The notes under the pieces are model-generated. The model was given only the letters and a program-made list of their open reading frames with translations, was not told the origin of the DNA and did no database searches. A stretch of DNA of 64,000 nucleotides from Phycisphaeraceae bacterium (GTDB taxonomy: Bacteria > Planctomycetota > Phycisphaerae > Phycisphaerales > Phycisphaeraceae): contig JADZCR010000017.1 of the NCBI GenBank assembly GCA_020851465.1, positions 186,001 to 250,000 of the forward strand. The letters run 5' to 3'. Positions 1-64,000 of this stretch are shown in pieces (the stretch's first letter is position 1; every line of letters begins with the position of its first letter). Made by a program: the position numbers and the translations under genes.

Positions 1-372
1 ATGGTGGTTTACATCATCAACAAGGCAATGCTCCAACGCCGCGCCAATCGTCCGGAGGATTCACTCCAGACGCTCGATGCGCTCAAACCACAGGAACGTA
101 ATGATCCAGCCGTGATCGAAGGACTGGCGACCAGTTGGGCGCAGCTCGCCCGCTTCGATCGCGCTGCCCAGGTGTATGAGGAAGCGCTGGCACTGGATCC
201 TTCACTCTGGCGTTATGAAGTCGAAGCCGCCCGCTATCGCATCAAGGAAGGGAGCTTCGCCAAAGCCGAAGCTCACATCCAGATGCTCGAAGCCTTCAAA
301 TCACAACTGCCGCAGATCGCCGAACTCAAAGCGCAGCTCAAAGCAGCGCGCGAGCAAACGCAAGGTAAGTAA
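1..372 (+). CDS. TPR-repeat protein, C-terminal fragment
   Basis: The reading frame is open from the first base of the window, so the true start lies upstream. The 123 visible residues are helical and contain at least two tetratricopeptide-like units, for example the stretch ending in ARFDRAAQVYEEALALDPS, which has the classic small/large residue spacing of a TPR (G/A at position 8, A at 20, P at 32). The end is Gln/Lys-rich. TPR proteins act as protein-protein scaffolds; nothing visible fixes the partner. No export signal can be judged because the N-terminus is missing. The next gene is on the opposite strand and convergent, with a 65-base gap holding no obvious terminator. Confidence 0.75.
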   Translation: MVVYIINKAMLQRRANRPEDSLQTLDALKPQERNDPAVIEGLATSWAQLARFDRAAQVYEEALALDPSLWRYEVEAARYRIKEGSFAKAEAHIQMLEAFKSQLPQIAELKAQLKAAREQTQGK

Positions 373-437
373 TCGCCGATTTCATCAGGTCCGTAAACCC
401 GTGATCTCATCGCGCTGATGTGTTGCGGTCTCTCGGA

Positions 438-1973
438 TCAGTCGTTGGTCAGTTTACGAATGATGTTCGTGGTGCTGCGACCGGCGACGAGGTTGACCAG
501 CACCACTTTCCCGCCATGACGTTCGACCAGATCGCCGCCGACGACCTCGCTTCGCTTGTAGTCGGCCCCCTTGACCAGCACATCGGGCTTCAACGCGCCG
601 ATGATTTTGATCGGCGTGTCCTCGCTGAAAAGAACGATGTAGTCAACGCTCGCCAGCTCGCTGAGCACCATGGCGCGATCAGTCTCATGATTGACCGGAC
701 GGCCTTGACCCTTGATCCTTCGGATGGATGCATCGCTGTTGAGGCCGACGATCAGCAGGTCGCCCTGTCGCCTTGCTTCACGCAGATATGAGATGTGGCC
801 GGCATGGAGAATGTCGAAGCAGCCGTTGGTAAAGACGATTCGGCGTCCCTGTTTGCGGTAGGCGTTGATCTCCGGCAGCAGAACGTCGAGCGTGCGCAGC
901 TTGCCGGATTCCTCATGCTGCTGCCGCAGCAGGCTGATGATCACCTCGTCCAGCTCGATGGGAACGACGCCGAACTTTTCGACTTCGAGCCCCGCAGCTG
1001 TGTTGGCGAGCTTCACCGCAGTGTGCCAGTCCGCGCCGTTGACCCGTGCAGCACCGAGCATCGCCAGCACCATGTCACCTGCGCCGGTCACGTCATAAAC
1101 CTGTCGCGCAACGGTTGGCACCATGAGGGGCGGGCAGCCGCGCTCCAGCAGCAACGCGCCCTGTTTGTCGAGCGTGAGTACGACGCTTTCGAGCCGCAGC
1201 GCGTCGAGCAGTTTTCGCGCGGTGCGTTCCAGCGTTCTGCGATCCTCCGTGAGTGACCCGCCGGTGGCCAGCGCCGCTTCAGTGCGATTCGGAGTGATGC
1301 AGGTCGCGCCGGCATATTTGGAGTAGTCCGAAATCGCCGCCGGATCGACAAAAACCGGCACTCTGAGCTTTCGCGCCATGTCGATGAGTGAACGGCAGAC
1401 CTCGCTGGACAACGTGCCCTTGTTGTAGTCCTCCAGATAAAGCGCATCGGCTCCGCGGAGTGCCGCTTTAGCGCGGGTGAGGAGTTGCTTCGCCGCAGCG
1501 GGTGCGATGACGGATCGTTCCTCGGTATCGACGCGGAACATTTTCTGCGGGTGACGATGCTGCGCCAGGCCGACGTAATTCTGCTTCACCGTGGTCGGCC
1601 GGTCGCGGACGCCGAGGATCGCCGCGACATTGCAACCTGCAGCACGAAGCCCTTCGCGCAACTGGGCACCCGCGGGGTCGATGCCGATGACGCCGACACA
1701 GGCGACCTCGCAGCGCAGAGCGCGGAGATCGAGGCAGACGTTGGCTGCACCTCCGGGCTTGTGCTCCTGCCGGATCACCGAGAGCACCGGCACCGGCGCA
1801 TCGGGGCTGAGGCGGTCAGCGTTGCCGTATATGTAGTGATCGAGCATGAAATCGCCGGCAACGACGATCTTCCGTGGTTTCCAGTGGTCAAGAAAACGAA
1901 TGAGACCCTCGGATCCGGCAACGGTGGGGACGGTCGTGCTGCGGCGGGTTGGGCGGTGTTTGGCGGGCGGCAT
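438..1973 (-). CDS. hldE: Bifunctional heptose-7-phosphate kinase / heptose-1-phosphate adenylyltransferase
   Basis: Two-domain enzyme making ADP-heptose for the LPS inner core in the cytoplasm. Residues about 20-340 form a PfkB/ribokinase-type kinase that phosphorylates D-glycero-D-manno-heptose 7-phosphate at C1; the family signature GAGD is present with the catalytic Asp at residue 300. Residues about 365-511 are a nucleotidyltransferase domain with FTNGCFDILHAGH, placing the HxGH-type histidines at 390 and 393. Total length of 511 matches fused HldE (about 475 in Escherichia coli) plus a short basic N-terminal tail. It is the last gene of the maf-lpxK-hldE group, 42 bases after lpxK. No clear ribosome-binding site precedes the ATG. 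Both active-site motifs are intact. Confidence 0.95.
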   Translation of the reverse strand: MPPAKHRPTRRSTTVPTVAGSEGLIRFLDHWKPRKIVVAGDFMLDHYIYGNADRLSPDAPVPVLSVIRQEHKPGGAANVCLDLRALRCEVACVGVIGIDPAGAQLREGLRAAGCNVAAILGVRDRPTTVKQNYVGLAQHRHPQKMFRVDTEERSVIAPAAAKQLLTRAKAALRGADALYLEDYNKGTLSSEVCRSLIDMARKLRVPVFVDPAAISDYSKYAGATCITPNRTEAALATGGSLTEDRRTLERTARKLLDALRLESVVLTLDKQGALLLERGCPPLMVPTVARQVYDVTGAGDMVLAMLGAARVNGADWHTAVKLANTAAGLEVEKFGVVPIELDEVIISLLRQQHEESGKLRTLDVLLPEINAYRKQGRRIVFTNGCFDILHAGHISYLREARRQGDLLIVGLNSDASIRRIKGQGRPVNHETDRAMVLSELASVDYIVLFSEDTPIKIIGALKPDVLVKGADYKRSEVVGGDLVERHGGKVVLVNLVAGRSTTNIIRKLTND

Positions 1974-2015
1974 GGGAATGAGAATAGACGCGGCACAGCG
2001 GGCCGCAAGCGCGGG

Positions 2016-3074
2016 TCAGGCGGAGATCAGCAGACGGTCAAGAAGTTTATCCAACCGGTCACTGCCGTCGAGGAAGTCAAGCTGGAGCATAGGCCGGTAA
2101 ATGGGTACAGCCGGCAGACCACCCGCCAGCCGAGGCTGCCACTTCACCCAGTCCTTGTCGGTGACGACCACCGCATCAGGGCGCAGGGTGCGGAGTTGAT
2201 TCGTGAGCATGTCCGTGAGGTTCGGGTAGGTGTGATGGTCAGGATACGTGAATAGCTGGAGCACTTTTCGCGTGTGCTGACGGAGTGACCGCTCGAAGGC
2301 CGCATCATTCCCGATTCCGCAAAAGCCGATGACGGACGCCCGCGCCAGATGGTCGGGAGCGTGTTCACCGCCACCCTGATCGCGGAATCCCGTCCAGCGA
2401 TGAGCGCAATGGACAATCGGCCGGCTGCCGGTGAGGTTTTCAATCCGGGCGTCGAGTGCTTCAAGCGGCTGTGCGATCTGATCCGCACGGGTGACGATGA
2501 CCGCCGTCGCCCGTTTTAGGTTTCGGTCGGGTTCGCGCAGCAGGCCGCGGGGAAGAAGCCGATCAAAGCCGAATGGCCGGGTCGCATCAATGAGAACCAG
2601 GTCCAGATCGCGGCGAACCCTGCGATGCTGAAATGCGTCATCGAGGATGAACGCCTGCACATTCGAGTTGCGTTTTAATGCGGCCTGCGCACCCGCGACC
2701 CGGTCGGGGTTTGCCTCAACCGTCACTGCACCATCAAAGGCGTCTCGGTAGAGCTGGGCCTCGTCGCTCAAGCCGTCCGTCATGGCATAGCCGCGCAGCA
2801 GAATCGCCGGTGTGACACCCAACCGGTGCAGCCTCCGGACGATTTCGATGACCATCGGCGTTTTACCCGTGCCGCCGGTCGTGATGTTGCCGACGCTGAT
2901 GGTCGGGCGTCCCAGGGCCGCTGGAGTGCGCCACCCGCGGTCGAACATCGCATTACGCAGCCCGACCCCGCAGCGATAGAACGGCTCGGCGACCGCACAA
3001 CCGGCGCGAACAAAGCTCGCGCCGATTGAACGATCTTCACCGGAGAGAATGGCGTTGAGTCGTTGAGGATTCAC
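2016..3074 (-). CDS. lpxK: Tetraacyldisaccharide 4'-kinase (lipid A synthesis)
   Basis: Membrane-associated kinase that phosphorylates the 4' position of the lipid A disaccharide precursor. A P-loop, GGTGKTP, lies at residues 67-73 in the typical LpxK context SVGNITTGGTGKTP, followed further on by FILDDAFQHRRVRRDLDLVL, a family hallmark. Length of 352 fits the family (about 325-350). The start is a GTG whose last bases overlap the TGA of maf (GTGA), so the two are translationally coupled. Together with hldE this indicates a true lipid A-containing outer membrane in this organism. Confidence 0.94.
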   Translation of the reverse strand: MNPQRLNAILSGEDRSIGASFVRAGCAVAEPFYRCGVGLRNAMFDRGWRTPAALGRPTISVGNITTGGTGKTPMVIEIVRRLHRLGVTPAILLRGYAMTDGLSDEAQLYRDAFDGAVTVEANPDRVAGAQAALKRNSNVQAFILDDAFQHRRVRRDLDLVLIDATRPFGFDRLLPRGLLREPDRNLKRATAVIVTRADQIAQPLEALDARIENLTGSRPIVHCAHRWTGFRDQGGGEHAPDHLARASVIGFCGIGNDAAFERSLRQHTRKVLQLFTYPDHHTYPNLTDMLTNQLRTLRPDAVVVTDKDWVKWQPRLAGGLPAVPIYRPMLQLDFLDGSDRLDKLLDRLLISA

Positions 3075-3721
3075 GCTTGAAAGGGGGCGGAGGCGTCTGT
3101 TGGGACGACAACGGGGTAAATTGAACGCTGATCAAAGAACGTCTTGAGCTTCCGCATCGGCAGGCCGACGACCGTCGTCGGATCACCCTGCACATGGATT
3201 GTCCAGCCGGCTTCCAGCCGGTCGAAAAGGTTGTATCCGCCCGCTTTACCGCGCCATTGTTGGGTGTCGAGGTAGAGTTCAATCTCGCGGGGAGTGATGT
3301 TTTCCATCACAACCACGGCCATATCGGCAAACACATGCGGGTGAACGTCGTTTCGACTCACCAGCGCGATACCGGTTATCACGCGATGCGGCTGACCTAT
3401 GAATGAGCCGATCATCGCGGCTGCATCCTCACGCGACGACGGCTGGCCAAGCAGGCGGCCGTCAGCGCTGACGCACACCGTATCCGCTGCGAGGATCAGG
3501 CCGTCCGGGTAGTCGAGGAACGCCCCCGCATCCTGAAGGCTCCGGGCTTTCCGCTCAGCCAGTTCCATGGTCATCGCTTCAGGGTGGCCCGCGGATTCCG
3601 GTTGGGGCGGGTCGGCATAGGGCGGGTCCGCCTGCACAAACTCGTACCCAGCCTGACGCAGCAGACACGCCCTTCGCTCCGAACGACTTGCAAGGATGAT
3701 CGTGGGTTGTCGAGCCGGCAT
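3071..3721 (-). CDS. maf: Maf family nucleoside triphosphate pyrophosphatase
   Basis: House-cleaning enzyme that hydrolyses non-canonical or modified nucleotides to the monophosphate. The N-terminal SRSERR substrate-binding motif follows a short beta strand (TIILASRS), and ILAADTVCVSADG carries the conserved catalytic Asp region. I place the start at the ATG giving MPARQPTIILASRS, 216 residues. An in-frame start 84 bases upstream would add a basic extension not expected in the family. First gene of the maf-lpxK-hldE group; its TGA overlaps the GTG of lpxK. The Maf subfamily (dTTP/UTP versus CTP/7-methyl-GTP preference) cannot be settled from the motifs alone. Confidence 0.9.
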   Translation of the reverse strand: MPARQPTIILASRSERRACLLRQAGYEFVQADPPYADPPQPESAGHPEAMTMELAERKARSLQDAGAFLDYPDGLILAADTVCVSADGRLLGQPSSREDAAAMIGSFIGQPHRVITGIALVSRNDVHPHVFADMAVVVMENITPREIELYLDTQQWRGKAGGYNLFDRLEAGWTIHVQGDPTTVVGLPMRKLKTFFDQRSIYPVVVPTDASAPFQA

Positions 3722-3983
3722 GAATGGATTGTAAACGGCTCGGCGGCGGGATGGTTGAACCTTTGCAAACCGATCTTTCAATCGGCGAATCCCTCTCATC
3801 CGCATTATCAGTGCTGATATTCAAGCTGGATCGAACAAACTCCCGATAACGCAGGACGGATCGACTGATTCGGCGGGTATTCACTTCGTCTGAGACTTGC
3901 GCAGGGACGCGGGCACTCGACGAGCTCAGCCCGGTCAGAATGCGATCCTTGTTCCTGTCTCTTTCACGGACGAGAGGGCAGTC

Positions 3984-5324
3984 GTGCGGACCATCGCGAT
4001 CATCAATCAAAAAGGCGGTTGCGGCAAGACAACCGTTTCCATCAACCTCGCGGCAGTCATGGCATCCATGGGGCGCAAGACCCTGCTGGTGGACATGGAC
4101 CCGCAATCCCACTGCGCTCTGGGGCTGGCGGTGCCCGAAGCGCAATTGGAACGCTCCATCGGCGACATGCTGCGAGCAGGCCTCGATGGAACACTCGCTT
4201 TCGGCGATACCGTCTGGCAGATCTCGCGCAGCCTCGACCTTTCCCCCAGCACGATGTCGCTGGCGGGCATCGAGGCTGAGCTGAGCACCGCACCCGACAA
4301 GGACCGCCGCCTGGCGCAGTTGCTCAGCACCGTCGCTGACCAGTACGAGTTCTGCATCATTGACTGCCCGCCGTCGATCGGCCTGCTGACATTCAACGCG
4401 CTCCGCGCTGCGGACGAGGTGATTATCCCCGTCGAAACCGGCTATTTTTCGATGCAGGGTTCGGTTCGTCAGAAAGCAACGATCGAGATGCTCGCCCACC
4501 GAGCCGGGCACAGAGTCCGCTTCCAGGTGCTGGCGACGATGTACGACGTGCGCACGAAGCTGGCGCGCGAGATTCTTTCTGAGCTGCGCCGCCATTTCGG
4601 GGACAAGCTCCTGCCGGTCGTCATCAACTTCAATTCCAAGCTCAAAGAGGCTGCGAGCTTTGGCCAGCCGATCACGGAATATGATCCAGCCAGCCGGGGT
4701 ATGGCGGACTTTGAAAAGCTCGCCAACTGGCTGCTGGCGAATCCGCCGCAACCGGCAACGCAGGCAGAGGGTGCCGACACAACCGATCAACCCGCCGCCG
4801 CGACCAATCCTGCGCTGTCCCGTGCTGCCGAGCTGGTCGAGCGAGCCCGCGCTCTGGCGTCGCGTACCGCAGCACTGGCGGCCAAGATTTCCCATGATCC
4901 TGACGTGATCGCCGAAAACGAAATCGAAACGCTCGTCGCCCCGCCGGAAACTCCCGCCGATTTCAAGCCCGTCACCGTTTCGGGTGAGATTCCGCTTCCG
5001 ACGGTGGAGGACAAACTCGCCCGGATTTACGGCGTGCGTGCGACATCGCAGGGGCTTCTCTTTGTGCAGCCGCTGCCGCAGGCCAAAGAGGTTACCGTGG
5101 CAGGTGACTTCAACGGCTGGTCGCCTGTCGCGACACCGCTGAAGCGTGATGAACGACTCGGCGTCTGGCAGGCGTGCATTCCGTTGCCGCCGGGACGCTA
5201 TCGTTACCGCATAGTCGTCGATGGTGCATGGATGCGGGATGCTTTTAATAATTACGTCGAGGCCAACCCTTTCGGCGAGTTGAATAATGTGGTCGAGATC
5301 GCCGCGGAAATCGCGGTGGGTTGA
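3984..5324 (+). CDS. ParA/MinD-like ATPase fused to a C-terminal CBM48/AMPK-type glycan-binding domain
   Basis: The N-terminal half is a ParA-type ATPase. It has a deviant Walker A, KGGCGKTT, at residues 10-17, a second motif in TLLVDMDPQSHCALG, and Walker B CIIDCPPSIG. Such ATPases form nucleotide-dependent dimers that position DNA, protein complexes or organelles. After an Ala/Pro-rich linker, residues about 356-440 read as an early-set CBM48/AMPK-beta domain, with VTVAGDFNGW followed by GRYRYRIVVDGAW, the fold used to bind glycogen or starch-like glucans. I chose the GTG at 3984 because it begins MRTIAIINQKGG, as ParA proteins do; an upstream frame extension looks non-coding. A partner gene follows 75 bases later on the same strand. 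The cargo is unknown; targeting to glycogen or a glycan-coated structure is inference. Confidence 0.85.
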   Translation: MRTIAIINQKGGCGKTTVSINLAAVMASMGRKTLLVDMDPQSHCALGLAVPEAQLERSIGDMLRAGLDGTLAFGDTVWQISRSLDLSPSTMSLAGIEAELSTAPDKDRRLAQLLSTVADQYEFCIIDCPPSIGLLTFNALRAADEVIIPVETGYFSMQGSVRQKATIEMLAHRAGHRVRFQVLATMYDVRTKLAREILSELRRHFGDKLLPVVINFNSKLKEAASFGQPITEYDPASRGMADFEKLANWLLANPPQPATQAEGADTTDQPAAATNPALSRAAELVERARALASRTAALAAKISHDPDVIAENEIETLVAPPETPADFKPVTVSGEIPLPTVEDKLARIYGVRATSQGLLFVQPLPQAKEVTVAGDFNGWSPVATPLKRDERLGVWQACIPLPPGRYRYRIVVDGAWMRDAFNNYVEANPFGELNNVVEIAAEIAVG

Positions 5325-5399
5325 GCGTGTCGCGCCGTGAGAAATTTCTTCCGGCAAGAATGGTTGCGTAGTGGCGGCAGTCCCAGCCGCTTTTGAGCA

Positions 5400-7289
5400 G
5401 TGATGACCAACGGCGGAGCCGATGGGACAGCGGCCTCTCCGGGTGTGGGTCCAGGGAATATGGAAGACGCACGGACAAAAGCAGCGCTCGATGCGTTGGC
5501 GGACCTCTTTTTGACCGGAACCGCGCCCGCAGCTCCGCTGGCGTCTTCCAAACAAGTCAGCACCGGCACCTCCGACCCGGTCACTCGCGGCGAGGCGTCG
5601 ATCAGCGGACCGCGACCGATCAGGCTTTCTCCCAAGCTCCGTGCCGTCCAGCATCAAAACGCCATCCACGTCGATCCGATCCCGTCTGCGAACGAGGCTC
5701 CCATCCGCGACAGCGAGCTGCCGACCGCCGCATCGCGCGTCGGGCCGCAACTGCGGCTGCATCGCACGGAAGTGAGCACCGCTGCCGCTTCGCCTGTTTC
5801 CACCCCTGCACCCAGCGACAGTCAACCGCCTCTCGATGAGTCCCAGCCGATCGCGCTTCATGTCGAGGTTGCGTTCCTGGGTAATCTCCCCGGTTTCGGC
5901 GGGCCTTGGCTCACCCAGTACGCGCGCCACCTGGCGCAGCGGCACGGGCCGGTGGGTGTTCTCCATGTGGACGATGAACGGATCGATCTCGATCTGGTCA
6001 CTGCCGGTCGCCCGCCGCTGCCGCAGGACATCACCGATCCCGTCGCCAATGCGGAACACGCGCTCGAAGCCTGGACGGATCAGGTGTCGCGGTCGTCGCT
6101 GCCTGCCTTGATTGATGCGATGATCCACCGCGCTCCTGTTGCCGTCGCAACCTGGCTCATCCACCTGCCAACCCATCTGACCGAGATGACGCAGACGCTG
6201 GCCCAGCAGGTGAAGCGTTGGACGTTGGTCTGCGGTGCCGATGAAATCGCCGTGGCCGCGGGTCAGCGGTTGTTCCGTTCCCTGCTGGAAAACGATCCCG
6301 CTCGTGATCAGCGTCGGCTGGCGTCGATGATCGTCGGCGCGGACGAAGCTCGGAGTTTTCAGGCTGCCGACCGGCTGCGAGCTTATGCGTCGGCGGCAGG
6401 TCTGGGCATGATCGAACTGGTCGGCTGGCAGAAACAGATGGTTCCCGTGGAGCTGACCTCGCTGGCGAGTTTCGCCGACCCGCAAGGCGCGTGGGCGAGG
6501 CTCTGGCCGACCTTCAAGGATCATGCCGGCATCGACGAAACTCTGCCTCCTGCTGAATCGCTCACCGAAACAGAACCATCGGATCAAAAGCCACAGCCGA
6601 AGCTTGCGGATCACGCCGAGTCTCCGGATCAATCCGCTGCGGTCAAACGAGAACAGCCCGCCCGTGACGCCGCTGAACCGGCCAAAGCTCAAGTGAGCCG
6701 CCGTCTTGCGGATGAGCTGTTGGAGGAAGAAGACGACGAATCGGACGATCAGCAGGAAGATCGCGCAGCCGAACCTGTCGCGCCGAAGCTGCCGCGCCGC
6801 AAGGTTCAGCCGACTGAGCAGGTCAAACCCAGCCGTGCGCCGCGCGCCGCTGAGGAGCCGTCCGCACCGGCTGCGGCTGAGCCTGAGCTGGCGTCCTTTG
6901 TCTCCGGCCTCGTCGCGTTGCAGGCTCGATCGCCTCGCCATGCCGCGACGCAACTGGCGCTCGATGAAGATGGCGTGATTCATCTGCTGCTCCGACATGA
7001 AAGTCCCAGACGTCCGTCTTTGACTGACGCGGCTGACTCGTTGCGCGCTGCTGTGCTTGAACTCATCGAAACACGTGCATGGGTCAAGGAACATCATGTC
7101 CTCCTTGCGATGACGCAGCGACAAATGCGATTCGACGACCGGACTGAGCCGGTGCTGCATCTCTTTACCGACGACGCGAAACTCGCGACCGCACTGGTGA
7201 CACGTCTGGGACAGTACGTGCGGTTTCATCTGCTCAAGCGTGTGGCTCTCGGCGAGTCCTCCACGTGGTTCAGTACGGAAATGAACTAG
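5400..7289 (+). CDS. Large acidic-linker protein with degenerate ParA-like core, partner of the ParA-CBM48 gene
   Basis: I do not recognise a named family. The first 150 residues are low-complexity Ala/Pro/Ser-rich. Residues about 155-380 have the strand-helix order of a ParA/MinD fold: VAFLGNLPGFGGPWLTQYA where a P-loop would sit (residues 155-173, no Lys-Thr), then VGVLHVDDE, and later WTLVCGADEIAVAA like the strand after Walker B in MinD. A charged Glu/Asp/Lys linker (about 390-490) leads to a C-terminal domain of about 130 residues (ASFVSGLVALQ to the end) that I cannot place. Starts: GTG 5400, ATG 5403, or ATG 5460, the last preceded closely by AGGGA. It lies directly after the ParA-CBM48 gene, so co-expression is likely; regulation or anchoring of that ATPase is inference. 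Confidence 0.7.
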   Translation: MMTNGGADGTAASPGVGPGNMEDARTKAALDALADLFLTGTAPAAPLASSKQVSTGTSDPVTRGEASISGPRPIRLSPKLRAVQHQNAIHVDPIPSANEAPIRDSELPTAASRVGPQLRLHRTEVSTAAASPVSTPAPSDSQPPLDESQPIALHVEVAFLGNLPGFGGPWLTQYARHLAQRHGPVGVLHVDDERIDLDLVTAGRPPLPQDITDPVANAEHALEAWTDQVSRSSLPALIDAMIHRAPVAVATWLIHLPTHLTEMTQTLAQQVKRWTLVCGADEIAVAAGQRLFRSLLENDPARDQRRLASMIVGADEARSFQAADRLRAYASAAGLGMIELVGWQKQMVPVELTSLASFADPQGAWARLWPTFKDHAGIDETLPPAESLTETEPSDQKPQPKLADHAESPDQSAAVKREQPARDAAEPAKAQVSRRLADELLEEEDDESDDQQEDRAAEPVAPKLPRRKVQPTEQVKPSRAPRAAEEPSAPAAAEPELASFVSGLVALQARSPRHAATQLALDEDGVIHLLLRHESPRRPSLTDAADSLRAAVLELIETRAWVKEHHVLLAMTQRQMRFDDRTEPVLHLFTDDAKLATALVTRLGQYVRFHLLKRVALGESSTWFSTEMN

Positions 7290-7337
7290 CAACAACACAA
7301 CCAGCGGACGCGACGGACTTGAAATGCGCGATCGCGT

Positions 7338-8390
7338 TCAGGTGAAAAGCCCGCTGTTATCAGGCGGCGGCGTGAAGGTCATCCCCAGATGTTCCGCGCC
7401 GCGTTTGGTGAATTGGCGGCCTTTGCGCGTCCGCGCGAGAAAGCCGATCTGGAGCAGATAAGGCTCCACCACATCTTCGAGCGTGCCGGCATCCTCGCCG
7501 AGTGTCGCGGCGACGGCTTCGAGGCCGACCGGACCGCCCTGATACACCTCCCCGATCACCCGCAGGTATTTGCGGTCAAGCTCGTCGAGGCCGATCTCAT
7601 CCACGCCTTCGAGTTTCAAGGCGTCATCAACGATGGAAGGCGTCAGCTTCCCCTCGGCGCGGATCTGGGCGAAGTCGCGCACACGGCGCAGCAAACGGTT
7701 GGCGATGCGCGGCGTGCCGCGCGATCGTCGTGCGATGGTCTTAAGCGCGTCCTCCGTTCCTGTTGCCGGACGGGCATGATCCATCATGTTCATCAGCGTT
7801 GCGCTGCGCCGCAGAATCCTGAGCAGATCATCTTCGGAATAAAAATCCAGATTGTGCGCGATGCCGAATCGTGACCGCATCGGCCCGGAGAGCAGGCCGG
7901 CTCGTGTGGTCGCGCCGATAAGCGAGAACGGTTTGAGCGGCAGGGTGATGACCTTGGCGTGCATTCCCGAATCGACCGTCACGTCGATCTTGAAATCTTC
8001 CATCGCCGGGTAGATGTATTCCTCGATCACCGGGCTGATGCGGTGAATTTCATCGATGAACAGCACGTCACCCTGCTGGAGTTTCGTCAGGGTGCCGACC
8101 AGATCGGTCGGTTTGGTCAGTGCCGGCCCCGACGTGACGATGACATGCGTCGCCATCTCGTTGGCGATGATGTGGGCGAGCGTGGTTTTGCCCAGTCCCG
8201 GCGGGCCGTGAAGCAGCACGTGCTCCATCGGTTCGCGGCGGGCTTTGACCGCTTCGAGGGTGATCCGCAGCTTTTCGATGAGCCGGGGCTGGCCGACGTA
8301 ATCGTCCAGCCGCGTCGGACGGAGCGACTGATTGAATCGCTCCTCCGCCGGATCGCTCGATGCTCCGGAAATGATGCGGTGCTTGCTCAT
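7338..8390 (-). CDS. ruvB: Holliday junction branch migration helicase RuvB
   Basis: AAA+ motor that drives branch migration of Holliday junctions together with RuvA. Walker A GPPGLGKTT is at residues 62-70 and Walker B FIDEIH at 111-116. Sensor and arginine-finger regions are recognisable (GATTRAGLLSGPMRSRFGI), and the C-terminal winged helix ends with RKGRQFTKRGAEHL. Length 350 is typical. ruvA and ruvC are not in the window. It lies 63 bases downstream of lysA on the same strand. It converges with the ParA-partner gene across a 48-base gap. Confidence 0.97.
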   Translation of the reverse strand: MSKHRIISGASSDPAEERFNQSLRPTRLDDYVGQPRLIEKLRITLEAVKARREPMEHVLLHGPPGLGKTTLAHIIANEMATHVIVTSGPALTKPTDLVGTLTKLQQGDVLFIDEIHRISPVIEEYIYPAMEDFKIDVTVDSGMHAKVITLPLKPFSLIGATTRAGLLSGPMRSRFGIAHNLDFYSEDDLLRILRRSATLMNMMDHARPATGTEDALKTIARRSRGTPRIANRLLRRVRDFAQIRAEGKLTPSIVDDALKLEGVDEIGLDELDRKYLRVIGEVYQGGPVGLEAVAATLGEDAGTLEDVVEPYLLQIGFLARTRKGRQFTKRGAEHLGMTFTPPPDNSGLFT

Positions 8391-8453
8391 GCGTAAAAGC
8401 AGACCATGTGCGGTTCAGTTTGATCGAAAACTCATCGCGTGACCATGAACTCG

Positions 8454-9758
8454 TCAGACCGCGGTCGGTTCCAGCTCCTGCTGCACCAGATCGCCGTAAG
8501 TCTCGCGGCGACGAATCAGCGTGGCGTGGCTGCCGTCCACCAGAACTTCCGGCGGGCGCGGTACCGCGTTGTAATTGCTCGCCATCACCATGCCGTAGGC
8601 ACCGGCGGTGAAGATGCACAATAAGTCACCCCGCGCCACCGGCGGCAGCGGGCGATCCTTCGCCAGAAAGTCACCGCTTTCACAGATCGGCCCGACCACA
8701 TCGCAAACCTCCAGCCCCTGCATGTTCATTTCCTTGGCGCGGCTGCGCGGCTCGTGCATCGGTGCCACATTCGTCGGCCAGATGAAGTGAAATGAGTCGT
8801 ACAGCGTCGGTCGGACCAGGTGGTGCATGCCCGTATCGACGATGACGAACTTCTTCCGCCCGCCCATTTTGATGTATTGCACCCGTGCCAGGAGCACGCC
8901 CGCGTTGCCGGCGATGGTTCGACCCGGTTCGAGTATCACCTTGCCTCCATCGCGGTGAAAATCGCGCAGCAGGGGCACGATCTGTGATGCGTAATCAGCG
9001 GCCCCCGGAGCAGCGGACGACTCGTAGTCGGCGGCGAATCCGCCGCCGATGTCGATGGCGGTGATCTCGTGTCCCTGCGATCGAAGCTCGCGGATGAGTT
9101 CCAGAGCTTTGGTGATTGCCTGCACGTAAGGATCCGCCGAGTAGATGGGCGAGCCGATGTGAAGGTGGATCGCGTTGAGCCGCAGGTGCTTGTCTCTGCC
9201 GTATCGCTCGAAGAATCGCCGGGCACGCTCGATGTCCACGCCAAACTTGGTTTCCTTCTTGCCGGTCGTGGTCTTGGCGTGGGTACGGGCGTCGTACACG
9301 TCGGGGTTGACGCGCAGAGCTGCATTGGCGGTCGCACCCATCTGTCGCGCGATCGAGGCGATGTTTTCAAACTCAGCTTCGCTCTCGATGTTGAACCAGC
9401 CGATTTTCGCCTCGAGCGCCTCGCGGATTTCCGAGTCGGTCTTGCCCACGCCGGCATAAACGACTTTGCTCATAGGCGTGCCGGCCTGTCGGGCGCGGTA
9501 CAGTTCGCCGCCGCTGACCACATCCATGCCCGCTCCGCGCGAGGCCAGCAGTTTGCAGAGGTGGATGTTGCCGCAGCTCTTGATTGAATAGCAGATGATC
9601 GGCTCAAGCTCGGCGAATGCCTTGGCGATCCGGTCGTAGTGCTCCTCCATCGTGCGGCGTGAATAGACGTACAGCGGCGTGCCGACCTGACCGGCGAGCT
9701 TGTCGAGGTTTACATCTTCGCAGTGCAGTTGACCATTTTTGTAAACAAACGCATCCAT
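8454..9758 (-). CDS. lysA: Diaminopimelate decarboxylase
   Basis: PLP enzyme making L-lysine from meso-diaminopimelate, the last step of lysine synthesis. The PLP-binding lysine is K60 in the strand ICYSIKSC. The glycine-rich phosphate-binding stretch AIDIGGGFAADY, the EPGR motif and the second-subunit cysteine motif CESGDFLAKDR are all present. I start at the ATG giving MDAFVYKNGQLHCEDV (434 residues, family about 420), preceded by AGGAT. An upstream extension of 33 residues is possible but has no family support. Diaminopimelate use fits a peptidoglycan-containing planctomycete, though lysA alone does not prove that. Likely co-transcribed with ruvB downstream. Confidence 0.95.
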   Translation of the reverse strand: MDAFVYKNGQLHCEDVNLDKLAGQVGTPLYVYSRRTMEEHYDRIAKAFAELEPIICYSIKSCGNIHLCKLLASRGAGMDVVSGGELYRARQAGTPMSKVVYAGVGKTDSEIREALEAKIGWFNIESEAEFENIASIARQMGATANAALRVNPDVYDARTHAKTTTGKKETKFGVDIERARRFFERYGRDKHLRLNAIHLHIGSPIYSADPYVQAITKALELIRELRSQGHEITAIDIGGGFAADYESSAAPGAADYASQIVPLLRDFHRDGGKVILEPGRTIAGNAGVLLARVQYIKMGGRKKFVIVDTGMHHLVRPTLYDSFHFIWPTNVAPMHEPRSRAKEMNMQGLEVCDVVGPICESGDFLAKDRPLPPVARGDLLCIFTAGAYGMVMASNYNAVPRPPEVLVDGSHATLIRRRETYGDLVQQELEPTAV

Positions 9759-9984
9759 GAAGCGATCCTGAATCGGGGTGAAAGTTCGGGCAGCCAACTT
9801 CGCGGATCGGCTGTTCCCGCCGGCCTGCGAAGGGCCGGCCATCATACCGGGCGGCACCCGCGTCGGCGGTACCGCTTGTTAACTGACTATTTTACAAACT
9901 CGATTCATAAAGTCAAGTGTTGGTTAACTTATTTTCTCTGACGGTCTGCGGGCGGCTATCATGCAGGTATCGGGGAATTGCACC

Positions 9985-10338
9985 ATGTCCAATGCCGCCG
10001 TCGAAGTCGAAACCGCTCCACCCGCTCCCGCTGAGCCTAAAGCCAAGCCCGGCAAACCCAAGCCGCGGCAGCAGCCGCCCTATCACGTGGTACTCATCGA
10101 TGATGACGACCACACCTACCAGTACGTGATCGAAATGCTGCGGAAGATTTTCGGTCACCCCTACGAGAGAGGCTATCAGCTCGCCAAAGAGGTGGACAAG
10201 AAGGGCAGGGCGATCGTGCTGACGACAACCAGGGAACACGCGGAGCTCAAGCGCGATCAGATCATCGGCTACGGTCGTGATATCCGGCTGTCACGCTGCA
10301 AGGGTTCGATGACAGCGGTCATTGAGCCGGCGGAGTGA
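9985..10338 (+). CDS. clpS: ClpS adaptor of the Clp protease
   Basis: Small adaptor that delivers N-degron substrates to a ClpA/C-ClpP protease. The core starts at PPYHVVLIDDDDHTYQYVIEML, the ClpS signature, and continues with AKEVDKKGRAIVLTTTREHAELKRDQI. A 30-residue Pro/Ala/Lys-rich tail precedes the core. The ATG at 9985 is chosen because GGGGA lies about 8 bases upstream; an in-frame ATG at 9961 is less likely. Length 117. It is divergent from lysA (227-base intergenic) and converges with the pseudopilin gene. clpA, clpC and clpP are not in this window, but clpX is at 54-55 kb. Confidence 0.93.
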   Translation: MSNAAVEVETAPPAPAEPKAKPGKPKPRQQPPYHVVLIDDDDHTYQYVIEMLRKIFGHPYERGYQLAKEVDKKGRAIVLTTTREHAELKRDQIIGYGRDIRLSRCKGSMTAVIEPAE

Positions 10339-10418
10339 AAACCGAGCGACCAACCTTTCATTGCCGCAGCGGGCCGGCTCTCGTGTCGTGTTTTACTCGT
10401 CAGACGCAGCACGCGGAG

Positions 10419-11258
10419 TCAAGGATTTTTCCAGGTGCAGACGTATCGACCTTGGCTGGGGTCCAGCTCAGGCTTGGCTGTCGCCACGTGGCCATCGAAA
10501 TAAAGCACGTTCGTGCGTTCCACAGGGTGACGGAACGAGTAAAAGTAGGCCGGGAATCCGCCCGTGGGATAGGTCCAGTTCGCCGCCCAGTCAATGCCGG
10601 GATCGTACAACGGGTTTTGCAATCCCAGAGACCAAGTGGGGCAATCGACAAAGAAGGAGACTTCGGACGCGGTGTAAACCTGCGTTTTGGGCCAAAAGGT
10701 TGATCCCTTGAAAGTCTTTTCACCAAAGTAGGCAGGCCCGCCCTGCACGCCGCCATACTGATCCGAGAGCATCGCCCTGTTCATCGCGTAGCTCGTCGGA
10801 GACCACGGGTTGTCGTACATCTTGACCGGCGTCCCGGAACCGTCGCCGGAAGGGGGAGCCCCTTTTTCTCCCGGGCACTTCAAGACGACATAGCGTTCGC
10901 CGTTCATCGCGCCCGCATACGACTCGCTGCCACCCAGATATTGGTTACCCATGACTTGCCAGTAGTACTGCCCATACCAGGGGTAGTTACTGGGAATCCT
11001 CCCGTTGGAGTCGTTGGCGTATGCGGCGAAGGAGATGTAGATCTGCCTCTGATTGCTTTTACACACGGTCGCCTGGGCTGTCTCCCGCGCGCCCTGGAGT
11101 GCAGGCAGCAATAGCGCGATCAGGAGCGCGATCATGGAAATCACCACCAGCAGCTCAATGAGCGTAAATCCGCAGCAATACCGTCCCAGCCGGGACACCC
11201 TATCGACACATGATGGTCCCGCAAGGACTTTTTGGGTTGAAGGTTTACGGCTCAGCAT
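10419..11258 (-). CDS. Prepilin-type N-methylation/H-X9-DG family pseudopilin
   Basis: Exported pilin-like protein of the large planctomycete family. A class III prepilin leader ends at G30, followed by [10 protein letters not shown] with the conserved Glu at +5 (residue 35) and a 20-residue hydrophobic helix. The C-terminus carries [15 protein letters not shown], a version of the family motif with ten rather than nine residues between His and DG. The middle contains many Tyr/Trp/Gly residues typical of the globular head. Length 279. The protein should be cleaved by a prepilin peptidase and inserted in the inner membrane, perhaps feeding a type II secretion or pilus-like assembly. Its individual role is unknown. 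No secretion genes are adjacent. Confidence 0.88.
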
Positions 11259-11381
11259 GATGTATTCCTTCTGCTAATGATAGCAGTTTTGACCATGCAG
11301 CCCAATATCAACGATTATCGGCTGGGTATCTCCGAGCCTTACCGTTTCGTCAGGAAAAATAGCGGTTCAGTTGCCGTAGCG

Positions 11382-12167
11382 CTACTTTTCCGGCTCGCTG
11401 TCCGCGGGCACCTGTATTCGTAAATTGTCCACCTCCATCACCGTGTCATACGTGTGCAGCGCGATCACGCTTTGAGGGTCCATGTCGATGAAATCGCTCG
11501 CATCGGCTGGACCTTTGCCCGTGCGTTCCCATGCTTCGAGCACCACTCGGTCATCAATCCAGAAGCGAATGTGCGGCTTGACCACTTCGAGCATCACGTG
11601 ATGCACCTGGCCGGCGACGATGGGGGACCACTCCGTTCGCGCGTAGGGAATGTATAGCCGGTACAGCACCGTGGCTTGATTGAAGTAGGTACCCGCCAAC
11701 ACGCCGTAACCATGATCGAACCGCCCGGTATCAGGATCGGCATTGAGCAGGATGCCGATGTCGCAGACATGATCAGCCGGTACGCCGGGCTTGGCGCGGA
11801 GCACCGCGTCGAACTCCAGACGAAAGGCAGGCCAGCGGCAGTCGGCGATCTTGATCGTTCGGTTGTCATCATCCTTGCCGTCGATCGCGCGCAGCTTGCC
11901 GTCGGCGACATCCCACTTGCCGTCGAACACCTTGAAGTCCGCGGGCATTTTCCCATCGTCAAAATTCCACGCCGCCGCATCGCGCCAGGTGAGGATCGCA
12001 TGGTTGTGCTCGGAGCGGCTGGATTCGAGGTATTGCTTGAGTCGCGCGGTCCAGGCGGGGTCGGCGGGGGAGTCGCTCGATGCAGCAAAGGACGAAAGAA
12101 AAACCGTCAGCACACCCGCGACTCCGAGTGTCGCAGTCAGCATGCTTTTCATGGATGGTCGGATCAT
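11382..12167 (-). CDS. Exported concanavalin A-like (LamG/DUF1080-type) protein, function unknown
   Basis: A signal peptide covers roughly residues 1-30 (MIRPSMKSMLTATLGVAGVLT, then a small-residue cleavage zone). The mature part is strand-rich: AAWNFDDGKMPADFKVFDGKWDVADGKL resembles the opening of 3-keto-glycoside hydrolase/DUF1080 jelly rolls, and the end (VMEVDNLRIQVP) matches their last strand. No catalytic site can be named. I place the start at ATG 12167, preceded by GGAGAAG at good spacing; a GTG 24 bases upstream is also open. It stands alone between the pseudopilin gene and a divergent exported protein. A carbohydrate-binding role in the periplasm is a fold-based inference. Confidence 0.6.
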   Translation of the reverse strand: MIRPSMKSMLTATLGVAGVLTVFLSSFAASSDSPADPAWTARLKQYLESSRSEHNHAILTWRDAAAWNFDDGKMPADFKVFDGKWDVADGKLRAIDGKDDDNRTIKIADCRWPAFRLEFDAVLRAKPGVPADHVCDIGILLNADPDTGRFDHGYGVLAGTYFNQATVLYRLYIPYARTEWSPIVAGQVHHVMLEVVKPHIRFWIDDRVVLEAWERTGKGPADASDFIDMDPQSVIALHTYDTVMEVDNLRIQVPADSEPEK

Positions 12168-12361
12168 GTCCAGCTTCTCCGGGGATATCACAAAGATAGA
12201 CGAAATCCCGCGTCACCGACGCTGCCGATCACGTCGGCAATGGCAGGATGGATGGATACACCAGCGAGATGTCGTTTTTTTCACAGCAACCCCGTTGTTA
12301 AGCTATTGGTCATTCGGTCCACATAGCGGACCTGTTCGCCAACCTTTTTGAAGGAAATCCG

Positions 12362-13372
12362 ATGCGCAAACTTCTTCCGGTCCTTGGTCTGACGTTGCTG
12401 TCGAGCCCGATGGTTGTGTCCTCGCTCCACGCCGAGGAGCCGTCGCCGGCGATTCCCGCGGTCAAGCTTGATGAGTCGGCGGTGAAGTCGGCGGTCGATA
12501 CCGCCCTCGAAGCGGCGGGAGAAAAAGCCGAAGCAGCGGTCGCCGACAAGAAGTCTCCGGTCGTCGAAAAAACAAACGATGCCGGCCCGGTACTCGAAGG
12601 CGCGACGATTCAATGGCGCTCGCTGATGCGGATGGGTCAGATCGATCTGGCGACGAACAACGTCAACTACACCCTGTCCATATCAGGAAATGTCAACCTG
12701 CCCGCTAATTCACAAGTCGTGGCGATGGGTAATCCGCTCGTGCTGCTCGAAGCCAACGATCAGAACGGCAAGTCGCTGCGGGAAAGCCGGGAGGACATCA
12801 TTCAGGCGTTTGGTGATAACGTCACGCCGCGCATTATCAACTATCAATTCATTCAGATTTCTGGCGGAGCCGTGCAGTCGTCAACGGGCATTCAGCTTGA
12901 CCGCATCAGCGCCACTCCGACGAAAATATCATCGCTCAAGGGTTACGTTCCTCTGGTGACCGTTGTCAAGACCGAAGCCAAAACACTCAAAGCTGAGGCA
13001 GGTGAGACGGCGGAGCTTTCCAAGGACATCACGCTGAAGGTCGAGCAGTTCCAGCAGGCACAGACCAGTGCGTCAGTCATCGTCAAACTCAGCAAACCGG
13101 CACTGGACCCTCAGCAGCCCTGGCAGTCTGCGATGTCCACGCCGCCGGTGATGACTAATCTCGAACTGGTTGACGAATCGGGTCAGGTGCTCGCCAAAGC
13201 GGAAAACCTCTTTCACAATCCGCACAGTTTTGAGCAGAACACCGTCACCGTCACGATGCAGGGTCAGTTCCAGGGCTTCACCGGCACGGTCAGCGGGGTC
13301 AGGGTCACGGTTGCGACCGAGCTTGCCCTCAAGCAGGTGCCTTTTGCGCTCAAGGATGTCCCGCTGCCGTAA
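12362..13372 (+). CDS. Exported protein of unknown function
   Basis: Not recognised. Residues 1-25 (MRKLLPVLGLTLLSSPMVVSSLHAEE) form a signal peptide with a plausible cleavage after HAEE or SLHA. A helical Ala/Glu/Lys-rich region follows to about residue 80. The rest is mostly beta-strand prone, Gln/Thr/Val-rich, with two apparently similar halves, each containing ILE/NLEL-DESGQ-like strands (around residues 125 and 265). GAAGGAA precedes the ATG at about 8 bases. The protein has no cysteines and few aromatic residues. It stands between a divergent exported lectin-like gene and gcvPA. A periplasmic structural or adhesive role is possible but unsupported. Confidence 0.6.
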   Translation: MRKLLPVLGLTLLSSPMVVSSLHAEEPSPAIPAVKLDESAVKSAVDTALEAAGEKAEAAVADKKSPVVEKTNDAGPVLEGATIQWRSLMRMGQIDLATNNVNYTLSISGNVNLPANSQVVAMGNPLVLLEANDQNGKSLRESREDIIQAFGDNVTPRIINYQFIQISGGAVQSSTGIQLDRISATPTKISSLKGYVPLVTVVKTEAKTLKAEAGETAELSKDITLKVEQFQQAQTSASVIVKLSKPALDPQQPWQSAMSTPPVMTNLELVDESGQVLAKAENLFHNPHSFEQNTVTVTMQGQFQGFTGTVSGVRVTVATELALKQVPFALKDVPLP

Positions 13373-13490
13373 TGGTTGTGCGAGTGAAAACAACCTGATT
13401 GGATGAGTTCAGCGGAGTGCGGGTCCTGCTCTTTGCTCCCGCGCGCAGCCGCCCGTAAACTCCCTCTCCCGAAAGAGAGCGGGATATCGC

Positions 13491-14876
13491 ATGGATTACA
13501 TTCAGATCACGGAAAAACAGCGGGCGCAGATGCTCGCAGCCATCGGTGTCGCCAAGGTGGAAGACCTGTACGCGACGCTACCCGACGGCGCGAGGCTGCG
13601 CGGATTGCTCAATCTGCCCCCGGCTCGGAGTGAGCTTGAGCTTCAGCGGGAGTTGGCGCGTCTTGCCGGGTTGAATCGTCCCGCCGCCAGTGCCGCAGAG
13701 TCCTGTTTCATGGGTGGCGGAGCCTATGACCATTTCATTCCTGCCGTGGTGGATGACCTTGCGACCAAGGGTGAGTTTGTCACGCCTTATACGCCGTATC
13801 AGGCGGAAGCATCGCAAGGCTCGCTCCAGGCATTTTTCGAGTTTCAGACGCAGGTCTGCCGGCTCACCGGGCTGGATGTGGCGAATGCGTCGCTCTACGA
13901 AGGCGCGACCGCCGCTGCCGAAGCCGTGCTCATGGCGCTCAACGCAACCGGGCGGCGACGTGTGCTCGTGGCAGCGACGCTCCATCCGCATTACCGCGCG
14001 GTGATTCGCACGTACCTGACCGATCTGCCTGCGGAGTTGATTGAGATTCCCGCGACGGCCGACGGCACGATCGCCCTCGACTCAGTGCGCAAGCAACTGG
14101 AGCTGGGCCGTGGTGACACCGCCTGCGTCGTTGTGCAGTCGCCTAACGTGTTCGGCCTCATCGAAGACTGGAACAGCCTGTTCGCCGCAGCACACCAAAG
14201 TCAGACAGCTGATGGAGCTTCCGCCGGTACGCTCGGCGTGGCGCTCTTCAATCCGATCGCCTGCGGTCTGCTCAAGCGACCGGGCGACTGCGGCGCGGAT
14301 ATCGCCGCGGGTGAGGGGCAGCCGCTGGGCGTGCCGCTTCAGTTCGGCGGGCCGTGGCTGGGACTTTTCGCAGCCCGGCAAAGTCTGCTTCGCCGCATGC
14401 CCGGCAGGTTGGTGGGACAGACCGCCGATGCGCAGGGGCGGCGTGGTTTCTGCCTGACACTCCAGACCCGCGAGCAGCACATCCGCGGCGCGAAAGCCAC
14501 GAGCAACGTCTGCACGAATCAAGGACTGCTGGCTGTCCGCGCCACGATTTATCTGAGCGCAATGGGGCCGCAGGGTCTGCGTCAGGCAGCTGAGCAATGC
14601 TTTCACAAGGCGCACCATGCTGCCGGCCTGCTGGCGGGACTGCCCGGCTACGCACTGGCGCATCGCGGCGCCTTCTTTCATGAGTTCGTGCTCAACTGTC
14701 CGGTACCCGCGCGGAAAATCATCGACGCCGGTCGGGACCGACATATTCTGCCCGGCATCGACTGTGCGAAGCTGGGTATCGGAAACGAAAAGCAACTGCT
14801 CGTGGCCGTCACGGAAAAACGCTCCCGGAGCGAGATTGACGCGCTGGTGAGCCTGCTGCGGGAGGTGGGGCGATGA
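13491..14876 (+). CDS. gcvPA: Glycine decarboxylase (P-protein) subunit 1
   Basis: N-terminal half of the split P-protein of the glycine cleavage system, which decarboxylates glycine and passes the aminomethyl group to the H-protein lipoyl arm. Family features: ESCFMGGGAYDHFIPAVVD, then FVTPYTPYQAEASQGSLQAF and LTLQTREQHIRGAKATSN. Length 461 matches subunit 1 (about 440-450). The stop overlaps the ATG of gcvPB (ATGA), so the two subunits are translationally coupled. A weak purine-rich stretch (GAGAGCGGGA) precedes the ATG. gcvT, gcvH and lpd are elsewhere. Confidence 0.96.
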   Translation: MDYIQITEKQRAQMLAAIGVAKVEDLYATLPDGARLRGLLNLPPARSELELQRELARLAGLNRPAASAAESCFMGGGAYDHFIPAVVDDLATKGEFVTPYTPYQAEASQGSLQAFFEFQTQVCRLTGLDVANASLYEGATAAAEAVLMALNATGRRRVLVAATLHPHYRAVIRTYLTDLPAELIEIPATADGTIALDSVRKQLELGRGDTACVVVQSPNVFGLIEDWNSLFAAAHQSQTADGASAGTLGVALFNPIACGLLKRPGDCGADIAAGEGQPLGVPLQFGGPWLGLFAARQSLLRRMPGRLVGQTADAQGRRGFCLTLQTREQHIRGAKATSNVCTNQGLLAVRATIYLSAMGPQGLRQAAEQCFHKAHHAAGLLAGLPGYALAHRGAFFHEFVLNCPVPARKIIDAGRDRHILPGIDCAKLGIGNEKQLLVAVTEKRSRSEIDALVSLLREVGR

Positions 14877-16399
14877 GTCAGACCCTGCAAGGAAATGATG
14901 GCGTCGTGCCGCTGATCTTCGAGAAATCGACACCCGGTGCCCGCGCGACGGATTTGCCCGCACTGGATGTACCCGCCGCTCCGCTGCCGACTGAGCTTTG
15001 CGCCACAGCTGCGCCGCGACTTCCTGAAGTCGGCCAGCTCGATCTGGTGCGTCACTACACGCATCTGGGTGCGCGCAATTTTTCCGTCGATGCGAACTTC
15101 TATCCGCTCGGTTCGTGCACGATGAAATACAACCCCAAGATCAACGAAGCTGCGGCGGGCATGTCCGGCTTCGCAGGGTTGCACCCGCTCCAGGACGATG
15201 CGGATGTTCAGGGCGCGCTCCGGATGCTCTACGAGTTGCGGCACTGGCTCGCGGAAATCGCCGGCCTCGATGAGGTTTCGCTCCAGCCCTGCGCCGGTGC
15301 TCACGGTGAGTACGCGGCACTGAAAGTCATCCGTGCTTATTTCAATGATCCCAGGGGCGGCAACGCGCCTGATCGTCGTAACGTCCTCGCGCCCGACACT
15401 GCGCACGGCACGAATCCAGCCAGTTGCGCCATGTGCGGCACCAACGTCATTCGCGTTCCTTCCAAAGAAGGCATGGTCGATCTCGACGCATTGCGCTCGC
15501 TGGTCAACGATCAGACCGCGGCGATGATGATTACCAACCCCAACACGGCGGGTATCTTCGACGGCACGATCATTGAGATCGCAAAAATCCTCCACGATGC
15601 CGGTGCGTTGCTCTACCTCGACGGCGCGAACATGAACGCGATTGTCGGCGTCTCGCGCCCCGGCGATTTCGGCGTGGACGTGATGCACTACAACACGCAC
15701 AAAACCTTCAGTACCCCGCATGGCTGCGGCGGGCCTGGCGCCGGCCCCATCGCGGTGCGGAAATTCCTCTCGCCCTATCTACCCGTCCCGCAGGTCGAGA
15801 AACGCAATCGCTCAGCAGGAAACGACGGACGAAGCGGCAGTCCAGTCGCGTCGGCGGGCACGGAATATTTCCTCGACTCAGATCGACCGCATACCATCGG
15901 CAAGGTGCGGTCGTTCTTTGGACAGTTCGGTATCCTGCTGCGCTGCTGGACCTACATTGCCGCTTGCGGACCCGACGGTCTGCGCAACGTCGGTCAGACG
16001 GCAGTGCTTAACGCCAACTACCTCGCTGCCCGCCTGCGTGATCGCTTTGAGATGCCCTATTTCAAGCCGGAGCAGAAAAAATTCGCAGCCCATGAGTTCG
16101 TCACGGTCCCGCGCAATCTGCTCTCCCGCGGCGTGACGCTCGTGGACATCGCCAAGCGTCTCATCGACTACGGCATCCATCCGCCGACGATGCACTGGCC
16201 GGTCCACGACTGCCTCATGGTTGAGCCGACGGAGACGGAAAGCCTGGCGACGCTCGATCGCTTCGTCGAGACGATGAATCAGATCGCCGATGAGATCGAG
16301 CGAGACCCGCAATCGTTGAAGGAAGCTCCGCGTCAGACGCCGGTGCGCCGACTCGATGAAGTGGCTGCGGCCCGGACGCCGGTGCTGACAGCAAGCTGA
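14873..16399 (+). CDS. gcvPB: Glycine decarboxylase (P-protein) subunit 2
   Basis: PLP-carrying half of the split glycine decarboxylase. The PLP lysine is K277 in NTHKTFSTPHGCGGPG, the universal P-protein motif. NFYPLGSCTMKYNPKINE near residue 80 and AHGTNPASCAMCG near 180 are also diagnostic. Length 508 is slightly longer than the usual 480-490, with a short C-terminal tail rich in Arg/Ala. It overlaps gcvPA by 4 bases. Together with glyA at 41 kb it links serine, glycine and C1-tetrahydrofolate pools. Confidence 0.96.
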   Translation: MSQTLQGNDGVVPLIFEKSTPGARATDLPALDVPAAPLPTELCATAAPRLPEVGQLDLVRHYTHLGARNFSVDANFYPLGSCTMKYNPKINEAAAGMSGFAGLHPLQDDADVQGALRMLYELRHWLAEIAGLDEVSLQPCAGAHGEYAALKVIRAYFNDPRGGNAPDRRNVLAPDTAHGTNPASCAMCGTNVIRVPSKEGMVDLDALRSLVNDQTAAMMITNPNTAGIFDGTIIEIAKILHDAGALLYLDGANMNAIVGVSRPGDFGVDVMHYNTHKTFSTPHGCGGPGAGPIAVRKFLSPYLPVPQVEKRNRSAGNDGRSGSPVASAGTEYFLDSDRPHTIGKVRSFFGQFGILLRCWTYIAACGPDGLRNVGQTAVLNANYLAARLRDRFEMPYFKPEQKKFAAHEFVTVPRNLLSRGVTLVDIAKRLIDYGIHPPTMHWPVHDCLMVEPTETESLATLDRFVETMNQIADEIERDPQSLKEAPRQTPVRRLDEVAAARTPVLTAS

Positions 16400-16568
16400 T
16401 CTCTGAATCAAACGCGCTGCCGTGGTGCGACGGACTGCCTGTTGTTTTCCGTTCGAGCCTATCATATTGCCGTGAATCGTCATGCTTTCCCGTTTGCTGA
16501 GACGGTTTCGACGGATCGAACGGGTGTGAAGCCTGTCGTCCACGGATGATGATTTCGGAGGTTTGCTC

Positions 16569-17483
16569 GTGCGATGCATCGTGCTCTGGATTGTCGGCAT
16601 ACTGCTGAGTCTGGCTGCGGTCGGCAACGGCGCGATTGATGAGCCGTCCTTGCTGCGCGATTTGCAAAGTCCGGATTACGCGGTGCGTGAAGAGGCGTCG
16701 CATCGGATGCTGACCGACGAAGCATTCGACCAACCCACTTTTCTGAGGCTCTATGCCTCGGCTTCCTTGCCGGAGCAGCGCGAGCGCATACTCGACGCAT
16801 CACGGCATCACTTTCTGCGTGTCGTTCAGGAAGACGCCACGAAGGTCGGCGGCGCATCGTCGATGGGGCTGACGCTGCTGCCCATGATCGCGCCGGGTGA
16901 AGTCGCCGGCGTCACGCAGCCGGCGGCACGTGTGGGCATCACTTATCCGGGCTTCCCCGCCTATGCGATGCTCAGGCCCGGCGACCTGATTCTGTCTCTC
17001 GACGGCAGAGAAGTCCCCGGCACGGACGCGGGCGGAATCAGCATGTTCATCGAAATGGTCAAGGCTCATCCGCTGGCGCGTTCCGCCAAGGTCGGGGTAC
17101 TCCGCGACGGAAAGCGCATCGAAGTCACGATGCGGTTGGCCTCTCGTGTGGCACTTCAGTCGATTTACCAGATGGACGGCGAAACGCTTCGCCCTGAACT
17201 TGCCGCACGCTGGGCGGAGCAGGCTCGCGAGTTCACCAAACTGTCTCCAGAGGCTGCGGCACTTCAGGCGGACCTGCCATCGCTGCCCTCGCCTGATGCG
17301 CCGGTTGATTCAGAACTCGACGCCGCCGACGACCGACTGATGCAACTCCAGATGCAACTGCTGGAAATGGAGGAGGGCAATGAGCTGGTCGAGCCAAACC
17401 TGCGTGATGGGCGTGAAAACAGAGGTCGCCTCGCGCCAGAGCCGCCCCCGGTTCCTCAGGCAAAGCCCGATTTGATCCCATGA
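16569..17483 (+). CDS. Exported PDZ-domain protein
   Basis: A signal peptide or anchor (residues 1-22, hydrophobic IVLWIVGILLSLAAV) is followed by a helical region with PSLLRDLQSPDYAVREEASHRM, like a HEAT/armadillo-type unit. Then comes a PDZ domain at about residues 110-195 (GFPAYAMLRPGDLILSLDGREV, with a carboxylate-binding-like loop). The last 100 residues are Pro/Glu-rich and look disordered. I chose the GTG at 16569 because GGAGG lies 7 bases upstream; a TTG two codons earlier would be too close to it. No protease catalytic domain is present, so it is probably a periplasmic scaffold or chaperone-like protein. Function unknown. Confidence 0.72.
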   Translation: MRCIVLWIVGILLSLAAVGNGAIDEPSLLRDLQSPDYAVREEASHRMLTDEAFDQPTFLRLYASASLPEQRERILDASRHHFLRVVQEDATKVGGASSMGLTLLPMIAPGEVAGVTQPAARVGITYPGFPAYAMLRPGDLILSLDGREVPGTDAGGISMFIEMVKAHPLARSAKVGVLRDGKRIEVTMRLASRVALQSIYQMDGETLRPELAARWAEQAREFTKLSPEAAALQADLPSLPSPDAPVDSELDAADDRLMQLQMQLLEMEEGNELVEPNLRDGRENRGRLAPEPPPVPQAKPDLIP

Positions 17484-17544
17484 GTGGATTCGTCAGTCCG
17501 GCGCGGTCATAATGTGTGGTCCGCCTTGCACCTGATTTCGGAAA

Positions 17545-17868
17545 ATGAATATGCGAACCTCGTGGATCAAGCTGGCCGTCGCGATGATTTTGGTTGTCAC
17601 CTTGCTGAGCGTTGAATCCGGCGCGTGTCCGACCTGTGCCGAGAATCTGCCCAGTGCCGCCAGTGCGGAGGCGGATCGTGCCGCCGGCCTGCCGGATAAT
17701 CCTTCGGGGGCGTCTTCGCCGCAGTTGGCGGAGGGGTTTTACTACTCGATCCTTCTCATGCTCGCGATTCCCTACACGCTGGTGACCGTGGGGGGTGTGA
17801 TGATCTATTTCAAATTGCGAAAGAACGGCTTGGCGGAACAGGCCGCAGCAGCCCCGCCCCGCGCCTGA
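17545..17868 (+). CDS. Small exported membrane protein with CPTC motif
   Basis: 107 residues: signal peptide (about 1-27, IKLAVAMILVVTLLSVESGA) ending just before CPTC, a short Ala/Pro linker, then one membrane segment (about 65-87, YYSILLMLAIPYTLVTVGGVMIYFKLR) and a basic, Ala-rich end. The CxxC right after the cleavage zone could bind metal or form a disulphide. Both ATGs at 17545 and 17551 are possible. I do not recognise a named family. The last 12 codons and stop lie within a 112-bp sequence that is repeated 3.7 kb downstream (see the repeat entries), suggesting that this gene's 3' end served as an integration site. Confidence 0.65.
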   Translation: MNMRTSWIKLAVAMILVVTLLSVESGACPTCAENLPSAASAEADRAAGLPDNPSGASSPQLAEGFYYSILLMLAIPYTLVTVGGVMIYFKLRKNGLAEQAAAAPPRA

Positions 17869-17942
17869 TGACAGCTTTGCTTGTCGTCGATATTTTTCAG
17901 AGCACGCCCATCTAACGAATACCCGCAAGCAGAGGTCGCAGC
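17831..17942. repeat. Direct repeat, left copy (covers the 3' end of the CPTC gene)
   Basis: 112 bases, from TGGCGGAACAGG through GGTCGCAGC, that recur at 21588-21699 in the same orientation with five substitutions counted by eye and no gaps. It includes the last 12 codons and stop of the CPTC membrane protein plus 74 bases downstream. Sequence outside the repeat is unrelated between copies on either side. The arrangement is what an attL/attR pair, or a duplication that captured the intervening DNA, would look like. Confidence 0.9.
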
Positions 17943-18196
17943 CAGAGCATTCCCAATCCTTTCGCAGCGCACTTGTCGCATGTTTGACTTTGCGCCTCTG
18001 GCGAAGTGGGGCGTGTTTCGGCAGATCTCATGGCTCGCCGCTCTCACCGACACTTAACCGTAGTCGTCCGCCGATCCGCATCGGCTAGACTGCACTGTCG
18101 CGCCCGCCGCCTTGCCCCACACCTGGAGTCCCGGCTATGCCCTCCGCCCAGCGCCGCCAAGAGCAGTTCTTCGTCACGATTGCCGTTGGCGGACGG
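17943..18196. other. Intergenic stretch at the left end of the island
   Basis: No supported gene. An ATG at 18137 (MPSAQRRQEQFFVTIAVGG, 24 codons to a stop at 18211) has a purine-rich CTGGAG upstream and could be the remnant of a truncated gene, perhaps the lost 5' part of the GH99-like fragment at 18.9 kb. The similarity is not strong enough to call. No terminator hairpin with a T-run was seen. Confidence 0.4.
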
Positions 18197-18775
18197 CTAT
18201 TTGTGCTTTGAGAGCGACATGAAGAAGATCATGCCCATGACAATCGCATACCACACGACGGAACCGACGAGTAACAACAGGCCGGAGCGTTTCCTCCTTG
18301 TGATAAGATTTACGATTCCCCATGGGAATGCAACGTACGGGGCGATGATGATGAACATCCAATGATACCAGCGAATCGTGCCGCGAGGCATTCCATCTTC
18401 AACACTGACCACTTGGGCCGGGGGAACATCAATAGCACTCCTGCCAAGCTCCTCAACGGATCGCTTGAGACTGCTATTCTTCACAAGGCAGATGACCACG
18501 TAAATCAGCAGCACGATTCCGATGGGGTTCGGAACGAACCCCTGGCCTTGGGATAGGACAAATCCGAGGTAGGCGACATTTCCGAGCAGAAGAAGCCAAT
18601 AGACGACAACAGTCGAGGTCGCCAGAGGATAGCGGAACTCCGTGTTGCAGGAAGGACATGGAATTCGTGCGAATCCCATGAAACTGCGCTTTGGCTTCCC
18701 GCTCATCCTGACCGGTTGTTTGCATTGCGGGCACACATAGGTGGAGGCGGCGCCGGAGCTCGTTTCGGTGGTCAT
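18197..18775 (-). CDS. Zinc-ribbon membrane protein of unknown function
   Basis: 192 residues. The N-terminal 50 residues hold two CxxC pairs (YVCPQCKQP and IPCPSCNTEF), a zinc ribbon. They are followed by two closely spaced membrane segments (VVVYWLLLLGNVAYLGFVL and IGIVLLIYVVICLV), a cytoplasmic-like loop of about 35 residues, and two more segments near the C-terminus (MFIIIAPYVAFPWGIVNL and LLLLVGSVVWYAIVMGMIFF). GGAGG lies 5 bases before the ATG. The gene is noticeably AT-richer than its chromosomal neighbours, in keeping with acquired DNA. It lies head-to-head with the GH99-like remnant inside the repeat-bounded island. Function cannot be assigned. Confidence 0.75.
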   Translation of the reverse strand: MTTETSSGAASTYVCPQCKQPVRMSGKPKRSFMGFARIPCPSCNTEFRYPLATSTVVVYWLLLLGNVAYLGFVLSQGQGFVPNPIGIVLLIYVVICLVKNSSLKRSVEELGRSAIDVPPAQVVSVEDGMPRGTIRWYHWMFIIIAPYVAFPWGIVNLITRRKRSGLLLLVGSVVWYAIVMGMIFFMSLSKHK

Positions 18776-18871
18776 TGTGCCTCCAAGCGTATAACCATAC
18801 ATTTTCCTGGTTGGACTCCAGCCCGCGACCATCGCGGGCCATTGGGCACAGTTTACCACGCAATTCCTCTC

Positions 18872-19339
18872 GGAGACCGCTGCATCGCCGACGCCGGCTT
18901 CGCCAGCACTGGCAACTACAACATCGTCAGCACGCCGAAGGTCTCGGACAACTTCACGATGCAGTACGACGACCTCATCGAGCAGCACCAGGCATACTGG
19001 CACGAGATGGCGCAGACCGCGCTGCCCAACCCGCCGATCGTCACTATGGGCTGGGACGTTACAGCGCGGTGCGATCCCAGCCTGCCCTGGCCGTTCCCTC
19101 CCGATCCGCGGACCGGCCGCCACGACTACCCGTACTGTCCCATCGTCGTCGGCAACACCCCGGACAAGTTCCGTCGGCTCTGTGAGCTGGCCCGCAAACA
19201 GGCGCAGGAACACCAGCTGCGCTTCAACGCCGTGTTCATCAACTCCTGGAATGAGTGGACAGAGTCCAGCTACCTTCTGCCTGAGAAGCGCACCGGTCTG
19301 GCGTATGTCGAAGCCGTCAAGGCGGCACTGGGAGACTAA
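18872..19339 (+). pseudogene. C-terminal fragment of a GH99-like/WbsX-type glycosidase domain
   Basis: About 155 residues in one open frame, beginning within the protein and ending at a normal stop. NAVFINSWNEWTESSYLLP is the strong hallmark of the GH99-like/WbsX domain found with polysaccharide synthesis or hydrolysis enzymes. TMGWDVTARCDPSLPWPFPPD and NYNIVSTPKVSDNF also fit. Members are normally over 300 residues, and no start codon or N-terminal half is visible: the frame runs upstream into sequence antisense to the zinc-ribbon gene's 5' end. I read it as a truncated relic, with the break near 18.78-18.87 kb. Confidence 0.65.
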
Positions 19340-19394
19340 TTTCAGAACGGCAAGCTGAGGACCGCTCCGCTACCGGGCGAAGGTATGATTTTTA

Positions 19395-19422
19395 CGGTGA
19401 GTGAAGATCGGTGAGTGAAGAT
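19395..19422. repeat. Tandem duplication of a 14-base unit
   Basis: Two perfect head-to-tail copies of CGGTGAGTGAAGAT, about 95 bases before the DUF262 gene. Probably replication slippage; a regulatory role is possible but not indicated. Confidence 0.8.
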
Positions 19423-19514
19423 CAGAGAACCGCCGCGGGTAAATCGCCCATCCTGCTCATTTCCCAAGTGGAATCGGCGCGTGACGAAGGCACCTTGGGT
19501 TAGAAGGAAACCAG

Positions 19515-21389
19515 ATGTTTGACTCGACGAAAGAAGACCTCAAAGACATCCTTCGCAAAGCGGATGAAGGCAAGCTGCAACTTCCCGACTTTCAGCGCGA
19601 TTACGTGTGGCTCGATGAGGATGTGCGAAGCCTGATCGCGTCGATTTGCAAGGGATTCCCTGTTGGGGCGTTGCTGACTCTCGAAGCCGGTAGTGAAGTC
19701 AGGTTCAAACCACGTTCGTTGGCGGGCGTCGATGCGGCGTCTCACGATCCCGAAGAACTGCTGCTCGACGGCCAGCAACGAGTCACATCGCTGTATCAGG
19801 CGACTTATTCCAAGAAGCCCGTGCGTACACGTTTGAGCAAGAAGGTCGAAATCGAGCGGTACTACTACTTGGACATCAAAAAGTCGGTCAACGATACCGC
19901 CGACCTGCTCGATGCGATCGAGGGTGTGCCTGCTGACCGCATCAGGCGGACGAACTTCGGCAAAGAAATCGTGCTCGATCTTTCCTCCCGCGAGCGCGAG
20001 TACGAGCACGATATGTTTCCCCTCAATCTCACATTTGACAGCAAGGATTGGTTTTTTGGCTGGCGCGACTATTGGAAGCCCCGAGGCCGGGATGTGGTCG
20101 ATTTGGAGAAGAAGTTCTACAAGCAAGTCGTGGAGATGATCGAGTGGTACGAAATGCCCATTATCCGACTCGACAAGCGCAACAGCCGTGAGGCGATTTG
20201 CCTTGTTTTTGAAAAGGTTAACGTCGGAGGGAAAAAGCTCGACCCGTTTGAGCTGCTCACCGCCATCTACGCCGCCGATAATTTTGACCTTCGCGCCGCC
20301 TGGAATGGAGAACACAAAAAGTCCGGGCTTCAACAACGGCTTACAGACCATCAACGCAGACACGTTCTGGCCAGAATGGAAAGTACCCATTTCATGCAGG
20401 CGTGTACGTTGCTCCACACGCGTGAAGTCCGATCACGCCGCGTGCAAGAGGGAGCCAAGGGCAAAGACCTCCCGCCGGTACTTTGCAACCGCGACGCGAT
20501 GCTGGCTCTGCCGCTCACTGCCTTCAAAAAGCATGTAGATACTTTGGAGGAAAGCTTCATGCTGGCGGCTGCGTTTCTAAATGAGCAAAAGATCATCTCC
20601 AGTCGGGATGTCCCATACCCGCAGCAGATTGTGACCCTCGCCGCCATCTTTGCTGCGCTCGATTCCAAGGCGCAGACTGTGCCCGCCAAGGGAAAGATTA
20701 CAGATTGGTTCTGGGCTGGCGCGCTTGGCGAACTATACGGGACAGGCGCGGAAACCATCATGGCGAGAGATTTCATGGAGCTTGTCGAGTGGATCGGCAA
20801 CGATGGAGAACAGCCGCGCACTTTATCAGAGGCGGTATTTCAGCAGGATCGCCTTCGGTCGCTTCGCGGCAGATTGGCCGCAGCCTACAAGGCCATTCAC
20901 GCCTTACTGATGCGACGCGGCTGCCTCGACTTCATTAACGGGAATCCGTTTGAGCTTATGACGTTTTTCAATCAAAAGATTGACGTCCATCACATTTTTC
21001 CGGAAAAGTGGTGCAAGGACCACGAAATCGATAAGAAGGTTTACGACAGCATCATCAACAAAACGCCTCTCTCGACGAAATCCAATCAAATCATCGGTGG
21101 GAATGCACCATCGATCTATTTGAGAAAAATTGAGACCAGCACCGGCATTTCTCCCGCAAAGCTCGATGATATTCTTCGTTCCCACCTCATCGAGCCGCGA
21201 TTTCTTCGTTCAGATGATTTTGAGGGATTTTATTCCGCTCGGACTCAAGCTCTCTCGGAACTCATCGGGAGCGCAATGGGCAAGCCGGTGGTGAACACCC
21301 ACGGTTCCAACGAACCCGAAATCGAAGTTGACGAAACCTCCGACGAGGAATCTGATGAAGAACTCGTTGATGCCGACACGGAGGAATGA
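19515..21389 (+). CDS. GmrSD-like DUF262/HNH protein (type IV restriction-type)
   Basis: 624 residues. The N-terminal DUF262 (GmrS-like) domain has QLPDFQRDYVW at 22-32 and the signature LLDGQQRVTSL, with the DGQQR at 85-89, which in the family binds and hydrolyses nucleotide triphosphates. The C-terminal region carries an HNH/DUF1524-like nuclease site, DVHHIFPEKW (H492, H493), followed by N515 and NQIIGGNAPSIYL. The middle is helical, and an acidic tail ends the protein. In the family (GmrSD, BrxU, SspE relatives) such proteins restrict modified or unmodified phage DNA; that role here is inference. Downstream lies a methyltransferase remnant, and the whole stretch is bounded by direct repeats. 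The start ATG follows AGAAGGAAACC. The protein looks intact. Confidence 0.87.
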   Translation: MFDSTKEDLKDILRKADEGKLQLPDFQRDYVWLDEDVRSLIASICKGFPVGALLTLEAGSEVRFKPRSLAGVDAASHDPEELLLDGQQRVTSLYQATYSKKPVRTRLSKKVEIERYYYLDIKKSVNDTADLLDAIEGVPADRIRRTNFGKEIVLDLSSREREYEHDMFPLNLTFDSKDWFFGWRDYWKPRGRDVVDLEKKFYKQVVEMIEWYEMPIIRLDKRNSREAICLVFEKVNVGGKKLDPFELLTAIYAADNFDLRAAWNGEHKKSGLQQRLTDHQRRHVLARMESTHFMQACTLLHTREVRSRRVQEGAKGKDLPPVLCNRDAMLALPLTAFKKHVDTLEESFMLAAAFLNEQKIISSRDVPYPQQIVTLAAIFAALDSKAQTVPAKGKITDWFWAGALGELYGTGAETIMARDFMELVEWIGNDGEQPRTLSEAVFQQDRLRSLRGRLAAAYKAIHALLMRRGCLDFINGNPFELMTFFNQKIDVHHIFPEKWCKDHEIDKKVYDSIINKTPLSTKSNQIIGGNAPSIYLRKIETSTGISPAKLDDILRSHLIEPRFLRSDDFEGFYSARTQALSELIGSAMGKPVVNTHGSNEPEIEVDETSDEESDEELVDADTEE

Positions 21390-21397
21390 ACGGACCT

Positions 21398-21536
21398 ATG
21401 GCAAAGACTCAAGCCAAAGCATCTGAGAAAAATGACAACTAAGACATAAGCTGAAACATTCAAGCACGATGCCGACAAGCGAAAGAACATTCCCCCCGCG
21501 GAGTTTCAGTCCTTCGTCAAGCCGGAAGATCAATAA
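21398..21536 (+). pseudogene. Remnant of the N-terminus of a DNA methyltransferase
   Basis: An ATG at 21398 opens MAKTQAKASEKNDN and stops after 14 codons. In another frame (21456-21536) the sequence reads TFKHDADKRKNIPPAEFQSF before a stop. A K(H)xDxKRxNIPxAExxS pattern is the conserved N-terminal opening of a large family of restriction-associated site-specific DNA methyltransferases. I take it as a decayed or truncated methyltransferase gene: the two pieces need a frameshift, and the body of the gene (several hundred codons) is absent before the right-hand repeat starts at 21588. The first 8 codons overlap nothing; the gene would have followed the DUF262 gene by 8 bases, as in an operon. 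Confidence 0.5.
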
Positions 21537-21587
21537 CCCCGGCCCGTGAGATACCCATGCAACGCCGACCTGTCCCCGCAGATCGCC

Positions 21588-21699
21588 TGGCGGAACAGGC
21601 CGCAGCAGCCCAGCCCCGCGCCTGATGACAGCTTTGCTTGTCGTCGATATTTTTCAGAGTACACCCATCTAACGAATGCCCGCAAGCAGGGGTCGCAGC
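21588..21699. repeat. Direct repeat, right copy
   Basis: Second copy of the 112-base sequence at 17831-17942, same orientation, five mismatches by eye. It still encodes the LAEQAAAAQPRA-stop tail of the CPTC membrane protein, but with no gene in front of it, so it is the duplicated (non-functional) side of the pair. It ends 93 bases before the 3' end of a tRNA-Gln gene. Confidence 0.9.
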
Positions 21700-21792
21700 T
21701 ACACAACCGGGTCAGATATGGTGTGTCACGGAATCGACAGAATAGTCATCGTGTCCGCTGGCTTATTCGCGGATATTCAGAAAGGCTGTTAA

Positions 21793-21863
21793 CTGGGGAT
21801 CTAGGATTTGAACCTAGACTAACTGGTTCAGAGCCAGTCGTGCTACCGTTACACCAATCCCCA
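21793..21863 (-). tRNA. tRNA-Gln (anticodon CTG)
   Basis: 71 bases folding as a full cloverleaf. The acceptor stem is TGGGGAT/ATCCCCA with G as discriminator, the D-arm contains AACGGTAG, the anticodon stem is ACTGG/CCAGT with loop CTCTGAA (anticodon CTG), and the T-arm is CTAGG-TTCAAAT-CCTAG. The CCA end is not encoded. U1-A72 and G73 are usual for glutamine tRNAs. Confidence 0.95.
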
Positions 21864-22050
21864 AACGCTCCCGCCTGATCGAGAAAATCATCGGCGAAAG
21901 CAGGGGAATCGTATGACAACCGGGGGCTTCCCGTCAACCTTGTCGAGGTTGGCCGGCGTTCAGGCATTTGGCTGCGGCTGCCTGCTCCGCGGTCGAGTGT
22001 GTTTTCCGATTACGCTATCGCAGGTTTGTTCGTTCAGAGGATTGAGTTCT

Positions 22051-23553
22051 ATGTTTCGATGGTATTTCGTTGTTCTGGTGGTTTGTGGTTTGTCCTGGGC
22101 CGCGGCGCGGGGCGAGGATGCGCCAACGATGGCCGTGCGCCCGTCGGCTGATGGGAAGCAGGTTCACATCGAGCTGGCGGAGTTGCCGGCCATCAGCTCG
22201 CGGCTGCTTGAGTTGGTTGACCCTGCGACGGGCGAAGTGCTGCGGACTCTCTGGGCGGGTCGCTCGCGGTCGAGTCAGACGGTGGTGCTCAGTCACGCGA
22301 TGAAGCTTGCGCCGAGCCGTTACATCCTCCGCTATCGTGACGGCCTGTCGTTGACATACGTGGATAAACTCGACGGCCCGGTTAACGGCCGTTGGACCAA
22401 TCCATGTGAAATCGCGTTCACCCATGACGCGATCTTCGTCATGGAGGAAGGCAACGACATCGGCGAGTTACCCGAAGAAATCATCCGTAAACGTACATGG
22501 ACTCTCACCAACGGCCGGCGATTTACCGGCGGCTACTACCGCATCGGCAGCGACACCGTGGTCATGAGCGACAAACGCAATGCGCACATTCGTTTTCGAC
22601 TCAAGGAGTTCACCCCTGCGGATCAGGAGCAGCTCAGAGACCTCGAACGCCTGCGGCTGGAGTACATCGCAAAGACCACACTCAACGGCGGGTCGATCTG
22701 GAAACTCTCACGCGACGGCAAGGTCGATCCGACCTTCGGTGAGGCGGGCCGCATCAGACTCTGGCAGGATCGGAACGCAGCCATCCGGTCATTTACGCTG
22801 AGCAGTGACGGAAAAATTTTTACCAGTTCGGTCTATCACGAAGCCATCGCTTACGATCCAAACGGGCAGCGGCTCAAGTTTGCGGTCGGCGGGTGGGATA
22901 ACCAGCCATTCGGCTCAAAGGCGACAGGCTGGGTCAACACGCTCGTGATGGGGCCGGGCGACCGACTCTATTTCCCTACGGCCTACGGCATGTTGCGCGT
23001 GTACGACGCGACCAAGCCCGGATTCACCGGCATTCTGTACTCGATCAAGTTGTCGGAGGATGTCGGCCTCTCGCCCTGCATGACGCTTGATGGCACGGGC
23101 AATCTTTATCTCGTCAGCAGACAGAATTCGATTACCAAATATTTCGACAACGGCCAGGAATTCAAACGTCTCTGGAACCAGTCCGCGCCGGGTGGCGTCG
23201 CACGGCTGACGGGTCCGAGCTTTTCCAACGGTCTCCTCTGGGTTGCGGACCACGGCCCAAGCAAAGGGCCGTACTGGGACAGCGGCGGAGGCGGGGAGGT
23301 GCTGCTCTTCTGGGACGATGGCGACAGCGCACGACTGATCGACCGTTTCGGCAAAGTTGGCGATGCTGCGGACAAGCCGGAGTTCATGGATCCCAGCGCG
23401 GTGAAGATGACGCCGGACCATCAGTATTTGTGGGTCGTCGAGGACGGACACCATTACGTTGAAGGCCCCAGCGGCGGAGCGCGGATCCGGAAATTTCAAA
23501 TCACCGCCCAGCAGACGCAGGAGGCGGAGCTGGACCTGACGAGCTGGAAATAA
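22051..23553 (+). CDS. Exported beta-propeller-like protein, function unknown
   Basis: Signal peptide at residues 1-23 (MFRWYFVVLVVCGLSWAAARG). After an N-terminal strand domain of about 100 residues (LLELVDPATGEVLRTLWAG), the remainder contains repeated blades of the type GSIWKLSRDGKVDPTFGEAG, DGKIFTSSVYHEAIAYDPNG, GDRLYFPTAYGMLRVYDAT and TGNLYLVSRQNSITKYFDN, as in NHL/SMP-30-type propellers. I set the start at ATG 22051, where the signal peptide begins (AGAGG upstream); the frame is open earlier but encodes nothing signal-like. 500 residues. The substrate is unknown, and no catalytic site is recognised. Confidence 0.65.
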   Translation: MFRWYFVVLVVCGLSWAAARGEDAPTMAVRPSADGKQVHIELAELPAISSRLLELVDPATGEVLRTLWAGRSRSSQTVVLSHAMKLAPSRYILRYRDGLSLTYVDKLDGPVNGRWTNPCEIAFTHDAIFVMEEGNDIGELPEEIIRKRTWTLTNGRRFTGGYYRIGSDTVVMSDKRNAHIRFRLKEFTPADQEQLRDLERLRLEYIAKTTLNGGSIWKLSRDGKVDPTFGEAGRIRLWQDRNAAIRSFTLSSDGKIFTSSVYHEAIAYDPNGQRLKFAVGGWDNQPFGSKATGWVNTLVMGPGDRLYFPTAYGMLRVYDATKPGFTGILYSIKLSEDVGLSPCMTLDGTGNLYLVSRQNSITKYFDNGQEFKRLWNQSAPGGVARLTGPSFSNGLLWVADHGPSKGPYWDSGGGGEVLLFWDDGDSARLIDRFGKVGDAADKPEFMDPSAVKMTPDHQYLWVVEDGHHYVEGPSGGARIRKFQITAQQTQEAELDLTSWK

Positions 23554-23611
23554 TGGGAGCTGCGTCGATAAGTAACCGCGTTGTGGCTTTTCTTGTCTAA
23601 GATGTCCACGC

Positions 23612-25609
23612 ATGCCCGCCCCCAAGAGCAGTCGTAACCGATTCCGTGAATACCGCCGCGAGACGCGAGAGCGCGCCAAGACGGGCAAGCCACTCGAAAA
23701 CATGCACGCTGCGCTGGGGCATCCGGGCATCGGCACGACGCCGGGCGTGGGGCACAAGCGGCAGCGATCGTTCGCGGTATTGCTCCGTGAGTTCATCCGT
23801 CTGATGACCGGGCACCGAACCGCCATGGCCTTGGCGCTCGTCGGTACGGGGTTCGCCACGCTCATCGGTCTGGTGCCGCTTTATGGCACCAAGCTCGTCG
23901 TGGACAACGTGCTCGGCGGTAAACCGTTGCCCGAACGTGCAGCACGCTGGCTGCCCTACGTCGAGGAACCGCGCCATCTGCTGACAGCTGTCATGGTCAG
24001 CATGATTACGATTTCGTCGTTTGCGATCCTCATCAGCATGACCGCACGATGGCAGGCCACACGCATCACCAAGCGGATGCAGGTGTCCGTTCGCCGTAAG
24101 GTGTTCGAACACGCCGTGCGCCTGCCGCTCCACCGCGTGTATGAGTTGAAGTCCGGCGGTGCGGCGAGCATGTTGCGGGAAGATGCGGGCGGTGTCGCGG
24201 AACTGGTTTTCGCGCTGCTCTATAACCCGTTCCGTGCTGTCATCCAGCTTCTCGGCAGTCTGATTATTCTTGCCGTCACCGATTGGCGTCTGCTCCTGGG
24301 TTCGCTCGTGCTGATTCCCGTTGTCTGGATGACGCATAAGACGTGGATCAGCCGCATTCGACCGCTCTTTTCCGACATCCGCGCTACAAGGCAACTCACC
24401 GACAGTCACGCGACGGAAACCTTTGGCGGGATGCGGGTGGTGCGGAGCTTTTCCCGACAACGCAGCGAGGCTGCGCAGTTTTCCCGTAACAATCACCTGC
24501 TGGCGCGACAGGAAATTCTGGCGTGGTGGTGGAGCCGCGCAATCGACATCGCCTGGGCGTTGTTCATTCCCACCGCGTCGGCATTGCTGCTGTGGTATGG
24601 CGGTAATCGCATCCTCGACGACGCGGCTCGTGTCGCAGCGGGCACACTCGCACCCGGCGAGGCGCTGACCATCGGCGATCTGGTGATGTTCCTGGCGTAC
24701 CTGGGCTGGCTGCTCGGACCGCTTGAGACGCTGGCGTCCAGTGCGACGCAGTTCCAAAACAGCCTGGCGGGGTTGGATCGAGTCCTCAATATCCTGGAGG
24801 AGCCGCGCGAAATGCCCAGCCCGCTCGGCGCACGGGTGCTGCCGCCGGATACCCCCGCCGGACGGATCGTGCTGCGCAACGTCGGCTACACCTATCCGCG
24901 CAACAACCGACCCGTGCTGACGGACATCAATCTCGATGCTGCGCCGGGTGAGATGATCGCGCTGGTCGGTCCAAGCGGCGCGGGTAAGACGACGCTCTGT
25001 AACCTCATCGCCCGGTTTTACGATCCGACCGAAGGCTCCATCACTTTCGACGGCACGGACCTGCGGCAGATCGAGGTGGACAGCTACCGCTCACTGCTGG
25101 GTATTGTGGAACAGGATACGTTTCTGTTTGACGGCACAATCGCGGATAACCTCGCCTACGGTCGGCGCGACGCGACCAGGGATCAAATCATCCGTGCCGC
25201 AGAGCAGGCCAACGCCCATCGATTCATCATGGAGTTACCCGATGGCTACGACAGCTACGTCGGTGAGCGGGGCGTGAAACTCAGCGGCGGACAGCGGCAG
25301 CGGTTGACGATTGCCCGCGCGATTCTTGCTGACCCACGGATACTGATCCTCGATGAGGCGACGAGCAATCTCGACACCGAGAGCGAACGATTGATTCAAA
25401 CCAGTCTTCGCACGCTCATGGCAGGGCGGACGAGCTTTGTGATCGCGCACCGACTGAGCACCATCGCGCATGCGCATCGGATACTCGTGCTCGAGAGCGG
25501 CCGAATCGTCGAACAGGGCCGCCATGAGGAGTTGATGTCACGCAGCGGACGGTATCGGCAGATGGTGGAGCTGCAGACTCACCCAGCAATGGCGATCCCC
25601 CGTATTTAG
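23612..25609 (+). CDS. MsbA-type ABC exporter (fused membrane and ATPase domains)
   Basis: Half-transporter of 665 residues. A basic cytoplasmic N-terminal tail of about 70 residues is followed by six membrane segments (about 75-390) and an ATPase domain (about 415-655). Walker A is GPSGAGKTT, the signature LSGGQRQR, Walker B ILILDEATSNLD, and the switch histidine lies in VIAHRLSTI. The family exports lipids (lipid A in MsbA), peptides or drugs. In a genome with lpxK and hldE a lipid A flippase role is plausible, but the gene is not adjacent to LPS genes here, so no symbol is given. The preceding beta-propeller gene ends 58 bases upstream. Confidence 0.9.
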   Translation: MPAPKSSRNRFREYRRETRERAKTGKPLENMHAALGHPGIGTTPGVGHKRQRSFAVLLREFIRLMTGHRTAMALALVGTGFATLIGLVPLYGTKLVVDNVLGGKPLPERAARWLPYVEEPRHLLTAVMVSMITISSFAILISMTARWQATRITKRMQVSVRRKVFEHAVRLPLHRVYELKSGGAASMLREDAGGVAELVFALLYNPFRAVIQLLGSLIILAVTDWRLLLGSLVLIPVVWMTHKTWISRIRPLFSDIRATRQLTDSHATETFGGMRVVRSFSRQRSEAAQFSRNNHLLARQEILAWWWSRAIDIAWALFIPTASALLLWYGGNRILDDAARVAAGTLAPGEALTIGDLVMFLAYLGWLLGPLETLASSATQFQNSLAGLDRVLNILEEPREMPSPLGARVLPPDTPAGRIVLRNVGYTYPRNNRPVLTDINLDAAPGEMIALVGPSGAGKTTLCNLIARFYDPTEGSITFDGTDLRQIEVDSYRSLLGIVEQDTFLFDGTIADNLAYGRRDATRDQIIRAAEQANAHRFIMELPDGYDSYVGERGVKLSGGQRQRLTIARAILADPRILILDEATSNLDTESERLIQTSLRTLMAGRTSFVIAHRLSTIAHAHRILVLESGRIVEQGRHEELMSRSGRYRQMVELQTHPAMAIPRI

Positions 25610-25883
25610 CTGCGAAATCGACGACACGATTTTCCTGGTGCGCCAAGCTGTTCCCATTTTTTATTTAGCAATGCCGCTCGCGGCGAAGGGAGTCGGCGGA
25701 AATGACTTGACGGCCTTGGCTGCCAGCGCGACCTGACGATAATGGAAACAATCGTCCCCGGACACACAACTCGCACGGGGAGTCTGGAGTAAGAGATTGG
25801 TAAGCTGCTCCGTCATTTTCTACGGATCAATGACGAGTGCTACGTGCAGTGGTTCCTGACCTGATGAATTGAACACACATCCC

Positions 25884-26213
25884 ATGCCCCTTCACTCGAT
25901 ACCGCACCCGACCTCTTGCGATCAATGCGGAGCATGTTGCGCCCGCGAATCCGTGCCGCCGTTTATGCCTAATGAGCTTGATGTGCTCCCCAAGGTGCTG
26001 CGTCGTGAGGTCGAACGCGCTCTGGTAGCCGGCGTTGCGGCAGGCGGATGCCTCTGGTACGACCGTGTTAAACGTGTGTGCCTGCATTACGACCATCGCC
26101 CTGAAGTCTGTCGTCAGTTTGAGCTCGGCGGTGATGAATGCGTTGAGCTGTGGTCAGCGACCGTGAATGTAAGCGTCAGACGATCGGAGGCTCGCGACTC
26201 CTCAGACTGCTGA
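25884..26213 (+). CDS. YkgJ/UPF0153-type cysteine-rich metal-binding protein
   Basis: About 109 residues with the family's cysteine cluster: CDQCGACCA (C12, C15, C18, C19) near the N-terminus, CLWYD, VCLHYDHRPEVCRQFELGGDEC in the C-terminal half. Such proteins are thought to chelate zinc or an iron-sulphur cluster; the biochemical role is not established. I give the ATG at 25884; an in-frame TTG at 25869 is possible. The upstream 270 bases (25610-25883) hold no gene I can support. Confidence 0.82.
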   Translation: MPLHSIPHPTSCDQCGACCARESVPPFMPNELDVLPKVLRREVERALVAGVAAGGCLWYDRVKRVCLHYDHRPEVCRQFELGGDECVELWSATVNVSVRRSEARDSSDC

Positions 26214-26302
26214 TCCGAATCCTCGATGTGTCTTGCTGCCTGTCAAAGAAAAATGTCAGCATGGATAACTTGTTCCATGCTGTCGTCCCGGTATGACGTG
26301 AT

Positions 26303-28804
26303 TCATCGCCACTCATGGCGCGGATAACGGCGTGAGAGTTCTTTGCGCAGTGTCGGGTAGAGATTGGTCCAGAATCCCGCGAGATCTTCCGTCACCTGGA
26401 GCGGGCGATAGTTGGGTCCAAGGATTTCAAGCACGACGGGCACACGGCCGCCGGCGATGCGCGGCGTGGTTGCCAGGCCGTACAAATCCTGAATCTTCGC
26501 CCGTCCGCGCGGCGGCTGGCCGGGCTGATATTCGAGTTTCATCTTCCTGCCGCTGGGTAGCGAAAGCTCCGATGGCGCCATCGTCTCCACTAATCGCTGA
26601 TCGTCCCATGAAAGAGCATCACGCAATTTTGGCAGCAGCGGCCGATCGCGCAATTGTGCGTGCTGTGATGCGTCCGCAACGAACTCCAGCAGGATCACCC
26701 GCAGATCGCTTTCGTCATAGACGATGAGCTTTCGTTCGGGAAACCATGCGGCGACGCACCGTGTCCGCGCAATCCAGTCATCAACTTTGTCATCCCACTG
26801 ATCGAGCTTAAATTCTTTACGGAGAATCAGGTCCACCAGTATTTCACCGGCTGCATCGGGGTTGGCACGCGGCCTGGTGATGCTCGACAGCACGAGATCA
26901 TCGAAGCGGTATTCCTCGACTTCCTCGACGGAGCGCGTTTCCGGATTCCACTGTGCCACGGTGCGTTTGCTGAGTCGATGGGGAAACAGCTCTTCGAGCC
27001 AGGCGATTTCAAGCTGGCTTACGAGGCTAAGCGTAACTTGCGACTCGTTGCCCCGGCCGATCTCGCGCACTTCGAGAGCGAGGATCGGCCCCGGTCGGTT
27101 CACCACGCTTTCTTTCTCCAGCATCACGCGCTTTTGTCCGGACATCGCACATCGCCGACTATGCGCATCACGCAGCACCGCGACGTGATCGGGGAAACCG
27201 ACAAGGAGTGACTTGATTATCGCAGCGGTTTCCGAGGCAGCGGGAGATGTCGTAACTGTGGCAGGAGTATGGGCTGCCCGTTCGAGCAACCGTTGAGTCT
27301 GCGCGACCTCACGGGCCGCCAGCGGATCGACACCCAGCGATGCGCATGTCGATGGCCGAAATTGATCCGCGGATGCTTTCTCGAAGACTCGTTCAAGCAC
27401 CGTCAGATCGGATGCGGTTTCGTTTTCCGCGACGTACATCAAGTCTCGCGGCACCTTGCCGGTAACGATGTTGCGGTCACCGATCAGTGCCGCCCAGAGC
27501 GTAGCGCGTTGCAGGCAGCCGCGTTGTTCCGCTTCGATCAACAGCCGTCCAAGTCGCGGATGAGTGGGAAACGCGGATATCCGTTTGCCCAGAGCGGTGA
27601 TCCGGCCGTCTGTATCCGTAGCGCCGAGCTGGTTCAGTAGATTTTCGGCGCGCAGCAGCGCATGTGGTTCGGGAGGTTCGAGCCAAGGAAAGTCCGCCGC
27701 ATTGGTCACGCCCAGCGATTTGAGCTGAAGCAGCGGTTCCGCCAGATCGAGTCGGCGGATTTCCGGTGTGTCGTGCGCTGCGCGAGCGCGGTGCTCTGCG
27801 AGCGACCAGAGACGGCGACACGTCCCCGGCGCGGTTCGACCGGCGCGACCGCAACGCTGCGTCGCAGAGGCTTGACTGATCGGTTCGACTCGCAGCACGT
27901 TGATGCCTCGCCTGGCGTCGTAACGATGCACCCGCCCCAGCCCGCTGTCGATGACGTGACGAATGCCCTCGATGGTGATCGAGGTTTCCGCCACATTCGT
28001 CGATACGACAACCTTGCGTCCCGGATAGGGCGAAACCGCAGCATCCTGCTCACGCGGAGGCAGCGAGCCGTGCAACGGGAAAAAGGTGACGTCGCCCGCT
28101 ACGCGACAGCACGCCTCGATGGTGCGACGTATCTCATACGCACCGGGCATAAAAATGAGCACGTCACCTTCATCATGCTCAGCCAGCACGTCGCGCAAAG
28201 CTTGTGCGGCCAGTTCCCACGGCGGCGCGGTGAGGCGATGCGGAAGATATCGCTCCGTAACAGGAAAAAGTTTTCCGCCTGTCTCAACGACCGCACACGC
28301 CAGATAGGATCGCAGCATTGCGATATCGAGTGTCGCGGACATCACCAGTAAGCGCAGCTCCGGGCGCGTGCGCTCCTGCAACTGTTTGAGCAGACCCAGC
28401 GAGAGGTCTGCTGCGAGGTTTCGTTCGTGAAACTCATCAAGCACAACGGCGCCGATGCCTGATAAGTCGGGATCATTTTGCAGCAGACGCAGCAACAAGC
28501 CTTCGGTCATGAAACGAATGCGCGTCTGTTGAGATATCTGGCTATCGTGCCGAGTCTGGTATCCCACCAACCTACCCAGCGGCGATCCCATCTCCTGTGC
28601 GACCCGACGCGCAACCATGCGGGTGGCGAGCCGGCGCGGCTGGAGCACGATGATCGTCTGATCCGCAGCGAGCAAACCGCTGCGATGCAGGATCTGAGGC
28701 ACCTGCGTGGTCTTGCCTGACCCGGTCGGCGCAGCAAGGACGAGTCGATTGCCCGCAGCCAGAGCGCGTGTGATGTCGGATTCAACCGCAAGGACCGGCA
28801 GCAT
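26303..28804 (-). CDS. hrpB: ATP-dependent helicase HrpB (DEAH family)
   Basis: 833-residue DEAH-box helicase of the HrpB type. Motif I is APTGSGKTTQVP, motif II DEFH in place of DEAH (a common HrpB form) in VVLDEFHERN, motif V region STNVAETSITIEGIRHVIDSG, motif VI QRCGRAGR. The C-terminal HrpB-specific region ends with FWTNLYPTLRKELSRRYPRH, its hallmark. Start ATG at 28804; no strong ribosome-binding site. The substrate of HrpB is not established; RNA is presumed. It lies next to the AhpD-like gene on the same strand, 101 bases apart. Confidence 0.94.
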   Translation of the reverse strand: MLPVLAVESDITRALAAGNRLVLAAPTGSGKTTQVPQILHRSGLLAADQTIIVLQPRRLATRMVARRVAQEMGSPLGRLVGYQTRHDSQISQQTRIRFMTEGLLLRLLQNDPDLSGIGAVVLDEFHERNLAADLSLGLLKQLQERTRPELRLLVMSATLDIAMLRSYLACAVVETGGKLFPVTERYLPHRLTAPPWELAAQALRDVLAEHDEGDVLIFMPGAYEIRRTIEACCRVAGDVTFFPLHGSLPPREQDAAVSPYPGRKVVVSTNVAETSITIEGIRHVIDSGLGRVHRYDARRGINVLRVEPISQASATQRCGRAGRTAPGTCRRLWSLAEHRARAAHDTPEIRRLDLAEPLLQLKSLGVTNAADFPWLEPPEPHALLRAENLLNQLGATDTDGRITALGKRISAFPTHPRLGRLLIEAEQRGCLQRATLWAALIGDRNIVTGKVPRDLMYVAENETASDLTVLERVFEKASADQFRPSTCASLGVDPLAAREVAQTQRLLERAAHTPATVTTSPAASETAAIIKSLLVGFPDHVAVLRDAHSRRCAMSGQKRVMLEKESVVNRPGPILALEVREIGRGNESQVTLSLVSQLEIAWLEELFPHRLSKRTVAQWNPETRSVEEVEEYRFDDLVLSSITRPRANPDAAGEILVDLILRKEFKLDQWDDKVDDWIARTRCVAAWFPERKLIVYDESDLRVILLEFVADASQHAQLRDRPLLPKLRDALSWDDQRLVETMAPSELSLPSGRKMKLEYQPGQPPRGRAKIQDLYGLATTPRIAGGRVPVVLEILGPNYRPLQVTEDLAGFWTNLYPTLRKELSRRYPRHEWR

Positions 28805-28905
28805 CGAAGCATGATACGGATGATTGGCTTGCAGTTGATGACGGCAAAGCTGGGATTGTGCATCACGAGTTTGCGTCGGCTGGTGCGCACTTGGCGATAC
28901 CCGGA

Positions 28906-29370
28906 TTACTTGGGATGCGCCGTTGGCTGGTAGCTGCCGACTTCACTGTGGAAGGGGATCGCCAGACGGTTCCATCCATTGATGGCAATGATCGCCAGGG
29001 TCAGATCGACCAGTGATTTTTCATCGAAGAAGCGACAGACATGGTTGTAAATGTCGTCGCCGATACCTTCGCGACCGAGTTCCGTGACGGCCTCAGCCCA
29101 GAGCAGAGCGGCCCGTTCGCGGTCGGTGTAAAACGGTGCTTCACGCCATGCCGAGAGCAGATAAAGCCTCTGTTCGGTTTCGCCGGCTGTCCGTGCGTCT
29201 TTGGAGTGCATATCCAGACATCGAGCGCAGCCGTTGATCTGAGAAACGCGCATCTGGATCAATTCCAGCAGGGAATGTTCCAGCCCGCTGTTTCGTACAT
29301 AGGTTGCGAGGCCGAGCATTGCTTTGAAGGCACCCGGTGACACTTTCTGATAATCGATTCGCTGAGTCAT
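28906..29370 (-). CDS. AhpD-like carboxymuconolactone decarboxylase family protein
   Basis: 154 residues, all helical. The redox motif CARC (C48, C51) with H55 sits in NGCARCLDMHSKDAR, the AhpD active-site arrangement, and the protein ends with AIIAINGWNRLAIPF as in the alkylhydroperoxidase-like core. Such proteins act as peroxidase-type reductants or on lactone substrates; the precise substrate cannot be read. A separate peroxiredoxin (ahpC) is not in the neighbourhood. ATG start, preceded by AAGGAGTAACAGTCC (AAGGAG, about 9 bases). Confidence 0.86.
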   Translation of the reverse strand: MTQRIDYQKVSPGAFKAMLGLATYVRNSGLEHSLLELIQMRVSQINGCARCLDMHSKDARTAGETEQRLYLLSAWREAPFYTDRERAALLWAEAVTELGREGIGDDIYNHVCRFFDEKSLVDLTLAIIAINGWNRLAIPFHSEVGSYQPTAHPK

Positions 29371-29694
29371 GGACTGTTACTCCTTGTAGTGAACGTCGGA
29401 TCGAATAACGAAGCGGAGCATCGAGTCCGACAGGGTTGCTTCGGACTGATCAGCGAAGCTCCATAGAAGCACGCTGGAGCGATCGTGCATCCTGCAAAAG
29501 GCGTGCGCCTTGATGGTTTGCGATGGGAGGACATACCCGTTTCTCAGCGAGGAACATCAATACGCTGATGAGGAACATGGCATTCTATTCCTCACTCGGC
29601 AGGTGAATCGATAACCTCGATCAATTCTTTCATGATCGTTGGATGGTGAACCTGAGTCGGCTGGCACTCGTATCCGAGAGTTGGGGGTTTTTTT
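29371..29694. other. Intergenic region between AhpD-like and receiver genes
   Basis: 324 bases shared by two divergent genes, so it should hold both promoters. GAGTTGGGGG lies just before the receiver gene's ATG at 29695, separated by a run of seven T. I see no gene, hairpin terminator or repeat. Confidence 0.6.
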
Positions 29695-30084
29695 ATGAAT
29701 CAACCAACCGCCAACTCTGTTCACCCTCGTGTGCTGCTCGTGGAGGACCATCCTGAGGTCGCCCGTGCGACGATCGAGATGCTCGACATCATCGGATGCC
29801 CGGTTACCTTGGCCGGTACGCGCCATTCCGCCGAAGCCGCGGTTGAGACAGGCGAACGATTCGACCTGGTATTGATTGATTACAGTCTGCCCGACGGGAC
29901 AGGAGTGGACCTGCTTAAACGCTTGAGAAAACACCGGCCGATCCGTGCGATCCTCATCACCGCCCACACGAAAAACATGATTCTCCACGGTGACGAAGCG
30001 GGATTTGTGCAATACCTCGCGAAGCCGGTGGAGATTGACGAGTTGCGGAGAGCTGTGGAAAGCGCGATGAGAGTGACGCTGTAA
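29695..30084 (+). CDS. Stand-alone response regulator receiver (CheY-like)
   Basis: 129 residues, a single receiver domain. The acidic pocket is VLLVEDHPEVAR, the phospho-acceptor Asp is in LVLIDYSLPDGTG, the Thr in AILITAHT and the conserved Lys in YLAKPVE. All key positions are canonical, unlike the receiver in the nearby hybrid kinase. It has no output domain, so it must act by protein binding. Convergent with the NarL-type regulator gene (35-base gap). It may be part of the same pathway as the kinase at 30.8-32.7 kb; this is inferred from proximity. Confidence 0.9.
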   Translation: MNQPTANSVHPRVLLVEDHPEVARATIEMLDIIGCPVTLAGTRHSAEAAVETGERFDLVLIDYSLPDGTGVDLLKRLRKHRPIRAILITAHTKNMILHGDEAGFVQYLAKPVEIDELRRAVESAMRVTL

Positions 30085-30119
30085 CGCGGCTCTGCCGTCA
30101 GGCCGGAGCTGTCGTCACG

Positions 30120-30773
30120 TTATGCTTTGGCCATGCCTTCGCGGATGGCAAAGCGGGCAAGTTCCACGCGATCGTGAATGTCAAGTTTTCCCATCAGTCG
30201 GAGCGTGTGAGTGTCAACGGTTTTGATGCTCACGTGCATGAGATCCGCAATGTCTTTTTTCGAGTGTCCACGGGCCAGATATCCCAGCACCTCCAACTCG
30301 CGGGGGCTCAGCCGTGTCGCGCGGGTTTTTCCGCCTTCGAGATGCAGACCTGAAGCATCCACGACGATACGTGCCTGCACTTCGGGGGAAAAGTAAGTGC
30401 CGCCCCGCGCCACTTCACCTGCGGCAGTTACCACAGCGTCAAGTGATTCCCGTTTGGTCACGTAGCCCAGTGCGCCAACGCTCAGCGCCTGCTCGATGAA
30501 ATGATCATGCGTGTATGCGCTGAGAAAGATGACTTGCACGTCGGGAACTATCGCGCCGATCCGTCGCACCGCATCAAACGCGCTGACGCCGGGCATGTCG
30601 ATATCGGTGAGCACGATATCCGGCCGCATCTGCACTGCCAGTGAGACGCCTGCCTCCGCTTCTTCCGCTGTTCCAACGACTTCAAATTTCGGATCGGCGG
30701 CAAAACGCTGCGCCAGTGCTTCCCGTACCAGCGCATGGTCGTCGATAATCAAAACCTTGATGACATCATTCAT
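30120..30773 (-). CDS. NarL/LuxR-type response regulator
   Basis: 217 residues. Receiver domain with VLIIDDHALVREAL, phospho-Asp in VLTDIDMPG, and K108-region VTKRES. The C-terminal LuxR-type helix-turn-helix reads LSPRELEVLGYLARGHSKKDIADLM followed by HVSIKTVDTHTLRLMGKL. Cytoplasmic, DNA-binding, presumed transcription factor. Its start codon overlaps the stop of the upstream hybrid kinase (ATGA, 4 bases), so the two are translationally coupled and very probably cognate. Confidence 0.95.
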   Translation of the reverse strand: MNDVIKVLIIDDHALVREALAQRFAADPKFEVVGTAEEAEAGVSLAVQMRPDIVLTDIDMPGVSAFDAVRRIGAIVPDVQVIFLSAYTHDHFIEQALSVGALGYVTKRESLDAVVTAAGEVARGGTYFSPEVQARIVVDASGLHLEGGKTRATRLSPRELEVLGYLARGHSKKDIADLMHVSIKTVDTHTLRLMGKLDIHDRVELARFAIREGMAKA

Positions 30774-32683
30774 CGTTGTGTTCCCCGGAGTTTGTCAGAG
30801 TCAGGCGAAGTGACGCGCCCGATTAGGTCAAGAAGATCGGTCATCCTGAACGGTTTGGCAAGAACGAAATCGCGGTCGGGATCCGTGGCGCAATCCGCGC
30901 AGGCACCGAGCATGACCACCGGCACGGCGGATCCGCTGGCACGAATCGCGGCGTGACAGGCGGCACCATCAAATTTCGCCAGCTCGCAATTGAGCAGAAC
31001 GACGGAGAATTCGCCCGATCGTTCCCGGAACTTTGCCACAGCCGCGTCGCTGTCAGCCGCCTGTTCGACGACATAACCTTCCTTTTCCAGCGCGGAGCTG
31101 AGTGTCCTGCGGATCAGTCGATCCGGGTCAGCCAGCAGCACCACGCCGGCACGCGCCATCGCGGCTATCTCTCCGGTTGCAACGGGTGGTGCATCGCAGC
31201 ACGGCAGCTCGATCGTCACGACGGTGCCTTTGCCGGGCGTTGAGTCGATCGCAACGCGGCCGCCGTGATGCAAAACGATGCTCTGCACAATGGGAAGGCC
31301 CAGGCCGGTTCCATCGCCGCGCGATTTGGTGGTGAAAAACGGCTCGAACACGCGAGACTTCACCCGCGAGGACATGCCCTCGCCGGTGTCTGCCACAGTC
31401 AGCGAAATAAATCGTTGGCTGCGGAGGTCGTCTTCGCTGGTCGGTATCTGCGTCAGTGTGATTGTCAGCTCGCCGCCCGCAGGCATCGCATCGCGTGCAT
31501 TGATCGCCAGATTCATGATGACCTGTTGAAGCTGGGTCGGGTTGATATTCACCCACACCTGAAGATCTGAAGGAATATCAAGTTTCAGCTTGATATTCGA
31601 GGGAAGCATCCGGCTGAGCATGTCGATGGATTCGCGCAGAAGGGCGGGACAATCGCTTGATCCGGTCGGATCATTGCCGTGACCCAGAAACAGGAGGGAC
31701 GAAGCCTGCTGGGCAGCGTGTTCGGCGGCGGCGCGCGCCGAGCGTAAATCGGCATGGGCGGCGTGGTTTTCGGGGAGCTTGCGCTGGGCGGCATCAATGA
31801 AACCGCGAATGGCGGTCAGCGCATTACCAAATCCATGCGCAGCACCGGTGGCGAGGCGACCCATCGCGTCCACTTTTTGCATCTGACGTAGCGCCGCCTC
31901 CAACCGATCGCGCTCCTGGTGTGAACGCATGGTTTCCGTCACGTCGATCGCGATACCGATGGTGCCGATGATTGTTCCTCGCGCGTCGTGGAGCGGTTCG
32001 ACATGCGACTGATAGATGTGATCCTGCCAGATCAGCTCGTACTGATTTGCCTCGCCGCGCAGTGCGCGTAAAGCAGCGGCGATGGGGGGATATTTGCGAT
32101 CTCTGGTACCGAAAAACTCATAGAACGTCTTGCCCACAGCCTCGTCAGGTTCGAGTCGAAGTGCCGCCAGACCTGCACCGTGGGATGAGGTCCAGCGCAA
32201 GTCAGTATCGGTGGTCCAGACAACAGCGGGGATGCGCGACAGCAGGACACGCAGGCGTTCCTCGGCGGCGAGCAGGCGCTCCTCTGCGCGGCGGCGCGGC
32301 GTGATGTCGGTCGCAATGAGGATCGCAGCAGTGACACGCCGACCGGTTTTGATTGCGCTGATCCGCGTCGTGTACCAGGCGCGCTTGCCGTTGTCACCCA
32401 CTGAGTCCACGTCATACCGCTGAAGTTTGCCGGTGGCGAACACAGCCTTGAGTGCTGCCCGTGCCTTGGCCTGATCGCGCCGCGACATGAAGTCGTAGAT
32501 CGTCTGGTTCGAGACGGCCGCGAGGTCTAATCCTTTCACCACACGATTGAGCCAGAGAAAGCGACCCTGCCGATCCACCAACGCCAGAAAGTCCGGCACG
32601 TTCTGCGCGAGCGTTCTCCACTTGACCTCGTCGATCAATCGCGACGGCGCGAGATCGCGGACCTTCTTACGTCGTTGAGGCAA
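30770..32683 (-). CDS. PAS-domain hybrid sensor kinase with altered H-box and pseudo-receiver
   Basis: About 637 residues: two PAS domains (roughly 15-135 and 145-265), histidine kinase dimerisation and ATPase domains (about 270-510; N-box VIMNLAINARDAM, G1 DTGEGM, TKSRGDGTGLGLPIV) and a C-terminal receiver (about 525-635). No membrane segment, so a cytoplasmic sensor. Odd points: the H-box reads AAHGFGNAL, so the usual acidic residue after His283 and the first Asn of the NN pair are Gly, and the receiver has Asn565 where Asp is phosphorylated (VVLLNCELAKFDG). I chose TTG 32683 because GGAGAA lies about 7 bases upstream; the frame is open to a TTG at 32722. Coupled to the NarL-type regulator downstream. 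Confidence 0.85.
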   Translation of the reverse strand: MPQRRKKVRDLAPSRLIDEVKWRTLAQNVPDFLALVDRQGRFLWLNRVVKGLDLAAVSNQTIYDFMSRRDQAKARAALKAVFATGKLQRYDVDSVGDNGKRAWYTTRISAIKTGRRVTAAILIATDITPRRRAEERLLAAEERLRVLLSRIPAVVWTTDTDLRWTSSHGAGLAALRLEPDEAVGKTFYEFFGTRDRKYPPIAAALRALRGEANQYELIWQDHIYQSHVEPLHDARGTIIGTIGIAIDVTETMRSHQERDRLEAALRQMQKVDAMGRLATGAAHGFGNALTAIRGFIDAAQRKLPENHAAHADLRSARAAAEHAAQQASSLLFLGHGNDPTGSSDCPALLRESIDMLSRMLPSNIKLKLDIPSDLQVWVNINPTQLQQVIMNLAINARDAMPAGGELTITLTQIPTSEDDLRSQRFISLTVADTGEGMSSRVKSRVFEPFFTTKSRGDGTGLGLPIVQSIVLHHGGRVAIDSTPGKGTVVTIELPCCDAPPVATGEIAAMARAGVVLLADPDRLIRRTLSSALEKEGYVVEQAADSDAAVAKFRERSGEFSVVLLNCELAKFDGAACHAAIRASGSAVPVVMLGACADCATDPDRDFVLAKPFRMTDLLDLIGRVTSPDSDKLRGTQR

Positions 32684-32790
32684 GGCTGTTTCTCCGAGTT
32701 CATCAGCGCGACAACAACGCAAAGGATAAGGCAGTCAAGGGGCAGCCAGAAACGGATAAGTCGTGCGTGAGTGCCGGCACACCTCGGCAG

Positions 32791-32831
32791 AAAAGAAAAA
32801 AGGCCCGGCAAGGCCGAAGCCAAGCCGAGCC
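32791..32831 (-). terminator. Strong intrinsic terminator ahead of the hybrid kinase gene
   Basis: On the minus strand the hairpin is GGCTCGGC-TT-GGC, loop TTCG, GCC-TT-GCCGGGCC, i.e. two GC-rich stem segments (one G-U pair) with a symmetric internal TT/TT loop, followed by TTTTTTCTTTT. The cUUCGg-like tetraloop makes it very stable. It lies about 110 bases before the kinase start and about 20 bases after the promoter-like sequence at 32858-32885. Confidence 0.85.
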
Positions 32832-32857
32832 CTTCCGGGGGCAAGTGATGTAGTGGG

Positions 32858-32885
32858 AAGTTAGCACCATTTTTGTTGAATGCAA
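32858..32885 (-). promoter_or_regulatory. Candidate sigma-70-type promoter with extended -10
   Basis: On the minus strand: TTGCAT, 16-base spacer, TAACTT preceded by TGC (an extended -10). Transcription would begin near 32851 and meet the terminator at 32831-32791 after about 55 nt. A second sequence with a perfect TATAAT lies upstream at 32968-32963 (TTGCAA 20 bases before it, a long spacer). Either could drive a short RNA or an attenuated kinase transcript. Not tested. Confidence 0.4.
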
Positions 32886-33247
32886 GAGTTTCTACCGGCT
32901 GATTTCAAAAAACAGACATTTCAAATGGAGATCGTGGTAAGGATAAAACCTTATTTTTGTTTATTATAAACCGTTGATTTTAAAATAATTGCAAAATGAT
33001 TCATTGGTGTGGAAAATAGGTATACGTGATACGTTTTTGATTTGAAAATATTATTAGTTCAGATGACTCGTGAGACGCGGAATCCGTGTCGCCGCCGACT
33101 GATCGCGCTGGATGCGCGATGGTTTTACTGGTGCCGGGTGAGGTCGGAGCTTTTTCTTTGGAGTAAAGGTTTCGCGTTATTTTTGTCTGCGACAACCGCT
33201 GCGAAGATTCCCAGGGCGTTGTCCTCGCGGCTCATTGGCGACAGACT
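32886..33247. other. AT-rich intergenic region
   Basis: About 32870-33060 is strikingly AT-rich compared with its surroundings, with runs such as TTTAAAATAATTGC and TTTATTATAAAC. No open frame with coding character was found on either strand. It contains the TATAAT noted above. From 33060 to 33247 composition returns to normal without a supported gene; this part lies downstream of the GH4 gene and has no terminator-like hairpin that I can see. Confidence 0.6.
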
Positions 33248-34762
33248 TTACCGCCTGCGTGCCTTCGAGCCTTTGCGCTTTTTTGGGGACGCCATCGGTA
33301 AGCGTGCTGCGCCTTGACTGGAGTTTGTTCCCAGATATTTGCCGCTCCGTTTTGCCGCTGACAGTCGGGCTTTGGCGCCGGCGATCTCGCCTTTGTATTG
33401 CGGCAGCCACTCCGCTTGCGCCACGAGCATCTCGTCGGTCATCTGCGAAATTTCTTCCGGATCACACACCGCCCCGACAAGCGGGTCCATCATCATCGCC
33501 TGCTTAAGCAGGTTCACATCGCCATGTACGCCAGCCTCGACAGCCAGTCGTTGCACGTTGATCGACACGTCGCATACCGCCGCACAGCCCAGCGGCAGAT
33601 CGCCAACGCGAGGAATGTTCACGCCGTTTTTGTCCACGTATCCGGGCACTTCGACCGCTGCGTCATCGGTCAGGTTGGAGATGCACCCGTTATTCATAAC
33701 GATGAAGTGACCCCGGTATGGCCGTCCGGTTTCAAGCCCTTCGATGATGTAACTGCCGTGTTCGTGTCCGCGCGTTTCAGGCTTGATGGGTTCACCCGCA
33801 GATTTGAGGATTTTCGCATAGTCGGTCTTAAACCAGTTTCGTCCCTCAGAGCAGACACGCAGATAGCCGCCCGTTTCTCCGTTGATCCAGCACGACATAT
33901 CGATCCACTTGTGGATGTCCCCGGTGCGCTTGCGGTACCACGGCACGTATTCGGAGAGATGGCCATTACTCTCGGTCGAGTAGTAGCCGAACCGTTTGAG
34001 CATGTCGATGCGGACCTTTTCAGTCTGCTTGTATTCAGGGTGCTGCTGAAATCCTTCGAGCAGGCGCGGAGTCCACTCCTCGCCTTTGTATCGAACCTGG
34101 ATGTACCACGTCTGATGGTTGATACCCGCGCAGATGATGTCCACATCGTCGCGAGTCACTTTGGTGAAACCTTTATCGCCGGGCTTTTTACCTTTGTTGA
34201 TCAGGAGTTGAATCACCGAGGCGATCTGCGAGTGTCCGTGCAGCACGCCGTGGCAGAGACCGATGGTATTGACCTTGCCGTATTGGTTGGCCGCCCAGGT
34301 GTTGATGCAGTTGGGGTTGGCATAGTTGAGGAAGAGTGCGTTATCAGCGGCCACTTCGCGGATGTCCTTGCAGAAGCCGAGGATGGCGGGAATGTTTCGT
34401 TGGCCGTACATCACGCCGCCGGCACAGATGGTGTCGCCGACGCACTGGTCCACACCATATTTGAGGGGTATATCGATGTCGTGCTTGTACGCTTCCAACC
34501 CGCCGATGCGAGTGCAGTTGATGATGTAGTCGGCTCCCTCAAGTGCCTTGCGGCGATTCGTGGTGGCGGTGATCCGGGCAGGCAGGCCGTTGGCCTCGAT
34601 ATCCTTGCCGCAGAGTTTTGTCACCATGTCGAGGTTTTGCGTATTGATGTCGTTAAACGCAAAGTGAGTGTCCCGCAGCTCGGGAACGCTCAAGATGTCA
34701 CGAAAAAGTCCGCGGGTGAATCCGAGGCTGCCAGCACCGATGAATGCGATTTTGATAGACAC
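33248..34762 (-). CDS. Glycoside hydrolase family 4 (alpha-galactosidase/galacturonidase-like)
   Basis: 504 residues. The N-terminal NAD-binding Rossmann fold starts IAFIGAGSLGFTRGLFRDIL, with the family-4 continuation LFLNYANPNCINTWA. The metal-binding Cys and His are in IGLCHGVLHG and CAGINHQTWYI. GH4 enzymes use NAD+ and Mn2+ and cleave by oxidation-elimination. The GINH(Q/M)xW stretch is closer to the alpha-galactosidase/galacturonidase (MelA/AglA) side than to 6-phospho-glucosidases, but the sugar cannot be fixed. The C-terminal 30 residues are basic and Ser/Lys-rich, beyond the usual family end. Single gene, 180 bases from tRNA-Leu. Confidence 0.88.
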   Translation of the reverse strand: MSIKIAFIGAGSLGFTRGLFRDILSVPELRDTHFAFNDINTQNLDMVTKLCGKDIEANGLPARITATTNRRKALEGADYIINCTRIGGLEAYKHDIDIPLKYGVDQCVGDTICAGGVMYGQRNIPAILGFCKDIREVAADNALFLNYANPNCINTWAANQYGKVNTIGLCHGVLHGHSQIASVIQLLINKGKKPGDKGFTKVTRDDVDIICAGINHQTWYIQVRYKGEEWTPRLLEGFQQHPEYKQTEKVRIDMLKRFGYYSTESNGHLSEYVPWYRKRTGDIHKWIDMSCWINGETGGYLRVCSEGRNWFKTDYAKILKSAGEPIKPETRGHEHGSYIIEGLETGRPYRGHFIVMNNGCISNLTDDAAVEVPGYVDKNGVNIPRVGDLPLGCAAVCDVSINVQRLAVEAGVHGDVNLLKQAMMMDPLVGAVCDPEEISQMTDEMLVAQAEWLPQYKGEIAGAKARLSAAKRSGKYLGTNSSQGAARLPMASPKKRKGSKARRR

Positions 34763-34943
34763 AATGAATCTCCCGAAAGCTGTTTTAATCGGTCAAGTGA
34801 CGAAGGGCGGACATTTTAGCGGAAATCCAACCTCACGCATGTTACGTCCGTGAGTTTGTGTCAATTGGACGCGCCATCGCTGATCCAGGTTGGGGTTGGT
34901 CCAGCGGAAATGCGAGGCTCTCGTTTGTCGGGGAGGACCGAAA

Positions 34944-35030
34944 TGCCGGTGGAGGGAGTTGAACCCACACTTCCTTTAAGGGGAAAACGGATTTTGAATC
35001 CGTCGCGTCTGCCAGTTCCGCCACACCGGC
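34944..35030 (-). tRNA. tRNA-Leu (anticodon CAA)
   Basis: 87 bases, class II tRNA. Acceptor stem GCCGGTG/CACCGGC with discriminator A, anticodon stem ACGGA/TCCGT with loop TTCAAAA (anticodon CAA), a long variable arm (TTCCCCTTAAAGGAA) and T-loop GTTCAACTC. No encoded CCA. Confidence 0.96.
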
Positions 35031-35209
35031 CGGTGGTGCGAATCGATGTGGATTCTAGGTCAAAGATCGCGTGTTGCCAAAGTCGTCGCTTTGTGTCGCA
35101 CCAGTCGTATCACATCACAAAGCAACTGCGCGATGCCGTTGAGATTTACATGGAAGCTCAACGACAGCGGCGCATCGAGATCGAAGCGTTGGTTTACTGC
35201 ACGGAAGTG

Positions 35210-36547
35210 CTATTCATGTTTGCTCGGCCGGGGATATGGCCGCGGCGAACCGCTGGTCTCGACGATCAGCGCGTCCACCTTATCCGCGATGATCTCCTCG
35301 ACACACGGGCTGAATGGTCCGGGCAGGTAGCACTCCAGCATTCCGGTGAATCCTTCGTAGCCGCCTTCCTGCCAGACACGACGAGATGGAATGTAGCACC
35401 AGTAGTCGTCGCTGTAGCCGGCCACCCAGGTGTCGTCGGATCCGTACGTCTGCTTGAATCGAAGCGCGTAGTCAGCTACTGGCTCGCTGCTGAGGGAAAT
35501 AATCTTGAGATCCGATCCGAATTGCCAGACGTGGATCGGATACGTCAGGTGGCGCGGACGGCGATCGGTGCCTTTCATCAGCGACAACTGCCACTTCATC
35601 GCGCGACGGTTGATGATGGATGGACCGTCCTTGTAGCGGAGCAATTCCTCGCGTGTGGGCAGTGATTCAAAAGGCAGATGAGCTTCATCAAAGGCAACGC
35701 GCAACGGACCATTGACGGGCTTCATCCGCTGGCACAAAACCTGTTCGACGGCGCTGGCGAGGATGAAGCCGTAGGCTTCGCCAAGCCCCGGTGCGTGGCG
35801 CGGCAGCGGGTTGGCGTCACCGCCGCAGCCTTGAGCAAAAAGCGCGATCGCGCCGGGGTGGTTCTGTTCCACCCCAGCCTGTGCATAGCCTGCGTAGTCG
35901 CCGTTGACTTTGTCATCGCTGATGCAGGTTGTGTGGCAGGCATAGCCGAAAACGACGCCTCGCAACTGTCCTGCCGGTGAATGCACTGCCAGCACGGGAA
36001 CATCCTGATCCACCACGGTGGGTAGTGATCGTCCGTGGTAACGTGCTCGGCGACGATTGACCGCGATCCCCGCCAACCCTTGTCCGAATGAGAGCGTTGC
36101 CGGTGAAAGATCAGCAAGAGCGGCACCGACGACCTCCACGAATCGGTCATAGAGCCATTCCGTGTAGCGATTGATGATGATGTCCTCGCGCTTGGGCAGG
36201 TCGAAATACAACCGCAGCACATCACCAGTGACCGGCCCGCTGTGCGAGTGAGAAGCATTGAGCACGAGATGAGAGCGATCGATGCCGTATTTTTTCTGCA
36301 CACGAGCTGCGATGATCGCGGTCATTTTTTGGCTCAAACCCAGCAGGTCAGCGGTAACCCACACGGCAGGCTTATCGTTGCCGCTGCGAAGCGCGAGGGC
36401 TTTGACCCAGATGGGTTGGCTGACTCCCTGCGATGTCCTGGTGCGAAAACCCCAGCCGGCGAGCCAGATCGGCTCGGTCGGCGTGATATCGACTTTAGCC
36501 AGACCAGCTTTCCAGGATGGTTGACGATGCGACGATGTCTTTGCCAT
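35210..36547 (-). CDS. Neutral/alkaline non-lysosomal ceramidase-like protein
   Basis: 445 residues. AGLAKVDITPTEPIWLAGWGFR is the typical opening of the ceramidase-like family common in planctomycetes. NASHSHSGP carries zinc-ligand-like histidines, VVFGYACHTTCISDDKVNGDYAGYA has the next ligand and active-site Ser-like region, and FAQGCGGDANP follows. The family cleaves amide bonds of sphingolipids in a few studied members; most bacterial relatives are untested. I place the start at ATG 36547 (MAKTSS), preceded by GGAGC; the frame runs 38 codons further upstream without family similarity. No signal peptide is visible, which is unusual for a secreted amidase. Divergent from the PhyH gene. Confidence 0.8.
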   Translation of the reverse strand: MAKTSSHRQPSWKAGLAKVDITPTEPIWLAGWGFRTRTSQGVSQPIWVKALALRSGNDKPAVWVTADLLGLSQKMTAIIAARVQKKYGIDRSHLVLNASHSHSGPVTGDVLRLYFDLPKREDIIINRYTEWLYDRFVEVVGAALADLSPATLSFGQGLAGIAVNRRRARYHGRSLPTVVDQDVPVLAVHSPAGQLRGVVFGYACHTTCISDDKVNGDYAGYAQAGVEQNHPGAIALFAQGCGGDANPLPRHAPGLGEAYGFILASAVEQVLCQRMKPVNGPLRVAFDEAHLPFESLPTREELLRYKDGPSIINRRAMKWQLSLMKGTDRRPRHLTYPIHVWQFGSDLKIISLSSEPVADYALRFKQTYGSDDTWVAGYSDDYWCYIPSRRVWQEGGYEGFTGMLECYLPGPFSPCVEEIIADKVDALIVETSGSPRPYPRPSKHE

Positions 36548-36969
36548 GACCAGCTCCGTGTGATGCTCTGATTCAGGAACAGCAAAAGTAGCAGAACTTG
36601 GACAACAAAGCTCCGTACCCAAGGACCGGTGCGTGTATCGAAATGACGACCGAAACGACACGACCTCTGCGCGGTGAATTTACGCTCGCTCTCTGTGTTT
36701 CGCTTGATGCTGCGGAACAAACAACAATCACCATATGACTCCGCAACGGATGAATTGAAAGATCGATGGCTCCCACCCATCGAGCGGGGATTTCGGGTTT
36801 CGCCACGACCGCTTGACATGTGAAAGATGTGAGAAATTATGCCCTGTGACGGTAGAGATCATGTGCAGCGGCATACACCCGCTCTCTCCGCTCACTTCGT
36901 CGTAGAATGTTGATTCCTCATCGGAAACTACACTCTCCGGCGAGGCAGGGCGATATCAGGAAATAAGTT
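36548..36969. other. Divergent intergenic region
   Basis: 422 bases between two divergent catabolic genes; it must hold their promoters, but no pair of hexamers stood out. No gene, repeat or terminator-like structure was recognised. Confidence 0.5.
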
Positions 36970-37860
36970 ATGGTTACCGATCGCGACAAATACTTTTTCG
37001 ATCTTCAGGGGTTTATTGTTCGGCGCGGCGTGTTGACGTCAGCTGAGGTCCGTGAGCTTAACGATTCACTCGATGCCATCCCCAAGCTCCAACCCGGTCA
37101 GTGGTATGGCGGTCTGCACGGCCACACCTACGGAACGAAGGACGGCATCAACTATCAGCAGATTTACGAAGCGGGTGAGCCGTTTGAGCGACTCATTGAC
37201 CACCCCTCGTGGATTGACCACATGAGGTGTTTCGTTGGCGGCGAGGGTACTTTTGACTACAAGCACGGGCCTCTCTTTATTGACGAAAACATGGCCAACT
37301 TCCGCGAGGCGGGTGAGGCGATCGGGCTGCACTCAGGCGGCAATGAGCTAATCAAGCGCAATCAGTTTCGTGTCGTCAATCAGAAATTTCTCAACTGCCA
37401 GGTCAATGCGCTGATCGCGCTGACGGACATCGGTCCCGGCGACGGTGCGACCATGGTCATCCCCGCCAGCCATAAGCAGAACTTTACGCATCCCGACATT
37501 GCCAAGCACTGCATGAAGCCGGGCGGCGCATCCGGTGATAACTGTGAGGGTGCGATCGAGGTATTCATGCAGGCAGGTGATGTGCTGATCTTCACCGATG
37601 CAATCTGTCACGGCTCCGCTAAGCGGACCAATCCCGGCTTTCGGCGAATCCTTGTTTACCGTTACGGTCCGTCCTGGGGATTTTTCCGACACGGCTACCG
37701 ACCCACCCGTGAACTGCTCACGCGACTCACACCCCAACGCAGGCAGATTGTCTGGCCGCACGAACCCTTTCAGCGAACGCCGAATCTCAAACCCGGCTTT
37801 AACGAGTCTTACAACTCACTCGAAGGCCCGCCGATGTCAACCACCGGTCAGGGCGGGTGA
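36970..37860 (+). CDS. PhyH-family oxygenase (phytanoyl-CoA dioxygenase-like)
   Basis: 296 residues with the PhyH pattern: FDLQGFIVRRGVLTSAEVRELN at the start, WYGGLHGHTY, GLHSGGNELI in the first metal-ligand area, IGPGDGATMVIPASHKQ, and CHGSAKRTNPGFRRILVYRYGP containing the distal His and the 2-oxoglutarate-binding Arg. The usual HxD of Fe(II)/2-oxoglutarate oxygenases is HSG here, so the second metal ligand is not obvious; the family contains similar variants. AGGA lies about 11 bases before the ATG. The substrate is unknown. A second PhyH gene at 45.5 kb has the normal HxD. Confidence 0.82.
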   Translation: MVTDRDKYFFDLQGFIVRRGVLTSAEVRELNDSLDAIPKLQPGQWYGGLHGHTYGTKDGINYQQIYEAGEPFERLIDHPSWIDHMRCFVGGEGTFDYKHGPLFIDENMANFREAGEAIGLHSGGNELIKRNQFRVVNQKFLNCQVNALIALTDIGPGDGATMVIPASHKQNFTHPDIAKHCMKPGGASGDNCEGAIEVFMQAGDVLIFTDAICHGSAKRTNPGFRRILVYRYGPSWGFFRHGYRPTRELLTRLTPQRRQIVWPHEPFQRTPNLKPGFNESYNSLEGPPMSTTGQGG

Positions 37861-37876
37861 GGCATACGCTGGTCGG

Positions 37877-38146
37877 CTATATCTGCTCGCGTTTGCCTGT
37901 CGCGCGGAACCTTGCGCGTTTCTTTGCATATTCCTCTGGCGAGTGGCTCAGGTCCGGATCATCGACCCCTGCTAACGATTGTTCGTGCAGTTGTTTAAGA
38001 AACGGCACACACCACCCGCAACCCGTACCGGCGGAAAGACACTCGCTGATGAGGCTGGCGAAGGGCGGCTTTTCGCGCTTGCAAAAGTTGACGATTTTTC
38101 GCTTGGAAACGTGAAAACAAAGACAAACATGATCGTCGGGATTCAT
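37877..38146 (-). CDS. BFD-type [2Fe-2S] ferredoxin
   Basis: 89 residues. C8 and C10 (VCLCFHVSKRKI) and C43 and C46 (TGCGWCVPF) give the CxC...CxxC arrangement of the bacterioferritin-associated ferredoxin/NirB-type [2Fe-2S] domain. The C-terminal 25 residues are charged. In studied cases such ferredoxins reduce bacterioferritin to release iron; no bacterioferritin gene is near. It converges with the PhyH gene (16 bases) and is divergent from recR. Confidence 0.85.
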   Translation of the reverse strand: MNPDDHVCLCFHVSKRKIVNFCKREKPPFASLISECLSAGTGCGWCVPFLKQLHEQSLAGVDDPDLSHSPEEYAKKRARFRATGKREQI

Positions 38147-38276
38147 GCCCTAATCTTATAAAAACAATCAAACCCGACCAGTTAAACTGATCCTAAGACG
38201 TGAAAACGCCGAAATTTCCTGCTACGGAGCAAAATCCGGGCCAATCCTTATTTTTAACCGGTAAAATAAATCCGAT

Positions 38277-38933
38277 ATGCCGCAACCTGCGACCCATACT
38301 GCCGCCATGAACCATCTCATACAGCGGCTTTCCCGCCTGCCGGGGCTGGGAAAACGCTCGGCTGAGCGGCTGGCGTACCATCTGCTCAAGCAGCCTGCGG
38401 AAGAAGCGAATGAACTGGCGGGAGCGATCATCGACCTCAAGGCCAACGTCCGTCATTGCGCTGTGTGTTTTAATCTGACCGAGTCTCTGGTTTGCTCCAT
38501 CTGTTCCGATGCTCAGCGCGATCACAGCATTGTGCTCGTCGTCGAGCAGCCTTCCGATGTGATCAGCCTGGAATCCACTGGCATGCATCATGGGGTGTAT
38601 CACGTGCTGATGGGTCGGCTGTCGCCACTCGAAGGAGTCGGTCCGGGTGAATTAAATATTGACTCACTGATGGAACGGGTGAAAGCCTCCGCAGCAGTGG
38701 AGCCTTCATCTGTTCAGTCGAAGTCAACCGCAGTACCCATCCGCGAAGTGATCCTCGGCACCAACCCGACTCTCGAAGGCGACGGCACCGCGCTGTATCT
38801 CTCTAAGCAGCTTTCAACTCTCGGCGTCAAGGTCTCGCGCCTGGCCCGCGGCCTGCCGCAGGGAAGCCATCTCGAACTCGTGAGCAAGGCTGTGTTGGCC
38901 GATGCTATCTCAGGAAGACAGGATGTTCGATGA
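38277..38933 (+). CDS. recR: Recombination mediator RecR
   Basis: 218 residues. The N-terminal helix-hairpin-helix (LSRLPGLGKRSAERLAYHLL) is followed by the zinc finger CAVCFNLTESLVCSIC, then a Toprim domain starting IVLVVEQPSDVISLE, and the C-terminal VSRLARGLPQGSHLELV, all in the RecR order. RecR works with RecO (and RecF) to load RecA on single-stranded DNA. The ATG at 38277 gives a 10-residue extension; ATG 38307 (MNHLIQRLSRLPGLG) would be the more usual start. A 115-base gap separates it from rpoN. Confidence 0.95.
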   Translation: MPQPATHTAAMNHLIQRLSRLPGLGKRSAERLAYHLLKQPAEEANELAGAIIDLKANVRHCAVCFNLTESLVCSICSDAQRDHSIVLVVEQPSDVISLESTGMHHGVYHVLMGRLSPLEGVGPGELNIDSLMERVKASAAVEPSSVQSKSTAVPIREVILGTNPTLEGDGTALYLSKQLSTLGVKVSRLARGLPQGSHLELVSKAVLADAISGRQDVR

Positions 38934-39048
38934 GCTGCTGTTCGTCGAGGTACCGCCCGGCCTCCAAATAAACACGGATGCGTGGCAGACCGGGTAATTC
39001 TCAGCATCGTGCCTTCAGCAGCCGACGATCAAGGACCGGCGATTCCCC

Positions 39049-40623
39049 ATGAGGATTGATACCGGACAACATCTGCGACTCGGCCAGCACATGAAGCTGG
39101 CGCCGCGCATGATCCAGTCGATGGAGATTCTCCAGATGACCGCGCAGGCGCTGGAGGCCCGCATCGAGCAGGAATTGTCGAGCAATCCAACCCTTGAGCT
39201 TCAGGAAGAGTCCCCCGACGAACAGGCCATCGAGGAGGAACGCGCCCAGGAAAAGCGCGATGACAAGGAAAACACTCGCGAACTGGTCGTTGCTGAAAAT
39301 TCGGACAAGACGCAAGCGGATGACTTCGAGCGACTGGCTAACTTCTCCGAAGAAAATGCTGACAGCTGGGAGTCAAATACTTACGAAAGCGGTGAAAGCT
39401 ATCACATCAGCCGGAACGATGGTGAGCCGGACAAAAAGCACGATGCGATGGCCAATACCGCATCGCGGGCTACCAGCCTCACCGATCAACTTCTCGCGCA
39501 GTGGCGTCTTATCGAAACGACCCCCGAATTATGGCGAGCCGGCGAATACCTCATTGGTTTCATTGACGATGACGGCTACCTCCGTACCGATCGCGCAATG
39601 TTGATCAATCAGGCACCTCAGGACATCACTCCTGCACAGCTCGATGAAGCGCTGCTGCTCGTGCAGCATTCGCTTGAGCCGGTCGGGCTGGGTGCCCGTG
39701 ATCTCCGCGAGTGCCTCCTCCTCCAGATCGACCATCAAACTCGACAACAAATGGAGGAGGCCCGTAATCAATCGAGCCGCAATCACCGCGCTAACCATGA
39801 AGACCAGAGTCATGAGGAACTCAGTCTTGAGCGTGCTCTCATCAGCGATTATTACCGAGACATCGAGGCCAATCGGTTACCCAAAATAGCCAAGGGCTTG
39901 GGTGTTGAGATCGATGACATCAAGAAAGCGATCGTCAATCTCAGGCAGTTTCATCCGCATCCCGGCCGGCTGCTGGTTACCGAGACGCCAAGGCATATCA
40001 AACCTGATGCAATCATTGACTTTGACGAAGAGGAAGATCGTTACGTAGCGAAGTTGACGAATGACCGACTCCCGGCGGTGGCGATCAATCCTCGCTACAC
40101 AAAGATGGCCCGCGACTCATCAGTAGATCGGAAGACGCGAGAGTTTATCGGCAATAACCTGCGCTCCGCACGCTGGCTCATTGACGCCATCCAACAGCGC
40201 GAAAACACGCTGCTGCGCGTCATCAATGTCGTGCTTGAGGCGCAACGGGAGTTTTTTGATGTCGGGCCTCAGGCTCTCAAGCCGCTACCCATGACGCAAG
40301 TTGCGGACCAGCTCGGTATTCATGTGGCGACTGTCAGCCGCGCGGTGAATGAGAAATACATCCAGAGTCCGCGAGGCATCTATCCTCTGCGAATGTTCTT
40401 TTCCGGCGGCACCGCCACCGAAGCGGGCGAGGAAATGAGCTGGACCGCGGTGCAGGCAAAACTCGAAGAAGTCATCAAAAGCGAAGATAAAGCCAACCCG
40501 CTCAGCGACGATGAACTGGTGGATAAGCTGAAAGAAAACGGCATCGAAATCGCACGACGCACCATCGCGAAGTATCGAAAACAGCTCAATATTCCCACGG
40601 CGCGAGCGCGGAAGGAATATTGA
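39049..40623 (+). CDS. rpoN: RNA polymerase sigma-54 factor
   Basis: 524 residues. Region I at the N-terminus is Gln-rich, MIQSMEILQMTAQALEARI (activator contact). An acidic linker follows, then the core-binding domain (about 130-320), and the helix-turn-helix QVADQLGIHVATVSRAVNEKY. The RpoN box reads ARRTIAKYRKQLNIP (about 505-519), with Ile and Lys where ARRTVAKYRE is usual; this is a conservative change. Promoters of this factor would have the -24/-12 elements GGC and GC. An ATP-dependent enhancer-binding activator is not in this window. Confidence 0.96.
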   Translation: MRIDTGQHLRLGQHMKLAPRMIQSMEILQMTAQALEARIEQELSSNPTLELQEESPDEQAIEEERAQEKRDDKENTRELVVAENSDKTQADDFERLANFSEENADSWESNTYESGESYHISRNDGEPDKKHDAMANTASRATSLTDQLLAQWRLIETTPELWRAGEYLIGFIDDDGYLRTDRAMLINQAPQDITPAQLDEALLLVQHSLEPVGLGARDLRECLLLQIDHQTRQQMEEARNQSSRNHRANHEDQSHEELSLERALISDYYRDIEANRLPKIAKGLGVEIDDIKKAIVNLRQFHPHPGRLLVTETPRHIKPDAIIDFDEEEDRYVAKLTNDRLPAVAINPRYTKMARDSSVDRKTREFIGNNLRSARWLIDAIQQRENTLLRVINVVLEAQREFFDVGPQALKPLPMTQVADQLGIHVATVSRAVNEKYIQSPRGIYPLRMFFSGGTATEAGEEMSWTAVQAKLEEVIKSEDKANPLSDDELVDKLKENGIEIARRTIAKYRKQLNIPTARARKEY

Positions 40624-40812
40624 CCGAAAAGTCTCCCCTCCGAAATCGCTTGAAGAAGCACGGGTTGAGCGTCGCTGTTTACGATGCTGCATGAAAGCGG
40701 TAGGGCGTTATGAACATCGCCGCTTATCGCAGCCGCATACAGCGCAATCGCAACCAACGAATATCCGCAGTCGGTGATCGCTCGAATTACCGCACCGATT
40801 ATTTTGAATGAC

Positions 40813-42099
40813 TTAATGCGGCATCGGAAAATGAGCGCAAAGCTCTGCGATTTCCGCGCGGACTTTCTGGGCTGTGTCAGCATTGCCCCCGCTGGTCAGC
40901 ACGCGATCGATCCACCCTGCGATTTGACGCATTTGTGCCTCACGCAGTCCGCGTGTGGTTACGGCTGGTGAACCCAGTCGCAGACCGCTGGTCAGTTTCG
41001 GCGGGCGCGGATCCTGAGGAATGCCATTCTTGTTGGTGATCATTCCCGCAGCTTCTAGCCACTTCTCGGCATCGGCACCGGTGAGTTCCGCGTTCCGTGG
41101 CCGCAGGTCCACAAGCATGAGGTGATTATCCGTTCCTCCCGATGACAACCGGTAGCCCTTTTCCGTCAAAGCGGTGGCGAGAGCTTTCGCGTTTTTCACG
41201 ATCTGATTCGCGTATTGTTTGAACTCCGGTTGCAGGGCTTCACCGAAACACACCGCCTTTGCCGCGATGATGTGCATCAACGGGCCTCCCTGGAGGCCGG
41301 GGAAGACCGCCTTATCTATCTTCTTCGCAATCTCCTCATCATTGGTCAAGACGATTCCGCCGCGCGGGCCGCGCAGCGTTTTATGAGTCGTTGTTGTGAC
41401 GATGTGAGCATGCGGAAAGGGCGAGGGATGCACGCCGGCAGCCACCAATCCTGCGATGTGGGCGATGTCGGCCATGAGCAGTGCGCCAACCTCATCCGCA
41501 ATCGCGCGGAACTTCGCAAAGTCAATCACACGCGGATAGGCTGAGTATCCGCAGAGAATCATTTTTGGTTTGTGTTCGAGGGCGACGCGCCGTGCTGCGT
41601 CGTAGTCGATCTGCTCATGTTTTGGATCTTTGGCGTCATAGATCAGCGGATAGTGGACGGGCTTGAAATACTTGCCGGAAAAATTGATCTTCATCCCATG
41701 CGAGAGGTGGCCGCCGTCGGAAAGGATGAGACTGGCAAACGTATCGCCGGGATTCAGCAGCGCGAAAAAGACAGCCGCGTTCGCGCTGGCACCTGAGTGA
41801 GGCTGGACATTGGCAAACCGACAGCCGAAAAGTTTCTTGGCACGATCACGAGCCAGATTCTCGATGATGTCATAGTTCTGACATCCGCCGTAGTAACGGG
41901 CATCCGGGTATCCCTCGGCATACTTATTGGTCAGACACGATCCCGCCGCCGCCATTACCGCACGGCTGACATGGTTTTCGCTGGCGATGAGTTCGAGCGT
42001 CGTTTCCTGCCGTTTCTCTTCCGCACGGATTGCACGGAAAACTTCCTCATCGGCGGCAAGCGGGCTGTGCGAAACAGGTTCGGCATGAGTTGCGGTCAT
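40813..42099 (-). CDS. glyA: Serine hydroxymethyltransferase
   Basis: 428 residues. Interconverts serine and glycine with tetrahydrofolate, giving 5,10-methylene-THF. The PLP lysine is K240 in [14 protein letters not shown], and the N-terminal [19 protein letters not shown] and [15 protein letters not shown] are family hallmarks. All parts are present and length is normal. A 46-base gap separates its 5' end from the isomerase/epimerase gene, which lies upstream on the same strand, so the two may be co-transcribed. The product supplies glycine for the GcvP pair. Confidence 0.97.
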
Positions 42100-42144
42100 T
42101 GTCAGCTCCGGTACTAAGTCTGTGGGTTCTGCCCACAGTCCATC

Positions 42145-42975
42145 CTATAGACTAATTTTCTTGAATGATGCTGCGACTCGGGCCGCAGTCTCATCGGGTG
42201 CCAGTGCGGCCAGTTCCGGCAGGAACGGCTCGGCGGCCACAGGACCATCATAGCCCGTCTCGTGCAAGCCTCCGAGAAACGCGCCTATGTCGATCACGCC
42301 TGTTGCGCCGGGTAACGCGCGTTCGTTGTCGATCTGCTCGTGGGGCAACCGACCCGTGCGGGCGTCATTCACATGTACATACACCACTTTACCGCGCAGC
42401 TTGCGCGTGATGTCGTCCCGCGTACCACCGGAAGTAAACCAGTGAAAGCAATCAAATAAAACGCCTGTGTCGTGACCGATTGCTCCAGCCAACTCAAGGA
42501 TGCCGTCGATATCGTGCACAAAAGGAAATCGAAAATTTTTACGGATCGTTGCGGGGCCGACAAACTCGATAGCCAGCCGAATACCGTTCTCCGCGAGTAG
42601 TTGCGCTACCGGCTGGAGGCGACGTGTGTGCTGCTCAAAATTAGCTGCATAGTCGAGCGTGTTGTGTGCGGGCATGATCCACGTGTAACACTTCGTGCAA
42701 CCAGCCCGTTTGGCGATTAACGCCTGCGTTTCGAGTTTTTTCAGGCCGGTTTGATATGGCCCCTCCTCGCCGCGGAAGTCCAGCGGCAGACCGAAGCCAC
42801 CCCATCGTAGGCCCGCGTTCCGGACTCGTTGGCCGTACCCTTCCGGGTCGGTACTGAAATCCGGCTCGTCTAGCGGCAGATCGATTCCCTTAAAGCCATG
42901 ACGCAGCGCGAGGGCAAGACACTCATCAAACGCAGCACTGATGCCGATGGCTTTGGGTGCGAAGTTGCGGAACAT
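42145..42975 (-). CDS. Sugar phosphate isomerase/epimerase-like TIM barrel protein
   Basis: 276 residues with the xylose isomerase-like/AP endonuclease 2 fold: FDECLALALRHGFKGIDLPL, AIEFVGPATIR, GVLFDCFHWF and VVYVHVNDARTG carry the metal-binding Glu, Asp, His and following residues expected on strands of the barrel. I set the start at ATG 42975 (MFRNFAPKAIGIS), preceded by AAAGGA at 7 bases; the frame is open 14 codons upstream. The substrate is unknown. The gene pairs naturally with the Gfo/Idh oxidoreductase divergent from it, as often seen in inositol or sugar catabolic loci. Confidence 0.8.
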   Translation of the reverse strand: MFRNFAPKAIGISAAFDECLALALRHGFKGIDLPLDEPDFSTDPEGYGQRVRNAGLRWGGFGLPLDFRGEEGPYQTGLKKLETQALIAKRAGCTKCYTWIMPAHNTLDYAANFEQHTRRLQPVAQLLAENGIRLAIEFVGPATIRKNFRFPFVHDIDGILELAGAIGHDTGVLFDCFHWFTSGGTRDDITRKLRGKVVYVHVNDARTGRLPHEQIDNERALPGATGVIDIGAFLGGLHETGYDGPVAAEPFLPELAALAPDETAARVAASFKKISL

Positions 42976-43106
42976 CACTGTGTCCTTTGGTGACGGCAGA
43001 TAATAGCCGGTCGGCAAAAAATCACGGCGTCAGATACCCGACTACCTCTGCCGATTGCGTTTCATAGGGCAAGACAAATAGTGAGCACTTGCTAAACTCT
43101 CCGCCC

Positions 43107-43964
43107 ATGAACATTGGCTTTATCGACTACTACATCGACGAGTGGCACGCGAATAACTACCCGGACTTTATCCGACAGAGTCCGCTGGGTGCCCGCATGA
43201 AGGTGACACACGCATGGGATCAGGGGCCGCAACCGGGCAAGAAACCGCTCGACCAGTGGTGCCGCGATATGGGTGTTACGCAGGCACGCACCGTTGAGGA
43301 AGTGATCGCAAAATGCGATGCGATTATCGTGCTGGCACCCGACAATGTTGAGACTCACGAGGCACTGGCCGATCTGCCTCTGCGCAGCGGTAAGCCGGTG
43401 TATATCGATAAGCCGGTCGCACCCTCGCGTGCCGCAGCGAAACGGCTGTTTGATAAGGCTGCCGCACATAAGACACCCATGTTTTCCTCATCCGCATTGC
43501 GGTTCAGCTCGGAACTGCATGCCGCTCTATCGAGTCCGCTCAAGAACGCTCCCCCTGACTTTATTTCGACGCGAGGCGGCGGAGATTTTTCGATTTACGC
43601 GATTCACCAGTACGAGATGATCGTCAAAGTGATGGGTGTCGGGGCGCAGCGAGTGATGATGACCAGTAGTCAGGCGGCACCGGGATTGGCGATCGACTAC
43701 GGCAATGGCCGGTTCGCTTCGATGAACGTCGCCTGGGGACACCCGTTCCAGTTATCCGCCGCATACAAGGGAACGGGGAAAGAAGCGGTTGTCCTCAACC
43801 AGATTGATGACTTCTTTCCGCAATTCATCGAGGCAATGCTGACATTTTTCGAGACCCGGCAATCGCCTGTACGCGCGGAGGAAACTCTGGAGGTCGCGGG
43901 CCTGATCGAAGCGGGGGAAGCGGCGCTCAAGCGGCCGTTCGAGTGGGTTGCGGTCGGCAGATAG
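43107..43964 (+). CDS. Gfo/Idh/MocA-type oxidoreductase
   Basis: 285 residues, short for the family (usually 330-400). The N-terminal Rossmann part continues CDAIIVLAPDNVETHEALADL and GKPVYIDKPVAPSRAAAKRL, where the EKP motif of the family appears as DKP. The C-terminal half is an abbreviated alpha/beta domain (GDFSIYAIHQYEMIVKVMGVG has the His region seen in many members). I do not see the usual GxGxxG at the start (MNIGFIDYYIDEWHANNY), so NAD(P) binding may be altered or lost; this is a real possibility. ATG 43107 chosen over an upstream TTG. The role is likely sugar-related, by analogy only. Confidence 0.65.
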   Translation: MNIGFIDYYIDEWHANNYPDFIRQSPLGARMKVTHAWDQGPQPGKKPLDQWCRDMGVTQARTVEEVIAKCDAIIVLAPDNVETHEALADLPLRSGKPVYIDKPVAPSRAAAKRLFDKAAAHKTPMFSSSALRFSSELHAALSSPLKNAPPDFISTRGGGDFSIYAIHQYEMIVKVMGVGAQRVMMTSSQAAPGLAIDYGNGRFASMNVAWGHPFQLSAAYKGTGKEAVVLNQIDDFFPQFIEAMLTFFETRQSPVRAEETLEVAGLIEAGEAALKRPFEWVAVGR

Positions 43965-44174
43965 GAAACCGGGAACCGTCTAACTGTCAAATGAGTTGTA
44001 CTGTTCACCAGCGGTGCGATGTTTTTTGCGTACCGGTGTGTTCTCGTTTCCGTTAAAAGCCGGTGCTTGCGGCTTATTTTGGGTGAATCGCGGTATCGCT
44101 CCGGCGTCGAGGGTGCAAAGCCTGCCCGTCCAGTCCAATTACGTCACGCTCTCTTTCCACGGTGACAGGATCGC

Positions 44175-45335
44175 TCACCGCAGGAAAAGCTCTCGCGGTC
44201 CGGTTGTTAGCACCTCACAACCTTTTTCAGTTACGAGGATGGTTTCGCTGCATGTCGCGCCGCAGATGCCGACATCGCGCAGGCTGGTGCTGCAATGAAA
44301 AACCATACCAGGCCGAAGCTCATCACGGACGCCGACGCCGATCCATAGTCCCGGATGGTCGGACCATTCGGGAGGAAAACCCAGACCGACGCTGTAGCCG
44401 TAGTAGCCGTGCCAGACGATGTGTCTGGGGATCGACTCCAGCTCGCGTGCCGATTGAGAGGCGACATCGCCGGCAATCGCACCGGGTTTGATGTTTTGGA
44501 TCATCGCCTCGACACTGGCGATGGCTGCGTTGGCCAGCTCACGTTCCAGCGACGTCGGCTCTCCCAGTACAGCCGTGCGCAGCATCGGTGTCTGGTATCG
44601 CTCTACTGACGCGGCAATCTCGATAAACACCGGGTCACCATCAAGAATCGGCACGCGGTGAAAGGTCGAGTGGGGTACGCCGCTGCGACGACCGGTCGTT
44701 ACGATCACGGGATACGACGAATATTCGCTGCCGCCTCGGATCATCGACTCGTAACCAACTGCTGCGATGTCGTTGTCGGTCGCGCCAGGACGGACAGCAC
44801 GGATCATTGCTGTCATTGCCTCACCCGTGATGTGTCCGGCGCGGCGGAGACAGGCGATCTCCGGTTCGGATTTGATCGCCATCACACTGGGGACGCAATT
44901 TGTCGCATCCACCAGCACCGCATCAGGCAGCAGGCCGCGAATGGCGAGATACCCCGAAGCACCCAGTGAGGAGTAATTCCCCATCTCCAGGCCGATACGT
45001 CCGCGATTAAAGCCGAGCTTCTTGACAAGATTAGCCGCAGCTTCGTGGGGGTTCTGGTGCAGTCCGTAAAGGTTTCGCGCCTCCACCCACGAACTGAGCA
45101 GAGCATTGTGGCTCTCGAAGTCCTGGCAGAGCAACTCAATGGGAGCATCCCGGGGAATCGCAACGAGCCAGAGCTTGTGCGGCGAGACGCTCTCAATACC
45201 GGTGAGATAACAGACACTTGCCATCGTCGTGGCGAGAACCAGGTCAAGATTCCGTTCCGACATGGAACGCTGAACGCCAGCGACTCGACGTTGATATTCG
45301 GTAACAGGAAAGGCAAGCTTTTTGTGGGTGTTCAT
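44175..45335 (-). CDS. M24 (creatinase/ectoine hydrolase-type) aminopeptidase-like protein
   Basis: 386 residues with the pita-bread fold: a creatinase N-terminal domain (about 1-140, VCYLTGIESVSPHKLWLVAI) and an M24 catalytic domain. The metal-ligand stretch that normally contains two Asp reads VFIEIAASVERYQTPMLRT, so both are missing. The motif GYYGYSVGLGFPPEWSDHPG is nearer to creatinase and ectoine hydrolase (DoeA-like) proteins, which work without the dinuclear metal site. A 29-base palindrome lies 25 bases upstream of the ATG. I place the start at ATG 45335 (MNTHKKL). A typical Xaa-Pro dipeptidase role is therefore unlikely. Confidence 0.75.
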   Translation of the reverse strand: MNTHKKLAFPVTEYQRRVAGVQRSMSERNLDLVLATTMASVCYLTGIESVSPHKLWLVAIPRDAPIELLCQDFESHNALLSSWVEARNLYGLHQNPHEAAANLVKKLGFNRGRIGLEMGNYSSLGASGYLAIRGLLPDAVLVDATNCVPSVMAIKSEPEIACLRRAGHITGEAMTAMIRAVRPGATDNDIAAVGYESMIRGGSEYSSYPVIVTTGRRSGVPHSTFHRVPILDGDPVFIEIAASVERYQTPMLRTAVLGEPTSLERELANAAIASVEAMIQNIKPGAIAGDVASQSARELESIPRHIVWHGYYGYSVGLGFPPEWSDHPGLWIGVGVRDELRPGMVFHCSTSLRDVGICGATCSETILVTEKGCEVLTTGPRELFLR

Positions 45336-45359
45336 TTTCTTAACCAAAGTCTTAAAACC

Positions 45360-45388
45360 TATCATCGCGGTGTTGAACCGCGATGATA
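45360..45388. promoter_or_regulatory. Palindrome upstream of the M24 gene
   Basis: An 11-base inverted repeat, TATCATCGCGG, with a 7-base centre (TGTTGAA) and its perfect complement CCGCGATGATA. It lies 25 bases before the minus-strand ATG at 45335, in the expected 5' leader or promoter zone. It has no T-run, so a terminator is unlikely. An operator or an mRNA hairpin are the alternatives. Confidence 0.6.
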
Positions 45389-45533
45389 TCGCAGGCGAGG
45401 TGAGACATGCCCGCACGGCAGAGATCGTCCCTCTCTCTGCGGGTTAGAACGCGGCAATGCGAAACCGACTAGCACCGCGAATGGTTGCAATCAGTGAGAG
45501 ACGTTGCCGCGCGATGGGTTATTCAGGCGGCTG

Positions 45534-46451
45534 TTAATGCGCTGACAGGCTCAGCAGTTTCACGGGTTTGACGGGCTTGCTGTTGCGGCAAACGATCGGG
45601 AAATGCTCGCCAGCCTCGATCATCGGGGCACCATCGGGCAGGTTGATGAATTGCTCCATCGGATGACCGCGTTTGCCGGCGTAGTAGGCAGCCCCCGTCA
45701 TGTAATGGATCGCGATTGCGCGACGCGGACGGGGCGATTTATTCGTCGGCGAACCATGCCACGTCAACGAGTGATGAAAAGAGACTTCGCCTTTCTTGAC
45801 CGGCCAGGGGATCGCTTTGGCCTCTTTGACCTGTGAATCCGTGGGCACGTTGAATCCCTCGTTGGCTTTGCCGAATTCCTGTAGATCTTTGAGGTTCTGC
45901 TTGGTGCGGAGAAATTCCATCTGGTTTCCCCACTTGTGGGAGCCGGGAATCATCCACATGCAGCCGTTGTCGAGATCCGCATCGTCAAAGGGAATCCAAG
46001 CGGACACTGGCGTCATCGGCAGGATGGTTGGCCAGAGCGGCGCATCCTGATGCCAGCTTGTCGCACCACCCGCCTGCGCGGGTTTGTATTGCACCTGGTC
46101 ATGCCAGATCATCAGGTCGCTCATCCCGGTCAATTGAGAGATGCCGGTGACGACCTTGGGGTGATACAAGAGTTTTTCAAATGCGGGCGAGCATTCCCAC
46201 ATGTTGACGATTTGCCAGACGGGAGTTTTGCCGTCACCGCTGCCGTAGGTGTCCTTGGTGCCATCGACTGAACCGGTCAGATCGCGGAAGAGCACGGGTC
46301 TGGGATCGGAAGGGCCGAAGCCATGAGGCCCTATGTCGATGACGCGATCGAGTTCCGCGGTCAGCTCAGCCAGTTCCGCGTCGGTGAGGATACGTCCGCC
46401 GTTGAGACAGCCATTGCGTTCAAATTCGTTGATCTGCTGTGTGGAAAGCAT
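45534..46451 (-). CDS. PhyH-family Fe(II)/2-oxoglutarate oxygenase
   Basis: 305 residues. The full metal triad is visible: HxD in TSWHQDAPLW and the distal His in TWHGSPTNKSPRPRRAIAIHY, with the 2-oxoglutarate-binding Arg in the same stretch. PGSHKWG and NGCMWMIPGSH are typical. The start follows weak upstream sequence (ATG MLSTQQINEF). The substrate is unknown. It converges on nothing and is divergent from purQ by 118 bases. The likely class is non-heme iron dioxygenase acting on a lipid, amino acid or small-molecule substrate. Confidence 0.88.
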   Translation of the reverse strand: MLSTQQINEFERNGCLNGGRILTDAELAELTAELDRVIDIGPHGFGPSDPRPVLFRDLTGSVDGTKDTYGSGDGKTPVWQIVNMWECSPAFEKLLYHPKVVTGISQLTGMSDLMIWHDQVQYKPAQAGGATSWHQDAPLWPTILPMTPVSAWIPFDDADLDNGCMWMIPGSHKWGNQMEFLRTKQNLKDLQEFGKANEGFNVPTDSQVKEAKAIPWPVKKGEVSFHHSLTWHGSPTNKSPRPRRAIAIHYMTGAAYYAGKRGHPMEQFINLPDGAPMIEAGEHFPIVCRNSKPVKPVKLLSLSAH

Positions 46452-46569
46452 GGTGTGACCCTCGAAGGTGACGCATTATCTTATCCGCAACGATAAAGGA
46501 GAAGAAGAATCGAGCACGCAGCCTGATCTCCGACGGGAAAGTCATTCGCCTTCCAAATATGATGTACCG

Positions 46570-47358
46570 ATGCAACCTCTCACACTGATCCTTCGTACTG
46601 CTGGCACCAATTGCGACCGGGAATTGGCTCATGCCTTTGAACTGGCGGGCGCAGCTACGCAGACTCTCCACCTCAACGAGCTTATCAAGGATCCCGCTCG
46701 GATTGATCGATTCGACCTGATCGGTTTCCCCGGCGGATTCAGCTACGGCGACGACATCGCAGCGGGACGGATCTTCGCCAACCGCCTGCGTCACCATCTT
46801 TACGAGCCGCTCAAGGGTGCGATTGCCCGCGGTGTGCCGATGATCGGCGTCTGTAATGGTTTTCAGGTGCTGGCAAAACTTGGCTTATTACCTGAGCCGG
46901 AGGGTGCTGGAAACGGCAGGCAGGCTGTGACGCTTGCCGACAATGCTTGCGGACGTTTTATCGATCGCTGGGTGAAGCTTGAAGCGCAGGCGGATTCCGT
47001 ATGCGTATGGACTCGCGGTTTGTCGAGCTTGGAGTTGCCAATCGCACATGGCGAGGGTCGGTTTGTGCCCGAGTCTGACGCGGTGCTGGAACGGATCAAA
47101 CAGAATCGTCAGATCGCATTGCGCTACGCAGCGGATGACAACCCCAACGGCTCAACCGACAATATCGCGGGAGTTTGCGACCCAACCGGCCTGGTCCTGG
47201 GTCTGATGCCGCACCCGGAACGGTTTATTCATCCGACTAACCATCCGCAATGGACCCGCCAATCGGCTCAATGGATGTCAGAGACACCGGCTGGACTGCG
47301 GTTTTTTCAAAATGCGGTGGAACGGGTCGCCAGCAAGGCGACGTTGGCGGTGGGATAG
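46570..47358 (+). CDS. purQ: Phosphoribosylformylglycinamidine synthase, glutaminase subunit
   Basis: 262 residues. Class I glutamine amidotransferase subunit giving ammonia to PurL in purine synthesis. The nucleophile is C95 in GVCNGFQVL, the oxyanion region IGFPGGFSYGDDIAAG is intact, and the catalytic His is in GLMPHPERF. I start at ATG 46570 (MQPLTLILRTAGTNCDREL), as in other PurQ proteins; the frame is open for 34 more codons upstream. Length 262 exceeds the Bacillus type (about 227) because of an insertion (QNRQIALRYAADDNPNGS). purL and purS are not adjacent. Confidence 0.93.
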   Translation: MQPLTLILRTAGTNCDRELAHAFELAGAATQTLHLNELIKDPARIDRFDLIGFPGGFSYGDDIAAGRIFANRLRHHLYEPLKGAIARGVPMIGVCNGFQVLAKLGLLPEPEGAGNGRQAVTLADNACGRFIDRWVKLEAQADSVCVWTRGLSSLELPIAHGEGRFVPESDAVLERIKQNRQIALRYAADDNPNGSTDNIAGVCDPTGLVLGLMPHPERFIHPTNHPQWTRQSAQWMSETPAGLRFFQNAVERVASKATLAVG

Positions 47359-47552
47359 CATTTCACGGTAATTTTTTTGGATTTTGATATACTGGTTGAT
47401 TCGCCTCGGACGTCCGCGTGGACGGCCAATAGAGGGCGAATTTTCATCATCAGGCATCCCCTTGGCGTGGATCGAGGGGGTGCGACCCGGTGGTTCTCGA
47501 TCGTGTTGGTCGGGCCGGGTATGGACCCAGATTAAAGGACTCTTTTTATCTC

Positions 47553-49364
47553 ATGGTTGACAAGAACCTTATCGCCCAACTGGGCGTCGAAGACGTTGAA
47601 GCTGAACAGATGGTTGCCGCCGCGTATGGTCAGAAAGTCGCTGATGGTGACATGACCAGTCTCTTGGGCGAGCAGATCGAAGACTACAAGTCCGGCAGCA
47701 TTCTCAAAGGCAAGATCATCGGCCGGGCAGGGGATGCGTTCCTGGTCGAAATCGGCCTCAAGTCTGAAGGCATTCTCGAACGCAGCGAGTTCGATGCTCC
47801 CGATGACGTGGAAATCGGCGACACAGTAGAGATTCTGCTCGAAGACCTGGAGTCAGACACGGGGCAAATCTCCATCTCGAAGCGCAAAGCTGACCGCATC
47901 CGCGGTTGGGAACGCATCATTGAAAAGAACAAAGAGGGCGATGTCATTACCGGCCGCGTCATGCGGAAAATCAAAGGCGGTCTGCTGGTTGATATCGGCG
48001 TCCCGGTTTTTCTCCCGGCGTCGCAAGTGGACGTCCGCCGTCCCGGCGACATCGGCGAGTTCATCGGCACCGAGATTCGCGCCTCGATCCTCAAAATCGA
48101 CACGGAGCGGCGCAATATCGTTATTTCCCGCCGCAAGCTCATTGAAGAGGAGCGAGGCGAACAGCGCAAGAAACTGCTCACAACAATCAAGGAAGGCGAT
48201 ATCGTCAAAGGCACGGTCAAGAACATCGCCGACTTCGGCGCGTTTGTGGATCTGGGCGGTATCGACGGCCTGTTGCACATCACCGACATGTCGTGGGGCC
48301 GGGTCAATCATCCTTCCGACATGGTCAAGATCGATCAGCAGGTTGAGGTCAAGGTTCTCAACGTGGACCGCGACAAAGAGAAGATTGCTCTTGGCCTGAA
48401 GCAGAAGGAAAGCAGCCCGTGGCACGACATTGAGAAGAAGTACCCGCCGAACACCCGCATCAAGGGCACGGTGACCAACATCATGTCCTACGGTGCTTTT
48501 GTGAAGCTCGAAGAAGGTGTCGAGGGTCTGGTCCACATCTCCGAAATGTCGTGGACTCGCCGCATCAACCATCCGAGCGAAGTGGTCAGCATCGGCGAAG
48601 AGATCGAAGTCGTGGTCCTTGACTTCAACAAGGACAAGCAGGAAATCAGCCTCGGCATGAAACAGACCGAGGTCAACCCGTGGGAACTGGTGGCCGAGAA
48701 GTATCCGCCGGGTACAGTCGTCGAGGGCAAGGTGCGCAACCTCGCCAGCTACGGCGCGTTTGTCGAGATCGAGCCGGGTATCGACGGTCTGTTGCACGTA
48801 TCCGATTTGTCATGGACCAAGAAACTCACCCATCCGAATGAGCTGCTCAAGAAAGGTGAGACGATCAAGTGCGTGGTGCTTGAGGTGGATCGCGCCAAGC
48901 AGCGTGTGGCTCTGGGTCTCAAGCAGATGACCGAAGACCCGTGGCTCAATGCGATCCCCGCTCACTACCAGCCGGGCATGATCGTCCGAGGCAAGGTGAC
49001 GAAGATCACCAACTTCGGCGTGTTTGTGGAGCTTGAGGACGATCTCGAAGGCTTGCTGCACATCTCCGAGCTGGCCGATCATAAAGTCGAGAATCCGCAG
49101 GATGTGGTGCAGCAGGATCAGGAAGTCGAGGTCAAGATTCTTCGCGTGGACCTCGATGAGCGAAAGATCGGCCTGTCCCTCAAACGGGCACAGTGGACCA
49201 GCGACACGAGCAGCGATGATGCCGGCTCAGGCGGCAGCAGCAAGGGCGGCAAGAAGGGCGGCTCTGGCGGCTCAACCGGTGGGCTTGGCGGCGGCATGGA
49301 TGACCATGGCGCGCTGGGTACGGATAAGATCACATTCGGCCCCGGTGGGACCAAAATGGGTTGA
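47553..49364 (+). CDS. rpsA: 30S ribosomal protein S1
   Basis: 603 residues with six S1 (OB-fold) domains in a row; several end with the VxxLDxxRxxISLGLKQ-type repeat, and the domain core GTVKNIADFGAFVDLGGIDG is typical. Binds mRNA on the small ribosomal subunit. It has a Gly/Ser-rich tail of about 45 residues (SDDAGSGGSSKGGKKGG and more) beyond the last S1 domain. Start ATG 47553 (MVDKNLIAQLG), 13 bases after AAAGGA; the frame is open 21 codons earlier. A TATACT -10-like box is at 47388-47393, giving a leader of about 150 bases. A strong terminator follows at 49425. Confidence 0.95.
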   Translation: MVDKNLIAQLGVEDVEAEQMVAAAYGQKVADGDMTSLLGEQIEDYKSGSILKGKIIGRAGDAFLVEIGLKSEGILERSEFDAPDDVEIGDTVEILLEDLESDTGQISISKRKADRIRGWERIIEKNKEGDVITGRVMRKIKGGLLVDIGVPVFLPASQVDVRRPGDIGEFIGTEIRASILKIDTERRNIVISRRKLIEEERGEQRKKLLTTIKEGDIVKGTVKNIADFGAFVDLGGIDGLLHITDMSWGRVNHPSDMVKIDQQVEVKVLNVDRDKEKIALGLKQKESSPWHDIEKKYPPNTRIKGTVTNIMSYGAFVKLEEGVEGLVHISEMSWTRRINHPSEVVSIGEEIEVVVLDFNKDKQEISLGMKQTEVNPWELVAEKYPPGTVVEGKVRNLASYGAFVEIEPGIDGLLHVSDLSWTKKLTHPNELLKKGETIKCVVLEVDRAKQRVALGLKQMTEDPWLNAIPAHYQPGMIVRGKVTKITNFGVFVELEDDLEGLLHISELADHKVENPQDVVQQDQEVEVKILRVDLDERKIGLSLKRAQWTSDTSSDDAGSGGSSKGGKKGGSGGSTGGLGGGMDDHGALGTDKITFGPGGTKMG

Positions 49365-49424
49365 TCTCAACGGCTACCTTCTCGTGTGAAGGATAAGCCT
49401 GTGACCGAAAATCTGAAGACCTAC

Positions 49425-49463
49425 GAAAGCCCAGGCAGGACATGCCTGGGCTTTCGTCTTTCT
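49425..49463 (+). terminator. Intrinsic terminator of rpsA
   Basis: A perfect 13-bp stem, GAAAGCCCAGGCA and TGCCTGGGCTTTC, with a 5-base loop GGACA, followed by GTCTTTCT. It lies 60 bases after the rpsA stop on the plus strand. Very clear; the T-run is short but adequate. Confidence 0.92.
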
Positions 49464-49583
49464 ACGGGGAATGTGTTATCCGAGCCAATTTCCGGGCAGG
49501 TATCAAGGAATGACGGCACTTATGCGTAATGATGGCTTCTCTATTCGCCCCAATTTAACGGGCATTTTGTAGAAAGAAGAGTC

Positions 49584-50125
49584 TTAGGAAGTAGAGAGCG
49601 GGTTTTTGCGGAGGATGGAGAGTGTCACGGAGTAGAGATTATCGCGTCGGTGGTTGAATCGGAACTCTGTTTCTTTGAGGTACAGGTAGAACGTAGGGCG
49701 AGGGACGTCGTTGAACTTGACGAGGCGACGCTTGGCGTAGCTCCAGAAGCTCTCGATGCCGTTGACGTGGGCGCGGGCCGGAGACGAACTGGCTGTCGTT
49801 GTGTTCGACGCGCAGGTATTTCTGGTAGCCCACATCGACCAGGCCGTCGTAGCCGCGCCAGCCGTCGGAGTGGACGATCGAGTCGAGGCCGACATGCCCG
49901 CGGATGGCCTTTTGCAGGGTCTTTTTCTTACCATCGGGGACGATCTCGGTGTGGACGCAGCCGTTGCGTTTGAAAATGCCGAACACGATGGTCTTGCCAC
50001 CGGCGCAGACGCAGGTAGATGTCGTTGGTGGAACGCACGCTCAGGCTCGTGAGCTCGGCGGTGTCGGTCGCCGTCAAGTCCATAGCGAAAACGCGGATTA
50101 GGCGGCGGAAAACTTTCACACTGAT
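49584..50125 (-). pseudogene. IS1595-family (ISXO2-like) transposase, frameshifted remnant
   Basis: Three frames on the minus strand carry consecutive parts of an ISXO2-like DDE transposase. The N-terminal helix-turn-helix (KVFRRLIRVFAMDLTATDTA, about 50128-50003) passes to VFGIFKRNGCVHTEIVPDG and HSDGWRGYDGL in a second frame (about 49998-49785). A third frame carries HVNGIESFWSYAKRRLVKFN to the end at 49584. Frameshifts lie near 50000 and 49783. The order is that of a functional family member with the DDE catalytic region in the middle. No intact copy, no clear terminal inverted repeats. It abuts a truncated pseudopilin gene. Confidence 0.8.
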
Positions 50126-50365
50126 TCGGGATACCCGCCGTGGTTTCACTATCGCAGCGACTTTGTGAGCGTTTATGCTGACGTGGACAGCTACTACTAC
50201 GGTAACGGCAGACCGCAATCGGTGCCCGGAGCAATTTCGGTGCTTCGCGCAGAAGCTCATCCGCAGGGGATGAACGTGGTGGCGCTGGACGGCAGCGGTC
50301 GATTTGAGATCGGCTTCAAAGACCTACCTCCGCCGGACATCGCAAGCAACTGGTACGTCAAGTAG
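50102..50365 (+). pseudogene. C-terminal fragment of an H-X9-DG pseudopilin protein
   Basis: The frame is open from just after a stop at 50099 with no good start near it and runs to a TAG at 50363-50365. Near its end it reads HPQGMNVVALDG, an exact H-X9-DG motif, preceded by Tyr/Ser/Asp-rich sequence typical of the pseudopilin head. The N-terminal prepilin leader and helix are missing. They would lie where the IS1595-type remnant now sits, so the gene was probably disrupted by that element and the rest lost. An internal GTG (50165) could be used but lacks support. Confidence 0.6.
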
Positions 50366-50413
50366 TCTCCAGCCGGAGTCAATGCGGTATCACACGGCTC
50401 GCGGTTGACGGAT

Positions 50414-51526
50414 TTACTTGCTTCTCTGGGCTTGATGTCTCAGGTAGTGGTCGGCCAGTGTGATCGCCATCATGGCCTCGGCCATGGGTACGAATCGCGG
50501 CAGCAGACAGGGATCATGCCGCCCCTTGGTTGCGATGGTCGTCGATTTGCCGGTATTGGTCACCGTCGGCTGTTCACGCGGCAGAGAGCTTGTAGGCTTG
50601 ACCGCGCAGCGAAGAATGATGGGCATCCCTGACGAGATGCCACCCAGCATTCCGCCGTGTCGATTAGTCCGTGTGTGGATCCGGGGGTTGTCTCGGTCGG
50701 GGGGGATGAAGGCATCGTTGTTTTCGCTGCCGCGCAGGGTTGCGACACCGAAACCGACACCGTATTCGACACCGAGCACCGCGGGCAGGCTGAACATAGC
50801 TTTCGCGAGGTCGGCCTTGAGCTTGTCAAATACCGGTTCACCCCAACCCGCCGGTACACCGGTAGCGACGATTTCCGCAATACCGCCAATCGAATCGAGT
50901 TCACCGCGCAGCTTTTCGATGAGCGCAACCATCGCATCGGCGATGGCAGGATCAGGACAGCGGACAATGTTGGACTCGACTTGCTCAAGAGAGACAGATG
51001 CGGGATCGGGAATATTCGCGATGAGCTGGCCGACTTGTTTGACGTAACCGACGATTTTCACACCTGCGGGAGAGATGTCAGTGACGCCGGCAAGGATTTT
51101 TTTGGCGATTGCGCCTGCCGCGACTCGGGCGGTGGTTTCGCGGGCGGATGATCGCCCTCCGCCGCGGTAGTCTCGAAAGCCGTACTTGGCGTCGAAGGTG
51201 TAGTCAGCGTGACCCGGACGGTATTTATCTTTGATGTCCGCGTAGTCTTTTGATCGTTGGTCTTTATTAGGGATGAAGATCGCGATCGCGGTTCCGGTGG
51301 TTCGACCTTCAAAGACGCCAGCCAGAATTTGCGCGACATCGCTTTCGTCACGTTGGGTGGTGATCCTGGATTGTCCGGGTCGGCGGCGGTCCAGATCGGG
51401 TTGAATGTCTTTCTCGGACAGCTCGATACCGGGAGGCACGCCGTCGATGATAACGACATTACCGGCACCGTGGCTTTCACCGGCAGTCGTGACACGAAAG
51501 ATTTGTCCGAAGGTATTACCCGCCAT
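50414..51526 (-). CDS. aroC: Chorismate synthase
   Basis: 370 residues, the last step of the shikimate pathway (5-enolpyruvylshikimate-3-phosphate to chorismate, with reduced FMN). Family signatures: [20 protein letters not shown] near the start, [14 protein letters not shown], and [29 protein letters not shown] (parts at residues about 115-140). The C-terminal [15 protein letters not shown] also fits. Length normal. Stands alone between the IS remnant/pseudopilin fragment and the processing protease; 97 bases separate its ATG from the stop of the protease gene. Confidence 0.97.
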
Positions 51527-51623
51527 GCGGAGGCGATTGTATCAACAGTCCCGACGTGGAATCTCCACGCGATCCATCGAGAGGGCACCCTCGACGATTT
51601 TTACGCGGACATTGAGCTGCTGA

Positions 51624-53930
51624 CTATTTCGCAGCATTCTGTGCCAGTGCGATATGGCGTGCCACCAGCCGGGTTTTCAGGACGAGCAGGCCCGCGCTGA
51701 GTTGAGGGTCCACGCCTTTTTCGAGAATGTCTGCGGCTTTGGGCGCAGGCTCTTTATTGGCGTCGGCTGCTGCCCCCGCAGCAGGGGGCGGGGCATTACC
51801 CGGAAGAACATCCACCTTCTGGCGGAACTCAATCGCCTTGGCTACCTCGTCGGCGGTGATTTCAACCTTCAGATCAGGCTCCACTCCCCAGGTACGATCC
51901 TCCGGCTTGCGGTGAATGATTCGGCCCTGAGGTAGTTTGTAATACTGCGTCGTGAGCCTTAAATAGGCCTTGTCGTTGTCGATTTTGAAGACATCCTGCA
52001 CGGAACCCTTGCCGAAGCTGCGCGTACCGACGATCAAGGCACGGTGATAGTCCTGAAGCGCACCGGACACGATCTCGCTGGCGCTGGCTGAGCCTCCATT
52101 GATCAGGACAACCACCGGAATGCGGCGTTTCCACGCCCGCTCAGGCCGAGCTTCAAACACGCTCGAACGGGTATCCGCCGGTCCGACCGTCGAAACGATC
52201 GTGCCTTCGGGAACAAAACGGTTGACGATCTCCACCGCTGAGCTGAGCAGGCCGCCGGGATTGAAACGCAGATCGAGAATCAGCGCATTGATTCCTGCAT
52301 CTTTTTCCATCTGCTTGACCGCAGCGTCGAGGTCGCCCGCACTCTGGGGGATGAACTCTGACAGCCGCACATAACCGATCTTCTGATCGCGGTCGATGTA
52401 GTAATCCCACGATCCGTCTTGCTTGTGCTGCCAGCCTCGGATCGACTCGATGGGGATCTCCGCGCGGACGAGCTTGAACTGACGCAGCGCAGGCTCCTCG
52501 CCGCGCTGGATGCCAAGCGTCACGATGGTACCTTCTTCACCCGTGATCGTGCGAACTGCCTGGTCGATCGACCAGTCGGTCGTCGCTTCGCCGTTGACCT
52601 CGGCGATGATGTCGTTGGGCAGAATGCCTGCGCGATATGCCGGAGTATCCGCAAGCGGGCTGATCACGATCAGCCGATCGCGCTTGGTTTTATGGTCGAA
52701 CTTCGATGCGATCTGGATACCGACGCCATAGAACTTGCCCTGGAGTGTGCGAGCAAAAGATTCGCGGCGATAAGGCCAGATGACGAAAGAAAACTCATCG
52801 AGCGTATCCATCGCCCCTTCCGTCATTTCGTACACGATCACTTCTTCGGGCAGGTTGAGCGTTTCGGAGTTGATTCCAACCATCCGATCAATCAGGCCCA
52901 GTGCATCGAGGTAGGAGTACCCGGTGGCGTTGTCGATTTCAGTGATGACATCCGAAAAACGCTGGCGGAATTGAGCGACCTTGACCTCGTCCTTCATGGC
53001 CGGAAAAGTCACGGCGATGGCTTTGGTATCGACGAGCGTGATCATGGCCTGGGCGGAACCCTTAAGCAGTTGCGCGTAGCCACGGCTGGAAACATGCTTT
53101 TTTCCTGCGTTACCGATGGTCTGCTTGAGCATCGGTAGTTCGACGGAAGCGAGTTTCTTTTCCCACGGCTCCTTGTCGAGCGGGCGAATCTCGTCATCTT
53201 TATTGCTGTCAGTGTTCTGTTTATTTTGTTTGTCCTTGATTTCCTCCGGCGTGGCGTTTTTCGCATCAAGGGCTTTCTGGGCTGCCTCTTCAGCTTCGCG
53301 ATTTTTTTTCAGCCGTTCCGAACGCTCACGCAGCAGTCTTTCGAGTTCATCAGGGGCATAAGCGCGGAGGACGCGGAGATGATTGGCTGCGAGCTTGAGT
53401 TGCTTGTGATAGGTTGCGTAGTCGTCAAAAAGCTCGTCGAGCGAGCGGTACAAACTCAGAGCCTCGACCCAGTCGCCTTTTGCCTCTGACTCCTTCGCTG
53501 CGGCTTCGGTCCGCTTCAGAATTTCCGTAACCTTCTCATCCTTGAGGAATACGGGTTTGAGGTCTCCCGCCAGATCGCGAGCCAGCAGCGCGGTGAAGAC
53601 CGCCTCTTCGAGTTGCCCCGCATCGGCCTGCCGCACCATTTTCTGATAGGCGTCGTTATAGGCTTTTCGTTGCTTATTGGCCTGTTCGGCGCGACTGGTC
53701 TGGAATCGCTCGATATCTTTAATCAGCGAATCAACGGTCGCGTCTTCCGGCGTCGTTCGCAGTGAAGTGAGCAGTCGATCAAATTCCCCCGCATCCGCCA
53801 GCCGAGTCAGCTCGTCGGTTGAAATAAGGGGAGCGGCTTGCCGGTCATCCGCCAGGCCGGGTGTTGTCGGCGCAAGGAACAGGCCGACCATCAAGATGCA
53901 CAGCAAAGCCCAGCGAATCATATAACCCAT
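51624..53930 (-). CDS. C-terminal processing peptidase (S41) with PDZ domain, exported
   Basis: 768 residues. A signal peptide at residues 1-28 (MGYMIRWALLCILMVGLFLA) is followed by a long charged helical region (about 30-290) with coiled-coil-like Lys/Glu stretches. A PDZ domain (about 400-490: GVGIQIASKF, AGILPNDIIAEVNGEA) precedes the S41 protease domain. The catalytic Ser is in NGGSASASEIVSG and the catalytic Lys in GTRSFGKGSVQD. This is the Prc/CtpA type: it trims or degrades periplasmic proteins from their C-termini. The long N-terminal helical part is larger than in CtpA and recalls Prc-like scaffolds. Likely periplasmic. Confidence 0.88.
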   Translation of the reverse strand: MGYMIRWALLCILMVGLFLAPTTPGLADDRQAAPLISTDELTRLADAGEFDRLLTSLRTTPEDATVDSLIKDIERFQTSRAEQANKQRKAYNDAYQKMVRQADAGQLEEAVFTALLARDLAGDLKPVFLKDEKVTEILKRTEAAAKESEAKGDWVEALSLYRSLDELFDDYATYHKQLKLAANHLRVLRAYAPDELERLLRERSERLKKNREAEEAAQKALDAKNATPEEIKDKQNKQNTDSNKDDEIRPLDKEPWEKKLASVELPMLKQTIGNAGKKHVSSRGYAQLLKGSAQAMITLVDTKAIAVTFPAMKDEVKVAQFRQRFSDVITEIDNATGYSYLDALGLIDRMVGINSETLNLPEEVIVYEMTEGAMDTLDEFSFVIWPYRRESFARTLQGKFYGVGIQIASKFDHKTKRDRLIVISPLADTPAYRAGILPNDIIAEVNGEATTDWSIDQAVRTITGEEGTIVTLGIQRGEEPALRQFKLVRAEIPIESIRGWQHKQDGSWDYYIDRDQKIGYVRLSEFIPQSAGDLDAAVKQMEKDAGINALILDLRFNPGGLLSSAVEIVNRFVPEGTIVSTVGPADTRSSVFEARPERAWKRRIPVVVLINGGSASASEIVSGALQDYHRALIVGTRSFGKGSVQDVFKIDNDKAYLRLTTQYYKLPQGRIIHRKPEDRTWGVEPDLKVEITADEVAKAIEFRQKVDVLPGNAPPPAAGAAADANKEPAPKAADILEKGVDPQLSAGLLVLKTRLVARHIALAQNAAK

Positions 53931-54157
53931 GAGTTTTTATCCGGTAAACATTCAGTTTAATCCAGCCGCGATGGCTGGAAAAAACTGCGCATGTCATTCC
54001 AAATGTATCGGCTCACGAGGTGATTACTTCGTGAGCAGCACGAGAATATCGTAGGCGAGCCGGCTGCGGAATGCGATCTTTCTGCAAAGGCGGTCTGAGC
54101 AAAATCACGCCGTTTTCTCGGCCGTTGTGGACGCCAACCGGCCGAGTTCGTTGTGCG

Positions 54158-55528
54158 TTAAGCCGACTCTTTCTGAGGGACGCGGAGGTCCGCTAATCGC
54201 TTTCGGCCTTCAATGGCGGAAGCATCGATGACGTACTTGGTACCCTCGTTCTGCATCTCAGGCAGGTCGTACATCAGATCAAGCATGACCTCTTCCATCA
54301 CGCTGCGCAGAGCGCGAGCACCGGTGTCGCGTTTGAGCGCACGACGTGCCAGTTTCGACAGGGCGGCAGGGGTGAATTCCAGCTCCGCATTCTCCATGGA
54401 GAAGAATTGTTGATACTGGCGGACTAGCGCATTTTTCGGCTCGGTGAGGATCTGGATGAGGGTCTCCTCCGTGAGCGGCATCAGCGGGGTGCAGATCGGC
54501 AGGCGTCCGACCAGCTCAGGAATCATGCCGAACTCCGTGAGGTCCTCCGGCGTCACCTGCCGGAGCAGGTAGCCCTTATCCGTCGTCATGTCGTCCACCG
54601 ACTGCTCGGAGGCGAACCCGATCGACTTGCGCCCAAGACGTCTGCGAATGATGTCCTCCAAGCCCACAAACGTACCGCCGCAGATGAAGAGAATGTGCGT
54701 GGTGTCGATCTGGATGTATTGCTGTTCCGGGTGCTTGCGGCCGCCTTGAGGCGGGACATTCGCAAGCGTGCCTTCGAGCATTTTGAGCAATGCCTGCTGA
54801 ACGCCTTCACCCGACACGTCACGGGTGATGCTGACGTTCTGCGAGGTCTTGCCGATCTTGTCGATCTCATCGATATAGATGATGCCGCGCTGGGCAGCTT
54901 CAAGATCATAGTCCGCGTTCTGGAGCAGCTTCAGCAGCAGGTTCTCGACGTCTTCGCCGACGTAACCAGCCTCGGTGAGCGTCGTTGCATCGCCGATGGC
55001 GAAGGGAACATTGAGAATTCGAGCGAGCGTCCGCGCCAGCAGCGTTTTGCCGCTACCCGTCGGGCCGATCATCAGGACGTTGGACTTGTCGATCTCTACG
55101 GGTGAATCTTTGTCCGCCGCGGTCAGTCGCTTGTAGTGATTGTGTACGCTCACGGAAAGCGCGCGCTTCGCCAGGTCCTGACCAATGACGTACTGATCGA
55201 GGAACTCTTTGATTTGCCGAGGAGAGGGAATCGTGCCGAAGCTGGGTCGGCCGGCGTGGACCCGACGACGTTCCTGTTTGAAAATATTCTGGCACAGGTC
55301 GGTGCAGTTGGAGCAGATATAGACATCGTTTGGCCCTTCAACCATCGGGCCGACTTCGCGCGAGGTTTTTCCGCAGAAGGAACAGGTAGTGATGCGACGG
55401 CCTTTGAAGCCGTCCTGATCGGTAGGCGGAGTGCCTCCGCCGCCGGTGCCACCGCCTGTGGGAGGACCACCGCCGGGTCCGAGTTTCCCACCGCCACCCT
55501 TCCCGCCCGTACGTCCGGTAGTCGTCAT
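54158..55528 (-). CDS. clpX: Clp protease ATP-binding subunit ClpX
   Basis: 456 residues. The C4 zinc-binding domain (C49, C52, C72, C75: [14 protein letters not shown] and [10 protein letters not shown]) and Walker A GPTGSGKT (155-162) are in place. ClpX unfolds substrates and feeds ClpP. The first 40 residues are Gly/Pro-rich ([20 protein letters not shown]), a long extension not usual in ClpX. In the core the pore loop and sensor regions look normal ([11 protein letters not shown] as Walker [12 protein letters not shown], an RKH-loop area). clpP is not adjacent, unlike in many bacteria. A gap of 226 bases follows downstream, before the S41 protease gene's start (its 5' end is at 53930). 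Confidence 0.95.
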
Positions 55529-55750
55529 TTCGTCTTTCCAAACCTCACTGACAGAGGAGCTCGATTTACGGGCTTTCCGCCGCGAGTTATGTACTGATGG
55601 TCCTGAAAGTTTGATCGTCTATCCAAAGCGCGATCTTAATCGTTCCGTAACATGCTGCGTGGCAGGAATCCATTTCTTCCGCGCGGCAACGCTACATCAT
55701 ATCGCACCCACCCTGGAAGGGAGGTCATTTCTCTCACAAAGAACCAAGAA

Positions 55751-56161
55751 TTATGCAGTCTGGTTATCGGATGCGTCGTTAACGTCGGTTTCTTCCATAC
55801 CTTGAGCGCAATCCGTTTCCGGACCTGCCGGGGAAGCCGAATCAGCTTTTGGATTTGGCGAACGACGATTCATCGAGATGAGATTGGCCGCGATCATGGC
55901 TGACTTCGCTCGTTCAAATTCCTCGTCCGAAATCTGGCCGGTGTCCCTCATCCGGCGAAGGTCCGCGAGACTGAACGGCACCGTGCCATCATTATCCGAT
56001 TTCCCCATCAGCAATTTGCGAAGGGCAATACCCGCGACGATCAGGACGACCGCTCCGCCGACCAGCCACGCCAGCGCGATAAATATGGCTGCCGCATCTT
56101 TCGCGTGAGGCGATGCGGCCCCCTGAGCGATGAGGGAAAGAGAGAGAAGATTCACAGGCAC
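55751..56161 (-). CDS. Small membrane protein with SHOCT-like region
   Basis: 136 residues. One clear membrane segment (about 22-48: DAAAIFIALAWLVGGAVVLIV and so on) and a helical SHOCT-like stretch, SLADLRRMRDTGQISDEEFE, at about 63-82. The Asp/Pro/Ser-rich tail looks disordered. GTG start at 56161; a second GTG two codons on is also possible. SHOCT domains are short oligomerisation elements. Function unknown. It lies between clpX and tig, both on the same strand; the gap to clpX (222 bases) contains no supported gene. Confidence 0.65.
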   Translation of the reverse strand: MPVNLLSLSLIAQGAASPHAKDAAAIFIALAWLVGGAVVLIVAGIALRKLLMGKSDNDGTVPFSLADLRRMRDTGQISDEEFERAKSAMIAANLISMNRRSPNPKADSASPAGPETDCAQGMEETDVNDASDNQTA

Positions 56162-56314
56162 ATTTTAAGGTACGAAACAGGAGATAGCTGCTTGATAAAC
56201 GAAGGCGGGATGACTTACCTCCTTGCAGGCGGACCATCAGCAATGGCACAACCCGCTGCTGCCCAGCGTCTTCGCTATCGGATCCGGTTTCCAGGAATGT
56301 ATCGGGGAAGGGGG

Positions 56315-57871
56315 TTAGTCTTCCTTTGATTTTTTGCCGGAGGCCTTCTTCTCAGCCTTTTTTTCTTTCTTCGCTCCGGCCTTTTCCTCGGCTGGTGGAG
56401 CATCGACTTCGGTCACGGTCGCCTTTTCGATGATCTTGTCGAGGGTTTTCTGTTCGCGGATCTGAAGGAAAAGATGTTCCAGCTCGCCGGATCGCTGCAT
56501 CTGCTGGCGGAGTTTTTCCGGTCTGCGACCCTGCTGCATGGCGAGCATCGCGATGCGGCCGTTGACCTCATTTTCCGTCACGTCGATATCGAGCTGTTTT
56601 GCCGCCTGATCGAGAATGAAGAACAGCTTGAGTTGCTTCCTCGCATCATCTTCACTGCTTTGACGTAGATCGGCGATGCGGGACTCGATCTCATTTTCCG
56701 CGACACCCTGATACGACAACTCCAGGGCCTGTCGGCGAAGCACCCTGGCTGACTGCCGATCCGTCAGTCCTTTGGGAAGATCGAGGGTTACCTTTTCCAG
56801 CAGGTGCTCAGCGATCTGCTTGTGCATGTCAGACTGCTGCTCGCGGTCGCGGCGCTGTTCCAGCATTTCCCGGACGCGCTTGCGGAGGTCTTCAGCCGAC
56901 TCGACACCCAGTTGTGTGACGATTGACTCGACCGATGCCGGCTCAAGCCGCTCAACCTTGTCGATGTGTATCACGATGGTGATCGGCTTACCTTTGACCT
57001 TATCGTTTTCATGGCTGATCGGTCCAGTCATGGAAATCCGTACGACATCGCCGGGCTTTTTCCCCGTCAGCCGCTTGCCCAGATCATCCACGACGATACC
57101 GACGACGTGTCCTTTGAAATCACGGCTTTCGCCGGCAACCTGTACGTACACGCCTTTTTGATGTGAGATTTCTTCACCGTCATCTTTGGCGTCTTCACCG
57201 GCGAGGATGCGTACGTTCGCCTGGATAAAGTCGTTTTCGCTGACTTTCGCGTCGGGGACATCGACCATCTTGCCGTATCGCTCGCAGAATCGGTCGATCT
57301 CGCCGGTGATCTGTTCGTCTGTGACGTCCTTCTTCACCTTGTTGACAGCCAGCCCTTCGAGCGAGGGAAGCTCGACGCTCGGCGAAACTTCAACCTCCAC
57401 CGTGTAAACCAATGGGCCGTCTTCAGGAAGCTTGATCTGATCGATATCCTTGATTTCCGGCTCACCGATGACGTCAAGTTTTTCGTCTTCGACCGCCTGC
57501 GTGTAGCTTTCACTGAGGAGTTGACCGCGTACATCTTCACGGATGGAACTGCCGAATCTCCGCTCAAGCAACCGCTGAGGAGCCCTGCCGCGACGGAAGC
57601 CGGGCACGACGGCATCATTCTGCAGGCGGCTGAAGCTGGATTCGATCTTCGACTTGATGCGATCCGCGGGAATTTCGATGGTCAGACTTTTACGCGCGGG
57701 GCCGGCGTCCGCGACCGTCACCTTCTGCTCGCCGCGCGACACACCTGCCGGATCGTGTGCTTGATCATGCGTGTGTTCGTGGCTTTGGTGGCGTTCATGA
57801 CTGTGAGCCTGAACCTGGGTGTTTTGTTTAGGTACAACTTTTTTGGGTGCTTGTGCACTGCGTTCGGCCAT
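56315..57871 (-). CDS. tig: Trigger factor with histidine-rich N-terminal tail
   Basis: 518 residues. The ribosome-binding N-terminal domain has the signature VVPGFRRGRAPQRLLERRFG (the GFRxGxxP motif). A PPIase-like middle domain (about 200-300, QVAGESRDFKGHVVGIVVDDLGKRL) and the C-terminal helical domain follow. The normal start of the domain is near KVTVADAGPARKSLTI, about residue 50. The preceding tail is unusual: seven His between 23 and 39 in HSHERHQSHEHTHDQAH. The ATG at 57871 has AAAGGA about 9 bases upstream. The C-terminal 40 residues are Lys/Glu/Ala-rich. Folding chaperone for nascent chains. Confidence 0.93.
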   Translation of the reverse strand: MAERSAQAPKKVVPKQNTQVQAHSHERHQSHEHTHDQAHDPAGVSRGEQKVTVADAGPARKSLTIEIPADRIKSKIESSFSRLQNDAVVPGFRRGRAPQRLLERRFGSSIREDVRGQLLSESYTQAVEDEKLDVIGEPEIKDIDQIKLPEDGPLVYTVEVEVSPSVELPSLEGLAVNKVKKDVTDEQITGEIDRFCERYGKMVDVPDAKVSENDFIQANVRILAGEDAKDDGEEISHQKGVYVQVAGESRDFKGHVVGIVVDDLGKRLTGKKPGDVVRISMTGPISHENDKVKGKPITIVIHIDKVERLEPASVESIVTQLGVESAEDLRKRVREMLEQRRDREQQSDMHKQIAEHLLEKVTLDLPKGLTDRQSARVLRRQALELSYQGVAENEIESRIADLRQSSEDDARKQLKLFFILDQAAKQLDIDVTENEVNGRIAMLAMQQGRRPEKLRQQMQRSGELEHLFLQIREQKTLDKIIEKATVTEVDAPPAEEKAGAKKEKKAEKKASGKKSKED

Positions 57872-58267
57872 GGCGTCGGTCCTTTGCGGGATGTTGGAGT
57901 AGTCGGAGTGAGGTGGCGTGGGGGGTGAGCGTTTGTCACCGCGGTTATTGAGTGGCTTGAGCCGTCCCAACCGCTGACCCACGCCTGACGTCACCCACGC
58001 GGCGACATCGGTATCTCAGCGGAACGCGACATTGTGATTGCTGATGCGTCGAAAGTCAACCAATCATCATCCACAGTGATTATGGGTTAACACGGAGCTG
58101 CAAAAATGCTTTTCAATCGAGCCGTGAGCATGACCGTTCGTATGAAAAAATTACTGCGAAAAAGCCAGTTACGAACGCTCGCGCAGAACAAGCGGAAGCT
58201 CTGCAGTGGAAAGTCTCGGTCGGTTGATTGAAAACGATAAACAGCCCGCTTGAGAGGTATCTGGATC
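57872..58267. promoter_or_regulatory. Intergenic region with candidate tig promoter
   Basis: 396 bases between mscS and tig, both on the minus strand. On the minus strand TTGACT (58059-58054) and CACAAT (58036-58031) are 17 bases apart, about 160 bases before the tig ATG. The -10 match is only 4 of 6, so this is a weak call. No gene or terminator-like hairpin seen. Confidence 0.3.
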
Positions 58268-59716
58268 TCACACGTCAACAGTCCCGCCATCTCCGTCGTC
58301 ATGTTTGTCCCAGTCACGGATCTGGTCTTCAAATCGACTGCGGATGTTGCTCACGAGATCGCGCCAATTCATGATTCGTTTGGATTCACGGGCGTGGTAA
58401 TAAACCGTGATCCGATTGGCCGGTATCTCGATGTTTTCCTGCTTGAACGCCTCAAGAGTGCGCGGCACGAACTGCTGATCGATCACCCACGTCTGCTGCG
58501 GCCAGATTGGTACATGGATACGCAGAAACCGTTCGCCGGTCCCTGGTGCGATCGGGCCAACCGGCTCAGGCGGGGCGACGATCGCTCCTTTGTATTGCTT
58601 GGCCATCTCTTCTGCCGTTCGGGTGAGCACACGCATCGCGGATTGTGTATCAACTGAAGCAGCGATTGCCACATCCACCGTTGCGATTTGTGCACCTTTG
58701 CGGAAGTTGCCTACCACAGCGATAAACCGATTGGGGATGATGACTGCCTGACCGAAGAAGTTGTAGAGCTTGGTGGATCGGAGGCCCAGTTCTTCGACCA
58801 CACCGATTTGTCCTGATATTTCGACCATATCGCCGACGTCGAACTGCTCCTCGAAAATCACGAACATACCTGTGACCATGTCCTGCACCAACCCCTGCGA
58901 ACCAAACCCGATTGCTAGACCGATGACGGAGAGCGATGCGATATAAGTCGTGTAATTGATTCCTAACTCCGAGAGGACGAAACCAGCTGCGGTGAAATAG
59001 ATGGCGTAAGCGATGACATTGAGCACCAGCGAGTGAATCGTCAGGATGCGTGATTTGCGGTGCCGCCAGAACAGCCGGAGCGGACCACGGTCGGAGGTGA
59101 CCAGAAAAGTCAACAGCAGACGGATGGCGAAAATAATCAACCGCGCCAAGACGACGATCGCCAGTATGGAGGCGATGCGGACGAACTTCCGTTTGACGGA
59201 GGTGGGCGAAAAGTCGAGCAACCCTCGCGCGTATTGCAGAAAGTTGGATTGCTTTGTGAACTTGGCATCTTTCTTGAGATCACCACCGCTAAGTGTCAAA
59301 GTGTCAGCCGTCAGATCATAGTTGTAGTACGAATGGCCTCCTGATGAGCGTAGATACAAGCGGTTGCTGTCCAGCCAGTAGGTTCCCTGAATGTTGTCCA
59401 GACGAAATCCGCCGCCTCTGAGAAACGACAACCGCATTCGGTCGGCCCCGTCAGTATTAAGCCAGTCGCCTTCGATGGCACGGGCTGCCAGCTCATCCTG
59501 ATGGCGGCCGATTAACGGTTGAGGTGTTGCAGGCTCTTTGGGTTCAGCTATGGGGGTAGCAGCAGGCTGGATATTGGCTGCTGGCGATGTTGTCGGATCG
59601 GTATCAGTGGTTGGCTGTGTCGCGCTGTCAGCAATCGCCCAGACCGCCGCCCACGCGACGATGCCGAAGGCGGTCACAACAACAATCATCCATAGTCGGG
59701 ACAGTAACGTGCTCAT
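58268..59716 (-). CDS. Mechanosensitive ion channel (MscS type) with exported N-terminal domain
   Basis: 482 residues. An N-terminal hydrophobic segment (about 5-28, signal or membrane anchor) is followed by a Pro/Thr linker and a strand-rich domain of about 90 residues (LAARAIEGDWLNTDGADRMR; YWLDSNRLYLRSSGG), which should lie outside the inner membrane. Then come membrane segments (VRIASILAIVVLARLIIFAI and IHSLVLNVIAYAIYFTAAGF) and the MscS pore helix/beta domain: GLAIGFGSQGLVQDMVTG, FDVGDMVEISGQIGVVEELGLRST. ATG 59716 is preferred over an upstream in-frame start (GAGAAA upstream). Opens under membrane tension. The C-terminal tail is Asp/Gly-rich. Confidence 0.87.
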   Translation of the reverse strand: MSTLLSRLWMIVVVTAFGIVAWAAVWAIADSATQPTTDTDPTTSPAANIQPAATPIAEPKEPATPQPLIGRHQDELAARAIEGDWLNTDGADRMRLSFLRGGGFRLDNIQGTYWLDSNRLYLRSSGGHSYYNYDLTADTLTLSGGDLKKDAKFTKQSNFLQYARGLLDFSPTSVKRKFVRIASILAIVVLARLIIFAIRLLLTFLVTSDRGPLRLFWRHRKSRILTIHSLVLNVIAYAIYFTAAGFVLSELGINYTTYIASLSVIGLAIGFGSQGLVQDMVTGMFVIFEEQFDVGDMVEISGQIGVVEELGLRSTKLYNFFGQAVIIPNRFIAVVGNFRKGAQIATVDVAIAASVDTQSAMRVLTRTAEEMAKQYKGAIVAPPEPVGPIAPGTGERFLRIHVPIWPQQTWVIDQQFVPRTLEAFKQENIEIPANRITVYYHARESKRIMNWRDLVSNIRSRFEDQIRDWDKHDDGDGGTVDV

Positions 59717-60001
59717 ATTTTCTCGAACCGCGCGGGGCAATGATCACCCCGATGGCGTGGCTGTGCAACTTCATTTGGATCGCTTCTGGTTCGCGTGATC
59801 TTTTATCACATGCTCAGACGGAAGGCCGAATTGCGGTTAGATGAGGAAACGATCTGGTCGTACACGTTTCTAGCCTGCTGTCGGCGACTTTGCGACGCGG
59901 GAACACCTCTGGATGAGGAGCACCGCCTGCCGAGAAAGATCGAATCACTCATGAATACCTGCTAATATGCGAGGCCGCACCGTTTTTTTTCAGGACCAGC
60001 C

Positions 60002-62800
60002 ATGACTTCTTCCAACGATCCGTTTAAAGCTCGTGCATCACTCGCTACACCTCTGGGCCCTAAGACCATTTTCAGGCTCGACGCACTAAAATCGCTTGGG
60101 TCGATTGACCGCCTGCCTTACTCGATCAAGGTTCTTCTCGAATCCTGCCTGCGAAATCTGGATGGTTTCATCGTCACCGAAGAGAACATTCGCGCACTGG
60201 CGAAGTACAACGCGAAAAACGTTGGTGATGTCGAGATTCCATTCATGCCCGGTCGCGTCGTGCTTCAGGATTTCACCGGCGTACCCTGTGTCGTCGATCT
60301 GGCCGCCATGCGAGCCGCAATGGCGCGCATGGGTGGCGATCCTCTTAAAGTCAATCCGCTCGTACCCTGCGATCTGGTCATCGACCACTCCGTACAGGTG
60401 GATGCGTTCGGCACAGCGCAGGCACTGACCATCAACAATCGCCTCGATTTCGAGCGAAACACAGAGCGGTATCAATTCCTCAAGTACGGCCAGAAGGCAT
60501 TCAATAATTTCCGCGTCGTTCCGCCTGCGACCGGCATCGTGCATCAGGTCAACCTTGAGTATCTGGCGAAAGTGGTTTGGGAAAAGAACACGGCTGGAAG
60601 TCAGGGCGTTCTCTATCCCGACTCGCTGGTCGGTACCGACTCGCATACGACGATGATTAACGGTCTGGGTGTCGTAGGCTGGGGTGTGGGCGGCATCGAG
60701 GCTGAAGCAGTTATGCTCGGCCAACCCATCTACATGCTGATTCCCGAAGTCGTCGGCCTGAAACTCACCGGCAAACTCAACGAAGGCACGACCGCGACCG
60801 ATCTGGTCCTCACGGTGACGCAATTGCTGCGAAAACACGGCGTCGTTAATAAGTTTGTCGAGTTCCACGGCCCTGGCCTGGCGACCATGCCGCTGGCAAA
60901 CCGCGCGACGATCGCCAACATGGCCCCCGAATATGGGGCGACCATCGGCTTCTTCCCCGTCGATGACCAGACATTGAGCTATCTGCGGCTCTCCGGCCGA
61001 GATGAAAAACTTATCGCTACCGTTGAGCAATACTGCAAAGAGCAGGGGCTCTGGCGTAATGACGCATATCCGATCGAATACAGTTCAACGCTTGAGCTGG
61101 ATCTCGGAAGTGTTGAGCCTTCACTTGCGGGCCCCAAGCGTCCGCAGGACCGCATCGCGCTAAGTGCGATGCAGGATGCGTGGAACCGTGAGCTCGGTAC
61201 GTCGTACGGCAAGCGTGCGATTCCCAACAAAACAAACGGTGCGGCCATCTCCCGTGAAATTTCCGAAGGCGGCATCGCAACCGCTGTCACCGATACGGAT
61301 TCGGGTGTCGCACAGGTGGAAAGCGATGGCGTTACTTTCAAACTCAAGCATGGCGACGTGGTCATTGCTGCGATCACCAGTTGCACCAATACTTCCAACC
61401 CCGAAGTCATGCTTGGTGCGGGAATCGTTGCGAAAAAAGCCCGCGCACTGGGGCTTACTCGCAAGCCTTGGGTTAAGACTTCACTGACGCCCGGGTCGAA
61501 GGTGGTTACCGATTATTACGAAAAGGCAGGCCTTACCCAGTCGCTCAACGAGCTTGGCTTTTTCCTGGCAGGTTACGGTTGCGGTACGTGCATCGGGAAT
61601 TCCGGGCCACTGCCTGAAGCGATCTCTAAAGCCATCAACGCCTACGACCTGGTGGTCTGTTCCGTGTTGTCGGGCAACCGAAACTTTGAAGGCCGCGTCC
61701 ATCCTGACGTAAAGGCGAACTATCTCGCATCACCTCCGCTCGTCGTTGCCTATGCGATCGCGGGTACTGTGGACATTGACCTGGCGACCGATCCGCTCGG
61801 ACATGATTCCGCGGGCAGAGCAATCTATCTCAAGGATATCTGGCCGACACAGGCTGAAATTGCTGACGCCGTCGCCAAGTGTGTTACGCGCGAGCAGTTC
61901 ATCGCGCAGTATTCCAATGTCTTTGAAGGCCCCGCAGAATGGAAAGCCATTTCCGCACCGACTGGCGCACTTTTCAAGTGGGAGGAGAAGTCCACCTATA
62001 TTCAGGAGCCGCCGTTCTTTGAAAATCTCGCGCCGACACCCTCACCGATCTCCGCCATTCGTGGCGCACGGTGCCTTGCACTGCTGGGTGACAGCGTTAC
62101 TACGGATCACATCAGCCCGGCCGGCAACATCAAAAAGGACAGCCCGGCCGGCAAGTATCTTCAGGCGAACAATGTGCCGGTTGCTTTGTTCAACAGCTAC
62201 GGAGCACGCCGTGGTAATGACCGGGTGATGACCCGTGGCACCTTTGCCAATACCCGGATCAAAAACCGACTCGCTCCAGGAACAGAAGGTGGCGTGACGA
62301 CTTATCTGGGTGATCCACGTACTCACGCTGGGCAAACCGGAAGCATAGCTGTTGGTACGGTCGTTCCCATCTACGACGCTGCGATGGCGTACAAAGCCGC
62401 AGGCGTGCCGTTGGTGGTCATTGGCGGGAAAGATTACGGCATGGGTTCGTCACGAGACTGGGCAGCCAAGGGCACTTTCCTGCTGGGTGTCCGAGCTGTG
62501 ATTGCCGAGAGCTTTGAGCGCATCCATCGCTCCAATCTTGTGGGAATGGGTGTGCTCCCCTTGACCTTTAAACCCGGCCAGACCGCAGCCACGCTCGGTC
62601 TGACAGGTCAGGAAACATTTGACATCGATATCAACGATTCCGTTCATCCGAAGCAGGACATCAAGGTTCAGCTAACCAGACCGGATGGCACGACCGCTGA
62701 GTTTGTCGTGATCTGCCGAATCGACACGCCGGTCGAAGTAGGGTATTACCGCAACGGCGGCATTTTGCAGACGGTGATTCGGAAAATGGCCGGAAATTAG
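60002..62800 (+). CDS. acnA: Aconitate hydratase (AcnA type)
   Basis: 932 residues, the single-chain aconitase/IRP-like type. The [4Fe-4S] ligands are C461 ([13 protein letters not shown]), C527 and C530 ([13 protein letters not shown]). The N-terminal [19 protein letters not shown] and [18 protein letters not shown] are hallmarks, and the swivelling C-terminal domain has [16 protein letters not shown]. Converts citrate to isocitrate in the TCA cycle. Normal length. It is followed 40 bases later by a desaturase gene with the same orientation, without an obvious link. A 260-base intergenic region upstream separates it from the divergent mscS-type gene; no gene was seen there. Confidence 0.97.
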
Positions 62801-62840
62801 CAGCACGAAGCGTCCATTCATGTGTGGTTGAGGTCATTTC

Positions 62841-63917
62841 ATGGCTACACAGGGAACGTCCGAGATAAAAGAGTCGGAGGCGGAGTCTGATTCTTCGACC
62901 GCGACTGCGCAGTCGCGTGTGTTGTGGTACCGCTGCCGCATACCGCGCGAGGAGTTGAGTTATCTCAACAAGCGCAGCGACTTACTCGGTTTCGCGCAGA
63001 CGCTGGGTTACCTTGGACTATTGACGGCGACCGGAGTTGCCGCTGTCGTTCTTGTTGGTCGAATTCCGTGGCCGTTCATCGTATTGATTGTCTTTTTCCA
63101 TGGGATGTGTTGGAACTTCATGATCAACGCATTTCACGAGCTGGTTCACTATTCTGTTTTTAAGACGCAGTGGCTGAACGCCTTCTTTCTTCGCATCGTC
63201 AGTTTTCTGGGCTGGTACAGCCATCATCACTTTTGGGCCAGCCACACGGAGCATCACAAGTACACGCTTCATCCGCCGGATGATCTTGAAGTCGTATTAC
63301 CCCAGAAGTACACACTGAAGGGCTTCTGGATGAGGGCGATCATTCATCCGATTGGTTTTTGGGAGACGCTCAAGTTTCATTGTCGTCATGCCGCCGGACG
63401 GGTTGAGGGACAATGGGAAAACCATTTATTCAACGTGAAAAAAATCGTTGACCGCCGGACGCTGCGTAACTGGTCGCGTATGGTGCTCGCGGGTCAGTTC
63501 TTGATTGTCGCCAGCTCCGTGGCGTTAGCGATCTGGTTGAAGATGCCTCGGCTTTACATGATTCCGGTCGTAGTGACGTTTGCTCCGTTTTATGCTGGAG
63601 GGCTGCATTTCCTCTGCAACAGTTCGCAGCATGTCGGGCTCAAGGATAACGTGGCGGACTTCCGCCTCTGTTGCCGCACGATCTACCTGAACCCGTTCGT
63701 GCAGTTTCTTTACTGGCATATGAACTATCACACAGAGCATCACATGTACGCGGCTGTGCCGTGCTACAAACTCGGACGTCTGCACCGGATCATTAAGTCA
63801 GAAATGCCTGAATGTCCTCGCGGTCTGTACGCGACCTGGAAGGGGATTGCAGCCATACTGGAACGACAGAAGACGGAACCGGGCTGGCAATTTGAGGCGA
63901 AGCTGCCTCCGCGATGA
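62841..63917 (+). CDS. Membrane fatty acid desaturase
   Basis: 358 residues with the three His-box layout of membrane di-iron desaturases/hydroxylases: HELVH (99-103), HTEHHKY (135-141) and HTEHHMY near residue 295. Hydrophobic segments flank them (LGLLTATGVAAVVLV and PFIVLIVFFHGMCWN; MVLAGQFLIVASSVALAIWL). Introduces double bonds or hydroxyl groups into lipids at the inner membrane, using a ferredoxin or cytochrome donor. The regioselectivity cannot be read from sequence. No partner reductase is adjacent. After its stop (63918-64000) I see no supported gene before the window ends. Confidence 0.88.
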   Translation: MATQGTSEIKESEAESDSSTATAQSRVLWYRCRIPREELSYLNKRSDLLGFAQTLGYLGLLTATGVAAVVLVGRIPWPFIVLIVFFHGMCWNFMINAFHELVHYSVFKTQWLNAFFLRIVSFLGWYSHHHFWASHTEHHKYTLHPPDDLEVVLPQKYTLKGFWMRAIIHPIGFWETLKFHCRHAAGRVEGQWENHLFNVKKIVDRRTLRNWSRMVLAGQFLIVASSVALAIWLKMPRLYMIPVVVTFAPFYAGGLHFLCNSSQHVGLKDNVADFRLCCRTIYLNPFVQFLYWHMNYHTEHHMYAAVPCYKLGRLHRIIKSEMPECPRGLYATWKGIAAILERQKTEPGWQFEAKLPPR

Positions 63918-64000
63918 GGATTGACCTAACTGACCTTTTCTACTTGGGCGCAGCAGGGATGAATGAACCTGCCGGCTGGTTGGCAGGAGTGGCGCTGGGT

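Follow-up and report, generated by a model that had tools for sequence, protein, structure and literature searches.

A degraded res–GmrSD–mod remnant between 112-bp direct repeats at the 3′ end of a membrane-protein gene: a probable old insertion scar in a Phycisphaeraceae genome

Organization of the locus

The window analyzed here is a stretch of 64,000 nucleotides from a Phycisphaeraceae genome assembly (contig JADZCR010000017.1, positions 186,001 to 250,000). Within it, the end of the CPTC membrane-protein gene lies in a 112-bp sequence that recurs in direct orientation, with 3.6 kb separating the two copies. The features of this region are as follows (window coordinates):

17545-17868, + strand: 107-aa ORF encoding the CPTC membrane protein; this is the target gene
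17831-17942, + strand: left copy of the repeat, contiguous with intact CPTC
17866-17889, + strand: terminator-like hairpin and T-run located at the stop codon of CPTC (consensus match)
18197-18775, - strand: ORF for a 192-aa membrane protein with two CxxC pairs, no Pfam match
18864-19339 (left limit approximate), + strand: truncated C-terminus of a WbsX/GH99-like protein (PF14307)
19515-21389, + strand: intact GmrSD-family gene, 624 aa, DUF262 plus HNH-like C-terminus (PF03235, operon relatives, tree, BrxU-like fold)
21417-21557, + strand: N-terminal remnant of Mod, a type III-like methyltransferase (own-genome search with a related Mod, L052)
21588-21699, + strand: right copy of the repeat, a displaced end of CPTC
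21792-21864, - strand: tRNA-Gln(CTG), its 3′ end facing the island

The direct repeats thus mark both ends of the island, with CPTC complete at the left and its displaced end at the right. The left copy comprises the last 12 codons and the stop of CPTC, which ends at 17868, and 74 bp beyond. The hairpin is identical in both copies, the second lying at 21623-21646. With its T-run at the stop codon it looks like the terminator of CPTC, consensus matches of this type being no commoner here than in shuffled sequence. The right copy stops 92 bp short of tRNA-Gln; integration into that tRNA gene was considered and rejected, as the window contains no further copy of the tRNA 3′ end.

The cargo reported in the initial annotation was correctly listed: a zinc-ribbon membrane gene, a truncated GH99-like gene, a GmrSD-like gene and a methyltransferase remnant. 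The membrane protein gave a weak match to TIGR04104, below the cut-off. The WbsX fragment aligns to positions 291-350 of the 350 in the PF14307 profile, has no second copy in its own genome and found one weak match in 24 relatives. The GmrSD gene, the island's one convincing intact gene, has a GC content of ~53%, compared with 63.5% for the WbsX fragment (GC3 0.85) and ~60-64% for neighboring genes. The gene is rare in the phylum (8/392 sampled genomes). This rarity and composition, together with the membership of the gene in a known operon type (see below), bear out the earlier view that the cargo is accessory. The island shows no recombinase or transposase, in line with the earlier remark that it lacks an integrase, and none was seen when those window ORFs that reach 280 aa or more were inspected by eye.

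Several smaller observations were made in and around the island. Beside the membrane gene, positions 18133-18204 form a short reading frame, preceded by a credible ribosome site and start (MPSAQRRQEQFFVTIAVGGR...), that ends after ~24 codons, perhaps another cut-off gene start. A 546-aa ORF (21913-23553) encodes a predicted protein with no Pfam match, two paralogs in its own genome (40% and 35%) and no match in 40 relatives. The protein at 22051-23550, just beyond the island, likewise has no match in the 40 relatives and is unusable as a right-side anchor. On the left, CPTC homologs adjoin a homolog of the upstream gene at 16563 in three genomes (G011, G024 and G015), which have nothing downstream of CPTC in common with the window.

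The repeat pair

Exact alignment of the two copies confirmed the 112 bp with five substitutions and no gaps (95.5% identity), covering the last 12 CPTC codons, as first described; an alternative form of the alignment spans 115 bp with six substitutions. The pair is sharp-ended, the match extending into neither flank and leaving no fading similarity. Under a simple model, ~4e-47 such pairs would be expected by chance in the window, which is negligible. The 3.41-Mb assembly holds two copies of the repeat, both in the window. Dispersed copies, named in the initial annotation as a finding that would speak against an island, are thus absent, and a dispersed repeat family is rejected. A survey of 587 kb of the same genome, comprising all 270 kb of this contig and parts of three others, returned this as the sole pair of direct repeats with a length of 50 bp or more, above 90% identity and at most 30 kb apart.

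Other origins of the repeat and of the DNA between the copies were also examined. The 112-bp sequence has no match in Rfam, and the full repeat, folded as single-stranded DNA, does no better than its shuffles, so a structured or RNA-family repeat was discarded. A search of the own genome revealed no other copies of the island DNA, which eliminates its duplication from elsewhere in the genome. The island region has no DNA match to phages and only short matches to two plasmids, and the 26-bp core of the repeat has no exact match in viral contigs; as these searches gave no useful DNA match, phage or plasmid origin was rejected. Neither an empty site (40 relatives and the genome contig collection) nor a relative with both repeats and none of the intervening genes was found, the relatives searched not being close ones.

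The surviving gene and its source operon

The GmrSD-like protein scores 103.7 bits against PF03235. It carries DGQQR at residues 85-89 and a C-terminal HHIFP motif, invariant in 30 homologs except at I494, and its C-terminus has no Pfam match to DUF1524. At 103 near-invariant columns it departs in four, which is no excess given the range of 0-12 in 81 homologs. The predicted model has a mean pLDDT of 88. A Foldseek search with this model placed BrxU first (E 1.6e-13, whole-length) and SspE next, and a PDB sequence search retrieved BrxU only. Taken with the model, these features make it plausible that the survivor has remained a GmrSD-type nuclease; it would probably work alone against modified phage DNA. 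It resembles the type IV enzymes GmrSD and BrxU in being a single polypeptide with DGQQR in its DUF262 part and a putative HNH-like C-terminus, and BrxU is its best fold match. It differs in its low identity to BrxU (~15%), in having HHIFP instead of DHIYP, and in its ancestry in a res–mod operon.

That ancestry was traced through relatives of the protein at 61% and 58% identity, encoded by a pair of genomes from the same family. In both, the gene sits between a helicase-type Res and a Mod of 980-1010 aa. In L052, Res belongs by its matches to BPTD_3080 and PF04851, and Mod matches a PADLOC type III methyltransferase with 1387 bits. The complete units, BPTD_3080-type Res, DUF262 GmrSD-like protein and type III-like Mod, occupy L051:3624-13616 and L052:5026-12994; in L051 a GHKL-ATPase gene adjoins the unit. 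Such three-gene units occur in distant bacteria. About 20 of the 80 homologs from the genome contig collection have this context and the rest do not show it, some of them lying on contigs too short for the context to be read. In the GmrSD-family tree, the operon label switches at least eight times; the sister of the window protein is an operon copy (SH-aLRT 97), and the two fall within a clade of four planctomycete sequences.

Remains of the operon were identified in the window itself. A search of the own genome with the L052 Mod matched its residues 4-50 at 47% identity, interrupted by two TAA stops, directly behind the GmrSD gene, where Mod is cut to its first ~50 codons. The same search found no full-length Mod in the whole genome, which likewise has no match to Res. 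The type III-like three-gene operon is therefore incomplete here, with DUF262 intact, Mod a remnant and Res absent. The operon relatives, the position in the tree, the Mod remnant and the absence of Res and full-length Mod together argue that the island is best read as the ruin of a res–GmrSD–mod restriction–modification unit. Since Mod and WbsX are cut short and Res is gone, the present 3.6 kb is a leftover of deletion. This does not support the idea of a small, previously undescribed cargo island; of the two states that had been proposed, decayed or trans-mobilized, the losses in Mod, Res and WbsX favor decay, and the truncated contents speak against an intact island mobilized in trans.

The site thus documents the break-up of a restriction–modification operon in place, with a methyltransferase fragment beside the surviving nuclease gene, and suggests how solitary GmrSD genes arise.

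Comparable loci in other bacteria

An Arthrobacter locus (L106/L173) has a solitary GmrSD-family gene flanked by an intact dhaK and by a displaced 437-bp piece of the dhaK end; the name dhaK was read from the sequence rather than obtained by a family search. Two congeners (L179 and L185) have the same left flank set directly against a single dhaK end, an empty site. The two dhaK ends share 89% identity, a divergence similar to that between separate species, and they are not sisters in the tree (modest support). This divergence and placement suggest that a gene end was probably carried in with the incoming DNA. Displaced 3′-end pieces of dhaK, ~50-440 bp in length, also lie behind dhaK in several congeners (L173, L175-L179), with neighboring genes that differ among them; the 3′ side of dhaK is a recurrent insertion site in Arthrobacter, with no obvious integrase.

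A further solitary GmrSD-family gene, in a betaproteobacterial metagenome-assembled genome (L119), is flanked directly by a 149-bp repeat with 99% identity. Its copies, at 2648-2796 and 4987-5135, correspond to the 5′ end of an ABC-F-like gene, and in this metagenome assembly the repeat resembles a young in-situ duplication. Across the collection, long flanking repeats accompany 2 of 80 GmrSD homologs and 0.75% of control intervals, so they are not clearly enriched, and a link between GmrSD genes and such repeats is suggestive only.

Origin of the island

We consider it likely, with a probability of roughly 0.8, that the island is an insertion at the 3′ end of CPTC. This reading is supported by the unique and sharp-ended repeat pair with its gene end and hairpin, by the rare cargo and by the divergent composition. 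The site appears to be the scar of an old insertion, not a novel type of mobile element; the type of event is known and the example is new. The initial annotation had proposed an accessory insertion into a gene 3′ end with partial duplication of the target, and that part is supported. Site-specific integration at CPTC, which it had also invoked, is possible, and a long target duplication or an imported gene end fits as well.

As to how the second gene end came about, we give about even odds to its import. Foreign DNA carrying res, a GmrSD-like DUF262 gene and mod would have arrived at the CPTC 3′ end, bringing its own copy of the gene end with the terminator, and would have recombined at CPTC. 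The outcome would be a complete CPTC to the left of the island and a 112-bp gene end displaced to its right, an arrangement like that of e14 in icd, which also brings its own gene end. Later deletions may then have eliminated res, the greater part of mod and any recombinase that was present, and the WbsX piece and the membrane gene could have been gathered later or have belonged to the original cargo. The Arthrobacter empty site provides a parallel, and with the window it makes a concrete case for studying how such genes might enter chromosomes when no recombinase is present. Arthrobacter is, however, an analogue in a different phylum, and the modest tree support there applies to the parallel too. 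Further points against import are that no recombinase is seen, that the five differences are unrooted in a search of relatives that were not close and yielded no empty site, and that long repeats around GmrSD genes lack clear enrichment. The 5% divergence is equally explicable by later mutation of a duplication formed in situ.

The latter possibility is the strongest rival, although we regard it as less likely than an imported end. In this case, a replication or repair process would have copied ~112 bp upon insertion, and the copies, identical at birth, would have mutated afterwards; neither a recombinase nor an att site is required. Restriction–modification systems are reported to insert with long, variable target duplications of ~100 bp and no mobile element (PMC3874152, PMC3031569), and the window cargo is a restriction–modification remnant. 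The 149-bp betaproteobacterial repeat, with its 99% identity, is what a young duplication of this kind would leave, but it comes from a metagenome assembly. Against target duplication, the sole GmrSD case with an empty site, that of Arthrobacter, has non-sister ends at species-level divergence, and a duplication that takes in exactly a gene end and its terminator is a more usual result of gene-restoring integration.

An origin without any insertion, by tandem duplication of a CPTC-containing segment with later deletions and replacement of the genes lying between the two copies, appears unlikely. The space between the copies is indeed a patchwork of truncated pieces differing in composition, as such a history would produce. 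However, the second copy breaks off abruptly at its 112-bp limits, with no fading similarity at either end, more steps are required, and the 587 kb of surveyed genome contain no other such duplication. Finally, an intact, previously undescribed small mobile island with a recombinase supplied in trans is very improbable: direct repeats at both ends, an intact cargo gene and the lack of an integrase would suit it, but its contents are truncated, the genome has no further copy of the repeat, the 26-bp core of the repeat has no exact match in viral contigs, and the region matches no phage and has only short matches in two plasmids.

A broader reading would unite the window, the Arthrobacter dhaK locus and the betaproteobacterial ABC-F gene. 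Solitary GmrSD-family defense genes would move as small recombinase-free units joined to a host gene end and would thereby yield long imperfect direct repeats in unrelated bacteria; we think this improbable.

Relation to known systems

The e14 prophage of E. coli K-12 is likewise inserted at a gene 3′ end, that of icd, with the gene kept complete and a partial duplication, icdC. Its displaced imperfect gene end measures 165 bp with 12 exchanges (PMC11148124). Unlike the prophage e14, the island has no recombinase or phage gene left, and its cargo is a restriction–modification remnant. Compared with integrase-type islands at gene 3′ ends, the locus shares the repeats and the restored gene and has no visible recombinase gene inside the island. 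The long-target-duplication cases described by the Kobayashi group have in common with it a restriction–modification-derived cargo between direct repeats of ~100 bp and no mobile-element genes; they differ in that the two copies at CPTC are unlike at five bases and the cargo is reduced to the GmrSD gene.

The surviving gene also recalls the solitary restriction endonucleases of Ershova et al. 2012 (PMC3488263), whose toxicity argument concerns type II enzymes, in being a nuclease gene deprived of its methyltransferase. In contrast to those, the window gene still has the remnant of its lost methyltransferase attached. The tRNA-Gln gene, the hairpin present in both repeat copies and the source operon shared by the GmrSD gene and the Mod remnant are additions to the initial annotation.
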